From the NCBI RefSeq assembly GCF_017643905.1, contig NZ_JAEPMO010000009.1, positions 1 to 49,188 of the forward strand: a DNA stretch of 49,188 nucleotides, given 5' to 3'. Source of the stretch: Marivita sp. (GTDB lineage Bacteria > Pseudomonadota > Alphaproteobacteria > Rhodobacterales > Rhodobacteraceae). The position numbers and the translations under genes were made by a program. The stretch's first letter is position 1, and each line of letters begins with the position of its first letter. This document shows, in pieces, positions 1-49,188 of the stretch. The notes beneath the pieces were generated by a model. That model was not told the origin of the DNA, made no database searches, and was given only the letters and a program-made list of their open reading frames with translations.

Positions 1-86
1 CTCTCATGCTGACCTGCGCCATCCAATACCATTCGCACGGCACGCTCGCGCACTTCTGGTGAATACTTGTTCGTTGTCTTCGTCAT
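1..86 (-). CDS. IS3-family transposase OrfA, N-terminal 28 residues only
   Basis: From the ATG at 86 the minus strand reads MTKTTNKYSPEVRERAVRMV and then runs off the left edge. This matches the start of the helix-turn-helix OrfA of IS3-family elements, which binds the element ends and, through programmed frameshifting with OrfB, forms the active transposase. The ORF track missed it because it is cut by the window edge and lies in a different frame from the 91-aa ORF listed there. Nothing can be said about whether the gene is intact further left. Confidence 0.7.
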   Translation of the reverse strand, partial: MTKTTNKYSPEVRERAVRMVLDGAGQHE

Positions 87-139
87 AATGCTCCATCCTA
101 CTCATGAGTTGAAGCCTCCGGCAAACCCGGCGCGGTTCA
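1..139 (-). mobile_element. Left end of an IS3-family insertion sequence (element continues outside the window)
   Basis: Read on the minus strand, the element begins TGAACCGCGCCGGGTTTGCC, which looks like the terminal inverted repeat of a common IS3-family subgroup (TGAACCGCCCCGGGTTT type). About 50 bases further in lies the start of OrfA. Only this outer end lies in the window, so completeness, the orfA/orfB frameshift and the target duplication cannot be judged. It directly abuts the degenerate IS5-family transposase at 140-480, suggesting insertion into or beside older IS debris. Confidence 0.7.
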
Positions 140-480
140 GAACGAGAGCGCTGACAGGTAGAAACAAGACCCCTACCAGAACGGGTGAAAAGGGTGTTGC
201 GGGAGTGCTCCCCTTCTGTTCGTCGTGCGCGGCCGTTAGACCCGCCATCATCCGGGCGGAGACGCCCGTATCGCTCCACCGCATCCAGCGATTGTAGAGC
301 GTCTTGTGCGGGCCATAGGCAGCAGGTGCGTTACGCCAACTTAAGTCATTGCAGTTGATGAAGATAATCCCGCTCACCAAATGCCGATCGGTCATCGACG
401 CGTGGCTTGCCGTGGGACTTCGAAACGAAAGGCCCAAAACGAATCATCTACGTCTCAGTCAGCCAGAAAAGATCAGACAT
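140..480 (-). pseudogene. Degenerate IS5-family transposase (N-terminal part)
   Basis: The minus strand from the ATG at 480 reads MSDLFWLTET, then an in-frame TAG at codon 11 (448-450), then FVSKSHGKPRVDDR, then a frameshift of one base, then HLVSGIIFIN and YGPHKTLYNRWMRWSD. These blocks match, in order, the N-terminus of IS5-family (IS1031/IS427-like) transposases. Similarity ends near GLTAAHDEQKG, before the DDE catalytic part, and the remaining sequence up to the IS3 end has no recognisable match. With a stop, a frameshift and no catalytic domain it cannot encode an active enzyme. The 111-aa ORF in the track is only its second frame. Bases 481-558 upstream may hold the old element end (CAGGACCCGTTGATCT on the minus strand), but the partner repeat is not visible. 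Confidence 0.75.
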
Positions 481-558
481 GGTTACCGCTCGGTTTTCGA
501 ACCGTGAATCTCGCTGTCAGCCCGAGATCAACGGGTCCTGAGCTAAGAGCATCCTGCG

Positions 559-1035
559 CTAATTGCACGCAGCGACCCCGTGCCGGATGAGTTCTTTCCC
601 GAGAACGGTGTGATAGCCATTCGTTCTGTGCCGTGCACGATCAAGGAACCATTGCCGCACCGCGGGCGGGTAATGCGATGCCAGAACTTCTGACCAGTAG
701 TCAAAGTGGACGGGCAAGAGGGGTTGGCCATAATAGCTTGGGCCATGAAACCCGAACCGGGTCTCGGGGCTGACGCAGACGTTGCCAGCGCCAAGATACA
801 TCGTACAGGACGACAGGCAAATGCCTCCGCGGATTTCGACACGTCTGTTTTCGGCCTTTAACTGCAGCACTTCCTGCGCTCGAGTCCCGATCACACCACC
901 TCGATCATTGCCGACAATGAGCGCCGCGGACTGAGCCGCGGACGGTTGTGCGAGAAAGGCAAAAAATGCAGCCGAGACAAAGGCCAAAGGGATTTTATTG
1001 CGCAGGCATGGCTGCGCATTTGGCAAAAGAGCCAT
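559..1035 (-). CDS. Exported ClpP/crotonase-fold-like protein of unknown function
   Basis: This 158-aa product has a short charged start followed by a hydrophobic stretch (IPLAFVSAAFFAFLA) ending in an Ala-rich SAAQSA site, so it is probably exported to the periplasm. The middle carries EIRGGICLSSCTMYLGAG and then CVSPETRFGFHGPS, the pattern of the small periplasmic ClpP-like proteins of the COG3904 type, where a Ser in the first block and a His in the second resemble a serine-hydrolase pair. The family has no well-defined substrate. Two or three Cys residues near the motif could form a disulfide. It stands alone on the minus strand next to IS debris, downstream of livF, with 163 bases between them, so it is probably transcribed separately. 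The start could lie a few codons inside the annotated one. The fold assignment is by motif only. Confidence 0.55.
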   Translation of the reverse strand: MALLPNAQPCLRNKIPLAFVSAAFFAFLAQPSAAQSAALIVGNDRGGVIGTRAQEVLQLKAENRRVEIRGGICLSSCTMYLGAGNVCVSPETRFGFHGPSYYGQPLLPVHFDYWSEVLASHYPPAVRQWFLDRARHRTNGYHTVLGKELIRHGVAACN

Positions 1036-1139
1036 TGGAGTACCTCAATGTTCGATATTCATCACCAAGGCGTGCTCTTCTGAGCCCGCCCACCACGCGC
1101 CCAACAAAACAGCGGGTTGTTAAAAGCGGGTTGAGAATT

Positions 1140-1165
1140 GAATTTTCCTAAACTCGGAAAAATTC
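1140..1165 (-). terminator. AT-rich hairpin downstream of livF
   Basis: GAATTTTCC and GGAAAAATTC form an inverted repeat around a seven-base loop about 35 bases after the livF stop codon. It may end the Liv transporter transcript, but there is no clean U-tract and the stem is AT-rich. The rest of 1036-1198 shows no gene. Confidence 0.3.
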
Positions 1166-1198
1166 AAATCGCTCCATTATTGGCGGATATGCCCGGCG

Positions 1199-1885
1199 TC
1201 AGACGCCGACATAGGTTTCCGACACGTCCGGTGTCATGTCTGCGAACGCGCCCGACCACACGGTTTCGCCACGGGCAAGGATCACCGCCCGGTCCGACAC
1301 CTGCGCCAGTTCGCGCACTGATTTGTCAATGAGCAGGATTGCGGTTCCGGTCTCTCGTTTCAGGCGTGCGATGGCGGCCCAGATTTCCTGTCGGATGATC
1401 GGGGCAAGACCCTCGGTCGCCTCGTCAAGAATCAACAGGCGTGGGTTGGTCATAAGCGCACGCCCTATGGCCAGCATCTGCTGTTCGCCGCCGGACAGGG
1501 ACGCGGCGCGCTGGGTGCGGCGCTCCCCAAGGCGCGGAAACAGGTCCGCAATGGTCTTGAGGGTCCAATCGCCTGGTTGGGCGGCGGCAATAAGGTTTTC
1601 CTCCACCGTCAGATCGCGGAAACAGCGCCGTCCCTCGGGGGCGAGGCCGACTCCCAACCGCGCCACCTTGTGGCTGGGCAGTCCGTGTAGCGATTGCCCG
1701 GCAAAGCTCAGCTCGCCGTCGGACGCGATCATCCGGCAGATCGCCTTGACGGTCGTCGTCTTGCCCATGCCGTTACGGCCCATGAGTGCGACGACCTCAC
1801 CTTCAGCCACGTCCAGTGTCACACCGAACAGCACCTGTGCCACGCCATAGCGGGCGGTCAGGTTTTCGACCGACAGCAGCGTCAC
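1199..1885 (-). CDS. livF: Branched-chain amino acid-type ABC transporter, ATPase LivF
   Basis: This 228-aa ATPase of the LivF class couples ATP hydrolysis to import by the LivHM permease. Walker A is GRNGMGKTTT, the signature is SLSGGEQQMLAIGRAL, and Walker B is LLILDEATEGLAP, followed by the switch region; all are intact and the length is typical. Translation starts at a GTG whose first bases overlap the livG stop (GTGA), so the two ATPases are translationally coupled. It is the last gene of the five-gene set. Liv-type systems carry branched-chain amino acids but also amides, urea and aromatic or dicarboxylic acids, so with a catabolic operon directly upstream the cargo may be that pathway's substrate rather than leucine. 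Confidence 0.9.
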   Translation of the reverse strand: MTLLSVENLTARYGVAQVLFGVTLDVAEGEVVALMGRNGMGKTTTVKAICRMIASDGELSFAGQSLHGLPSHKVARLGVGLAPEGRRCFRDLTVEENLIAAAQPGDWTLKTIADLFPRLGERRTQRAASLSGGEQQMLAIGRALMTNPRLLILDEATEGLAPIIRQEIWAAIARLKRETGTAILLIDKSVRELAQVSDRAVILARGETVWSGAFADMTPDVSETYVGV

Positions 1886-2631
1886 GCCTCTTCCCCCAGA
1901 TAGGCCTCGCGCACGGCGCGGCTCGACTTGATCTCCTCGACAGTTCCGGACGCGATCACCTGCCCGTAAACCAGCACGCTGATCCGGTCGGCGAGGGCAA
2001 AGACCGCATCCATGTCGTGTTCCACCAGCAGGATCGGGGCTTCAGCGCGCAGTTGGTCAAGGAACCCGGTCAGCAGCTTTGATCCTTCCGCCCCAAGCCC
2101 GGCCATTGGTTCGTCCATGACAAAGGCCTTGGGCGACAGGGTCAGGGCCACTGCGACCTCAAGTTGGCGGCGTTGCCCGTGTGACAGCTCGGCACAGCGG
2201 GTGTGTCGCTGTTCGATCAGCCCGACACGCTCCAACGCCGCTTCGGCCTTGGCGGTCAGCGACGTGTCCGAGAGCGCCCGCGACCAGAACCGCCACGGAT
2301 TGCCTGACGCGCCCAAAGCCCCCAACACGACGTTTTCGAGAACGCTGTCTTCCATCGCCAGTGCCGAGATCTGGAACGTGCGTCCCAATCCGGCTTGCGC
2401 GCGCGCCTGCGTGCTGTCCTGCGTCACGTCGCGCCCCAAAAGGTGCACCGAGCCTGAATCTGGCCTGAGCCCCCCGCAGATCTGCGCGATCAGTGTCGAC
2501 TTGCCCGCGCCATTGGGACCGATGATGGCGTGGATTTCCCCTGCGCGCAGGTCGATGGACACATCGTCTGTTGCGGCCAAAGCGCCGAAATTCTTGCGCA
2601 GATTGCGTGTGGCAAGGATTAGCTCAGACAT
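1882..2631 (-). CDS. livG: Branched-chain amino acid-type ABC transporter, ATPase LivG
   Basis: The 249-aa second ATPase of the Liv importer has Walker A GPNGAGKST, signature ELSHGQRRQLEVAVAL, Walker B AFVMDEPMAGLG and the H-loop LLVEHDMDAVF. The signature is SHGQ rather than the commoner SGGQ, which is frequent in LivG proteins of this class. It overlaps livM by eight bases (2624-2631) and livF by four, consistent with one polycistronic message. The C-terminus ends with the usual VREAYLGEEA. It pairs with LivF as a heterodimer on the cytoplasmic face of LivHM. Confidence 0.9.
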   Translation of the reverse strand: MSELILATRNLRKNFGALAATDDVSIDLRAGEIHAIIGPNGAGKSTLIAQICGGLRPDSGSVHLLGRDVTQDSTQARAQAGLGRTFQISALAMEDSVLENVVLGALGASGNPWRFWSRALSDTSLTAKAEAALERVGLIEQRHTRCAELSHGQRRQLEVAVALTLSPKAFVMDEPMAGLGAEGSKLLTGFLDQLRAEAPILLVEHDMDAVFALADRISVLVYGQVIASGTVEEIKSSRAVREAYLGEEA

Positions 2632-3607
2632 GCGCGCCTTCCTTGCCGGTCAATAGACCGATGATCCCACCACGGGCAAACAGCACGATCGCGAGCAGGA
2701 TCAGGCCCAGATAGATGTGCCAGAACTCGGTCAGCGCCCCCAGCCAATGCTCCAGCGCCACGAAGAGACAAGCGCCGACCACGGGGCCATAAAGCCGCCC
2801 AACCCCGCCGATGATGATCAACACGATCAATTCGCCCGAAAGCTGCCAACTGAACATGGTCGGCGACACGAACCGGTTGAGATCGGCAAAAAGCGCCCCC
2901 GCCAGCCCCGTAATTGCGCCCGAGATCACAAACGCGACCAGCTTGAGCCGCATCGGGTTCAGGCCGACCGTCTCAACCCGCGTCGGGACCTGTCGGGCAG
3001 CGTTCAACGCCAGCCCGAAAGGCGCGTTCTGGAGCCTCGCGTTCAGGAACAGCACAATGCAGAGCAGCACAAAGCACAGTCCGAAAAACTGGATTGGCAC
3101 CAGCGTGTTCAGTCCGGGAAAGCCGTTGCGCACATAGATCGACAGCCCGTCTTCGCCGCCATAAGTGCTCCAGGAAATGGCGAAGTAGTAGAACATCTGC
3201 CCGAAGGCGAGGGTGATCATGATGAAATAGACACCCGAGGTGCGCAGGCTCAGCAGCCCGATGATCCACGCGGCAAGGGCGGACATGACCACCGCCACCA
3301 GCCAGATGATTGGCATGGACTTGGTTCCCGCCAGGCTCATCCCGAAGAGATCGAGCGACGTGTAGGTTTGCGCATGGTAGGCGAGGATGCCCATCGCATA
3401 GCCGCCCAGACCGAAGAACACCGCATGCCCAAGGCTGACCAGCCCGCCGATGCCAAGCGCGATGTTCAGACCCACGGCGGCAATCGCAAGGATCACGGCG
3501 CGGGTGACAAGGGTGATTGTGAACGGCTCGTCGACGACAATGGCCCAGAGAGGCACCGCCAGAAGACCCGCGAACACGACCCAGTTGACCAGACGTTCGG
3601 GGATCAT
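2624..3607 (-). CDS. livM: Branched-chain amino acid-type ABC transporter, permease LivM
   Basis: A 327-aa integral membrane protein with about eight to nine hydrophobic segments. Family landmarks are AAVGLNIALGIGGLVSLGHAVFFGLGGYAMG near the N-terminus and GGVGRLYGPVVGA in the second half, the latter being the coupling region that contacts the ATPase. The GLVSLGHAVF block is the standard LivM motif. It forms the translocation channel with LivH. The ATG overlaps the livH stop by four bases. A long plus-strand ORF across the same region (316 aa, highly polar) is only its shadow. Confidence 0.9.
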   Translation of the reverse strand: MIPERLVNWVVFAGLLAVPLWAIVVDEPFTITLVTRAVILAIAAVGLNIALGIGGLVSLGHAVFFGLGGYAMGILAYHAQTYTSLDLFGMSLAGTKSMPIIWLVAVVMSALAAWIIGLLSLRTSGVYFIMITLAFGQMFYYFAISWSTYGGEDGLSIYVRNGFPGLNTLVPIQFFGLCFVLLCIVLFLNARLQNAPFGLALNAARQVPTRVETVGLNPMRLKLVAFVISGAITGLAGALFADLNRFVSPTMFSWQLSGELIVLIIIGGVGRLYGPVVGACLFVALEHWLGALTEFWHIYLGLILLAIVLFARGGIIGLLTGKEGAHV

Positions 3608-4524
3608 GCGCGCGCTCCGAACAAGCCGGTGGGCCGCCAGATCAGGACAAGGCTCATCAGGATGTAGATCGCCATGGAGGCCAGCGCAGATCCGGTCTGT
3701 GTGGCAGCCCCCGGCTCCATGAACAGTTTGAACAGTTCCGGCAGGAAGATCCCGCCCAGCGTGTCGGTCAGCCCCACCAGCAAAGCGCCGATGAACGCGC
3801 CTTTGATCGACCCGATGCCGCCGATCACGATCACCACGAAGGCTAGGATCAGCACGGGTTCGCCCATGCCCACCTGAACCGACTGGATCGCACCCACCAA
3901 TGCACCCGCCAACCCCGCGAGTGCAGCGCCGATGGCAAAGACCAGCGTGTAGAGCAGCCGGATATCGACACCCAATGCGGCGATCATCTCGCGGTCATTC
4001 TCGCCCGCGCGGATTTGGATGCCGATGCGCGTGCGTTCGATCAAGAGCCACAGACCCAGCCCAACCAACAGCCCGACGGCAATCAGCGTCAGACGGTAGA
4101 GCGGATACTGGATTCCGCCGGGCAGGGTGACCGGGCCAGAGAGGTAATCCGAAATGTCGAGGAACAGCGGGAAAGAGCCAAAGAGCCACCGTGTGCCTTC
4201 GGAAAAGATCAGGATCAGCGCGAAGGTCGCCAGCACCTGATCCAGATGCGCCTTGCCGTAAAGCCGTCGGATCACCGTCATCTCGATCAGCGCCCCCGCG
4301 ATGGCCGCCACAGCCAAAGCGGCACCCAGAGCCAGCACAAATGATCCCGTCGCACCCGCCACAGCGGCGGCAGCAAACGCGCCGATCATGTAGAGCGATC
4401 CGTGCGCGAGGTTGATCAGACCCATCACGCCAAAGATCAGCGTCAGCCCCGCTGCCATGAGAAACAGCATGACGCCGAATTGCAGTCCGTTGAGGACCTG
4501 CTCGATGATCAGAAGTGTCGACAT
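3604..4524 (-). CDS. livH: Branched-chain amino acid-type ABC transporter, permease LivH
   Basis: The 306-aa permease begins MSTLLIIEQVLNGLQFGVMLFLMAAGLTLIFGVMGLINLAHGSLYMIGAF, a textbook LivH N-terminus, and carries the VVIVIGGIGSIKGAFIGALLVG coupling motif in its second half. About eight membrane segments are visible. It follows the binding-protein gene after 54 bases that contain a strong GC hairpin (4543-4565), and overlaps livM by four bases. This spacing lets the binding protein be made in excess over the membrane parts. Confidence 0.9.
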   Translation of the reverse strand: MSTLLIIEQVLNGLQFGVMLFLMAAGLTLIFGVMGLINLAHGSLYMIGAFAAAAVAGATGSFVLALGAALAVAAIAGALIEMTVIRRLYGKAHLDQVLATFALILIFSEGTRWLFGSFPLFLDISDYLSGPVTLPGGIQYPLYRLTLIAVGLLVGLGLWLLIERTRIGIQIRAGENDREMIAALGVDIRLLYTLVFAIGAALAGLAGALVGAIQSVQVGMGEPVLILAFVVIVIGGIGSIKGAFIGALLVGLTDTLGGIFLPELFKLFMEPGAATQTGSALASMAIYILMSLVLIWRPTGLFGARA

Positions 4525-4542
4525 GCCTGCCCGAAATCCGAT

Positions 4543-4565
4543 GTGCCGGGGCAGGACCCCGGCAC
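4543..4565 (-). other. Intra-operon hairpin between the binding-protein gene and livH
   Basis: GTGCCGGGG-cagga-CCCCGGCAC is a perfect 9-bp stem with a 5-base loop, lying just after the substrate-binding-protein stop and before the livH start. There is no U-tract, so it is more likely a message-stabilising or attenuating stem that raises the ratio of binding protein to permease than a full terminator. Confidence 0.6.
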
Positions 4566-4578
4566 GCCGTGAGATGTC

Positions 4579-5709
4579 TTACATCTTGCAGTCGGCGGCG
4601 TAGACGTCGCCGTGGTTCTCAAGGGCGGTGCCGATGATCTTGTTGGTGAAGACATCGCCTTCCTTGATGACTTCGCGGGCGTAGATCGTCTGGATCGGGT
4701 GATGGTTCGGCCCGAACTTGAACGCGCCCCGGGTGCTGTCGAAATCGGCAGCCCGAAGCGCCTCGCGGAAGGCATCGGCGTCTGACACTTCGGCTTTCTC
4801 AAGCGCCGACAGGATCAAGTTCGCCGTGTCAAAGCCCTGGCTCGCGTAAAGCGACGGCAAACGCCCATATTCCGCCTGGAAGCTCTCGACAAAGGCAGCG
4901 TTGGTCGGGTTGTCGATGTCCTTGTTCCACTGGCTCGTGTTCACCACGCCAAGCGCCGCATCGCCCACCGCTTGCAGGATGCCCTGATCAAAGCTGAAGG
5001 CCGGGCCCACGACGGGCAGATCGACACCGCTGTCGGCATATTGCTTGAGGAAGGAAATCCCCATCCCGCCGGGCAGGAAGAAGAACACGCTGTCGGCACC
5101 GGAGGCGCGGATCTGCGCGATCTCGGCGGCATAGTCGGTCTGACCAAGCTGGGTGTAAACCTCGCCCGCCAGTTCGCCCTTGAACATGCGCTTGAACCCG
5201 GTCAGCGCGTCCTGACCCGCCGGGTAGTTGGGCGCAAGGATGAAGGTGTTGGAAAAGCCTGCGGATGTCGCATAAGCGCCCGCCGCTTCGTGCAGGTTGT
5301 CGTTCTGCCATGCCACGTTGAAATAGTTTTGATGACAGCCCTGTCCCGCGAGCGCCGAGGGCCCCGCGTTCGGGGACAGGTAGAACTTGCCCTGTGCGGT
5401 GACGCTCGGGATCACGGCCATGGCAAGGTTCGACCAGATAATCCCGGTCAGGATGTCGACGCGTTCGGACTGGACCATCTTGTCGGCCAGTTGCACGGCG
5501 ATGTCGGGCTTTTGCTGGTCGTCCTCGATCACGACTTCGATGTCATCCCGGCCCGACTGGCCGATGGCCAGCATGAAGCCATCCCGAACGTCAATGCCAA
5601 GGCCCGCGCCGCCGCCGGACAGGGTGGTGATCATGCCGATCTTCGTTTCGGCAAAGGCGGATGTCGCGCCGATTGCCAAGGCCGCTGTGGCCATCAATAG
5701 CTTTTTCAT
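4579..5709 (-). CDS. Periplasmic substrate-binding protein of the Liv-type ABC transporter
   Basis: This 376-aa protein starts at the ATG at 5709, preceded by GGGGAGAACC; the longer ORF in the track (from 5832) has no such site. MKKLLMATAALAIGATSAFA is a classical signal peptide with cleavage after AFA. The mature protein is of the Peripla_BP_6 (LivJ/AmiC-like) class: KIGMITTLSGGGAGLGIDVRDGFMLA, then VEIEDD-like strands and the PNYPAGQDALTGFK hinge region. Such proteins bind amino acids, amides or small organic acids. Its gene is the first of the Liv set and lies directly downstream of the CoA-transferase operon, separated by a hairpin and a 245-base leader, so it probably has its own promoter but a shared role. 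The ligand cannot be read from sequence. Confidence 0.85.
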   Translation of the reverse strand: MKKLLMATAALAIGATSAFAETKIGMITTLSGGGAGLGIDVRDGFMLAIGQSGRDDIEVVIEDDQQKPDIAVQLADKMVQSERVDILTGIIWSNLAMAVIPSVTAQGKFYLSPNAGPSALAGQGCHQNYFNVAWQNDNLHEAAGAYATSAGFSNTFILAPNYPAGQDALTGFKRMFKGELAGEVYTQLGQTDYAAEIAQIRASGADSVFFFLPGGMGISFLKQYADSGVDLPVVGPAFSFDQGILQAVGDAALGVVNTSQWNKDIDNPTNAAFVESFQAEYGRLPSLYASQGFDTANLILSALEKAEVSDADAFREALRAADFDSTRGAFKFGPNHHPIQTIYAREVIKEGDVFTNKIIGTALENHGDVYAADCKM

Positions 5710-5946
5710 GTGGTTCTCCCCGTTGTGATCGCTCTGTTTGAACGACGCGTTCTGTCCGCCGTATTGGCGGTGCACGTCTGATCCAGAACATTTTATTCTT
5801 AAATGTGTTGAACAAAGCGCACCGAAAAACAAGACAGCAGAGCGAATAACTTGCGTCGTGCCGATGCTAATTGCGCGCCGGAACGATCGCTGGAGGCAAA
5901 GAAATCGGGCCGCTGGCTATAGCGACTTGGGATCAACGGCAAATGA
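5710..5946 (-). promoter_or_regulatory. Leader and probable promoter region of the Liv transporter set
   Basis: About 240 bases without a gene separate the binding-protein start from the upstream CoA-transferase gene. The part around 5790-5830 is AT-rich (minus strand TTTGTTCAACACATTTAAGAATAAAATG) and is the likeliest promoter, although no well-spaced -35/-10 pair is convincing. A good ribosome-binding site (GGGGAG) precedes the ATG at 5709. Nothing else is recognised. Confidence 0.35.
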
Positions 5947-5977
5947 CCGGGTGGTCAGTCCTTGAAGGACCACCCGG
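5947..5977 (-). terminator. Hairpin overlapping the end of the CoA-transferase gene
   Basis: CCGGGTGGTC and GACCACCCGG form a perfect 10-bp stem with an 11-base loop that contains the stop codon of the CoA-transferase gene. The following minus-strand bases TCATTTG offer only a weak U-tract. It probably limits read-through from the eight-gene catabolic operon into the transporter genes. Confidence 0.5.
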
Positions 5978-7109
5978 ATGTCCGCACCTGTTCAGTATGT
6001 GCACCAAGCTTGGGTGCGGTCCGTTCCAGCGAAAGCTCTGACGTGCTGAAGGTGATGGGTGTGCGCACCCCCGGAACACCTTCAGGCGTGATCTTCATCC
6101 CACGATGGATGATCTGAGGATCGTCGAATACTTCGCCAACGGTGTTGATCGGGGATGACGCCACTTGCTTGGCCTTCAAGGCCTCAAGCAAATCCGCCTT
6201 GGTCATCTTCGCCGTTTCGGCTTTGAGCACCGCAATCAGCTCGTCGCGGTGCTGCACGCGCTGGGCGTTGGTCCGGTACTCCGGGTTCTCGCCAATGTCC
6301 GGTCGCCCCACGATCTCGCACAGACCTTGAAACTGGCGGTCATTGCCAGACGCGATGATGATGTCGCCATCCGAAGCCGGGAAGACCTCGTAAGGCACGA
6401 TATTGGGGTGCTGGTTGCCCATGCGATTGGGGGACTCGCCCGTCACAAGGAAATTCATCGCCTGATTGACCAGACACCCGGTGCCCGCATCGAGCAGGCT
6501 CATGTCGATATGCTGGCCCTGTCCCGTCTTGTCGCGTTCGCGCAGAGCCGCTTGAATACCTATTACTGCATAAAGCCCGGTGTAAATGTCGGTGACCGCG
6601 ACGCCCACCTTTTGCGGCTCTCCCTTGGGGTCGCCCGTGATCGACATCAGTCCGGACAGCCCTTGCACAAGGTAGTCATAACCTGCGCGTTCGGCGTAGG
6701 GACCGGTTTGGCCGAAGCCGGTGATTGAACAGTAGATCAGACCGGGATTGGCCGCAGACAGGCTAGCATAGTCGAGCCCGTACTTGGTCAGCCCGCCCAC
6801 CTTGAAGTTCTCGATCAGCACATCCGCCTCGCGGGCGAGGTCTTGCACAAAGGCGCGGCCTTCCTCGGTCGTCAGATCCGCCGTGACCGAGTATTTGCCC
6901 CGGTTGCAACTGTAGAAATACGCCGCTGACGGCGTGTCCTCGCCTTCGCGTTCAATGAACGGAGGCCCCCAAGTGCGGGTGTCGTCGCCCTTGGGGCTTT
7001 CCACCTTGATAACGGTTGCGCCAAGGTCGGCCAGCGTCTGACCGACAATTGGCCCGGCAAGGATGCGGGCCAATTCAAGAACTTTCAAACCTTCCAGCGG
7101 TGCTGACAT
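5955..7109 (-). CDS. CaiB/BaiF family (class III) CoA-transferase
   Basis: The 384-aa product has the class III CoA-transferase start PLEGLKVLELARILAGPIVGQTLADLGATVIKVE, and the catalytic Asp lies in VGVAVTDIYTG (about D174), the position equivalent to Asp169 of formyl-CoA transferase. These enzymes move CoA between carboxylates, for example from succinyl-CoA to glutarate or itaconate. It is the last gene of the minus-strand operon and shares one base with the preceding acyl-CoA dehydrogenase gene. A CaiB-type transferase beside a glutaryl-CoA-dehydrogenase-like gene recalls the GcdG-GcdH pair of glutarate breakdown, so activation of a C5 dicarboxylate or a methyl-substituted relative is the leading inference. 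Confidence 0.85.
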   Translation of the reverse strand: MSAPLEGLKVLELARILAGPIVGQTLADLGATVIKVESPKGDDTRTWGPPFIEREGEDTPSAAYFYSCNRGKYSVTADLTTEEGRAFVQDLAREADVLIENFKVGGLTKYGLDYASLSAANPGLIYCSITGFGQTGPYAERAGYDYLVQGLSGLMSITGDPKGEPQKVGVAVTDIYTGLYAVIGIQAALRERDKTGQGQHIDMSLLDAGTGCLVNQAMNFLVTGESPNRMGNQHPNIVPYEVFPASDGDIIIASGNDRQFQGLCEIVGRPDIGENPEYRTNAQRVQHRDELIAVLKAETAKMTKADLLEALKAKQVASSPINTVGEVFDDPQIIHRGMKITPEGVPGVRTPITFSTSELSLERTAPKLGAHTEQVRTSGWSFKD

Positions 7110-8329
7110 CAGAAGAACGCCTGCAACCCTGTCTGTGCCCGGCCAAGGATGAGGGCGTGCACGTCATGCGTGCCCTCGTAGGTGTTGACCGTTTCAAGGT
7201 TCTGTGCGTGGCGCATGACATGGTACTCGGCCATGATCCCGTTACCGCCATGCATGTCGCGGGCATTGCGCGCGATGTCCAAAGCCTTGCCACAATTGTT
7301 GCGCTTGATCAGGCTGATCGCCTCGGGCGCTGCGGTGCCGGCGTCGAGCATTCGGCCCACCTGCAACGCCGCGTGCAGGCCCAGCGTGATCTCGGTCTGC
7401 ATGTCGGCGAGTTTCTTCTGGAAAAGCTGCGTCTGCGCGAGCGGCTTTCCAAATTGCGTCCGGTCCAAACCGTACTGACGTGCGCGGTGCCAGCTGTCCT
7501 CAGCCGCCCCCATCACGCCCCAAGCGATGCCATAGCGCGCGCGGTTCAGACAGCCGAACGGACCTTTCAGGCCCTCGACGCCCGGCAGCAATGCGTCCTC
7601 ACCAACCTCAACGTCCTTCATCACGATCTCGCCGGTGATCGACGCGCGCAGCGACAGCTTGCCGTTGATCTTGGGTGCGCTGAGACCTTTCATGCCTTTC
7701 TCAAGGACGAAGCCCCGGATCGCGCCGCCATGCGCTTCGGACTTGGCCCAGACGACGAACACATCCGCGATCGGACTGTTCGAAATCCACATCTTGGCGC
7801 CATTGATGAGGTAGCCGCCGTCGGTTTTCTTGGCGATGGTCTTCATGCCCGCAGGGTCGGATCCGGCATCGGGTTCGGTCAGTCCAAAGCAGCCGATCAG
7901 CGCGCCTGCAGCCAGACCCGGCAGGTATTTCTTGCGCTGCTCGTCGCTTCCATAGGCGTGGATCGGATACATGACCAAGGAGCTTTGTACGCTCATCATC
8001 GACCGATACCCGCTGTCGATGCGTTCGACTTCGCGGGCAACAAGACCATAGCTCACATAGCCCGCACCCAGACCGCCGAACTCTTCAGGGATGGTCACAC
8101 CTAACAGACCCATCTCGCCCATCTCGGCGAAAATCTCGGGCGCCACACCTTCGTTCAGATACATGTCCGTCACGCGCGGCAGCAGCTTGTCTTTTGCGTA
8201 CGCCGCAGCGCTGTCCGCGATCATGCGCTCTTCCTCTGACAGAGCCGCGCTCAGGCCCAGAGGGTCCTGCCAGTCGAATTTGGCGAGTGAGGGTCCGTGA
8301 CCCGCGTGTGACGCATCAAGCATGTCCAT
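7109..8329 (-). CDS. Acyl-CoA dehydrogenase, glutaryl-CoA dehydrogenase-like
   Basis: The 406-aa flavoenzyme carries acyl-CoA dehydrogenase signatures: [17 protein letters not shown] (FAD/substrate loop), [16 protein letters not shown], and [17 protein letters not shown] near the C-terminus, in which the Glu of YEGTHD (about E385) is the catalytic base of the glutaryl-CoA dehydrogenase branch. Like GcdH, it has the [16 protein letters not shown] block. It therefore probably oxidises, and possibly decarboxylates, a dicarboxylic acyl-CoA, delivering electrons to ETF. Its start overlaps the end of the preceding flavoprotein gene by 14 bases. Glutaryl-CoA is the obvious candidate substrate, but the surrounding hydratase and lyase genes allow a branched C5-C6 analogue. 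Confidence 0.8.
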
Positions 8330-9707
8330 GCTCCTCTTTCATGTCATTGGCGGCAGCCGATCCGGCGATATGCCCCAGAACCGTCGCTGCCAGCAGCCCA
8401 TTGCCGGATAGATAACCGCTATCACCGGAACCTGAAACACCCACCGCAGCACCTCCTGCCGCAAAGAGGTTTTTCAACACGCCACCGTCGATTTTGCAGA
8501 CGCGGGCGTCTTGATCGACGCGCAAACCACCCTGCGTGTGGAACAAGGCTCCGGTCACCTTCACCGCACAGTAAGGCGGTTTGAGCGGTTCGCCAAGGAA
8601 GCTGCGTCCAAAAACGTCAGGCCCGTCGGTGGGCATGCGGGTGATCGTCTGCGTCAACGCGTCTTTCGGCAGGCCCGTGACCTCGGCCAGTTCAGTCAAA
8701 GTGTCGGCGGTGCGGATTGCGCCGATGGCCTCGGCATCCTTGAAGTCCTGAAACTGCCGCGCGATGCCTGCGATGCGGCTGTCAAAGATCGTCCAGGCGA
8801 TGCCCTCGGGTTGGGCCAACACCGCACGAGCGGCCTCGGAATAGCCCTGGCTTTCGTCCCAAAACCGCGCGCCGTTCAGGTTCACCTGCACCCCGCCTTG
8901 GGTGATCACCGCCCAGGTGATCAGGATGCCCTGCGGATGCGCGACATTCCCGTGGCCCTGATACGCACCCAGATGCAGCGTCTCTGCGCCTAGCGCCACG
9001 CCCCAGGTCACGGCATCGCCCTGATTGTAGTCATGCCCGAACCAGACCGCGTTTTCGATCTCTGGCATGAATTGGCGCACCATGTTGCGATTGCCGCCAT
9101 AGCCGTTGCAGGCAAGGATCAGCGCCCCGCAGCCCACATCTTCCGTACCGTTCGGCCCCTCCAACCGTACGCCTTTGACGATGTCGCACTCCGCAAAGAG
9201 AGATGTCGCGCGGCGGTTGCAGATGATGTCGATCCCCTGCGCCTCACAGGCGGTGCGCAGCCTGTCGATCAATTCGCGCCCTGCGCGGGTGGGCAGCCCG
9301 TGCATCCGCCTGCGGGAATGGCCGGGATAGTCGAAATCGGTGACGACCGAGAAGGGAAGGTCGAACTTGTCCGCCAGCCATTCGATCACTGTGCCCGACT
9401 TTTCTGCCAGCAGATCGACAAGATCCTGCGGGTTCTCACCCATGGCCTTCTTCTGGATGTCCTGTGCGAACAACTCCGGAGTGTCCTCGATCCCAGCCTC
9501 CCGCTGAAACCGCGTGCCCGCTGCAGGGATCAAACCGGCAGACAGAGCGGTAGAGCCCGAGGGTGCGGCATCTGCCTCAACCACCAGAACCTCGGCTCCG
9601 GCATCGTTGGCGGTCAGGGCTGCAACCAGCCCACAGGCACCCGCGCCGACGATCAGGATCGGCACCTCCAGATCGAATCCGGCGGCGGGGGGCGGCAGGA
9701 TCGACAT
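8316..9707 (-). CDS. FAD-dependent oxidoreductase of the fumarate reductase / 3-ketosteroid dehydrogenase type
   Basis: The 463-aa protein begins with a dinucleotide-binding motif [31 protein letters not shown] and contains [15 protein letters not shown]. Late blocks are [22 protein letters not shown] and [33 protein letters not shown], the standard C-terminal FAD contact of the FumR/KsdD/TcuA group. Members reduce or dehydrogenate activated C-C bonds next to carboxyl or keto groups (fumarate, urocanate, tricarballylate, ketosteroids). No signal peptide is seen, so it is cytoplasmic. It sits three bases after the lyase gene in the minus operon. A role in interconverting a saturated and unsaturated di- or tricarboxylate is plausible; the direction is not known. 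Confidence 0.75.
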
Positions 9708-9710
9708 GGC

Positions 9711-10580
9711 TCAGTCGCGCCCGCCAGTTTCGTAGCGTTTTCCCAAGGCCAGCATCTCGTCCGTGCCAAGGCGGTCGTTCAGCCCGCCGAAATCGAACAT
9801 TCGGTCGGCAAAAGCACGGTTGCTGCCAGTAGCCATCAGGCTTTGGTAATAGCTTTCCGCCGTATGCGCCAAGGCGCGCACGATCCCACCCGGGAAGATC
9901 ACGATGGAGAACCCAAGGTCGTTCAGGAAAGCCGCATTCTGGATCGGTGTCGCGCCGCCTTCGACCATGTTGACCAACAGCGGCACACGATCCTCGAACC
10001 GCTCTGTCACGGTTTTCATCTCGTCCACCGACCGCAGCGCTTCGATGAACAGCGCATCGGCCCCAGCCTCGACATAGGCCTCGGCCCGGTCGATGGCGGC
10101 CTCAAACCCTTCGACAGCCACCGCATCGGTGCGGGCAATGATCAGGGTCTCATCGCTGGTTCGCGCATCCGCCATCGCGGCGATCTTGCCGACCATTTCG
10201 GTCGTCGGGATGATGGACTTCTCGGCCAGATGCCCGCAGCGTTTCGGATAGGTCTGATCCTCGACCTGCAACGCATTGGCCCCCGCGCGTTCGTAAAGCC
10301 GCATCGTCCGCTGCGCGTTCAACGCGTTGCCGAACCCAGTGTCAGCGTCGATAATGACCGGAATGTTCACGCGGTCGCGGATCAGGGCCATCGTGTCGGT
10401 CATCTCGCTGACCGAGGTCAGGCCAATGTCCGGGCGACCGAGCCGCGTGTAGGCGACCGCCGCACCGCTGAGGTACAAGGCTTCAAACCCGGCTTGCGCC
10501 GCAAGCGCCGCTGTCAGGGCATCGTAGACACCCGGCGCGACAAGGATCTCGTCAGAGGCAAGGCGGGTTTTCAGGCTCAT
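9711..10580 (-). CDS. Isocitrate lyase / PEP mutase superfamily C-C lyase
   Basis: The 289-aa protein has the superfamily barrel with LYLSGAAVAYTRLGRPDIGL, the Mg-binding PVIIDADTGFGN and EDQTYPKRCGHLA. The last block retains Cys115 in KRCGH, the residue that acts as general acid in isocitrate, 2-methylisocitrate and 2,3-dimethylmalate lyases and that is absent from PEP mutase and oxaloacetate decarboxylase. It is thus most likely a true lyase, splitting a 2-hydroxy or 3-hydroxy dicarboxylate to an oxoacid (pyruvate or glyoxylate) plus a short acid. It overlaps the isochorismatase-like gene by four bases. Together with the LeuCD-like hydratase on the other arm it resembles the dimethylmaleate hydratase and dimethylmalate lyase steps of anaerobic nicotinate degradation. 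The exact substrate is inference. Confidence 0.8.
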   Translation of the reverse strand: MSLKTRLASDEILVAPGVYDALTAALAAQAGFEALYLSGAAVAYTRLGRPDIGLTSVSEMTDTMALIRDRVNIPVIIDADTGFGNALNAQRTMRLYERAGANALQVEDQTYPKRCGHLAEKSIIPTTEMVGKIAAMADARTSDETLIIARTDAVAVEGFEAAIDRAEAYVEAGADALFIEALRSVDEMKTVTERFEDRVPLLVNMVEGGATPIQNAAFLNDLGFSIVIFPGGIVRALAHTAESYYQSLMATGSNRAFADRMFDFGGLNDRLGTDEMLALGKRYETGGRD

Positions 10581-11182
10581 GTCAGGGTTTCCAGCATCTC
10601 GGCGCAGGTCACATTCGGGCAGACCGACGCAAGGGACAACAGCGTGGCGTCGTGCACCTCCTGTTTGAAGGCGGCACAGCCATCGGACAGCAGGATCGTG
10701 TGCAGGTTCCGCAGATGTGCGTCACGCACCGTGCTGGCGACCCCGCCATTGGTTACGATCCCGCCGATGATCAGCGTGTCGATATCCAGCGCGCGCAGGA
10801 TGTATTCCAACCGCGTCTGGTAGAGCGCGGAATAGGCGACCTTTTCGATGGTATAATCCGCTGGCGCCAGAGCATCGACCAAACCATGACCAAACTTGCC
10901 GGGAGCGAAATCCCCTTTGCCAAGGAACGGCCGTAATTCTTTCAGGTGCGGTGCGATAAGCGGTTCATCATTCGGCCCCGGCACCAGCGTGAACTGCGCG
11001 CTGATATAGGTGCCGCCCTTGGCGCGGAGCGCGTCCACAACGGGCTTGATCCGGGCGGGCAGGGCGGTGATCGCCTCGGCCGTCTGTCCGGCGCGGCCAT
11101 AGGCACCTTCGGGGTGCAGAAAGTCGTTCTGCAGGTCGATGGTCAGAAGGGCCGTGCGGTTTGGATCGATGGAGTGTGCCAT
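10577..11182 (-). CDS. Isochorismatase-fold protein lacking the catalytic cysteine
   Basis: The 201-aa protein has the cysteine-hydrolase/isochorismatase fold: ALLTIDLQNDFLHPEG (Asp16), IEKVAYSALYQT (Lys114) and GGIVTNGGVASTVRDAHLRN. In amidases of this fold (nicotinamidase, carbamoylsarcosine amidase, maleamate amidase) the last block reads TNxCV with Cys as nucleophile; here Gly147 stands in that place. The DNA (ACCAATGGCGGGGTC on the minus strand) shows this is not a misread. True isochorismatases such as EntB and PhzD also lack the Cys and hydrolyse enol ethers by acid catalysis, so this protein is unlikely to be a thiol amidase. It is followed after three bases by no extra gene: hyuA lies just upstream and the lyase gene overlaps its end, so it belongs to the same pathway. 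Confidence 0.8.
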   Translation of the reverse strand: MAHSIDPNRTALLTIDLQNDFLHPEGAYGRAGQTAEAITALPARIKPVVDALRAKGGTYISAQFTLVPGPNDEPLIAPHLKELRPFLGKGDFAPGKFGHGLVDALAPADYTIEKVAYSALYQTRLEYILRALDIDTLIIGGIVTNGGVASTVRDAHLRNLHTILLSDGCAAFKQEVHDATLLSLASVCPNVTCAEMLETLT

Positions 11183-11185
11183 GTC

Positions 11186-13243
11186 TCAGTCCTCGTCCCG
11201 TGTGATGATGGTGTTGCCGCAGGTGTCGACCTTGGCGGTCAGGCCGGGATCGACCAGCACGGTCGTGTCCGGCTGTACAAGGATCGCCGGGCCTTTGATC
11301 TCGGCCCCGACGGGCAGGGCAAGGCGGTTGAAGATCGCGGTGCCGAACCACGTATCGCCAAAATGCACCTTGCGGCTTCCGGTATGGGCGGCCTCGACGG
11401 ACCCGCCTTTGGGGGCCAGCGTGGTCAGATCGAACTTGGGCCGCCGCCCGATCACGGCGGTGCGCAGATTCATCACCCGGCGCGTGCCGTTCTTCAGGAG
11501 CCGCCCATAGGTGGCTTGGTAGGCCGCATCAAACGCGGCTTCGACCTCGGTAATCGTGGGCGCTGTCACAGTGGTGCCTTCGACCTTGATCGGTAGGGGC
11601 ATAGCGACGGTATGGGTCTGTCCGACATAGGCCATGTCCAATTCGACCAAGATATCGCGCGCCTCGAACCGGGATTGCGCAGCATCGAGCAGGACCATCC
11701 CGTCGTCGATATGTTTCTGCATCACCTCGCGCAGCGCGTCGGTGTCGAGCGTTGCGGTCAGAGAGTTGATCGTCTGCACGAAATCCTGCCGCATGTCGGC
11801 AATCACACAACCCATCGCGCTGGTCACACCGGGATAGCGCGGGACAATCGCGCTGCCGATGCCGACCTCTTTCAGGATCGCGCTAGTGTGCAAAGCGCCA
11901 CCGCCGCCGAATGGCATGAAGGCGAACCGCTTAGGATCGAACCCGCGTTCGATGCTGACCAGACGGATTGCGCCCGCCATGCGTGAATTGGCGACGCGCA
12001 GGATGGCCTCGGCGGCCTCGATGGTGGTCAGGCCAAGCTTTGATCCGACATGGATGTCGATGGCCTTGGCAGCCGCGTCCACATCCAGACGGTCGAGCTT
12101 GCCGCCAATGGGATTGTCGGGGTCGATGCGGCCCAGCACGACATTCGCATCGGTCACGGTCGGGCGGTCATTGCCCTGACCATAGGCCACCGGGCCGGGT
12201 GTCGATCCGGCGCTTTCCGGGCCGATGTTCAAGAGGCCACCCTTGTCGACCCATGCGATGGAGCCGCCACCGGCACCAATCGTCGTGATCTCGATCATCG
12301 GGTTGCGCACCACCATGCCGAAATCGATGGAGGTCTGCGGCGACAGCATGGACTGCCCCTTGGCAATCAGCGCCACGTCAAAGCTGGTGCCGCCCATGTC
12401 GCCAGTGATCACGTTCTCGAACCCCGCTGTCGTGGCGATATGACCAGCCGCGATCACGCCAGCAGCGGGGCCGGACAGGGCCGTGCGGATGGGCAGGCGG
12501 CAGGCGGTGTCGGTGCCCATGACGCCGCCGTTGGACTGTACGATCATGAACTCACCGCCGAACCCGCCTTTGGTCAGGGCTTGGTCCAAGCGGTTGATAT
12601 AGCCTGACACTTCGGGTTGCAGGTAGGCGTTCAGCGCGGTGGTCGAGAAACGTTCGAACTCGCGGATCTCCGGCAGGATTTGCGACGAACAGCTCACATG
12701 GTCATTGGGCCACATGGCGCGGACCGCCTCAACAGCCTTGGCCTCGTTCTCGGCATTGGCATAGGCGTTCGCGAAGAGGATCGCGACGGCCAGACAGCCT
12801 TCGTCGATCAACTGTTGGGCGGCGACCCTGACCGCGTCCAGATCGACGGGCGTGCGGATCGTGCCATCGGCCAGCGTCCGTTCCGGCACCTCAAGGCGCA
12901 GATTGCGCGGGACAACGGGCTCGAAATCGCCGCGCAGGCCCCAGGTGCGGGGCCTGTCGCGGCGGCGCATTTCAAGAACGTCGCGGAGTCCGTGAGTGGT
13001 GATCACGCCGATCTTTGCGCCTTTGCGCTCGAGCAGAGCATTGGTTCCGGCGGTGGTGCCATGCACAACCGCCGCGACGGTAGAAAGGTCTTCGACCTGC
13101 TGGCCGATCCCATCCAAAAAACCGCCCGACTGGTCGGGACGGGTCGTGGGCACCTTGGCGACGGTCGCAGTGCCGGTGGCTTCGTCCAGCACGAACACGT
13201 CGGTGAAGGTGCCGCCGACATCGACGCCGATCATCTTGCTCAT
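11186..13243 (-). CDS. Hydantoinase/oxoprolinase family protein, subunit A
   Basis: The start chosen is the ATG at 13243 (MSKMIGVDVGGTFTDVFVLDE), which overlaps the hyuB stop as ATGA; the 69 extra residues in the track ORF are shadow. At 685 aa it has the usual HyuA length, with the ASKHA-type ATP-binding motifs VDVGGTFTDVF and TGDMGGTSFDVALI and the GPAAGVIAAG block. HyuA-type proteins phosphorylate a carbonyl oxygen with ATP and, with HyuB, open lactam, imide or hydantoin rings (5-oxoprolinase, N-methylhydantoinase, caprolactamase) or carboxylate ketones (acetone and acetophenone carboxylase). No carboxylase gamma subunit is visible nearby, which favours ring opening. Cytoplasmic, working with the product of 13240-14934. 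Confidence 0.85.
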   Translation of the reverse strand: MSKMIGVDVGGTFTDVFVLDEATGTATVAKVPTTRPDQSGGFLDGIGQQVEDLSTVAAVVHGTTAGTNALLERKGAKIGVITTHGLRDVLEMRRRDRPRTWGLRGDFEPVVPRNLRLEVPERTLADGTIRTPVDLDAVRVAAQQLIDEGCLAVAILFANAYANAENEAKAVEAVRAMWPNDHVSCSSQILPEIREFERFSTTALNAYLQPEVSGYINRLDQALTKGGFGGEFMIVQSNGGVMGTDTACRLPIRTALSGPAAGVIAAGHIATTAGFENVITGDMGGTSFDVALIAKGQSMLSPQTSIDFGMVVRNPMIEITTIGAGGGSIAWVDKGGLLNIGPESAGSTPGPVAYGQGNDRPTVTDANVVLGRIDPDNPIGGKLDRLDVDAAAKAIDIHVGSKLGLTTIEAAEAILRVANSRMAGAIRLVSIERGFDPKRFAFMPFGGGGALHTSAILKEVGIGSAIVPRYPGVTSAMGCVIADMRQDFVQTINSLTATLDTDALREVMQKHIDDGMVLLDAAQSRFEARDILVELDMAYVGQTHTVAMPLPIKVEGTTVTAPTITEVEAAFDAAYQATYGRLLKNGTRRVMNLRTAVIGRRPKFDLTTLAPKGGSVEAAHTGSRKVHFGDTWFGTAIFNRLALPVGAEIKGPAILVQPDTTVLVDPGLTAKVDTCGNTIITRDED

Positions 13244-14934
13244 GCCGCGACCTCTTTCCATGCGGGGCCGTAAAGTTCGGTCGCTTTGTCCGGTGTCAGG
13301 TATCCCAGTGCCACGTCGCGGGCGACCGCGCTTGCATCCCGGTCCGACGCCGCGCCGTAACCACCCCCACCGGGGGTGTCGAGGCGCACCGCCTGGCCTT
13401 TGGTCAGCTTGATCCCGAGCATTTTCGACGCCAGCGGCGGGGTCTTCCACCCATCCGCCTGTTCGTAGTGAAACACGTTCATCGCACCTGTGCCGCCGCC
13501 CTGCACACCCTGCGGTGCGAACCGACCGCGTTCGCCAAAGAGGAACGCCTCGGCGTTTTCCTCCAGTACTTCGATCTCGTAAGTCGCGCCCAGCCCGCCG
13601 CGATGCGCACCCGCGCCCGCACTGTCAGGGCGGAGCGCCCATTGACGGAACATCACCGGATAGGCGGCTTCAAGTATCTCCATCGGCGGGATCGTTGCTG
13701 TGGAAATCGGTGCGTTGCCGTGGTTGAGGCCGTCCGATTCACTGCTGCCGCCATGCCCGCCGCCGTAGAAGCTGAACATCACCCAGCGCTGGCCGTTCGC
13801 CCGCTTGCCTGCAATCGACAGCGCATTGATCGTGCCATAGGCATTGGCGACGACGCGGTCGGGCGCGGCCTGCGACGCGGCGCTGAAGATCACGTCGATC
13901 ATGCGCAGGATGGTTTCGGTATAGCCGCCGACCGGTGCGGGGAATTCGGCAGAGAGCAGCGACCCGTCCGGCACGCGCACATCAATCGGGCGCATAACGC
14001 CTGCATTGGCGGGCAGGTCGGGGAAGATATGTTTGATCGCGACATAGGCAGTCGCCACAGCGGTCGGGTAGGCGATGTTGACCGGGCCAGCGGTCACAGG
14101 GGCCGTGCCTTCGAAGTCGAGCGCCATCCGGTCGCCGGTGATTTCGAGCGCAACCTTGATCGGCAGGGCCTTGTCAGTGATCCCGTCATTGTCGAGATAG
14201 TCCACCGCCTCCCAGCGCCCGTCCGGCAGACCGGACAGTTCCGACCGCATCAGCGTTTCGGCCCGGTCGCCCAATGCGTCGAGGGCCGCAGAGACGGTCT
14301 CGGCTCCGTATTCGTCCAGCAATTCGTCCAGTCGCTTCACACCGAGGTCCAAAGCGCCCAACTGCCCGTTCAGATCACCCATTGCCGATTGCGGTAGGCG
14401 GGTGTTGCGCAAGAGGATGTCGATGATGTCCTGCTGGATCACGCCTGCACGCGCCAGCTTGACCGGCGGCAGGATGAACGCCTCTTGAAAGGCTTCGGTG
14501 GCAGAGGGGTTGTAATTTCCGGGAACGGCACCGCCGACATCGTGCCAGTGGCCGACACTGGCGAGGTAGCAGAACAGTTCCCCGTCGCGGAAATACGGGC
14601 GCACCAGCCGCATGTCGGACAGGTGCGTGCCGCCCAGATGCGCGTCGTTGAAGATGTAGATGTCGCCATCCGCCAGATCACCGGCTTCGGCGGCCTTGTC
14701 GATCACTGCCTTCACGGCAAAGGCCATGACCCCGACAAAGATCGGCAGACCGGATTTGCCCTGCACCAGCGTGTCGCCGGACGTGGCGTGGTAAAAACCG
14801 TGCGAGGCATCATGCGCCTCGGCGATGATCGGGTTGAACGCGGCGCGGAACAGGGTCGCGTCCATCTCGTCGGCGATCTGCTCCATCCGTCCAGCCAGAA
14901 CGGCAAGGGTGATCGGGTCGATGGCGGCACTCAT
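13240..14934 (-). CDS. Hydantoinase/oxoprolinase family protein, subunit B
   Basis: The real start is the ATG at 14934 (MSAAIDPITLAVLAGRMEQIADEM), coupled by ATGA to the stop of the tautomerase-fusion gene; the track ORF from 15048 carries unrelated leader sequence. The 564-aa protein shows HyuB hallmarks: FNPIIAEAHDASHGFYH, the metal-binding GDIYIFNDAHLGGTHLSDMRLV, and a Gly-rich C-terminus VRLDTPGGGGYGAAS. It completes the ATP-dependent enzyme by hydrolysing the phosphorylated intermediate made by subunit A. Gene order B then A is the reverse of the commoner A then B. The substrate is likely a cyclic amide or imide, judged from the family and the acid-processing enzymes downstream. Confidence 0.85.
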   Translation of the reverse strand: MSAAIDPITLAVLAGRMEQIADEMDATLFRAAFNPIIAEAHDASHGFYHATSGDTLVQGKSGLPIFVGVMAFAVKAVIDKAAEAGDLADGDIYIFNDAHLGGTHLSDMRLVRPYFRDGELFCYLASVGHWHDVGGAVPGNYNPSATEAFQEAFILPPVKLARAGVIQQDIIDILLRNTRLPQSAMGDLNGQLGALDLGVKRLDELLDEYGAETVSAALDALGDRAETLMRSELSGLPDGRWEAVDYLDNDGITDKALPIKVALEITGDRMALDFEGTAPVTAGPVNIAYPTAVATAYVAIKHIFPDLPANAGVMRPIDVRVPDGSLLSAEFPAPVGGYTETILRMIDVIFSAASQAAPDRVVANAYGTINALSIAGKRANGQRWVMFSFYGGGHGGSSESDGLNHGNAPISTATIPPMEILEAAYPVMFRQWALRPDSAGAGAHRGGLGATYEIEVLEENAEAFLFGERGRFAPQGVQGGGTGAMNVFHYEQADGWKTPPLASKMLGIKLTKGQAVRLDTPGGGGYGAASDRDASAVARDVALGYLTPDKATELYGPAWKEVAA

Positions 14935-15491
14935 TTCGCGCGCACCTCTGCCATGTCGTTCCAGACGTCCTGACGCACGATCTTGCCTCCGGAAATTTCG
15001 AAACGGTCGATGAAACGGATGCCCTCGAACGGGGTACCGTCCATCCATTCACCGTAAAGCGTGCCGCGCGCGTAGACGACCGAAACACCGCCGCTGTGCA
15101 TCGCATCGAACCCGTCATAGGTTTTTTTGACGAACCTGTAGCGGCCCTTGGACCAGTCGATCAGTTCGGACAATTGCGTCATCGGCTGGGTCGCGGGGAA
15201 CACCATCTGGAATCCGTCGCCCAGCATCCCTTGAGCGGTGTCCAGATCGCGGGCTTCCATCGCGGCAAGGTAATCGCGCACGACCTGAGCGGGATCGGGC
15301 AGCGCGGGGGCAGGTTGGCGGTGCTGGCCGCCACGGGCATAGGCCTCGGACGGATATTCGTGCAGCATCGCGGTGATGGCTTCATCGGGAGCGGGAACGA
15401 CAAAACGAATCGCGTCCGTGAGGGCCGAAGTCAGGCGGGATTTCTCGGTGGGGCTGTATCCTTGAAGGATGTGCGCTTCCACGATTGGCAT
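14931..15491 (-). CDS. Two-domain protein: 4-oxalocrotonate-tautomerase-like plus SnoaL/NTF2-like
   Basis: The start is the ATG at 15491, preceded by GGGGAGGG; the track ORF from 15638 reads through the divergent promoter. Residues 1-60 (MPIVEAHILQGYSPTEKSRLTSALTDAIR) match the tautomerase superfamily, where Pro1, exposed after Met removal, is the catalytic base. Residues about 68-186 (VVRDYLAAMEARDLDTAQGML ... FEGIRFIDRFEISGGKIVRQDVW) match a SnoaL-like cone-shaped NTF2 fold, used by polyketide cyclases, isomerases and hydrolases. Both halves are full length, so this looks like a genuine fusion of 186 aa. As the first gene of the minus operon it may isomerise an enol/keto or double-bond isomer early or late in the pathway. 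Confidence 0.7.
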   Translation of the reverse strand: MPIVEAHILQGYSPTEKSRLTSALTDAIRFVVPAPDEAITAMLHEYPSEAYARGGQHRQPAPALPDPAQVVRDYLAAMEARDLDTAQGMLGDGFQMVFPATQPMTQLSELIDWSKGRYRFVKKTYDGFDAMHSGGVSVVYARGTLYGEWMDGTPFEGIRFIDRFEISGGKIVRQDVWNDMAEVRAK

Positions 15492-15620
15492 ATGACCCTC
15501 CCCAAAATCTGCACTTTTCATATAACAGGTTTTGGTATATTGAAAGACCAACAAATGAAGAATCTTCGCCGGATCATCCACTGGCCGCGAGGATCGCCAA
15601 CCAACAGGGGCCGCGCTGCC
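15492..15620. promoter_or_regulatory. Divergent control region of the catabolic island
   Basis: About 130 bases separate the tautomerase-fusion gene (minus) from the GntR-type regulator (plus). The section 15515-15560 is AT-rich against a GC-rich background (ACTTTTCATATAACAGGTTTTGGTATATTGAAAG) and probably contains both promoters and the regulator's operator. The half-sites TATAAC and GGTATA are suggestive, but no clean palindrome is evident. An ATG at 15555 in the regulator's frame is possible, so the regulator could begin inside this region. Confidence 0.45.
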
Positions 15621-16415
15621 GTGACATTGAACGCGCATTCCGGACTTCCAGAAGGCGGTAAGGCCCGCAGGGTTTACCTGTTGCTGCGCGACGAAATTTC
15701 AAATGGCGTTTTCAAAGACGGATCGCGCCTGCCCGGCGAGCATAGGCTGGCCGAACAGTTCGACGTATCCCGCATCACCATCCGTCGCGCGCTTGAGGCT
15801 TTGGCTGCTGATGGCTGGATCGAGAAAAAGACGGGTGCCGGCTCGGTCGTGCGCGCGCAGGAGCAGGTCGGTCATCGCCTGTCGGCCGATTTCGCAACTC
15901 TGATCCCGCATCTGGTCGAGATGGACCGCAAGACTACCGCGCGGCTGTTGTCCTTTTCCTACGACAGCGCGCCTGCTGCCGTTGCCGAGGCGTTGGGCAT
16001 CCCCGAAGGTGCAGATGTGCAAAAGGCGGTGCGGGTCCGCTCGTCGGGCGGTCAGCCGTTTTCGCACCTCACAACGTATGTGCCCAAAGAAATCGCCGTC
16101 AGCTACGACGAAGCTGACCTTGCAACGCAGCCGCTTTTCCGTCTGCTCGAACGCAGCGGCGTGAGCGTCAGCAGCGCCCACCAGACGGTGACCGCAGCTC
16201 TTGCCACGCCCGATGTGGCGGACGCCTTGGAGGTCTCGGTCGGATCGCCGCTCTTATTCGTGCAGCGCATCGTGCGCGATGCAAACGGGCAGGGGGTCGA
16301 ACACCTGTCAGCGCTCTACCGGCCTGATCTGTTCCGGCTCGAAATGAGCCTCGCGCGGGTCGGTGCAGGTGAAGCGCGGCATTGGGAACCGGTGATCGGA
16401 GGGGCATCGAAATGA
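15621..16415 (+). CDS. GntR/HutC-family transcriptional regulator with UTRA ligand domain
   Basis: The likely start is the GTG at 15621, giving 264 aa; an ATG at 15555 would add 22 residues, and the rest of the track ORF (from 15096) is shadow. Residues 15-75 form the winged helix: VYLLLRDEISNGVFKDGSRLPGEHRLAEQFDVSRITIRRALEALAADGWIEKKTGAGSVV. The remainder is a UTRA domain (SFSYDSAPAAVAEALGIPEG ... LFVQRIVRDANGQGVEHLSALYRPDLFRLEM) that binds a small effector. Placed between the two arms, and overlapping the hydratase gene by ATGA, it is almost certainly the local regulator, typically a repressor released by the substrate or an intermediate. Confidence 0.85.
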   Translation: MTLNAHSGLPEGGKARRVYLLLRDEISNGVFKDGSRLPGEHRLAEQFDVSRITIRRALEALAADGWIEKKTGAGSVVRAQEQVGHRLSADFATLIPHLVEMDRKTTARLLSFSYDSAPAAVAEALGIPEGADVQKAVRVRSSGGQPFSHLTTYVPKEIAVSYDEADLATQPLFRLLERSGVSVSSAHQTVTAALATPDVADALEVSVGSPLLFVQRIVRDANGQGVEHLSALYRPDLFRLEMSLARVGAGEARHWEPVIGGASK

Positions 16416-17812
16416 GCGCCCGCCGTCTTCTCGACAAGCTTTGGGAAAGCCACGAAATCCTGCGCCGCGAAGACGGGACAAGCCTTCTGTGGGTCGACCG
16501 CCATCTGGTCCACGAAGGCTCGCACCACGCCTTTGCCAAGATCGTAGAGCGGGGTGTGCCGGTGGCGGAACCTGGCCTGACCTTTGGTGTGGCCGATCAC
16601 TACGCGCCGACGCGCGGTGCGCCTGCGACGGACGCGATTGCGCGGATGATCGCGACGCTGGCGGCAAACACCGAGAAGCATGGGATCACCTGCTTTGGCC
16701 TCGACGATCCGCGTCAGGGCATTGTGCATGTGATCGGACCGGAGCAGGGGCTGACGCTCCCGGGGCTGCTGATCAATTGCGGTGACAGCCATACGTCCAC
16801 CCACGGGGCTTTCGGGGCCCTGGCCTTTGGCATCGGCGCGACCGAAGTGGCCCACGTGCTGGCGACGCAGACGGTCTGGCAGAAGAAGCCCAAGGCGATG
16901 CGGATTAACGTGACCGGGCGGCTTGGGCCGGGAGTTGGCGCTAAGGATCTTGCTCTCGCTTGGATTGCCAAGCTGGGCGCGGATGGCGCGCGGGGGCATG
17001 CCATCGAATATACCGGGCCTGCGGTGCGCTACTTATCGATGGAAGGGCGCATGACGCTTTGCAACCTCTCCATCGAAGGTGGAGCCCGGTTCGGGATGAT
17101 CGCGCCGGATGAGACTACCTTTGCCTATGTCAAAGGGCGTCCCTTCGCGCCCAGCGGAGACGATTGGGATCGGGCAGTCGACCTTTGGTCCGAACTGCCG
17201 TCGGACGCGGATGCGAAGTTCGAAACCGAAGTGACGATGGACGCGTCCGAGATCGCGCCCATCGTGACGTGGGGCACAACGCCGGAAGACGCGTTGCCGG
17301 TGACAGCCACCATTCCCGACCCCGCACGCATGCAAGGCAGCGCCGCGGAACGCGCGCGCAATGCGCTGGACTACATGGGCCTGACACCGGGTCGCAAGCT
17401 GACCGAGATCGCTGTGGATCAGGTATTTATCGGATCCTGCACCAATGCCCGCATCGAAGACCTGCGTGCGGCGGCGGCGGTTCTGGCCGGGCGACGGGCC
17501 AAGGTTCCGGGGATCGTCTCACCCGGATCGCAACTGGTCAAAGCTCATGCCGAAGCCGAAGGTCTGGACCGCATCTTCATCGATGCAGGCCTTGATTGGG
17601 TCGGGTCTAGCTGTTCGATGTGTGTTGCGATGAACGGCGACCTTGTAGAGCCGGGCAAGCGATGCGCCTCGACCACCAACCGCAATTTCCGAGGGCGTCA
17701 AGGGCGCGGGGCGCGGACGCATCTCATGTCGCCCGCGATGGTGGCGGCAGCGGCGGTGACGGGGCATCTGACCGATGTGCGTGAGCTTCTGAAAGAGCGG
17801 GAGGTCGCATGA
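16412..17812 (+). CDS. Aconitase-family hydratase, large (LeuC-like) subunit
   Basis: The start is the ATG at 16412 (MSARRLLDKLWESHEI), overlapping the regulator stop. The 466-aa protein keeps the three Fe-S cysteines, in GSCTNARIEDLRA (about C343) and SSCSMCVAMNGD (about C401 and C404), and has LeuC length. It differs from leucine-pathway LeuC around the substrate region: LVHEGSHHAFAKI and FGVADHYAPTRG replace the usual HEVTSPQAF and TMDHNVPT. No leuA or leuB is near. Family members with other roles include dimethylmaleate, maleate, citraconate and homoaconitate hydratases. With the dimethylmalate-lyase-like gene on the other arm, hydration of a maleate-type or methyl-substituted acid is likelier than isopropylmalate isomerisation. 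Confidence 0.8.
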   Translation: MSARRLLDKLWESHEILRREDGTSLLWVDRHLVHEGSHHAFAKIVERGVPVAEPGLTFGVADHYAPTRGAPATDAIARMIATLAANTEKHGITCFGLDDPRQGIVHVIGPEQGLTLPGLLINCGDSHTSTHGAFGALAFGIGATEVAHVLATQTVWQKKPKAMRINVTGRLGPGVGAKDLALAWIAKLGADGARGHAIEYTGPAVRYLSMEGRMTLCNLSIEGGARFGMIAPDETTFAYVKGRPFAPSGDDWDRAVDLWSELPSDADAKFETEVTMDASEIAPIVTWGTTPEDALPVTATIPDPARMQGSAAERARNALDYMGLTPGRKLTEIAVDQVFIGSCTNARIEDLRAAAAVLAGRRAKVPGIVSPGSQLVKAHAEAEGLDRIFIDAGLDWVGSSCSMCVAMNGDLVEPGKRCASTTNRNFRGRQGRGARTHLMSPAMVAAAAVTGHLTDVRELLKEREVA

Positions 17813-18456
17813 GCGGATGGCGCAAACATAGCGGTCTTGCCGTCGCTTTGGACCGCGAGAACGTGGACACGGATCAGTTGATCCCCGCGCGGTTCATGTC
17901 CACGCCCCGGTCTGCAGGCTATGGCGATTTCCTGCTGCACGACATGCGCAAGGACAGCAACGGCACACCTGTGCCCGACTTCCCACTGAACGTCGTTCCG
18001 AACGCCAGCGTCCTGATCTCACGCCGGAATTTCGGTAGCGGGTCGTCGCGCGAGGCGGCGGTTTATGCACTGGTCGATTTCGGCATCCGCGTCGTCATCG
18101 CCCCCAGCTTTGGCGACATCTTCGCGAGCAACTCGGTAAACAACGGCCTTCTGCCCGCCCGCGTTTCAGAGGCAGAGGTCGATGCGGCCATGGCCACCTT
18201 GGCGGTCGGCGCAAAAGAGGTGACGGTTGACCTGACCGACAAGACAATTCGTCTGGGCAACACCACAATCGAGTTCACGCTGGATGATGTCTGGCAGCAG
18301 AAACTTATCAACGGTTGGGACGATATCGACCTGACCCAAAACCACCAACAGGCCATCTTGGCATTCCGCGCGCAACACGTGGCGGGCATGCCGTGGGCCA
18401 TACCAGTCCAACAGAACGACTTCAGGAGCGCGGGGCGGGACACCGTTTCGCAGTAA
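17809..18456 (+). CDS. Aconitase-family hydratase, small (LeuD-like) subunit
   Basis: The 215-aa swivel-domain subunit carries ENVDTDQLIPARFM, the substrate-binding loop NFGSGSSREAAVYALVDFGIRVVIAPSFGDIFASNSVNNGLLP, and a typical C-terminal tail. LeuD of leucine synthesis has NFGCGSSREHAPWAL; here C becomes S and HAPW becomes AAVY. Swivel loops of this kind determine the substrate side chain, so this fits a different acid. It overlaps the large subunit gene by four bases and forms a heterodimer with it. The TRAP binding-protein gene follows after 41 bases with a strong AGGAGG site. Confidence 0.8.
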   Translation: MSGWRKHSGLAVALDRENVDTDQLIPARFMSTPRSAGYGDFLLHDMRKDSNGTPVPDFPLNVVPNASVLISRRNFGSGSSREAAVYALVDFGIRVVIAPSFGDIFASNSVNNGLLPARVSEAEVDAAMATLAVGAKEVTVDLTDKTIRLGNTTIEFTLDDVWQQKLINGWDDIDLTQNHQQAILAFRAQHVAGMPWAIPVQQNDFRSAGRDTVSQ

Positions 18457-18497
18457 CACAGGCCATGACAGGCCGAAGGGTGTAGGAGGAACTATCC

Positions 18498-19511
18498 ATG
18501 ACTATCAATCTTTTGAAAGGCTGCGTCGCCGGTGGCGTCATGCTGGGTACAGTGGCGCAGGCGCAGGAAACGATCACGGCGGTGCACGCGTTTCCCGAAA
18601 CGCTGATCTACACGCAAAGCTTTCTGTCCTTCGTGGACAAGGTGAATGCGGCGGGTGAAGGCGTGATCCAGATCGAAGTGCGCGGCGGCCCCGAAGCCAT
18701 CGGCATGTTCCAGCAACCCGACGCGGTACGCGACGGCATCGTGGACATGGTCTATACGCCGGGATCGTTTTACGGCGGCGCGCTGCCCGAGAAAGATGCG
18801 CTTGTGGCGTCGAACCTGACAGCGGTCGAGACTCGCGAAAACGGCGGGATCGAACTGATCGACCGTATCCATCAGGAACGCATGGGCCTCAAGTATCTCG
18901 GCTGGTTCGACAGCGGTGTTTGCTACAACCTCTGGACCCGCGATGAGCCGTCCTTTGACGCGGATGGCAACCTCGAAGTGGACGGCCTGCGCCTGCGCGG
19001 CAACGCAGTCTACAACGCGTTCTTCACCAACTACCTTCAGGCTCAGGTGATCGACCTGCCGACAGGCGAAGTCTACTCGGCGCTTCAGAACGGCGTGGTG
19101 GACGCGACCGGCTGGACCCAGATCGGTCTGATCGACCTCAAGTGGAACGAATTCCTGAACTACCGGATCGAACCCTGCTTCTTCTCGACTGACCTTGGGG
19201 TGATCGTGAACCAGGAAACATGGGACGGGCTGAGCGACGAGGCCAAGACCATCCTTCAGGACACCGCAATCCAGCACGAGATCGACAGCGTGAACGCGCT
19301 GCGCACCAAGCGGGACGAAGATTTCGCTGCGCTTGATGCTGCTGGGATGAAGGTCGTCTCGCTCGAAGGGGAGGCGAAAGCCAACTACCTTGCCGCTGCC
19401 CGTGAAACCACATGGGCGCGTATGAAAGAACTGATGGAAGCCGAGCCGCAGTCGGTGGCGAGCTATGACGATCTGATCGCGAAGTTCTACGATCCGGCCG
19501 CAGACAACTAA
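18498..19511 (+). CDS. TRAP transporter substrate-binding protein, DctP family
   Basis: The 337-aa protein starts after TAGGAGGAACTATCC with a short signal peptide (LKGCVAGGVMLGTVAQA) and cleavage before QETITA. The mature part is DctP-type: a TaxHxFP-like start (AVHAFPETLIYTQSF), EVRGGPEAIGMFQQPDAVRDGIVDM, LRLRGNAVYNAF in place of the conserved K-R helix, and LPTGEVYSALQNGVVDATGW. These proteins bind carboxylate compounds through a conserved Arg, so the ligand is probably an organic acid. It is co-transcribed with the hydratase genes, and hence likely imports the pathway's acid substrate. An antisense ORF of almost the same extent is a shadow. Confidence 0.85.
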   Translation: MTINLLKGCVAGGVMLGTVAQAQETITAVHAFPETLIYTQSFLSFVDKVNAAGEGVIQIEVRGGPEAIGMFQQPDAVRDGIVDMVYTPGSFYGGALPEKDALVASNLTAVETRENGGIELIDRIHQERMGLKYLGWFDSGVCYNLWTRDEPSFDADGNLEVDGLRLRGNAVYNAFFTNYLQAQVIDLPTGEVYSALQNGVVDATGWTQIGLIDLKWNEFLNYRIEPCFFSTDLGVIVNQETWDGLSDEAKTILQDTAIQHEIDSVNALRTKRDEDFAALDAAGMKVVSLEGEAKANYLAAARETTWARMKELMEAEPQSVASYDDLIAKFYDPAADN

Positions 19512-19519
19512 GACCAAAG

Positions 19520-19543
19520 GGCCGGGTGTTTGGACTCCCGGCC
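19520..19543 (+). other. Intra-operon hairpin between dctP and dctQ
   Basis: GGCCGGG-tgtttggact-CCCGGCC forms a perfect 7-bp stem eight bases after the dctP stop, without a good U-tract. Its position mirrors the hairpin after the Liv binding-protein gene and probably keeps the binding protein more abundant than the membrane subunits. It also argues against the GTG start at 19526 listed in the track for dctQ. Confidence 0.5.
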
Positions 19544-19567
19544 GACCTTTCTGAATCGGATGACCCC

Positions 19568-20074
19568 ATGCGCGCCGTGATCCGCGTCTATGACGCTCTG
19601 CTTTACACGATGGCTTTCATCGCAGCCGTGACGCTGGTCTGGCTGATGGTGTCGGTGGTGGTGTCCGTGCTGATGCGCAATCTGGGGCTTCAGCCCTTTG
19701 CATGGCTGTTCACGTCAGCCGAATACGGCATTCTTTACATGACCATGCTCGGCGCGCCGTGGCTGGTGCGCGAAAAGGGGCATGTGCATATCGAACTGGT
19801 CACCGCCGCCCTGCCGCCTGCCTTGCGACGCTTCGTGAGCCGAATGGTGGCGGCACTATGTGTGCTGGTCTGCGTGATTCTTGCTTGGTACGGGCTGCAG
19901 CTTTTCCTGACCAATATCGAGCGCAACAACTACGATGTGCGCGCCTATTACTATCCCCGTTGGCTGCTGACCGTGACCTTTCCCATCGCCTTTTCGGTGA
20001 TGGCGATCGAATTCTCGCGGTTCGTGTTCGGGTCTGACCTCATGCACTCGGGTGAAGCGGGGATTCACGAATAA
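19568..20074 (+). CDS. TRAP transporter small membrane subunit, DctQ family
   Basis: The chosen start is the ATG at 19568 (MRAVIRVYDALLYTMAFIAAV), giving 168 aa; the upstream GTG lies in the hairpin. Four hydrophobic segments are visible, with the family block FTSAEYGILYMTMLGAPWLVREKGHVHIELV between the second and third, typical of DctQ. It forms the membrane complex with DctM and uses an ion gradient to import the ligand delivered by DctP. Its stop overlaps the DctM start (TAATG). Confidence 0.85.
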   Translation: MRAVIRVYDALLYTMAFIAAVTLVWLMVSVVVSVLMRNLGLQPFAWLFTSAEYGILYMTMLGAPWLVREKGHVHIELVTAALPPALRRFVSRMVAALCVLVCVILAWYGLQLFLTNIERNNYDVRAYYYPRWLLTVTFPIAFSVMAIEFSRFVFGSDLMHSGEAGIHE

Positions 20075-21384
20075 TGGAATGGTTCGAAGCGCTTGGTCTG
20101 CTGGTTGGCAGCATCATGCTCCTTATGGCGATCGGCATGCCCGTCGCGCTGGCTTTCCTTGCCGCCAATATCATCGGCGCATGGGTGTTCATGGGGGGCG
20201 ACCGTGGGGTTGTCGCGCTCTTGAACAACGGGTGGGGCGCGCTGACAATCTTTGCGCTGGTGCCGATCCCGCTGTTCCTGCTCATGGGCGAGATCTTTTT
20301 CCAGACGGGCTTGGGCAGTCGCATGTTCTCTGCCATCGACAAGCTGCTGGGGCGGCTGCCGGGGCGTCTGAGCTATGTCACCGTTCTGGGCGGCACCGGG
20401 TTTTCGACGCTGTCTGGATCGTCGATGGGATCTACCGCGCTGCTCGGGTCATTGATGGTGCCCGAGATGAACCGCCGCGGCTACAAGAGCCACATGTCCA
20501 TTGGTCCGATCCTTGGGACTGGCGGCCTGGCGATCATCATTCCACCCTCTGCGCTGGCGGTGCTGCTGGCGACACTGGCCAAGATCGACGTAGGCGCGTT
20601 GCTGATCGCGGGCGTGATCCCCGGTCTGATCCTTGCCGGCTTTTACGTTGCGACAATCTACATCCAGACCCGGATCGACCCCGAAGCGGCTCCCGCCTAT
20701 GACGTGGAGCCGATGACCGCTGGCGAAAAAATCGGCATTCTGATGCGCGACGTGGTGCCGATGATCGGTCTGATGGTGGTCATTGTCATCATGATGATCA
20801 ACGGCATCGTCACCCCTTCGGAAGCCGCTGCATTTGGGGCGCTGGGCGTGCTGATCCTTGCCGCGCTGTATCGCTGTCTGACATGGGACTCGATCAAGAA
20901 ATCCGTCCGTGGCGCGCTGCGTGTGACCCTGATGGCCTATCTGATCGTTTTCGGGTCCGCGACCTTCAGCCAGCTTCTGGCTTTTTCCGGGGCGTCGAAA
21001 GGCCTGATTAACTGGGCGACAGGTTTTGACCTCGACCCGACGCTGATGCTCTTGGTGATGTTCGGGGTGCTCCTGCTTCTTGGCATGTTCATGGAGCAGA
21101 TCTCGATCATGCTACTGACCGTGCCGATCTTTTTCCCGCTCGCGCAGACGCTGGGATTCGATCCGATCTGGTTCGGACTGATCATGCTCCTCTCGCTCGA
21201 GATTAGCTTTACGACGCCGCCGTTTGGTCTGCTGCTTTTCGTGATGAAGGGCGTGGCCCCGCCAAATACGACGATGCGCGAGATCTACCGCGCCGCGTTT
21301 CCATTCATCCTGTGCTCGCTGATGGTCGTTGCGCTGCTGATCCTTTTCCCGCATCTGGCGACATGGTTGCCGGGACTCGGTTAG
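20074..21384 (+). CDS. TRAP transporter large membrane subunit, DctM family
   Basis: The 436-aa protein has about twelve membrane segments and the DctM landmarks GMPVALAFLAANIIGAWVF, LLMGEIFFQTGLG, FSTLSGSSMGSTALLGSLMVPEMNRRGY and IIIPPSALAVLLATLAKI. The C-terminal part shows FMEQISIMLLTVPIFFPLAQTLGFDPIWFGLIMLLSLEISFTTPPFGLLLFVMKG. It is the ion-coupled transport channel. It is the last gene of the plus arm; 218 non-coding bases follow. No strong terminator is obvious after it. Confidence 0.9.
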   Translation: MEWFEALGLLVGSIMLLMAIGMPVALAFLAANIIGAWVFMGGDRGVVALLNNGWGALTIFALVPIPLFLLMGEIFFQTGLGSRMFSAIDKLLGRLPGRLSYVTVLGGTGFSTLSGSSMGSTALLGSLMVPEMNRRGYKSHMSIGPILGTGGLAIIIPPSALAVLLATLAKIDVGALLIAGVIPGLILAGFYVATIYIQTRIDPEAAPAYDVEPMTAGEKIGILMRDVVPMIGLMVVIVIMMINGIVTPSEAAAFGALGVLILAALYRCLTWDSIKKSVRGALRVTLMAYLIVFGSATFSQLLAFSGASKGLINWATGFDLDPTLMLLVMFGVLLLLGMFMEQISIMLLTVPIFFPLAQTLGFDPIWFGLIMLLSLEISFTTPPFGLLLFVMKGVAPPNTTMREIYRAAFPFILCSLMVVALLILFPHLATWLPGLG

Positions 21385-21602
21385 AGGCGCTGGTCCTTCC
21401 CGAAAAGCAGAGTGCTGTTGGGCTGAACAAAGCACCGACGGCTGTACTTTTGGGCAACCGCAATCGGTGTTGTGAAGTTCCGGATGATCAGCAGGGACAT
21501 CAATCGTCTAATAAATGGGCATTTGGCAAGATTTTTGTGCGGTGAGGCGCGGGAAGCGTTGCTGTGCCTTGCACTCCGACCGGCGCTGCGCAAGCTTGAG
21601 CC
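21385..21602 (+). promoter_or_regulatory. Intergenic leader of the Anbu cluster with a weak sigma-54-like site
   Basis: These 218 bases separate the TRAP genes from the ATP-grasp gene. At 21523-21538 TTGGCAAGATTTTTGT has GG and G(T) at the spacing of -24/-12 promoters, but the second element reads TTTGT instead of TTGC, so it is only a partial match. No RBS better than a weak GAGCC precedes the ATG at 21603. Nothing else is seen. Confidence 0.25.
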
Positions 21603-23027
21603 ATGTCTGAACACTCTGTCTTCGATGAAATGTGGGGCCGTGATGCGCAGCTTCGCGCACCCTACCAAAATTTTTTCGATTGGTTCGATCAGGAAGATCC
21701 CAAGCGATTGCGCGCAAAAAACCGCGAGGCGGAAGACCTGTTCCGCCTGACGGGCATCACTTTCAACGTTTATGGACGATCCGAAGCCGAAGAGCGTCTG
21801 ATCCCCTTCGACATCATCCCGCGGATCATTTCAGGCTCCGAATGGGCCAAACTGTCTCGCGGGATCGAACAGCGGGTACGGGCGATCAACGCCTTTCTGC
21901 ATGACATCTACCATACCCAGGAAATCCTGAAGGCCGGGCGCATCCCGCGTGAGATGATCTCACAGAACGAAGCATTCCAGCCCAAGATGATCGGCGTCGA
22001 CGTGCCGGGCGGAGTCTATACCCATATCGTTGGCATCGACCTTGTCTGCACCGGACCGGGGGAGTTCTACGTTCTCGAAGACAACGCCCGCACCCCGTCG
22101 GGTGTGAGCTACATGCTCGAAAACCGGGAAACCATGTTGCAGATGTTCCCCGAACTTTTCTCGAAGAACCGGGTTCAACCCGTGCAGCAATACCCGATTG
22201 ACTTGCGTCGGTCGCTGGCCGCCTGCGCACCGAACATGACGGATGCAGAGCCAACCGTCGCCGTGCTGACACCGGGGATCTACAACTCGGCCTACTTCGA
22301 ACACGCGTTCCTTGCCGATCAGATGGGCGTCGAACTTGTCGAAGGGCATGACCTTCGCGTGGTGGACGGGCGTGTCGCGATGCGCACGACGAACGGGTAC
22401 AAACCCATCGACGTTCTGTATCGTCGCGTGGATGATGATTTCCTCGATCCGCTGAACTTCAATCCCGAAAGCCAGCTTGGTGTGCCAGGGATCATGGATG
22501 TCTACCGCGCCGGTGGGATCACCATCGCCAACGCGCCGGGCACTGGGATTTCCGACGACAAGGCGATCTATTCCTACATGCCGGAAATTGTCGAATTCTA
22601 TACTGGCGAACGGCCATTGCTGCAGAATGTCCCGACATGGCGGTGTTCGGAGCCCGACTCGCTGGCTCATGTCCTCGACAATCTTGAAGACCTTGTCGTG
22701 AAAGAGGTGCATGGGTCAGGCGGCTACGGCATGCTGATCGGTCCGACTGCGACGAAGAAAGAGATATCGGCTTTCCGCAAGAAGCTCAAAGCGCGTCCGA
22801 AAAACTATATCGCGCAACCCACGCTCAGCCTGTCCACTGTTCCGATTTTCGCCAAGGCGGGTCTGACCCCGCGCCATGTCGATCTGCGTCCCTATTTGCT
22901 GGTCAGCCCGGAAGGAATCAAGATCACGCCCGGTGGCCTGACGCGGGTAGCACTCAAGAAGGGGTCCTTGGTGGTGAACTCGTCGCAAGGCGGCGGCACG
23001 AAAGACACCTGGGTTCTGGAGGAATAG
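21603..23027 (+). CDS. Circularly permuted ATP-grasp protein of the Anbu cluster
   Basis: The 474-aa protein matches the circularly permuted ATP-grasp type 2 family (formerly DUF404/DUF407): an N-terminal block WFDQEDPKRL ... RLIPFDIIPRIISGSEWAKLSRGIEQRVRAINAFLHDIYH, FYVLEDNARTPSGVSYMLENRE, and the permuted glycine-rich loop VVKEVHGSGGYGMLIGP. ATP-grasp enzymes join carboxylates to amines or thiols, and this family is suspected of making a peptide-like modification. The gene starts the four-gene set with alpha-E, transglutaminase and Anbu that recurs across proteobacteria and cyanobacteria. The stop lies four bases before the alpha-E start, so the two are co-translated. Confidence 0.85.
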   Translation: MSEHSVFDEMWGRDAQLRAPYQNFFDWFDQEDPKRLRAKNREAEDLFRLTGITFNVYGRSEAEERLIPFDIIPRIISGSEWAKLSRGIEQRVRAINAFLHDIYHTQEILKAGRIPREMISQNEAFQPKMIGVDVPGGVYTHIVGIDLVCTGPGEFYVLEDNARTPSGVSYMLENRETMLQMFPELFSKNRVQPVQQYPIDLRRSLAACAPNMTDAEPTVAVLTPGIYNSAYFEHAFLADQMGVELVEGHDLRVVDGRVAMRTTNGYKPIDVLYRRVDDDFLDPLNFNPESQLGVPGIMDVYRAGGITIANAPGTGISDDKAIYSYMPEIVEFYTGERPLLQNVPTWRCSEPDSLAHVLDNLEDLVVKEVHGSGGYGMLIGPTATKKEISAFRKKLKARPKNYIAQPTLSLSTVPIFAKAGLTPRHVDLRPYLLVSPEGIKITPGGLTRVALKKGSLVVNSSQGGGTKDTWVLEE

Positions 23028-23031
23028 CGGC

Positions 23032-23973
23032 ATGCTGGGAAAAACCGCAAATGGCCTCTTCTGGATGTACCGTTACATGGAGAGGGCCGAGAACACCGCG
23101 CGTCTGATCGAAACGGGGCAACGGATTGCGCTGACACGGCTCAACCAAACCGATGACGAATGGGCTTCCGTGTTGCAGTCCGCCGATTGTCTCTATGGTT
23201 TTCGCGCAGCCCATGACGAGATGTCCCGCGATCTGGCCGTCGACTGGATGCTGCGCAGCAAGGACAACCCGTCGTCGATCCTGTCGAGCGTGAATGCCGC
23301 ACGTCAGAACGCGCGTCTGGTGCGGACGGCGATAACCGGCGAAGTCTGGGAGGCCGTGAACTCGGCTTACATGGCGCTGAAAACGGCACTGGCCCGTAAG
23401 GTATCAGAGCGCGATCTGCCCAGCACGTTGCGCCTGATCCGCCATCATGCGGCCTTGGTGCGCGGTGTGACCCACGGCACGATGCTGCGCAACGACATCT
23501 ACGACTTCGCGCGTCTGGGCACATTCCTGGAACGTGCGGACAACACCGCCCGTATCCTTGACGTGAAATACTATGTCCTGCTGCCGTCGGCGCGTGCCGT
23601 CGGAACGTCACTCGACAATGTGCAGTGGGAATCGATCCTGCGGTCTGTCTCGGCGCGCGGCGGGTTTCGCATGGAATACGGCGCAGGAGGTGGACCAAGA
23701 GAAATCGCTGCGTTCCTGATCCTTGACAAGCGTATGCCCCGGTCCCTTGCGTTCTGTGCGGGCAAGCTGAGTGACAACCTCAACTATCTGGCAAACGAGG
23801 AAGATGCAGGAGCGGCTTCCCGCGCACGGGTTGGTGCATTGGAAAACGGGCTGTTGTCCCAGAGTATTGATGATATCTTCGACTTCGGATTGCACGAGTT
23901 CCTCCAGAAAACCCTTGAGGAACTGTCAAGCATCTCGCGCCAGATCGAACAGGATTTCCGGTTTTATGCCTAG
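23032..23973 (+). CDS. Alpha-E domain protein of the Anbu cluster
   Basis: The 313-aa, largely helical protein begins MLGKTANGLFWMYRYMERAENTARLIETGQRIAL and repeats the motif later as YDFARLGTFLERADNTARILDVKYYVLL. These duplicated YxERAxNTAR blocks define the alpha-E (DUF403) domain. It has no known catalytic residues and is generally found beside, or fused to, the circularly permuted ATP-grasp protein. A partner or scaffold role is assumed. It ends 21 bases before the transglutaminase gene. Confidence 0.85.
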   Translation: MLGKTANGLFWMYRYMERAENTARLIETGQRIALTRLNQTDDEWASVLQSADCLYGFRAAHDEMSRDLAVDWMLRSKDNPSSILSSVNAARQNARLVRTAITGEVWEAVNSAYMALKTALARKVSERDLPSTLRLIRHHAALVRGVTHGTMLRNDIYDFARLGTFLERADNTARILDVKYYVLLPSARAVGTSLDNVQWESILRSVSARGGFRMEYGAGGGPREIAAFLILDKRMPRSLAFCAGKLSDNLNYLANEEDAGAASRARVGALENGLLSQSIDDIFDFGLHEFLQKTLEELSSISRQIEQDFRFYA

Positions 23974-23994
23974 GCCATACCAAGACTGCACGGC

Positions 23995-24792
23995 ATGCGC
24001 CTGAAGATCGACCACACGACGGTGTATCGGTTCGAAACGCCGGTGGTTTACGGTTTGCAGCAACTGCGCAAAACGCCGAAATCGTCGTACAATCAGTCAG
24101 TTCTTGGATGGGATACCCGCATTGAAGGTGGCCGCAAGGAAGTCACGTTTGAGGATCATCACCATAACACGACCGAACTGATCAGCTTTGATCCCAACAT
24201 TACCGAATTGTCGGTTTCAAGCGCGGGTGAGGTCGAGATCACGGACAACGCCGGTGTTCTGGGGCCGCATCACGGTATGACTCCACTCTGGCTTTATCAG
24301 ATGAACACATCCCTCACCGAAGCCGGACCGGGAACGCGGGCTCTGGTCAAGGGGATGACCGCCGACGCGGGGATATCTGAACTTCACGAGTTGTCCGATC
24401 GCATCCGCACGCAGGTGCCCTATACCCTCGGCGCGTCTGCCCCGGACTGGAGCGCGGAAGACGCAATCGCGGCAGGGCAGGGTGTGTGTCAGGACCACAC
24501 CCACATCATGATCGCCTGCGCCCGCGCGCTGAAACTGCCGACGCGCTATGCCAGTGGCTATCTGATGCTGAACGAAACTACGATCCAGGACGCGATGCAT
24601 GCCTGGGCCGAAGTGCATGTGGAAGGACTGGGTTGGGTCGGGTTCGATGTGTCGAACGGTGTTTCGCCTGACACACGCTATGTGCGCGTCGCAACAGGGC
24701 TGGACTATTCCGATGCTGCGCCGATAACTGGTACGCGGATTGGCGGAGTGAACGAAGAGTTGCACGTCAGCATCCACGTGGTTCAGCAGTAA
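23995..24792 (+). CDS. Transglutaminase-like cysteine protease family protein of the Anbu cluster
   Basis: The 265-aa protein starts MRLKIDHTTVYRFETPVVYGLQQLRKTP, the N-terminal bacterial transglutaminase-associated domain, followed by the papain-like core with the catalytic Cys in GVCQDHTHIMIACARAL (about C164), His in DAMHAWAEVHVEGLGWVGFD and Asp in the last of these. All three catalytic residues are present. No signal peptide is seen. Such proteins may cleave or form isopeptide bonds; in this cluster they are thought to act with the ATP-grasp protein on a common, still unknown peptide. The Anbu gene follows 13 bases later. Confidence 0.85.
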   Translation: MRLKIDHTTVYRFETPVVYGLQQLRKTPKSSYNQSVLGWDTRIEGGRKEVTFEDHHHNTTELISFDPNITELSVSSAGEVEITDNAGVLGPHHGMTPLWLYQMNTSLTEAGPGTRALVKGMTADAGISELHELSDRIRTQVPYTLGASAPDWSAEDAIAAGQGVCQDHTHIMIACARALKLPTRYASGYLMLNETTIQDAMHAWAEVHVEGLGWVGFDVSNGVSPDTRYVRVATGLDYSDAAPITGTRIGGVNEELHVSIHVVQQ

Positions 24793-24805
24793 AGGCACGC
24801 CTCAA

Positions 24806-25546
24806 GTGACATATTGCGTTGGAATGATGCTTCGCAGCGGTCTGGTGTTCATGTCGGACACGCGCACCAATGCCGGGTTGGACAACATCTCGACCTTCAA
24901 GAAGATGACCATCTGGGAAGAACCGGGCGAGCGCGTTCTGACCCTCATGTCCGCGGGCAATCTTGCGACCACGCAAGCTGTCGTCAGTCTTCTGGACGAA
25001 CGCAGCAAACATCCCGAGGACCGTACGCCGTCGCTGATGCGGGCCCCATCGATGTTTCAGGCCGCCTGCATGGTCGGCGACACGCTGCGCGAGGTCATCA
25101 AGGGGCTGCGCGATGGCGGGCAACGCGCGGAAACCAGCTTTGAGGCAACGCTGATCCTTGGCGGCCAGATTGCCGGAAACCCGCCACGCCTGTTCCTGAT
25201 CTACCCGCAGGGCAATTTCATCGAGGCAGGGGAAGACACGCCGTTCTTCCAGATCGGTGAGATCAAGTATGGGCGCCCGATCCTTGTCCGGGCCTATGAT
25301 CCCGATATCACCTTTGCCGAGGCATTGAAGCTGCTGCTCGTCAGTTTCGACTCCACGCTTAAAGCGAACCTGTCCGTGGGCGCGCCGCTCGATTACTTTT
25401 GCTACAAGACGGACAGCCTTGAGAAAAAGCACGTCGGTCGTGTCGAAGCCGACAACCCGGAGTTTCAGGCGATCTCGACTCAATGGGGCAATGCGCTTAA
25501 GCAGGCGCTTGATACGTTGCCCGACGTTCATCTGAACACGAACTGA
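24806..25546 (+). CDS. anbu: Anbu, proteasome-like peptidase
   Basis: Starting at GTG (weak AAAGG upstream), the 246-aa product reads MTYCVGMMLRSGLVFMSDTRTNAGLDNISTFKKM, so removal of Met exposes Thr1, the expected N-terminal nucleophile of proteasome-fold proteases, and the SDTRTNAG block supplies the partner Asp and the conserved fold. It is longer than HslV and matches the ancestral beta subunit (Anbu) group, which assembles into open helical or ring structures and shows little or no detectable peptidase activity in vitro. Its position after ATP-grasp, alpha-E and transglutaminase genes is the conserved Anbu gene neighbourhood. The pfkB gene begins 23 bases downstream. Confidence 0.85.
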   Translation: MTYCVGMMLRSGLVFMSDTRTNAGLDNISTFKKMTIWEEPGERVLTLMSAGNLATTQAVVSLLDERSKHPEDRTPSLMRAPSMFQAACMVGDTLREVIKGLRDGGQRAETSFEATLILGGQIAGNPPRLFLIYPQGNFIEAGEDTPFFQIGEIKYGRPILVRAYDPDITFAEALKLLLVSFDSTLKANLSVGAPLDYFCYKTDSLEKKHVGRVEADNPEFQAISTQWGNALKQALDTLPDVHLNTN

Positions 25547-25569
25547 ACCAAAAAGCCGAGAGTCCTGTC

Positions 25570-26523
25570 ATGCCCATGAGCCCCGTTATCTGCGTCGGCG
25601 GTGAAAACCTCATTGATCACGTCACCCGGGATGGAGAGATCTCGGCCCTTGCCGGTGGATCGCCGTTCAACGTCGCCATGGCGCTGGGGCGGCAACAGGC
25701 CGACGTGCATTACCTGACGCCGATCTCGACCGATTCCTGGGGCGATATTCTGGCCGATACGCTGATCGCCTCCGGCGTGACGCTCGCCGGTGGCCGTGTC
25801 GATGCGCCGACAACCATTGCCCGCGTGACCGTGACGAAAGGCATTCCGTCCTACGTGTTCGAACGTGATGGCACCGCAGAGCGCAGCGTCACCGCCGCAT
25901 CGCTCGCCGCCGCCATGCCCGGAGCCACCCGTGCCTTGCACAACGGGTCTTTGGCGTTGACCGATGGGGCCGATGCCGATGCTTGGGAAGAGACCTGCAC
26001 AGGGGCCTACGCCTCTGGAACGCTGGTCTCGCTCGACCCTAATGTGCGCCTGTCCGTCATCACCGACATCGACACCTACCGTGCGCGTATTTTCCGCATG
26101 ATGAAAGCCACACATGTTCTGAAACTCAGTGATGAAGACCTCGAAGGTCTGTGTCCTGACATGCCGCAGGACCAAGCACTCGCCCATGTGCGCAGCCAGA
26201 CATCCGCATCCCTTTTGGTGATGACCAAAGGTCCCGAAGGCGCCATCGCGATGCGTGGCGATCAGACTGTCACGATCCCAGCGCCTCCGGTGCCGGGTCT
26301 TGTTGATACGGTCGGGGCAGGTGACACGTTCATGGCAACTCTGCTGGCCGGTCTGGCACGGACCGATGCACTTGCGCCCGACGCACTGGATCATCTCGAT
26401 GCCGCGCAGGTTGAGGCCCTGATCCGCCGCGCAGGTATGGCCGCTGCCATCAATTGCAGCCGCGCCGGATGCAACCCGCCCACTCTGCAAGAGCTTGACG
26501 CGGCAATGGCATCTGCGGCCTGA
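25570..26523 (+). CDS. PfkB-family sugar kinase (fructokinase-like)
   Basis: The 317-aa protein has the PfkB N-terminal block ICVGGENLIDHV ... LAGGSPFNVAMALGRQQADVHYLTPISTDSWGDIL and the C-terminal ATP/anion-hole signature VDTVGAGDTFMATLLAG with the catalytic Asp. It likely phosphorylates fructose or a related sugar. It follows the Anbu gene by 23 bases and is followed after four bases by an aldolase of the transaldolase family, so all six genes may share a transcript. A second possible start is the Met at 25576. The sugar is not specified by the sequence. Confidence 0.8.
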   Translation: MPMSPVICVGGENLIDHVTRDGEISALAGGSPFNVAMALGRQQADVHYLTPISTDSWGDILADTLIASGVTLAGGRVDAPTTIARVTVTKGIPSYVFERDGTAERSVTAASLAAAMPGATRALHNGSLALTDGADADAWEETCTGAYASGTLVSLDPNVRLSVITDIDTYRARIFRMMKATHVLKLSDEDLEGLCPDMPQDQALAHVRSQTSASLLVMTKGPEGAIAMRGDQTVTIPAPPVPGLVDTVGAGDTFMATLLAGLARTDALAPDALDHLDAAQVEALIRRAGMAAAINCSRAGCNPPTLQELDAAMASAA

Positions 26524-26527
26524 ACCA

Positions 26528-27187
26528 ATGGACCTCTATCTCGATACCGCGGACCAGGACGCTTGGGCAGACCTTATGCCCAGCGGTCTTTTCCGGGGCA
26601 TCACAACCAACCCGCTGCTCGCCCACCGCGCGGGTCTGACCTATCCGACGATCAACTGGGCCGACATGGCGCACCGCGCCCGTGACCTGGGCGCGCAAGA
26701 GCTGCACGCGCAGGTCTTTGGCCCGGTGGAAACCTATCTCGATTGGGCCAGCCGCCTTTACGAAGCTGGAGCTACTGCAGGGCTGCGCACCGTCGTCAAG
26801 ATCCCGATGACACCCGATGCTCTGAAGGCGGTGCCTGCTGTTCGGGCGCTGGGTGGTCCGATCCTCCTGACAGCCGTCTATGACCCCAAACAGGTGATCG
26901 TCGCCAAGGCGTTGGTCGCCGATTTCGTGGCCCCTTATTTCGGGCGGATGCAGGAGGCAGGTTTGCCCGCCCTTGACCACCTGTCCAAGATGCAGGCGAT
27001 CGTTGGCGGGACCCCCCGCATCCTTGTCGCATCCCTGAGGACCAGCGACCAGATGGTGTCCCTCGCCGCCTTGGGTCTCGACTGCTTTACTTTGGCCCCG
27101 GACATTGCGCGCAGTCTCCTCTCCGATCCGATGACCGAACAGGCGACCGCCGCATTCGAAGCCGCGGCGGCGGGACGCGATCTATAA
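26528..27187 (+). CDS. Transaldolase / fructose-6-phosphate aldolase family protein
   Basis: The start is the ATG at 26528 (MDLYLDTADQDAWADLMPSGLFRGITTNPLLAHRAGL), which lies four bases after the pfkB stop; the track's extra 11 residues are not supported. At 219 aa it has the short length of the FSA/TalC group. The Schiff-base Lys is in LRTVVKIPMTPDALKAV, and the C-terminal LVASLRTSDQMVSLAALGLDCFTL fits the family. These enzymes make or cleave fructose 6-phosphate or move dihydroxyacetone units, a natural partner for the adjacent kinase. Its last six bases overlap the end of the convergent B12-controlled gene. Confidence 0.8.
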   Translation: MDLYLDTADQDAWADLMPSGLFRGITTNPLLAHRAGLTYPTINWADMAHRARDLGAQELHAQVFGPVETYLDWASRLYEAGATAGLRTVVKIPMTPDALKAVPAVRALGGPILLTAVYDPKQVIVAKALVADFVAPYFGRMQEAGLPALDHLSKMQAIVGGTPRILVASLRTSDQMVSLAALGLDCFTLAPDIARSLLSDPMTEQATAAFEAAAAGRDL

Positions 27188-27484
27188 AGACAGCCGTCGC
27201 TCCTTTGCTCCACCTCTCCGGCGTGGCTTCGGCAGCGCCAGTTCAAGCGGTGTGAGCGGCGCGTCCAACGACGCCTTCAACAGCGCACAGAATTCTGCAA
27301 CCGCCGGATCGGTCTCCCGAAATGGCGTGGCAGCCATATAGGCACAGGTGGCTTCGGTCAGGTAACAGGCTTGCGCCGGCAAGCTTCCAAGCCATTGCAT
27401 GTAGCCCAATTGCCCGATTTCCCGCGCCCGTTCTGCCGTGCGGGGATTGACCTGCAACTGGGTCAGTGTTCGTTCGATAGACAT
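27182..27484 (-). CDS. Uncharacterised 100-aa protein under a cobalamin riboswitch
   Basis: The start is the ATG at 27484 (MSIERTLTQLQVNPRTAERAREIGQLGYMQWLGSLPAQ), supported by GGAGGG eight bases upstream; the longer track ORF is rejected because its extra part overlaps the expression platform. The protein is mostly helical, soluble, with a basic tail (PKPRRRGGAKERR) and two or three Cys residues (QACYLTEATCAYMAATPF, EFCALL). No signal peptide, membrane segment or known catalytic motif is visible, and I do not recognise the family. A cobalamin riboswitch lies about 115 bases upstream on the same strand and no other minus-strand gene follows, so it is the only evident target. A part in a B12-independent alternative, B12 uptake or repair is possible but unproven. 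Confidence 0.7.
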   Translation of the reverse strand: MSIERTLTQLQVNPRTAERAREIGQLGYMQWLGSLPAQACYLTEATCAYMAATPFRETDPAVAEFCALLKASLDAPLTPLELALPKPRRRGGAKERRLSL

Positions 27485-27534
27485 AAAAGCGCCCTCCGCG
27501 CTGGGACGGGTCGCATTGAGGCCGCACGCATGTT

Positions 27535-27553
27535 TTGCGCGTTTCGGGCGCAA
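27535..27553 (-). promoter_or_regulatory. Hairpin in the riboswitch expression platform
   Basis: TTGCGC-CCGAAAC-GCGCAA (minus strand) forms a short stem between the aptamer and the ribosome-binding site of the 100-aa gene, about 50 bases before the start codon. It could be part of the switch between open and closed forms. No U-tract follows, which suggests translational rather than transcriptional control. Confidence 0.35.
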
Positions 27554-27599
27554 GGCATCTCGACCTCCGGTGCACCCCGCCCGGGTTCAGTTCACGTAA

Positions 27600-27764
27600 G
27601 ATGGCAGGTCTCCTGACTCGCGGGTCATCGTGCGGCTCGCACCTTCCCAGACCAAACGGTCCAGTGGTTTTGCGCGAAGCACTCACCGCTTACAGTTGCG
27701 GGGGCAGTCACGGATTTTCACCGTATTCCCTATTCGGACAGCGCATCACACGCTGCCCACCATC
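27600..27764 (-). ncRNA. Cobalamin (B12) riboswitch
   Basis: The minus strand carries the full set of conserved aptamer blocks in order: AATAGGGAATACGGTGAAAATCCGTGACTG, CCCCGCAACTGTAAGCGG (B12-box region), CCACTGG, GGGAAGGTG, GATGACCCGCGAGTCAGGAGACCTGCC. The outer stem pairs GATGG near 27764 with CCATC near 27600. This class binds adenosylcobalamin or a related form and usually turns expression off when B12 is plentiful. It faces the single 100-aa gene at 27182-27484. The ORF track shows only accidental ORFs here. Confidence 0.93.
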
Positions 27765-28012
27765 AAAATTCACTGTCACAGATCATGCGAGTCCAATCAA
27801 TCTACATTGTGGGAATATCTCCAATTCGATGCAATCGTCGGTAACGGCACACCGGTTGTTAAGACTTCGGTGCCAGAACAGGGCAGCACTTGGGCGGTAT
27901 GGCCCAATTCACTTGGAATGGGCCCTGTCCGATGCTCCTAGCCGCCATGTTTCGACTGCTCTGGCACTGCTCGATTGATGTCTTGTGCGGTGACGCGGCC
28001 CGTGCGGGATCA
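27765..28012. other. Non-coding stretch with an imperfect palindrome
   Basis: No credible gene is seen between the riboswitch and the end of the large secreted protein. GGCCCAATTC-acttg-GAATGGGCC at 27901-27924 is an imperfect stem about 90 bases beyond the stop of the large gene and could be its terminator, though no U-tract is obvious. The promoter of the riboswitch transcript must lie near 27770-27810 but no convincing -35/-10 pair is visible. Confidence 0.3.
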
Positions 28013-31000
28013 TCACATGACAAAGGGCTGGTCGGCGACCCCGACCAACTGCATCAGGAAGCCGTCGCGCGTGCCACCAACGATATCGGCATGCAGATTG
28101 TCGCTTTGCAGGCGCCCGGCCTCAAGACTGCTGTCCGATCCGTCGAAACTTTGCATCACGATATGCGCGGCGGGCAGGTCCGACAGGCCAAGCGTCACGG
28201 CAAAATGACCACCCAGCAGCACCTTGTTGCCCAGATATGCGGCGTCCGCAGGCCCACCCGTTTCCGCCTTCGCCCCTTCCAGAATGGCGCGAATGAACTG
28301 CGACGGCGCCAGCCCGGCCTCATCCTCAAGCGCGTCCAACCAGAATGCCATGCCCGTCGCATCCGGCGCGCGCCCCAAAACATTTTCGTAGACCGCGGTG
28401 ACGAAGGACGGCATGTCCTCCAAAGCACCGTACAAGTTGCGGGTTTCCGGCTGGTCGAAGAAATACCCTGCGATCTCACGCAGGCTCATGCCATCGGCAA
28501 GCTGGTTGCCCCAGAAGTAAAGCCCGACTGCGTCCGGCGCGCGGTTGAAATAGGCGATGTAAAGCTCGGTCAAGGCTTCCATTGCTTCGCCGTCCAGCCG
28601 GGCCATGCCATCGAACATGTCAATCGAGATGCCGGTGGTCGAAAATGGGTGCACTTCCCGCTCGAAATCGACCTGTTCTATGCTTCTCAATTGCAGCGGC
28701 GTTGCGCCCGCCACGCGGTTTTCGATCCGGATCTCGTCTCCGGAAAACCGCAACGAATAGCTGCTTTGATCACCATTCAAAAATACAGTATCGAACCCGT
28801 CTCCCCCGTCGATCAGAACCTCACCTGTCTGCGGGCTGAACACATCGTCGCCACTGGTGGCCCCTGGTGTGGGGCTCGGTCCATCGTCTTGCACCCGATC
28901 GCCGGACCTTTCCGTAAATGGTCCAACCAGTGGTTTGGGCAATCCAAGCCCGATCTGCTCTCCCACCCACTCGACGATCTGTTGGTAGTTTTGAGCGACG
29001 GTTGGATGGATTGTGTTTGGGATTTGGATGTTTTGCGGGGGTGTTGTTCCGGTGAGTGTTGTGTAGTGGAGGAGGGATGCGAGGAAGGCGAGTGTTGGGG
29101 TGGCGTGGCCTTCGTCGTCGAGGAAGAGGTCGCGTGCGGAGAGGCGTGTGAGGCCAATCTCGGGTGTGTCGAGCATGTCGGCGATGCGGGGTCCGACGCT
29201 GATGAGGCGGACGTCGAGGTTGGGGCGGGCCTGCTGGATCATCTCGGTGAGGTCGACCCACCAGCCGTGCCAGTCGCCGGTCATGAGATCGGTCCATGCG
29301 GCGAAGGCGGCCGGGCTGGAGGGGAAGCCATCCATTTCGGGCCAGGTCTCGTAGATGTTGACGGCAGCGCCGGGGGCGCGGGCCTGGGTCCAGTCGATGA
29401 TGCGCAGCGCGGCTTCCAGCGGCGAGGTTGCGGGCTCGTGCCAATAGGGGCTGTCGGGGGACTGGTCCTGCACGAAGTTGACCGCCGAGAGGGTGATCTG
29501 GGTGAAGCCGGCCTCGGCAAAGCTCTGGCCGCTTTCCGGGTCCCAGACGGAGTCGACTCCATCGAGCCAGAGATGCGGGTTCGGCGGCAGGTCGTCATGC
29601 CGGGTCAGCATGCCGGTCTGGATGTCGACGGCATAGGAGGTGCCGGCAGCCTCGGCCAGCATATCGGTCCAGTAGGGCACGGAGGCTTCGGGATCGCCAT
29701 TGCCCCAGGCGAAGAGATCATTGCCGAAGACATATTCGCGGACCGCGTCCACCGGCTGCGGTGCCGGGGTCGGCGTGACGTCCGGTTCGGGCTCTGGCTG
29801 GGGGTCCGGCTCAGGCAGCGGTGTCGGTTCGGGTTGCGGCTCCGGGCGGGGCTGGGGGGTGACGACCGGAGCGTCGTCGTCCTCGTCCTCCTGCGGTGCG
29901 GGCGCGGGGGCGGTGCCGAAGTCGAAATCGGCATTGCCCGTGATCCCGTCCTTCATCGTGGCGGGGGCGGGATGGCTGTCCATGAACGCCACCACGGCGT
30001 CATGGCGCGCGGTGCTGTCCTGCAGGTGGCGCAGCGACCCCCAGCTGCCCCACTGGCTGGGCTCGGAGACATCGACGAAGACGTTGAACAGCGTGCCACC
30101 GGCCGTTTCCCAACCCGCGAGCAGCTCGGTGTAGAGCTGGCCCATGCCGGCGGAATAGTTGAGATGGGTGAAGAACTCGGTGAGCAGGTCGTTGTTGACC
30201 CAGGACCCGACACCGACCACATGGGTGCCGCCCTCGTACATCACCAGATCGAGGCCATGCGCATCGGCCACCGCCTTGTGATAGCGGAAGAGCTCGAACA
30301 TGCCCTGCAGGGAATCCTCGGCATTGCCGGTGACGGAGCCGTCGCGCAGCTCGCGCACGGCCAGAGCGAAGCGGTGCTGGGCGACATAGGCCTGGGCGGC
30401 AGTCCCGCTCAGCCCCTGGGCCTGCGCCTCCTGGCGGGCCTGCGCCTCGCTCTGGGCGATCCAGTCGAGCACGGCGGGGGCTTTCTCGTCGGTGCCGAGG
30501 CTGTTGCCGAAATAGCCGGTGATCGCATAGGTGTCGAAGGAGAGATAGGGCGCATCATTGGCCGGGCTGAGGGCCTGCCAGGCCGGGGCGTCCAGAAGGG
30601 ACTCCTCGAGACCGGGCCAGTAGGTGTGGGTCGCGATGACCTTGACCAGTCGATCCTCGTTGCCGGCATAGACGCTGTCGAGCACGCGGGCCATCTCGGC
30701 GGAGCGGGCGCCGTATTCCTGCATCCAGCCATCGCCAAGGTCCTGACCAAAGCGCGCTTCTGCGGCGGTCACGGCCTCGCGGGCCTGTTCGAACATCCAG
30801 TTCCAGACCTCGTTGGACATCTCGATATGGGCGCGCAGATCGGGGTCGAGATTGTCGCGCACATAGGTAGCGAAGTTGCGGATATAGGTCTCGTCGGCAT
30901 TCCAGGGGATGTTGAACCAGGGCTCGGTGCCGGTGGCATTGGCCAGCGCCACCATGACCTCGAGGGGCACACCCTCGGAATAGGTGTAGGTGCTGGGTGT

Positions 31001-31621
31001 GGGGCGGTCGGACCAGCTGCGGATGGTGGATTCGTTGGTCTCCTGCCAATCCATGAAGCGCAGACCCTGGGCGTCGTTGATGACCTCGAGCCAGAGCGGG
31101 TTGAAAAGCGCGCCCGCCTCGAAGGCGGGGATGTACTCTTGTTTGACCACCTCGATATTGCGCAGGTAGTCGCCGGTGTTCTGCGGATCGGTGGCGGAGA
31201 TGGAAACGACGACCATGCCTTCGCCGGTGGGGGTGTAGTTGAACCAGATCTCGCCATCGGATTGCGACACGATCTCGGCGCCGTAAACGGAAATCTCGCC
31301 CGCGCCGTCATAGCTCAGCCGGTAGGTGCCCGCCGTATAGAGCGCCTCCGCCGGCATCTCGGTCAGGATGAAGGTCTCGACCCGGTCGACACCCGCAGGC
31401 AGATCGGTGATCCAGCCATTGGCATCCAGAACACCCATCGCCTCAAGATCCTCGGCCATATAGGCGCCCCACTGGCTCTCGGTATGCGCGTGCCACGCCC
31501 GCGCCGTCTTGAACACGTCCAGAAACGGCTGCTGCACACTCCAGTCAACAATCCCCCGCAACCCAAACGAAAGACCCGCCGCAGACGTCTGCGTCCCGAA
31601 TACATCAACCAAAGGTTCCAT
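28013..31621 (-). CDS. Large multidomain secreted protein: glycosidase-like domain, linker, second domain, RTX-like strip and DUF4214
   Basis: The start at 31621 (MEPLVDVFGTQTSAAGLSFGLRG) has GGAGTGGGG upstream; the ATG four codons earlier, used by the track, has a poorer site. The ~1200-aa product has no N-terminal signal peptide. Residues about 1-590 look like a glycoside-hydrolase-type barrel: PWFNIPWNADETYIRNFATYVRDNL, HIEMSNEVWNWMFEQA (Asn-Glu pair as in clan A enzymes) and LVMYEGGTHVVG (possible second Glu). A Pro/Glu/Asp-rich linker follows, then an SGNH-hydrolase-like region (REYVFGNDLFAWGNGDP ... LFLDDEGHATPTLAFLASLLHY), a short RTX-like strip (DGGDGFDTVFLNGDQSSYSLRF), and a DUF4214 region (LYIAYFNRAPDAVGLYFWGNQL, YENVLGRAPDATGMAFWLDAL). 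RTX-like and DUF4214 regions usually mark type I secretion. A role in surface polysaccharide processing is inferred. No secretion genes are adjacent. Confidence 0.75.
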   Translation of the reverse strand: MEPLVDVFGTQTSAAGLSFGLRGIVDWSVQQPFLDVFKTARAWHAHTESQWGAYMAEDLEAMGVLDANGWITDLPAGVDRVETFILTEMPAEALYTAGTYRLSYDGAGEISVYGAEIVSQSDGEIWFNYTPTGEGMVVVSISATDPQNTGDYLRNIEVVKQEYIPAFEAGALFNPLWLEVINDAQGLRFMDWQETNESTIRSWSDRPTPSTYTYSEGVPLEVMVALANATGTEPWFNIPWNADETYIRNFATYVRDNLDPDLRAHIEMSNEVWNWMFEQAREAVTAAEARFGQDLGDGWMQEYGARSAEMARVLDSVYAGNEDRLVKVIATHTYWPGLEESLLDAPAWQALSPANDAPYLSFDTYAITGYFGNSLGTDEKAPAVLDWIAQSEAQARQEAQAQGLSGTAAQAYVAQHRFALAVRELRDGSVTGNAEDSLQGMFELFRYHKAVADAHGLDLVMYEGGTHVVGVGSWVNNDLLTEFFTHLNYSAGMGQLYTELLAGWETAGGTLFNVFVDVSEPSQWGSWGSLRHLQDSTARHDAVVAFMDSHPAPATMKDGITGNADFDFGTAPAPAPQEDEDDDAPVVTPQPRPEPQPEPTPLPEPDPQPEPEPDVTPTPAPQPVDAVREYVFGNDLFAWGNGDPEASVPYWTDMLAEAAGTSYAVDIQTGMLTRHDDLPPNPHLWLDGVDSVWDPESGQSFAEAGFTQITLSAVNFVQDQSPDSPYWHEPATSPLEAALRIIDWTQARAPGAAVNIYETWPEMDGFPSSPAAFAAWTDLMTGDWHGWWVDLTEMIQQARPNLDVRLISVGPRIADMLDTPEIGLTRLSARDLFLDDEGHATPTLAFLASLLHYTTLTGTTPPQNIQIPNTIHPTVAQNYQQIVEWVGEQIGLGLPKPLVGPFTERSGDRVQDDGPSPTPGATSGDDVFSPQTGEVLIDGGDGFDTVFLNGDQSSYSLRFSGDEIRIENRVAGATPLQLRSIEQVDFEREVHPFSTTGISIDMFDGMARLDGEAMEALTELYIAYFNRAPDAVGLYFWGNQLADGMSLREIAGYFFDQPETRNLYGALEDMPSFVTAVYENVLGRAPDATGMAFWLDALEDEAGLAPSQFIRAILEGAKAETGGPADAAYLGNKVLLGGHFAVTLGLSDLPAAHIVMQSFDGSDSSLEAGRLQSDNLHADIVGGTRDGFLMQLVGVADQPFVM

Positions 31622-31792
31622 ACCCCACTCCATTCATCCAAAACGCCCCCGCGAAAGGGGATGGCAGGACAGGAGTGAACACGGTCTTAAAGGGCCAATT
31701 TTCCGAAAAATCTATTGTTTTGAGTGGCTTGTGTTGATGTCGGCAAAGGGCGGATAGGTGAAGAAGGAACCGTGCAAATCCAAGGTCTTATG

Positions 31793-31832
31793 CCCGTCAG
31801 GTACGATGCGCAAAGCTCGCGGACCTGACGGG
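31793..31832. repeat. 10-bp perfect inverted repeat in the intergenic region
   Basis: CCCGTCAGGT and ACCTGACGGG are exact inverted copies separated by 20 bases. There is no T-tract on either side, so a simple terminator is unlikely; an operator or an RNA stem is possible. It lies in the 330-base gap between the large secreted protein and irr. Confidence 0.6.
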
Positions 31833-31878
31833 GTGCGAAATGGCTAGAATTTTAGGCGATCGGTCCAAAGCGGTGGAA

Positions 31879-31933
31879 CGCGCGTGCGGAGCAAGGCAAG
31901 CGAGGATGTCGCCGACTTTGCTTCCTACGCGCG
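31879..31933. repeat. Long imperfect inverted repeat downstream of irr
   Basis: CGCGCGTGCGGAGCAAG and CTTTGCTTCCTACGCGCG pair over about 15 of 18 positions around a 20-base loop, ending about 18 bases beyond the irr stop codon. It may terminate or protect the irr message, or be a small RNA. The rest of 31622-31951 shows no gene; a small CCCC-gcgaaa-GGGG stem near 31650 lies just upstream of the large gene's start. Confidence 0.5.
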
Positions 31934-31951
31934 CCAGCTGAATGACGGAGT

Positions 31952-32368
31952 TCAGGTCCGGCGCAGCTTGATCACGACGTTGACACTGGAAATCTCTGCC
32001 CCTTCCGGCGGACCGGGAATACGGGCGATTTCAAGTTCGTCCGCAGGTGCATCCGTCAGACGCCCTTCGTCTTCCCAGAAGAAATGCGGATGGTCATGGG
32101 TATTGGTGTCGAAGTAGCTGCGTGCGCCATCGACCGTGACTTCCTGCATCAAACCGGCTTCGCAGAATGCGCGAAGGGTGTTGTACACAGTTGCTAGCGA
32201 CACCTGTTCGCCAGTGGATTGCGCGGCGGCAAACAGGCTTTCAGCGGTGACATGGCGGTTCTTGCCATCGCCGACCAGCAGAGATGCCAACGCGACACGT
32301 TGCCGTGTGGGGCGCACGCCACCCTTGGTCAGCCATTCCGTTCCGCGGTCGATGGATTGTGAAGACAT
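31952..32368 (-). CDS. irr: Fur-family iron response regulator Irr
   Basis: The 138-aa protein is a Fur-superfamily regulator: winged helix [61 protein letters not shown] followed by [20 protein letters not shown]. The NTxxHxHFF pattern and position next to fabA identify it as Irr, which in alphaproteobacteria controls iron and haem genes in response to haem. The usual HHH stretch is here HDHPH, so two His remain in register with an extra spacer. The N-terminal HRM (GCPWHD) of Bradyrhizobium Irr is absent. It is transcribed away from fabA with an AAGGAG site just upstream. Confidence 0.85.
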
Positions 32369-32394
32369 GCCAACTTCGCTCCTTGATACCTGTG

Positions 32395-32424
32395 TATATA
32401 GGGTGCGAAACGCGCGCAGTTCAA
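32395..32424 (-). promoter_or_regulatory. Candidate irr promoter
   Basis: On the minus strand TTGAAC and TATATA are 18 bases apart, a fair -35/-10 pair, about 30 bases before the irr start. No clear Irr or Fur box (TTTAGAA-type palindrome) is recognised in 32369-32541. Confidence 0.45.
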
Positions 32425-32541
32425 TTAAATTTCTTGCAACAACTTGTCTCAGGCGCTGCGGCCCGGTGGGCTTGCACGCGCGGCGGGCAGGGTGCTAGAG
32501 GGGGCAGGATTTTGCCAATCACACCGGGAGCCTTGTCCACC

Positions 32542-33051
32542 ATGTCCGAATTTCCTCGCAGTTTCGACCGTGACGATCTCTTGAAATGTGCGCGTGGTGA
32601 GCTGTTCGGACCCGGAAATGCACAGCTTCCTGAACCGCCGATGCTGATGATGGATCGGATCACCGATATCTCTGGCGATGGCGGAGAACATGGCAAAGGC
32701 CATGTTGTGGCCGAGTTCGATATCACGCCGGACCTGTGGTTTTTTGACTGCCACTTCCCCGGAAACCCGATCATGCCGGGCTGTCTGGGCCTTGATGGAC
32801 TTTGGCAATTGACCGGTTTCAACCTGGGCTGGCGCGGCTGGCAGGGACGCGGCTATGCGTTGGGTGTGGGCGAGGTCAAGCTGACCGGCATGGTGCGTCC
32901 GGATCGCAGGATGCTGACCTATTACGTCGATTTCACCAAGGCGATCCAGACGCGACGCCTGACGATGGGTGTTGCCGACGGCCGGGTCGAGGCGGATGGC
33001 GAAACCATCTATGTCGTCAAGGACATGAAGGTCGCTCTGTCGGAAAGCTGA
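32542..33051 (+). CDS. fabA: 3-hydroxydecanoyl-ACP dehydratase/isomerase FabA
   Basis: The start at 32542 ([30 protein letters not shown]) gives 169 aa, matching FabA; the track ORF starting at 32284 runs through the divergent promoter. The hot-dog-fold signature [29 protein letters not shown] contains the active-site His and the Asp of GLDGLWQ. FabA dehydrates 3-hydroxydecanoyl-ACP and isomerises the product to cis-3, committing it to unsaturated fatty acids, with FabB as the next enzyme. In this genome region dddL is inserted between the two. Confidence 0.95.
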
Positions 33052-33077
33052 TAGCGCGCGCCATTGGCACGACCGAG

Positions 33078-33740
33078 CTATTTCTTAGGGCCGGGGCTGA
33101 AGACCATTTTCTGGTTCGCCTGCTTGTCCCGCGCACCGGTCCACGCGTAACACAAAAGCGCGGGGTTCTGATCTACGACCGTGATACGGTGCCGCTGCTC
33201 GGGCGGGTTGAAGATCAGCGATCCCGGCGCATACACGCCCTGATCGTTTTCCGACACGGCGCCTGACAGGCAGATATAGCTTTCGGAAATGCCGTCATGC
33301 GCATGGGCCGGATAGGTACAGCCCGGCGCAAAAAGAACGAGCCCGAGGATCACTTCGTCTGTGATCACAGGTCCGGTGGGACCGACCAGTTCGGCATAGG
33401 CATAGGTCCGTTCCAGTCCGCGTGGCACTTTTTCGTAGCCGTATTGCCAGACCAGATGGGCCTGCACGCTTTCCAACGCGCGAATGAACGGCGCGTGGCG
33501 TTCCATCCGGCCGTTGTCGAGCGCACGGCGCCAATGGGCTGTGACTGGCTTGGACACGGGGTCATGTTCATGCACTTCGGCATTTGCCTTGATCACCCGA
33601 CTGATCCCGTCGCGGACGGTTTTCTGGTGGCTGCGGATCTTGGCGCTGCCTCCGGCAGACAGACGCCGGTAGAGCTCGTAGTAGTCGCGCAGAAGGTAAA
33701 GCCAGTCCGGGCGGTCCTGAAGACGGGGTTGGTCTGGCAT
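33078..33740 (-). CDS. dddL: Dimethylsulfoniopropionate (DMSP) lyase, DddL type cupin
   Basis: The 220-aa protein resembles DddL of Rhodobacteraceae over its whole length: KIRSHQKTVRDGISRVI, DPVSKPVTAHWRRALD, WQYGYEKVPRGLERTYAYAELVGPTGPV, and the cupin core VLFAPGCTYPAHAHDGISESYICLSGAVSENDQGVYAPGSLIFNPPEQRHRITV. Candidate metal ligands are His146, His148, Glu153 (with Tyr155) and His184, matching the H-x-H, E/Y, H set of the DddL/Q/W cupins. It cleaves DMSP to dimethyl sulfide and acrylate. The gene stands alone, convergent with fabA (26 bases) and divergent from fabB, with no acuI, acuK or dmdA beside it. An AGGA site precedes the ATG. Confidence 0.85.
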   Translation of the reverse strand: MPDQPRLQDRPDWLYLLRDYYELYRRLSAGGSAKIRSHQKTVRDGISRVIKANAEVHEHDPVSKPVTAHWRRALDNGRMERHAPFIRALESVQAHLVWQYGYEKVPRGLERTYAYAELVGPTGPVITDEVILGLVLFAPGCTYPAHAHDGISESYICLSGAVSENDQGVYAPGSLIFNPPEQRHRITVVDQNPALLCYAWTGARDKQANQKMVFSPGPKK

Positions 33741-34012
33741 GGTTGTATCCTGTCTGGCGCGGGCGATTTTGCCGCTGTGTCGCGATTCAGGGCGACGGGT
33801 TCAAGCCCGAACTGTCCCGGCGGTAGCTCGCAGAGGCGCATAATCCAAAGGTTTTTCGCATTTTGTGCCCGATGGGCGCTCTTCTGCCGCCTATCGTGGC
33901 AGTTTCTGATCTGCCGTGGGCCGTCACCGGAAGCCATCCACTGTGTCCAATCTGCTTGCTCCTTCCCCCCACCTTCCCCTACACACGCATGCAACAATTG
34001 TAAGGAGCCGTG
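33741..34012. promoter_or_regulatory. Divergent control region between dddL and fabB
   Basis: About 270 bases with no gene. A strong TAAGGAG site directly precedes fabB. The stretch 33840-33880 (ATAATCCAAAGGTTTTTCGCATTTTG) is AT-rich and may carry the dddL promoter on the minus strand. No clear operator was recognised. Confidence 0.35.
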
Positions 34013-35242
34013 ATGCGCCGTGTTGTCGTGACAGGATTGGGGATTGTTTCATCGATCGGGAACAATGCCGAAGAGGTGGCCGCGAGTCTGAAGGCAGGCC
34101 GCTCGGGGATCACCGCAAATGCCGATATGGCCGAACATGGGTTCCGGTCGCAGGTTGCCGGGGCCATCGATCTGAACGTGGCCGACCATGTCGACAAGCG
34201 TACGTTACGGTTCATGGGGCCGGGTGCGGCCTATGCGCATATCGCGATGGGTCAGGCGATTGCCGATGCGGGGCTGACACCGGACGAGGTGGTGAACCCC
34301 ATGACAGGCCTGATCGCGGGATCGGGCGGGCCGTCGACCAGCGCCATGCTGGCCGCGCATCAGTCTGTACTGAGCACCGGGGCGACCAAGCGGATCGGGC
34401 CGTTTGCGGTGCCCAAGACGATGTCGTCGACGGTCAGCGCCAACCTTGCGACGGCCTACCAGATTAAGGGCATGAATTTCTCGATCACCTCGGCTTGTTC
34501 GACCTCGTTGCATTGCATCGGCATGGCGGCGCAGCAGGTGGCTTTGGGCATGCAGGATGTGATGTTCGCAGGCGGTGGCGAAGAACTCGATTGGACGCTG
34601 TCCTGTCTGTTCGACGCGATGGGTGCGATGTCGTCGAAATACAACGACACGCCCGAGAAAGCGTCGCGCGCGTTTGACGCCGGTCGCGATGGCTTTGTGA
34701 TCTCGGGCGGCGGCGCAATCGTGGTGCTGGAACCGCTGGAACGGGCCTTGGCGCGCGGTGCCACGATCTATGCTGAAGTTACCGGGTTTTCGGCCACGTC
34801 GGACGGCGCTGACATGGTGGCGCCATCGGGCGAAGGCGGCGAACGGGCGATGCGTGGCGCTCTGAAAACGCTGCCAGGGGGGCGCAACGTGAGCTACATC
34901 AACGCACATGGCACCTCGACACCTGTGGGCGATGTTGGTGAGATCGAAGCCGTGCGGCGTGTCTTTGGCGAGGGCAGCACACCCCCGGTAAGCTCCACCA
35001 AGTCGATGACCGGCCACAGCCAAGGTGCGACGGGTGCGCAGGAGGCAATCTACTGCCTGCTCGCGCTGCGGGACGATTTCATCATTCCGTCGATCAACGT
35101 GGAAACACTCGACCCGGCGCTGAAACCGGAAGAGATCGCCACGGAATTGGTGGAAAACGCAGGGCTTGATACGGTGATGACCAATTCTTTCGGGTTCGGC
35201 GGCACCAACGGGTCGATGTTGTTGTCTAAGTACGTAGGTTGA
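34013..35242 (+). CDS. fabB: 3-oxoacyl-ACP synthase I FabB
   Basis: The ATG at 34013, six bases after AAGGAG, is preferred to the GTG at 34010. The 409-aa condensing enzyme has the full catalytic triad: Cys in [13 protein letters not shown] (about residue 162), His in [13 protein letters not shown] and His in [14 protein letters not shown], plus the C-terminal [11 protein letters not shown] loop. FabB elongates saturated acyl chains and the cis-3-decenoyl-ACP made by FabA. It is followed after two bases by fabI, giving a compact fabB-fabI operon. Confidence 0.95.
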
Positions 35243-35244
35243 AG

Positions 35245-36036
35245 ATGTCGGGACAGTTGCAGGGCAAACGCGGGCTTATCATGGGCGTCGCCAATGAACG
35301 CTCCATCGCGTGGGGGATCGCCAAAGCGATGGCCGAAGCGGGCGCAGAGCTTGCCTTCACCTATCAGGGCGAAGCGTTCGGCAAGCGGCTGGAGCCTCTG
35401 GCGGCAAGTGTCGGGTCGGATTTTATGGTCGATGTCGACGTGACCGATGATGCGTCACTCGATACCGCGTTCGAACAGCTCGCCGCGCGCTGGCCGACGA
35501 TTGATTTCCTTGTCCACGCCATCGCGTTTTCCGACAAGTCTGAACTTCAGGGGCGGATCCTCAACACCAGCCGCGCCAACTTCAAGAATTCGCTGGATAT
35601 TTCGGCCTACAGCTTCATCGACGTGGCGCGCCGGGCGCACCCGTTGATGGTGGAGAACGGCGGCACGCTTCTGACGCTGACCTACATGGGCTCGACCCGC
35701 GTGACGCCCAGCTACAATGTCATGGGCGTGGCCAAGGCCGCATTGGAAGCCTCTGTGCGCTATCTGGCGAACGATCTTGGTCCCGAAGGGATCCGCGTCA
35801 ACGCGATCAGCCCGGGTCCGATGAAGACGCTCGCAGGCGCGGCCATCGGCGGCGCGCGCAAGACGTACAAGCACACGGACATGAACGCGCCTCTGCGGTC
35901 GAATGCGACGCTCGAGGCAGTTGGTGGGACAGCGGTGTATCTTGCGTCGGATGCCGGTGCCTGCACCACGGGCGAGATCATTCGCGTCGATGGTGGGTTC
36001 CATGTTTTGGGCATGCCGCAGTACGAGCATCTTTGA
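35245..36036 (+). CDS. fabI: Enoyl-ACP reductase FabI
   Basis: The start is the ATG at 35245 (MSGQLQGKRGLIMGVANERSIAWGIAKAMAEAGAELAFTYQGEAF); the track's TTG two codons earlier overlaps the fabB stop. The 263-aa SDR enzyme has the FabI-type NADH-binding GVANERSIAWG loop, and the catalytic Tyr-x6-Lys pair in SYNVMGVAKAALEASVRYLA. It reduces enoyl-ACP in the last step of each elongation cycle. A Gly-Phe-type triclosan-binding loop cannot be assessed by eye. It ends the fab cluster. Confidence 0.95.
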   Translation: MSGQLQGKRGLIMGVANERSIAWGIAKAMAEAGAELAFTYQGEAFGKRLEPLAASVGSDFMVDVDVTDDASLDTAFEQLAARWPTIDFLVHAIAFSDKSELQGRILNTSRANFKNSLDISAYSFIDVARRAHPLMVENGGTLLTLTYMGSTRVTPSYNVMGVAKAALEASVRYLANDLGPEGIRVNAISPGPMKTLAGAAIGGARKTYKHTDMNAPLRSNATLEAVGGTAVYLASDAGACTTGEIIRVDGGFHVLGMPQYEHL

Positions 36037-36094
36037 CGCAGTCGGGAACTCTGCCCTGAGTTGACCGTTGTTTCCTGCAAAGGAGACACGTCAA

Positions 36095-36769
36095 ATGACA
36101 TACACGCTGACGCTGCAAAGCATCGAAGCCGTAACGCATGACACGCACCATTTGGTGTTCAACAAACCCGATGGTTACGACTACACACCGGGTCAGGCCT
36201 GCGATTTTGCGCTCGCCAAAGATGGCTGGCGCGATCAGCAGCGTCCCTTCACCTTTACCGGTTTGCCCACTGACTCGACGCTGGAATTTGTCATCAAGTC
36301 TTATCCCGACCACGATGGCGTCACCGAACAGATCGCCAAGATGCAGATGGCAGATCAGGTTGAGATCAGCGATCCGTGGGGCGCCATCGAAGATAAGGGT
36401 CCGGGTGTGTTCATCGCGGGCGGGGCTGGAATTACACCGTTCATCGCCGTGCTGAAACGCCGTTTGCAGACTCATGGATCGCTGGCCGATTGCCACCTGG
36501 TCTTTTCCAACAAGACCGAGAAAGACATCATCTTGCGTGACGCTTTCACGTCGATGTCCGGTCTGAATTGCCACTTTGTTGTAACAGATGAACCCGAAAG
36601 TGAATTGTCACGGGGTCAGATCGACTCGGAATACCTTGCCCCGATCGTCACCCAGACGGATGGCCCGATCTATATCTGCGGGCCGGAACCGATGATCGAC
36701 GACATGTCCAAATGTCTCCGGGACTTGGACGTGTCCGAGCAGCGGATTGTCACCGAAGACCTGAACTGA
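36095..36769 (+). CDS. FAD/NAD(P)H-dependent flavin oxidoreductase of the ferredoxin-NADP reductase fold
   Basis: The start is the ATG at 36095 after GCAAAGGAG; the track's upstream start is not supported. The 224-aa protein has the FAD-binding RPFTFTGLP motif (R-x-[YFW]-[ST]), the NAD(P)-binding GVFIAGGAGITPFIAVLKR and the late IYICGPEPMIDDMSKCL. No iron-sulfur domain is attached. It probably transfers electrons between NAD(P)H and a flavodoxin, ferredoxin or haemoprotein. It lies between fabI and the LOV kinase with a hairpin after it, so it may be a single-gene unit. The physiological partner is unknown. Confidence 0.75.
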   Translation: MTYTLTLQSIEAVTHDTHHLVFNKPDGYDYTPGQACDFALAKDGWRDQQRPFTFTGLPTDSTLEFVIKSYPDHDGVTEQIAKMQMADQVEISDPWGAIEDKGPGVFIAGGAGITPFIAVLKRRLQTHGSLADCHLVFSNKTEKDIILRDAFTSMSGLNCHFVVTDEPESELSRGQIDSEYLAPIVTQTDGPIYICGPEPMIDDMSKCLRDLDVSEQRIVTEDLN

Positions 36770-36795
36770 ACCGTCACCAGAAAATTTAAGATCGT

Positions 36796-36814
36796 CCGCC
36801 GAACCGTTCGGCGG
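36796..36814 (+). terminator. Strong hairpin after the flavin oxidoreductase gene
   Basis: CCGCCGAACCGTTCGGCGG is a near-perfect palindrome 27 bases after the stop codon. It lacks a U-tract (GCGTTCGT follows), so it may be a weak terminator or a 3'-end stabiliser. Confidence 0.4.
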
Positions 36815-36872
36815 GCGTTCGTCACACGAGTGCGCTGTGGGCAGGACCACAGGCGCAATGAGGTAAGTCACG

Positions 36873-37895
36873 ATGGACCGAGAAGTGTCTTTTCAACCGG
36901 GCGACATAAGCAATGAGGATGCGACTGCGATCTTCAGCTCGTCCACAGTCTCCATGGTTCTGACCAATCCCCGTTTGCCCGACAATCCGATTGTATACGT
37001 GAATCGCGCGTTCGAACGGCTGACCGGCTACACGTCAGACATGGCGCTGGGCCGCAATTGCCGATTTCTGCAGGGCGAGCAAACCTCTGCTTCGGCGGTG
37101 AAGGACCTGCGAAACGCTATCGAGAAGCGCGCGGAAATCTCGACCGTTTTGACGAACATCCGCGCAAATGGTGAGCCGTTCCTGAACGCGCTTCTGATTT
37201 CGCCGGTCGTCGATGACACCGGAGAGCTGGTGTACTTTGTGGGGCTCCAAAGCGAAGTCGCCAACGACAAACAGGCGGAACGGCTCAAGCAGTTCGAAAC
37301 CGTCATGGCCGAGATTCAGCACCGCGTTAAAAACCACCTGTCGATGATCCTTGGCCTCATCCGAATGAAGGCGCGCAAAAGCAAAGCGCCTGAGGAATAC
37401 AAAGACCTGTCCCGCCGGATCGAAAGCCTGCAATTGCTCTATGAGGAAATGTCGGCGGCGACGCTGGAACGCAATGACGGCAAGATCAAGCTGGGTGCGT
37501 ATCTCGGCCGTGTCGCCAACGCGATCGCCTATCTCGACAGTCGTCCCGGCGTGCGCATGAACATCCATGTCGAACCGCTCATGGTGGACACGGAAACCGC
37601 TGTGCGGATCGGGTTGATCCTGTCAGAGGTTCTGACCAACGCGATGCAACACGCGTTCCGGGATCAGAAGTCCGGTCTGGTTGAATTGCGGGTGATGCGC
37701 ACGGACAATGGCGGGATGCGCGCAATGGTCACGGACGACGGGGTTGGTCTTCCAGTAGGTGTGACTTGGCCCAATTCGGACGGTTTGGGAGGGCGCATCG
37801 TACAAGGACTCTGCGAGGGTCTGGAGGCTACTCTTCAGGTCACACGGGGCGCCGTGGGAACCATCGTCACATTGGACGTTCCCGTCGCGGATTGA
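36873..37895 (+). CDS. LOV-domain blue-light sensor histidine kinase (HisKA_2 type)
   Basis: The 340-aa protein begins with a PAS/LOV domain: FSSSTVSMVLTNPRLPDNPIVYVNRAFERLTGY then GRNCRFLQGEQTSASAVKDLRNAIEKRAEI. Cys63 in GRNCRFLQG is the residue that forms the light-driven adduct with flavin. A C-terminal kinase follows, with the phospho-His in AEIQHRVKNHLSMILGLIRMKAR (HisKA_2/HWE class) and the ATP-binding block LILSEVLTNAMQHAFRDQKSG ... DDGVGLPVG. There is no membrane segment, so it is cytoplasmic. No response regulator is adjacent; in related bacteria such kinases feed the general stress response (PhyR/EcfG). It ends six bases from a convergent gene. Confidence 0.9.
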   Translation: MDREVSFQPGDISNEDATAIFSSSTVSMVLTNPRLPDNPIVYVNRAFERLTGYTSDMALGRNCRFLQGEQTSASAVKDLRNAIEKRAEISTVLTNIRANGEPFLNALLISPVVDDTGELVYFVGLQSEVANDKQAERLKQFETVMAEIQHRVKNHLSMILGLIRMKARKSKAPEEYKDLSRRIESLQLLYEEMSAATLERNDGKIKLGAYLGRVANAIAYLDSRPGVRMNIHVEPLMVDTETAVRIGLILSEVLTNAMQHAFRDQKSGLVELRVMRTDNGGMRAMVTDDGVGLPVGVTWPNSDGLGGRIVQGLCEGLEATLQVTRGAVGTIVTLDVPVAD

Positions 37896-37901
37896 CCCCG
37901 C

Positions 37902-38768
37902 CTAGAACCACTGGCCTGATTCCATCAGCCCCAAATCCAGCAATTGCCGCGAATGCCATTCGAACGGCACCGAATTGTGCCATCGGAAGGTTTCGATCTC
38001 AAACGCCGATCCCGGATTGCGCTTCAGCGCCTTTGCCGTGCGGAACGTTGCAACCGCCGCCGTGAGGTTGTTGTGCCACGGGCAGGCATAGGTGTTGTAT
38101 TCCTCATCGTTGAACGTGTGATCCGGTCGCAGCTCAAGTTCGGGCTTCGCACGGAACAACGCGATGCGGTCGATCTTTCGGCGCTCCGGCGGAACATGCT
38201 CTTCATAGCGCCACCGCAACCCGCCAAAGAAATCCAATTGCCGTTCCTTGGGATAGTTCGTTGCGGGATCGTTGCGCCCCAGCGCGTAATATCCTGATCG
38301 GTCCATATACGCGTCGTCGATACTGACAGCATTGGGATGGGCCTCAAGATCGCCAGCATAGAGGTCGATGGCATAACACAGCATCGCATCACGGCGCTCT
38401 TCGGTGTGGAAGGCCAGCAATTCACCGATGGTGCGCGTCTCGCAGAATGGAAAGAACAGGTATTCGGCGTTGTAGCATACATAGATCCACACGCCCGGAG
38501 CCTTGGCGATGATGCTGTTTACGATCTCTTCTCGATTGCCTTTTCGGGTGATCTCGCTGTCCACACGAATGACCTTTTCCGCGATATCGCCGGCAAGGTC
38601 GAATTCGCTTGGCATGAAGACAATGTTGGATTTGAAGCCCAAATGAATGTTGTGGCGCAGTGTCGTGTCAATCTCGATCGCGTCCTCCACAAACACCAAT
38701 GCAATCGGCCCCTTGGCCAATGCGCCTGGCGCTTGGGAAAGAAGTTCAGTGATACCTGTGTAACGCAT
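37902..38768 (-). CDS. Conserved protein, possible family 2 glycosyltransferase
   Basis: The start is the ATG at 38768 (MRYTGITELLSQAPGALAKGPIALVFVEDAIEIDTTLRHNIHLGFKS), 288 aa; the track ORF adds 17 residues without support. The beginning (IALVFVEDAIEIDTTLRHNIHLGFKSNIVFMP) recalls the nucleotide-sugar-binding beta-strand of GT-A fold enzymes annotated as family 2 glycosyltransferases in Rhodobacteraceae. A DxD-like position is not certain: VSIDDAYMDRSGYYALGRNDP contains candidates. Rich in aromatic residues; no membrane segments. It is divergent from miaB. Conservation beside miaB is the main context. The function is uncertain. Confidence 0.55.
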   Translation of the reverse strand: MRYTGITELLSQAPGALAKGPIALVFVEDAIEIDTTLRHNIHLGFKSNIVFMPSEFDLAGDIAEKVIRVDSEITRKGNREEIVNSIIAKAPGVWIYVCYNAEYLFFPFCETRTIGELLAFHTEERRDAMLCYAIDLYAGDLEAHPNAVSIDDAYMDRSGYYALGRNDPATNYPKERQLDFFGGLRWRYEEHVPPERRKIDRIALFRAKPELELRPDHTFNDEEYNTYACPWHNNLTAAVATFRTAKALKRNPGSAFEIETFRWHNSVPFEWHSRQLLDLGLMESGQWF

Positions 38769-38881
38769 GAGGGGCCCTCTGCGGGTGTTTTGCACAGAGT
38801 CGGTGAAAAAACCGTGCATTGCAAGATGGGGGTGACATGCGCTATCGCCACGCCCTGAACCCTGCCCCGGAGGATTGGCCC

Positions 38882-40222
38882 ATGTCCGAACCGAAGAAGC
38901 TCTTTATCAAGACCTATGGCTGTCAGATGAACGTGTATGACAGCGAACGTATGGCCGAAGCGCTGGGCGGGCAGGGCTATGTCGAAACGCAGTCGCCCGA
39001 TGACGCGGATATGATCCTGCTCAACACTTGTCACATCCGCGAAAAGGCGGCGGAAAAGGTCTATTCCGAACTGGGCCGGTACAAGGGTCTGAAGGCGGCC
39101 AAGCCCGACCTCAAGATCGGGGTCGCGGGCTGTGTCGCGCAGGCTGAGGGTGAAGAGATCATGCGCCGCCAGCCGATGGTCGATCTGGTGGTCGGTCCGC
39201 AAAGCTATCACCGCCTGCCCGAGCTTGAGGCCAAAACCCGCAACGGCGAAAAGGCGCTCGACACCGATTTCCCCGAAGAGGACAAGTTCGAGGTTCTCAA
39301 GAACCGGCCAAAGGCCAAGCGCGGCCCGACGGCGTTCCTCACGGTACAGGAGGGCTGCGACAAGTTCTGCGCCTTCTGTGTCGTGCCCTATACGCGCGGT
39401 GCCGAGGTCAGCCGCCCCGCCGATCGCATCCTGACCGAAGCGCGTGATCTGGTGGAACGCGGTGTGCGCGAGATCACCCTTCTCGGCCAGAACGTGAACG
39501 CCTATCATGGTTCGGCCCCGAAGGGGACGAACGGGGAGGGTGGTGACTGGTCGCTTGCCCGCCTGATTTGGGCGCTCAACGATATCGACGGGCTGGAACG
39601 CATCCGCTTCACCACCAGCCATCCCAACGACATGACCGATGACCTGATCGAGGCTCACGGCACCTGCCCGAAACTGATGCCCTACCTGCACCTGCCCGTG
39701 CAGTCCGGCTCAGACCGCATCCTCAAGCGGATGAACCGTCAGCACACCGCCGAAAGCTACCTCGCCATCATCGAGAAACTGCGCGCGGCCCGGCCCGACC
39801 TTCTTCTTTCTGGAGACTTCATTGTCGGGTTCCCCGAAGAGACCGAGGAAGATTTCCAGGCAACGCTCGATATCATCCGCGCGTCGAATTACGGCTATGC
39901 CTACAGCTTCAAATACTCCACCCGTCCGGGCACTCCGGCGGCGGAACGCGACCAACTGCCAGAAGACGTCAAGGATGACCGCCTGCAACGCCTGCAAGCG
40001 CTGATCACCGAGCAGCAGAAGGCTGCGCAGGACGCCATGGTCGGTAAAGAGGTCGGCGTTCTGTTCGAAAAGCCGGGCCGCCTGCCGGGCCAGATGGTGG
40101 GCAAATCCGACCATCTTCACGCAGTCCATGTCGAGGCTGACGGACTGACCCCAGGCGACCTGCGCCGCGTCAGGATCATCGACTCCGGGCGTAATTCTCT
40201 TAAGGGGGCGTTGGTCGAATGA
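38882..40222 (+). CDS. miaB: tRNA 2-methylthio-N6-isopentenyladenosine synthase MiaB
   Basis: The start is the ATG at 38882 ([24 protein letters not shown]), giving 446 aa. The N-terminal MTTase domain supplies the first three cluster cysteines ([25 protein letters not shown]), and the radical SAM motif is [17 protein letters not shown]. The C-terminal TRAM domain ends [21 protein letters not shown]. MiaB inserts sulfur and a methyl group at C2 of isopentenyl-A37 in tRNAs reading UNN codons. All six cysteines are present. It is followed by 130 bases before the OmpA-like gene. Confidence 0.95.
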
Positions 40223-40351
40223 CACATCATCTACGGGGATGCCGCGATATATAGAGGTTTGGTCTTTCCTGAACCGCAGTCTTTGGTAGTATGAAATGAA
40301 TCGGACGCCCTTTCCCAGGATGAGGCGTCGCCACAGCCGGGGGATGCGGGA

Positions 40352-40882
40352 ATGATAGGGCGGTTGTCCGCATTGGTGGTGAGTATCGCGTTGGCCATGA
40401 CGCAAGGGGCATCGGCCCAGCAAAGCGAACGCTATGTTCCGGGCATTTGGATCGACCCCGACGGGTGCGAACACTGGGTTATGGATGATGGCGCCGAAGG
40501 CTTCATGAGCCCGCATCTGCGCCGCAACGGCACGCCCGTATGCCACAAGGTCAGCCGCTGTGCGATTGTGCCCACAGACACGATGTTCGCCACCGGCAGC
40601 GCGGCAATTGCGCCCGGTGGCGCAGCCAGCCTGCGCAGTTTCTTTGCCGCCAATCCCTCAAATGGCTTCGTGATCGAAGGCCACACCGACAGCCGTGCGT
40701 CCGCCGCGTCGAACATGGCGCTCAGCGAACGCCGCGCCCGCGCGGTCGCTCAGGTCGCCCAGCAGGCCGGTGCACGCATTTATTCGGTGCGGGGTTTCGG
40801 CGAAAGCCGACCTGTCGCGACCAACACAACCGCCGCCGGAATGGCCGAAAATCGCCGGGTGGAAATCCTGTGCCTGCGCTGA
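40352..40882 (+). CDS. OmpA-family periplasmic/outer-membrane protein
   Basis: The 176-aa protein has a signal peptide (MIGRLSALVVSIALAMTQGASAQQ) with no lipobox Cys. After it comes a short motif YVPGIWIDPDGCEHWVMDDGAEGFMSPHLRRNGTPVC, shared with the next gene. The C-terminal OmpA domain reads DTMFATGSAAIAPGGAASLRSFF ... FVIEGHTDSRASAASNMALSERRARAVAQVAQQAGA ... GFGESRPVATN, the peptidoglycan-binding pattern. It probably links the outer layers to the cell wall. It is followed after 11 bases by a small lipoprotein gene, so the two form an operon. Confidence 0.8.
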   Translation: MIGRLSALVVSIALAMTQGASAQQSERYVPGIWIDPDGCEHWVMDDGAEGFMSPHLRRNGTPVCHKVSRCAIVPTDTMFATGSAAIAPGGAASLRSFFAANPSNGFVIEGHTDSRASAASNMALSERRARAVAQVAQQAGARIYSVRGFGESRPVATNTTAAGMAENRRVEILCLR

Positions 40883-40893
40883 GGAGACCCGCC

Positions 40894-41190
40894 ATGATCC
40901 GTGTTGTTGCTCTTGCCGGACTCTGCGTTGCGCTTGCCGGATGCGAAGCCGTCGGCGACGACAAAAGCTTTGATCGGGGCATTGACAGCAAACCGCTCAG
41001 CCAGCTTCAGGCAGGCATCTGGATTGACCCCAATGGCTGCGATCACTGGATCATCGACGATGGCGTCGAAGGCTATCTCTCGCCGCGGCTGAACCCGAAT
41101 GGGACGCCTGTCTGCTCCGGCAATGCAGATGAGCGGAATACCGCGATAGGTGACTTCAAAGGTGGCTCCTCGTTTGGGGACGTATTGTGA
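40894..41190 (+). CDS. Small lipoprotein sharing a motif with the upstream OmpA-like protein
   Basis: The start is the ATG at 40894 with GAGGAGA upstream. MIRVVALAGLCVALAGCEAVGDD gives a lipoprotein signal with Cys17 as the lipid site. The rest, LQAGIWIDPNGCDHWIIDDGVEGYLSPRLNPNGTPVC, repeats almost the same pattern as residues 30-65 of the preceding protein, with two conserved cysteines that could form a disulfide. It has no OmpA domain. It is 98 aa long. The shared module looks like a duplicated domain of unknown function, probably envelope-related. Confidence 0.75.
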   Translation: MIRVVALAGLCVALAGCEAVGDDKSFDRGIDSKPLSQLQAGIWIDPNGCDHWIIDDGVEGYLSPRLNPNGTPVCSGNADERNTAIGDFKGGSSFGDVL

Positions 41191-41265
41191 CGGAAAGGGT
41201 GACCGCTTGCACTGCGTGATGGAACTTGACACCCTGTTCTTGACACCCTTGCACCGGAGACCCGC

Positions 41266-42243
41266 GTGACCACAGACACCTTGTCAGAAGCGCTTGTAGA
41301 ATTCCCAGATAACCGTTTACTCATCGACCTTTGCGGCGAATACGACCGCAACCTCACCGAAATCGAGACCCGCCTTGGGGTTCAGATTCTCCGCCGTGGG
41401 AATCTGTTGGCCATCCACGGCGAACCCGAGGCGCAGTCTGAAGCGCGCGGTGTGCTGATGGCACTCTATCAGCGGCTTGAGCAGGGGCGCAGCGTGTCAC
41501 CAGGCGACATCGACCGCGAATTCCGCATGGCCCCGGACGATGTCGGCCCAGACGCGCAGATCGAAATGTTCGAAGGCGGCCCGGTCGAAATCAAGACCCG
41601 CAAGAAACTGGTGGAGCCGCGCACCGACGCGCAAAAGGCCTATGTCCGGTCGCTCTTCGAACACGAACTGGCCTTTGGCATTGGCCCGGCTGGCACCGGC
41701 AAGACCTATCTTGCGGTTGCCGTCGGCGTGAACATGTTCATCACCGGTCAGGTCGACAAGATCATCCTCAGCCGCCCCGCGGTCGAGGCGGGTGAAAAGC
41801 TGGGTTATCTGCCGGGCGACATGAAAGACAAGGTCGATCCCTACATGCAGCCACTTTACGACGCGCTGAACGATTTTCTGCCGGGCAAGCAGCTGGCCAA
41901 GATGATCGAGGAAAAGGTGATCGAAATCGCGCCTTTGGCCTTCATGCGCGGCCGCACGCTGTCCAATGCCTTTGTCGTTCTCGACGAAGCGCAGAACGCA
42001 ACCTCCATGCAGATGAAGATGTTCCTGACCCGCCTCGGCGAAGGATCGCGCATGGTGATCACCGGCGACCGCACCCAGATCGACCTGCCGCGCGGTGTCG
42101 CCTCGGGGCTTGCGGATGCGGAACGCTTGCTCAAGACGATCCCGAAGATCAGTTTCAACTACTTCACATCGAAGGACGTGGTGCGCCACCCGCTTGTCGC
42201 GGCGATCATCGAAGCCTACGAAAAAGACACGGAAACGCCCTGA
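41266..42243 (+). CDS. ybeZ: PhoH-like P-loop ATPase (YbeZ)
   Basis: Begins at GTG and yields 325 aa. After an N-terminal KH-like region (LCGEYDRNLTEIETRLGVQILRRGN) comes the PhoH core: Walker A FGIGPAGTGKTYLAVAVGV (about residue 140), LSRPAVEAGEKLGYLPGDMKDKVDPYMQPLYDAL, Walker B FVVLDEAQNATSMQMKMFLTRLG and VITGDRTQIDLP. PhoH/YbeZ works with the endoribonuclease YbeY in ribosomal RNA maturation, and ybeY follows directly. The gene order phoH-ybeY-corC-lnt is conserved in proteobacteria. Confidence 0.9.
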   Translation: MTTDTLSEALVEFPDNRLLIDLCGEYDRNLTEIETRLGVQILRRGNLLAIHGEPEAQSEARGVLMALYQRLEQGRSVSPGDIDREFRMAPDDVGPDAQIEMFEGGPVEIKTRKKLVEPRTDAQKAYVRSLFEHELAFGIGPAGTGKTYLAVAVGVNMFITGQVDKIILSRPAVEAGEKLGYLPGDMKDKVDPYMQPLYDALNDFLPGKQLAKMIEEKVIEIAPLAFMRGRTLSNAFVVLDEAQNATSMQMKMFLTRLGEGSRMVITGDRTQIDLPRGVASGLADAERLLKTIPKISFNYFTSKDVVRHPLVAAIIEAYEKDTETP

Positions 42244-42274
42244 TCTTCATCTTGCCGAATAAACTCCGGGGGTT

Positions 42275-42291
42275 CGGGGGCAGAGCCCCCG
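42275..42291 (+). repeat. Small GC palindrome of REP type between phoH and ybeY
   Basis: CGGGGG-cagag-CCCCCG forms a strong short hairpin, preceded by CTCCGGGGGTT. Very similar GGGGGCNNNGCCCCC elements are scattered in Rhodobacteraceae intergenic regions. Only one copy is seen in this window, so its repeat nature is inferred. It may act as an attenuator or mRNA stabiliser inside the operon. Confidence 0.5.
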
Positions 42292-42302
42292 ATGATTAAG
42301 CA

Positions 42303-42812
42303 TTGACAACTCTGACCGACATCGTGATCGAAGACCCCCGCTGGGAAGAGGCGGGGCTTGACGCGCTGGCCGAACTTGCTGCGGCCAACACGCTGGAATA
42401 TCTGGATGTTCCCGTCGAAGGCTACGAAATCGCGATCCTCGCCTGCGATGATGCGCGAATTGCCGAACTGAACGCTGAATTCCGCGACAAACCGACGCCG
42501 ACCAATGTGCTCAGCTGGCCCAGCTATGATCTCGCGGCGGACGAAGACGGGGCGACACCCCACCCCCTTCCATCCCCCGATCCGATGATGGGCGAAAGCC
42601 TTGGTGACATCGCCATCGCCTATGACACCTGCCTGCGCGAGGCCGAGACTGCGGGCAAAGACATGAGCCATCACGTCACCCATTTGATTGTTCACGGAGT
42701 GTTACATCTTCTGGGCTATGATCATGTTCGTGACCGCGATGCCACGCTGATGGAAGGGTTGGAGACGAAGATACTTGGCAAAATGGGTATTGCGGACCCA
42801 TATAAGGGCTAG
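42303..42812 (+). CDS. ybeY: Endoribonuclease YbeY, rRNA maturation factor
   Basis: The 169-aa product starts at TTG (LTTLTDIVIEDPRWEEAGLD). The zinc-binding signature HVTHLIVHGVLHLLGYDH holds the three conserved His, and LNAEFRDKPTPTNVLSWP is the standard conserved loop. YbeY takes part in 16S 3'-end maturation and ribosome quality control. The nearest ATG would delete conserved N-terminal residues, so the TTG start is preferred. It lies 60 bases after phoH and 36 bases before the CorC gene. Confidence 0.9.
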   Translation: MTTLTDIVIEDPRWEEAGLDALAELAAANTLEYLDVPVEGYEIAILACDDARIAELNAEFRDKPTPTNVLSWPSYDLAADEDGATPHPLPSPDPMMGESLGDIAIAYDTCLREAETAGKDMSHHVTHLIVHGVLHLLGYDHVRDRDATLMEGLETKILGKMGIADPYKG

Positions 42813-42847
42813 TACGGGCCAATTGGCCACCACCGGAACAGGAAAAA

Positions 42848-43789
42848 ATGGGCGACAACGACGACTCGTCTAACGCAGCGCATCGCGCGCACGAGACGAC
42901 AGATACTCAACCGGGACGTGGGCTGCTATCCCGTCTGCGCAGCTGGTTCGGCGGAACCGCACAGGCGGAGGATACAACGGCACCGCAATTAGTCACTCGG
43001 TCATTGTCTCCGATTGATGGCATGATGAACCTGCGGCGCATGCGTGTGGACGATGTGTCCGTGCCGCGTGCCGATATCGTGTCCGTGCCGGATACCATCA
43101 CCAAAGCCGAGCTTGTAAACGTCTTCCGCGAAAGCGGCCTGACGCGTTTGCCGGTCTATACCGGGACGCTCGACACGCCGATTGGCATGGCGCATCTCAA
43201 GGATCTGGCTCTCAAACATGGCTTTAACGGCAAGAGTGCCGATTTCGACCTGAAACAGATGCTCCGCCCCTTGCTCTTTGTGCCGCCATCCATGCCCATT
43301 GGCGTGTTGCTGGCCAAGATGCAGACGGAACGGCGGCACATGGCGCTGGTGATCGACGAATATGGCGGTGTCGACGGATTGGTGACCATCGAAGACCTGA
43401 TCGAACAGGTAATCGGGGAAATCGAGGACGAACACGACCTCGACGAAGGTACGAATTTCTCACGCGAAAAGCCGGGCGTCTATCTCGCTTTCGCCCGCAC
43501 CCCGCTTGAGGAATTCGAGGCGGAAATCGGTCTCAACCTCACCGATCATGACGACATTGATGGTGAGGAAATCGACACCTTGGGCGGTCTGGTCTTCATG
43601 CTGGCCGGTCACGTACCAGCACGCGGCGAAGTCGTGCCCCATCCCGAAGGGCCAGAGTTCGAGGTGATCGACGCCGACCCGCGACGCATCAAGCGTATGC
43701 GCGTGCGCCTCAAGGCGACGGCTGCCGGCGATGCCGCCCGCGCCCGCGAACTTGCCGAGGCTGCAACAGCCGCCGCGCGCTCAGCCTGA
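42848..43789 (+). CDS. corC: CorC/HlyC-family CBS-domain protein
   Basis: The 313-aa protein has a variable, acidic start and then RVDDVSVPRADIVSVPDTITKAELVNVFRESGLTRLPVYTG, two CBS domains (second: ALVIDEYGGVDGLVTIEDLIEQVIGEIEDEHD), and a C-terminal CorC_HlyC domain (IDTLGGLVFMLAGHVPARGEVV). It lacks the DUF21 membrane domain, so it is the cytosolic form associated with Mg/Co efflux or membrane protein support. It lies in the conserved ybeY-corC-lnt order, with lnt starting four bases after its stop. Confidence 0.85.
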   Translation: MGDNDDSSNAAHRAHETTDTQPGRGLLSRLRSWFGGTAQAEDTTAPQLVTRSLSPIDGMMNLRRMRVDDVSVPRADIVSVPDTITKAELVNVFRESGLTRLPVYTGTLDTPIGMAHLKDLALKHGFNGKSADFDLKQMLRPLLFVPPSMPIGVLLAKMQTERRHMALVIDEYGGVDGLVTIEDLIEQVIGEIEDEHDLDEGTNFSREKPGVYLAFARTPLEEFEAEIGLNLTDHDDIDGEEIDTLGGLVFMLAGHVPARGEVVPHPEGPEFEVIDADPRRIKRMRVRLKATAAGDAARARELAEAATAAARSA

Positions 43790-43793
43790 TCCA

Positions 43794-45281
43794 ATGCTGG
43801 TGGCCCGCCGTCTTGGCGCATTCTGTCTTGGCGCGATCTTTGCGCTGGGGCAGGCCCCGTTCGACCTTTGGGCGCTGGCGCTTGTTGCCCTTGTCGGTGT
43901 CCTGCGTCTGGTGCGGTTGGACACCAGTGCCAGATCCACGGGTTGGACAGGCTGGTTCTTCGGGACCGGATACTTCGCCGTGTCGATGCACTGGATTCTT
44001 GAGCCGTTTCAGGTGGACGCCGCCACAACAGGCTGGATGGCGCCCTTTGCGCTGGTTGGACTGGCAGCCGGACTGGCGCTGCTCTGGGCCGTTGCATTCT
44101 GGGCAGGTCGCCGCATGCACCCCGGTCCGGTCGGAATCGCGCTCTGCTGGGCGGGGATTGAACTTGCGCGCGCCTATATCCTCACGGGCTTTCCGTGGGG
44201 ATTGGTGGGATATGTCTGGGCACCGACCCCCGTGGCCCAATGGCATTCCCTCATTGGACCGCATGGGCTTACGCTGCTGACCCTTTTGCTCGCAGCACTG
44301 GCAGCAGGGGTGACCAAGGCGCGAACCGTCAAATTCGGATTGATCGCTTTGGCCGGGATCGTCGGTATGTGGGGTGGCGGCTCGGCCATGGCCCCGCCGG
44401 TGCAAGACCTGACCGGTCGCCCCATCGTGCGCCTCATCCAGCCAAACGCGCCGCAGCACCAGAAATGGGACCGCGACTTCATCCCCGTTTTCTTCAACCG
44501 TCAGGTCGATTTCACCGCGCAGCTGCCCAAGCCGGATCTGATTGTCTGGCCGGAAACTGCGGTGCCCAACCTGCTCGACAATGCGGGGCCGGCGCTCGAA
44601 GTGATTGCGGACGCCGCGGCTGGCACGCCAGTGGTTCTTGGCATCCAGCGTGAACAAGAAGGGCGCTACTACAATTCGCTGATCACGCTCGATGCCGCTG
44701 GGCAGGTGGGTGATCTCTACGACAAGCACCACCTCGTGCCTTTTGGGGAATACATGCCTGCCGCATCGTTCTTTGCGCGGTTCAACATTCTTGGCCTCGC
44801 CGCACGTGCCGAAGCGGGATATTCCTCAGGCCCCGGTCCTGCGCTCATTGACCTTGGCACCGTGGGCAGAGCATTGCCGCTGATCTGTTACGAGGCGGTT
44901 TTCCCGCAGGATGTAAATGGCGCGCCCACGCGTCCGGACATGCTGCTCCAGATCACCAACGATGCCTGGTTCGGCATCAATGCCGGTCCACAACAGCACC
45001 TTGCGCAAGCCCGTCTGCGTGCCATCGAACAGGGCCTGCCGATGATCCGCGTCGCCAATACCGGCATTTCGGCAATGATCGACCCGGCGGGCCGGACTGT
45101 TGGCGCGATCCCGCTTGGTCGGGCGGGGTTCCTGGATGTGCCGCTGCCGTCCAAACGCGCGCCGACGCTCTACAGTCGCACGGGTGATTGGTTCGCCTTT
45201 GCGGCGCTGATCGTGGCATTTGCGACTTTGCTCATACGGAAACGCCGCAACTCCATTGACCGCGACGCGCTGGGCGCGTAA
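43794..45281 (+). CDS. lnt: Apolipoprotein N-acyltransferase Lnt
   Basis: The start is the ATG at 43794 (MLVARRLGAFCLGAIFALGQAPFDLW), just after the corC stop; the track's extra 21 residues lie within corC. The 495-aa protein has about six N-terminal membrane segments, a nitrilase-like domain with the triad Glu in LIVWPETAVPN, Lys in YDKHHLVPFGEYMP and Cys in LICYEAVFP, and one C-terminal segment. It adds the third acyl chain to lipoproteins in the inner membrane, which fits the lipoprotein gene upstream. It ends 63 bases before metK. Confidence 0.92.
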   Translation: MLVARRLGAFCLGAIFALGQAPFDLWALALVALVGVLRLVRLDTSARSTGWTGWFFGTGYFAVSMHWILEPFQVDAATTGWMAPFALVGLAAGLALLWAVAFWAGRRMHPGPVGIALCWAGIELARAYILTGFPWGLVGYVWAPTPVAQWHSLIGPHGLTLLTLLLAALAAGVTKARTVKFGLIALAGIVGMWGGGSAMAPPVQDLTGRPIVRLIQPNAPQHQKWDRDFIPVFFNRQVDFTAQLPKPDLIVWPETAVPNLLDNAGPALEVIADAAAGTPVVLGIQREQEGRYYNSLITLDAAGQVGDLYDKHHLVPFGEYMPAASFFARFNILGLAARAEAGYSSGPGPALIDLGTVGRALPLICYEAVFPQDVNGAPTRPDMLLQITNDAWFGINAGPQQHLAQARLRAIEQGLPMIRVANTGISAMIDPAGRTVGAIPLGRAGFLDVPLPSKRAPTLYSRTGDWFAFAALIVAFATLLIRKRRNSIDRDALGA

Positions 45282-45297
45282 CCCAAACCATCATTCC

Positions 45298-45341
45298 CGT
45301 CACAACGGCTTCCTGACGTGACGGCAGACCCTAATGGAGCA
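45298..45341 (+). ncRNA. SAM/SAH riboswitch in the metK leader
   Basis: CGTCACAACGGCTTCCTGACGTGACG followed by TAATGGAGCA matches the SAM/SAH riboswitch known from Rhodobacterales: a hairpin formed by CGTCA and TGACG whose loop (GGCTTCC) pairs with the downstream GGAGC to make an H-type pseudoknot. The GGAG is also the ribosome-binding site, so binding of SAM or SAH blocks metK translation. The entire element fits in the 63 bases between lnt and metK and leaves only three bases before the ATG. Confidence 0.9.
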
Positions 45342-45344
45342 CTT

Positions 45345-46526
45345 ATGTCCCGACAGAATTATATCTTCACCTCGGAATCCGTGTCCGAGGGCCACCCGGA
45401 TAAGGTCTGCGACCGTATCTCGGACGCGATCCTCGACGCCTTTCTTTCCGAAGAACCCGAAGCGCGGGTCGCCTGCGAAACCTTTGCCACGACCAACCGG
45501 GTCGTGATCGGTGGAGAGGTGGGGCTGTCGGACCAGAACCGTCTTGCCACCTATATGGACCGGGTCCCGGACATCGCCCGTACCTGTATCAAGGACATCG
45601 GCTACGAGCAGGACAAGTTCCACCACGCCACCTGTGAGATCACCAATCTGCTGCACCAGCAATCCGCTCATATCGCGCAGGGCGTGAATGCCAGCGACAA
45701 CAAGGACGAAGGTGCAGGCGATCAGGGCATCATGTTCGGCTACGCCACGAATGAAACAGACGCGCTCATGCCCGCGCCGATCCAGTTCAGCCACGCCATC
45801 CTGCGTCGTCTGGCAGAGGTGCGCAAATCGGGTCAGGAACCGCTGCTGCGCCCCGATGCGAAATCGCAAATCTCTGTCCGCTACGAAAACGGCAAGCCGG
45901 TGGGCGTGACCTCGATCGTTCTGTCGACACAGCACGCCGACGAAAGCCAAAGCTCTGCCGACATCCGTGCGATTGTCGAACCCTATATCCGCGAAGTCCT
46001 GCCCGATGGCTGGATCACCGACGCCACCGAATGGTGGGTCAATCCGACCGGCACGTTCGTAATTGGCGGTCCTGATGGCGACGCCGGTCTCACGGGCCGC
46101 AAGATCATTGTTGACACCTATGGCGGTGCGGCCCCGCATGGTGGCGGTGCGTTCTCCGGCAAAGATCCGACCAAGGTGGACCGCTCGGCCGCCTATGCAG
46201 CGCGCTATTTGGCGAAAAACGTCGTGGCGGCAGGCATGGCCGACCGCTGCACGATCCAGTTGTCCTATGCCATCGGTGTGTCCAAACCGCTGTCGATCTA
46301 TGCTGACACCCATGGCACAGGCGATGTCGATGCCGCCGCCATCGAAGCGGCGATCCCCAAGGTGATGGACCTCACCCCACGCGGCATCCGCACACACCTT
46401 CAACTGAACAAGCCGATCTATGAACGCACGGCGGCTTATGGCCACTTTGGCCGCGCACCCGAAGCGGATGGTGGGTTCAGCTGGGAACGCACCGATCTGG
46501 TGGATGCTCTCAAGGCGTCTGTCTAA
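45345..46526 (+). CDS. metK: S-adenosylmethionine synthetase MetK
   Basis: The start is the ATG at 45345 ([34 protein letters not shown]); the track's upstream Met lies in the riboswitch. The 393-aa enzyme carries the P-loop-like GHPDKVCD, the hexapeptide [11 protein letters not shown] and [29 protein letters not shown], which contains the second signature. It makes SAM from methionine and ATP. Its own leader senses SAM/SAH, closing a feedback loop. A strong terminator follows. Confidence 0.95.
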
Positions 46527-46531
46527 GGCAT

Positions 46532-46565
46532 TCGGGCCGGGTGCCATAGCCCGGCCCGATTTCCC
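46532..46565 (+). terminator. Rho-independent terminator of metK
   Basis: TCGGGCCGGG-tgccatag-CCCGGCCCGA is a perfect 10-bp stem followed by TTTCCCTTT, six bases after the metK stop codon. Confidence 0.8.
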
Positions 46566-46617
46566 TTTCGCGACCAAGGCCTATGTCCCGAGGTGAGTTC
46601 ACCAACAGGGGCAGGGC

Positions 46618-47157
46618 ATGCTGAAACATCTTCTTTTTCTGATCCTGATGCTGCCGGGTGCAGCACTTGCCAATGATTGGGAGGCGCTCGACACCCCCGG
46701 TGCATTTGCCATCATGCGCCACGCGCTGGCCCCCGGCACCGGTGATCCCGCCAATCTGACCGTTGGCGATTGCAGCACCCAACGGAACCTAAGCCAGCAG
46801 GGCAGGGATCAGGCCACCCGCATCGGTCAGGCGTTCCGGGATCGCGGCCATCGCTTTGACATCGTGCTAAGCAGCCAATGGTGCCGCTGCCGCGACACGG
46901 CAGAGCTTCTGAACCTTGGCCCGGTGGAAGAGGTGCCAGCCTTCAATTCCTTCTTTCAGGATTTCTCGACTCGCGACAGCCAGACAGCCGAGGCGCTGAC
47001 CCATCTGGCGGATCGCTCGGACCGTCCGTTCATCGTCACCCATCAGGTCAACATTCGGGCCCTCACCGGCCAGACCACCCGATCCGGCGAAGTCCTGATC
47101 GTGCGCCATGCGGGCGACACGCTCGACGTGCTGGGATCAATCCTGATCGACCCGTAG
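46618..47157 (+). CDS. Exported histidine phosphatase-family protein
   Basis: The 179-aa protein has a clear signal peptide (MLKHLLFLILMLPGAALAND). The mature part opens with GAFAIMRHALAPGT, the RHG-type motif with catalytic His (RHA here), followed by LSQQGRDQATRIGQAFRDRG, VLSSQWCRCRDTAELL and IVTHQVNIRALTG with the second His. Residues fit the phosphoglycerate mutase-like phosphatase superfamily, located in the periplasm. Substrate unknown; a sugar phosphate or nucleotide is usual. It lies alone between the metK terminator and trmB. Confidence 0.8.
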   Translation: MLKHLLFLILMLPGAALANDWEALDTPGAFAIMRHALAPGTGDPANLTVGDCSTQRNLSQQGRDQATRIGQAFRDRGHRFDIVLSSQWCRCRDTAELLNLGPVEEVPAFNSFFQDFSTRDSQTAEALTHLADRSDRPFIVTHQVNIRALTGQTTRSGEVLIVRHAGDTLDVLGSILIDP

Positions 47158-47217
47158 CCCCGACAAATTCGCAGACCTCCGTTGCGAGTGGCCGACGCAA
47201 TCGCTAAACCGCGCGCC

Positions 47218-47934
47218 ATGACTGACACCAAACATCCCTCAGGCGCGCCCTGGCGCAACTTTTATGGCCGGTTCAGGGGCAAGACCCTGCGACCGAACCA
47301 GAAGGATTACCTCGAACATGACCTTGACGCGCTCAGCCCCGGTGCCGTGTCTTGGGAGGAAAACCCGGAGCGAGAGCCGCTCGATCTGACCGCGATCTTC
47401 GGGGACAAGCCGCTCTGGGTCGAGATTGGGTTTGGCGGGGGTGAACACCTTGTGCATCAGGCGCAGACCTATCCGGATGTGGGCATCATCGGGTGCGAGC
47501 CGTTCATCAATGGCGTTGCGATGCTGTTGGGCAAGATCCGCGATGCAGGTGTAACCAATCTGCGGGTTCATCCCGGCGATGCGCGCAACCTTTTTGACGT
47601 TTTGCCCGCCGGTTCTGTCGAGAAGGCGTTTCTGCTCTACCCCGACCCTTGGCCCAAGAAACGCCACCACCGCCGCCGCTTTGTCACGCAAGAGCATTTG
47701 GAGCCACTTTTTCAGGTTCTCAAACCCGGCGCAGAGTTCCGTGTCGCCACAGATATTCCCGATTACGTGCGTCAGACCCTGATCGAAGTGCCCAAAGCCG
47801 GGTTCGACTGGCTGGCCGAAGGGCCAAGCGACTGGCGGCACCCGTGGGATGATTGGTATTCGACCCGGTATGAGATGAAAGCACTGCGCGAGGGTCGGAT
47901 GCCCCATTACCTGACCTTCCGGAAACCGGCATGA
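47218..47934 (+). CDS. trmB: tRNA (guanine-N7)-methyltransferase TrmB
   Basis: The start is the ATG at 47218 ([36 protein letters not shown]), giving 238 aa; the track's extra 12 residues are not needed. The SAM-binding motif is [17 protein letters not shown], and the TrmB signature is [18 protein letters not shown], followed by [11 protein letters not shown]. It methylates G46 in the variable loop of tRNAs. The stop overlaps the cmk start, so both are translated from one message. Confidence 0.93.
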
Positions 47935-48548
47935 TGGCCCCGTTTACAGTTGCCATTGATGGCCCTGCTGCTGCCGGCAAAGGCACGATCAGCAGGGCCG
48001 TTGCGGCGCATTTCGGCTTGGCACATCTGGACACCGGGCTGCTTTATCGTGCTGTCGGTGCGCGGATGTTGCTGGGCGAAGACCCGATTGCAGCCGCGCA
48101 AAGCCTTGTGGCGGGGGATCTTGAAAACCCCGATCTGCGCACCGCTGATGTGGCGCAAGCCGCCTCCAAGGTTGCCGTCATCCCCGAGGTCCGTGCAGCC
48201 CTTCTTGATTTTCAGCGCGCCTTTGCGCGCCGCTCTGGTGGAGCGGTTCTGGATGGGCGCGACATCGGTACGGTCATTTGCCCTCAGGCCGAGGTCAAAC
48301 TCTTTGTCACCGCCAGTGCCGAAGTGCGGGCGCAGCGCCGCTTGGCCGAACTGGCCGAACGCGGGTTCGAGACCGATTTCGAGACCGTTCTGGCCGATGT
48401 CAAAACCCGTGACGACCGCGACATGAACCGCGCCGACGCGCCGCTGAAACCGGCCGAGGATGCGGAAACCATCGACACGTCTGAATTGGATGTGGATGCG
48501 GCCATCGCTGCGGCCATCTCGATTGTGGGTGACCGCAAAGCAGACTGA
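47931..48548 (+). CDS. cmk: Cytidylate kinase Cmk
   Basis: The 205-aa kinase starts at the ATG at 47931 (or the next one, ATGATGGCC). It has the P-loop [19 protein letters not shown], the [11 protein letters not shown] substrate block, [24 protein letters not shown] and the lid-region [13 protein letters not shown]. It phosphorylates CMP and dCMP. The cmk-rpsA order is widely conserved in proteobacteria, and rpsA follows here. Confidence 0.93.
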
Positions 48549-48680
48549 GTCCACAAAGAAGCGTTCAACCGTGTCAATCCTGGGCGGCAAATGCGCTCCG
48601 GTCTTGCGCTGTATCACACGCTCTGCTATGGCCCGCGCGTCGCTAGAAGGCAAACAATGCCGCAGACGAAGATCGAGCAG

Positions 48681-48710
48681 GGGTCGGCACACACCGGCCC
48701 TCTTTGTTTT
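48681..48710 (+). terminator. Terminator-like hairpin between cmk and rpsA
   Basis: GGGTCGG-cacaca-CCGGCCC pairs over seven bases with one G-U and runs into TCTTTGTTTT. It probably ends the trmB-cmk message or works as an attenuator in a 271-base rpsA leader (48549-48819). No other gene is seen in that gap. Confidence 0.6.
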
Positions 48711-48819
48711 GCGGACGCCTTGACCAATCCCGTTCGCCGCAAGTGCGGACACCACCCCAGACCGGCGGAGACAACCGCTCGGCCAGAAAAATGATACGTG
48801 TAAAGGAAACAGACGCCAC

Positions 48820-49188
48820 ATGGCTATGAACGCATCTATGGAAGAATTCGAAGCGCTTTTGAATGAAAGCCTCGAAATGGACACACCGGACGAAGGGTCC
48901 GTTGTCAAAGGCAAGGTCATCGCAATCGAAGCGGGCCAGGCCATCATCGACGTCGGCTACAAAATGGAAGGCCGCGTTGATCTCAAGGAATTTGCAAACC
49001 CCGGCGAAGCGCCCGACCTGGCTGTCGGCGACGAAGTCGAGGTGTTTCTGCGCTCTGCAGAAAACGCGCGCGGTGAAGCGGTCATCTCCCGCGAAATGGC
49101 GCGTCGTGAAGAAGCATGGGATCGCCTTGAAAAGGCATATGCTGACGACGCCCGCGTCGATGGCGCGATCTTCGGCCGTGTCAAAGGC
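48820..49188 (+). CDS. rpsA: 30S ribosomal protein S1, N-terminal part (runs off the window)
   Basis: From the ATG at 48820 the reading frame is open to the right edge (123 residues): MAMNASMEEFEALLNESLEMDTPDEGSVVKGKVIAIEAGQAIIDVGYKMEGRVDLKEFA. This is the first S1 (OB-fold) repeat of ribosomal protein S1, followed by the beginning of the second (DDARVDGAIFGRVKG). An AAAGGA site lies 12 bases upstream. S1 delivers mRNA to the ribosome and its leader is often self-regulated. The ORF track lists no plus-strand ORF here because the gene has no stop in the window. Confidence 0.92.
   Translation, partial: MAMNASMEEFEALLNESLEMDTPDEGSVVKGKVIAIEAGQAIIDVGYKMEGRVDLKEFANPGEAPDLAVGDEVEVFLRSAENARGEAVISREMARREEAWDRLEKAYADDARVDGAIFGRVKG

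Follow-up and report, generated by a model that had tools for sequence, protein, structure and literature searches.

The window analysed here, a stretch of 49,188 nucleotides that makes up contig C173 of a 4.44 Mb Marivita genome, carries a gene for a DMSP lyase inside a block of fatty-acid synthesis genes, which raises the question of whether dddL is a recent insertion in this organism or an older feature of its lineage. The preliminary description had placed the gene in an irr-fabA-fabB-fabI block, and family models confirmed each of these neighbours. The Fur-family iron response regulator gene irr (31952..32368, minus strand) was above the cut-offs of both NF045678 (IrrA, E = 2.6e-59) and NF045677, and fabA (32530..33051, plus strand), for the 3-hydroxydecanoyl-ACP dehydratase/isomerase, was above that of TIGR01749 (E = 3.8e-76). 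The best model for the beta-ketoacyl-ACP synthase I gene fabB (34010..35242, plus strand) was PRK07967 (E = 2e-185; 616 bits versus a cut-off of 630), while the enoyl-ACP reductase gene fabI (35239..36036, plus strand; adh_short_C2, E = 1.5e-86) had FabI models as its best, yet fell under their narrow cut-offs. The dddL gene (33078..33740, minus strand) is convergent with fabA, with 26 bp from stop to stop, and divergent from fabB.

Several other features were observed in the window. One is the gene for a 1206-amino-acid protein with a DUF4214 domain (PF13946; 28013-31633, minus strand), for which no further Pfam match was found; most Marivita species have it downstream of irr. A LOV/PAS histidine kinase of the HWE/HisKA_2 type (36873-37895, plus strand) follows fabI in many, not all, Marivita loci. 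There is also a cobalamin riboswitch at 27586-27779 on the minus strand (134.7 bits) and a SAM/SAH riboswitch at 45294-45341 on the plus strand (59.7 bits).

The 220-amino-acid dddL product matched the Pfam DMSP_lyase family PF16867 (E = 3.5e-36; 124.8 bits versus a cut-off of 27) and grouped with DddL rather than with DddQ or DddW, in one tree with full-length homologues that were 52-94% identical to it. As first described, the cupin is complete: motif 1 reads H146-A-H148-DGIS-E153-S-Y155 and ends with G160 (HxHx4Ex6G), and H184 supplies the histidine of motif 2, so that the predicted metal ligands H146, H148, E153 and H184 as well as Tyr155 are intact. H146, E153 and Y155 were present in all 67 aligned DddL sequences, H148 in 66 and H184 in 65. 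An AlphaFold model built from 36 homologues (mean pLDDT 91.7, pTM 0.88) showed a cupin barrel like that of the solved DMSP lyases, and DddQ structures made up the whole of its top six PDB matches (E = 2.7e-13 to 1.1e-10, TM 0.61-0.75). DddQ shares the fold and the aligned ligand and tyrosine positions but is a separate family with only 15-20% identity; likewise, DddW has a similar fold and the same pattern of three histidines and one glutamate (PMC4437653) and belongs to a family of its own. A sequence search of the PDB copy recovered distant DddQ entries only and no solved DddL, and the DddL family thus represents a structural gap. The gene is best read, from its sequence and predicted structure, as encoding an authentic and ordinary DddL, which adds a member to a known family and whose location is specific to the genus.

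By analogy with characterised relatives, the enzyme is very probably active and converts DMSP to DMS and acrylate, and production of DMS by its host is likely. E. coli gains the ability to cleave DMSP when it carries cloned dddL, and in Labrenzia aggregata about 97% of the DMSOP lyase activity is due to dddL (both PMC10686828); mutants of DddW have shown that the cupin metal ligands are essential (PMC4437653). In the preferred reading, the metal would be held by H146, H148, E153 and H184, with Tyr155 at the place of Tyr131 in DddQ, and this metal-dependent cupin would cleave DMSP to dimethyl sulfide and acrylate. Closest in kind are the DddL proteins of Labrenzia (Roseibium) aggregata, Sulfitobacter EE-36 and relatives, which are also full-length members of the family encoded by dddL genes unlinked to acuI (PMC3338564), although at other genomic locations than between fabA and fabB. 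Roseibium homologues from the searched genomes, which are not the ratified proteins themselves, were 72-74% identical to the window protein and share its ligand set.

Another main physiological substrate, such as DMSOP, appears quite improbable for this cupin. Cupin DMSP lyases do cleave DMSOP as well, but DddL belongs to those for which DMSP is the preferred substrate of the two (both PMC10686828). Millimolar Km values and a second PF16867 cupin in the same genome (L113:5446-6204 on contig C232, with R. pomeroyi DddQ as its closest match, E = 1.1e-19) would fit a different role, against which stand the intact set of DddL ligands and the presence of the DMSP genes dmdA and acuI. The second cupin gene lies near an apparent valyl-tRNA synthetase gene.

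The preliminary description had also remarked that acrylate-handling genes are missing from the vicinity of dddL. The neighbours are indeed fabA and fabB, but the arrangement is not noteworthy, since bacteria with dddL also have acuI in their genomes, usually unlinked to it, and close linkage was known only from R. sphaeroides (PMC3338564). Here too a gene for AcuI, the enzyme of acrylate detoxification, was found on another contig, C76 (E = 4.4e-186 to the PDB AcuI 5gxe). It directly follows dmdA (E = 6.5e-107 for DmdA), which is the usual order in roseobacters (PMC3338564). The genome also encodes a PrpE-like CoA ligase (E = 1.9e-204, under the NCBIfam cut-off), and acrylate may be handled in trans by this ligase and AcuI. 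Rhodobacter sphaeroides 2.4.1 shares the enzyme family and the predicted reaction, but its dddL comes last in an acuR-acuI-dddL operon that is induced by acrylate (PMC3017554), whereas dddL stands alone in the window, preceded by a promoter-like element of its own and lacking an acuR neighbour. Few of the other loci examined had acuI near dddL (L030, L071 and L091-L094), and the DddL proteins encoded beside AcuI in L091-L094 were about 52-54% identical to that of the window.

To place the site in a wider context, we searched 17 Marivita genomes, one per species, and found full-length dddL in 12, always between fabA and fabB. Outside the genus, neither fabA nor fabB was found beside dddL at any of 55 loci encoding 51 distinct proteins (26 with flanks of up to 6 kb and 29 with flanks of 1.5 kb), and the location between fabA and fabB can thus be considered a genus trait. 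Clustering of the dddL neighbours in other genera revealed none that was widely common across genera, and the clusters consisted mostly of shadow frames. The Marivita proteins formed one clade in the DddL tree, with M. hallyeonensis near its base. Among the papers searched, none names Marivita together with dddL, but dimethylsulfoniopropionate lyase has been noted as absent from two Marivita MAGs and present in other genomes of the genus (PMC8774927). An additional small gene for a YgaP-like transmembrane protein (PF11127) was seen between dddL and fabB in M. lacus and M. hallyeonensis (L007:5625-5903 and L010:5651-5866).

These comparisons bear on the local insertion that had been suggested for this organism. 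That dddL was inserted into the fab block is borne out by relatives in which fabA and fabB are uninterrupted, with gaps of 30 bp in G230 and of 107 and 82 bp in the Marivita species G007 and G010. That the insertion is private to this organism is refuted, and a recent date is not supported, as 11 other species have dddL at the same site with the same upstream element, a remnant persists in a species without the gene, and the composition of dddL (GC 0.608, GC3 0.715) lies between that of fabA (0.586, 0.690) and fabB (0.620, 0.744). The base composition, which had been proposed as a check, is therefore native rather than foreign. Moreover, identity to the nearest outside genus was similar for DddL (83%) and FabB (81%). 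A recent, organism-specific horizontal transfer into the block is thus highly improbable, even though dddL is absent from the site outside Marivita, is patchy in the family (full-length in about 45 of 298 sampled genera) and is known to undergo lateral transfer in roseobacters (PMC2904699). Within the genus, dddL occupies this place in most relatives, as expected of an ancestral feature; outside it does not. Carriage by a phage or mobile element was also considered and rejected, as no viral contig had a close dddL and a single plasmid record was recovered, with a homologue of 48% identity that is annotated as DddL.

The five species without dddL differ in the state of the site. In addition to the empty gaps of G007 and G010, the gap in G006 (L105:5315-6671) holds genes on the minus strand for a LuxR-type protein, a cytochrome b561 and a PepSY protein, and the block is broken in G009, where fabA and fabB are on separate contigs, with a GMC-oxidoreductase-like frame after fabA and a gcvP-like frame ahead of fabB (both named by eye). 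No trace of dddL was found in these four species. In G012, the first 91 bases of the 220 bp gap could be aligned with the 3'-terminal part of dddL from its sister species, with an alignment score of 87 versus a maximum of 27 for shuffled sequences. This species groups among the carriers (98/98 with G002) in a tree inferred from the aligned reading frames of rpoC. The retained, decayed 3' end and the nesting among carriers show a secondary loss of dddL in G012.

The simplest account of these patterns is a single early gain of dddL in Marivita followed by several losses. A gain in only part of the genus, with subsequent spread to other species as the fab region underwent homologous recombination, seems unlikely, although AU tests rejected a single clade of the carriers with G012 (p = 0.0006) or with G012 and G006 (p = 0.0003), and the empty sites of G007 and G010 are devoid of remnants. 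On the other hand, a clean deletion would leave no trace, the remnant in G012 shows that losses happen, and M. hallyeonensis (G003) branches early in both the species tree and the DddL tree. The Marivita backbone is weakly resolved in the species tree, which leaves room for transfer within the genus.

Putative promoters of dddL and fabB were recognised from conserved sequence elements; a scan with the sigma-70 consensus found no promoter. Upstream of dddL, the promoter-like element TTGAAC-N17-GACACA (33776..33804, minus strand) is located 64 nt from the start codon, and each of the 12 Marivita dddL loci has it as TTGNRY-N16/17-GACAYA between positions -62 and -77, with the variant GACAGA in M. 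lacus and G015. When upstream regions were shuffled, 6 out of 6000 contained the strict form. The corresponding element of fabB, TTGCTC-N18-TACACA (33956..33985, plus strand), is conserved as TTGCYC-N17/18-TACACA at 56-57 nt before the ATG in each of the 16 loci of the genus with an intact fabA-fabB gap, and is retained alike at empty, remnant, other-cassette and dddL sites. Since fabB keeps its own putative promoter, the insertion would be tolerated without cutting off fabB expression.

Taken together, we assign a probability of about 0.83 to the explanation in which an authentic DddL, transcribed from its own promoter and with acrylate handled in trans, was gained once and early, descended vertically and was lost in some lineages. 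The gene would have entered the fabA-fabB gap upstream of a pre-existing fabB promoter, sparing fabB expression, and would be transcribed alone from the element in the dddL-fabB spacer; inheritance would have been vertical, with loss in G012 and probably in other lineages.

More tentatively, the fabA-fabB gap of Marivita and its relatives might be a place where the arrival of single niche genes is tolerated, so that DMS production would come and go in the genus through this one site. The cargo would include dddL, the LuxR/cytochrome b561/PepSY set, a nuclease-like gene and an Rrf2-type regulator, the last two being apparent by eye in G090 (L111) and G196 (L112), respectively, and with the conserved promoter of fabB such cargo could enter or leave at the fabA end without harm to fatty-acid synthesis. 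Having probably been present since early in the genus and lost in some species, dddL at the fab site is informative as a detail but not surprising. DMS release is predicted for most Marivita species, and those expected to lack the DddL route are identified. With intact, remnant, empty and replaced states, this one site documents the loss of a DMSP lyase as a natural series.
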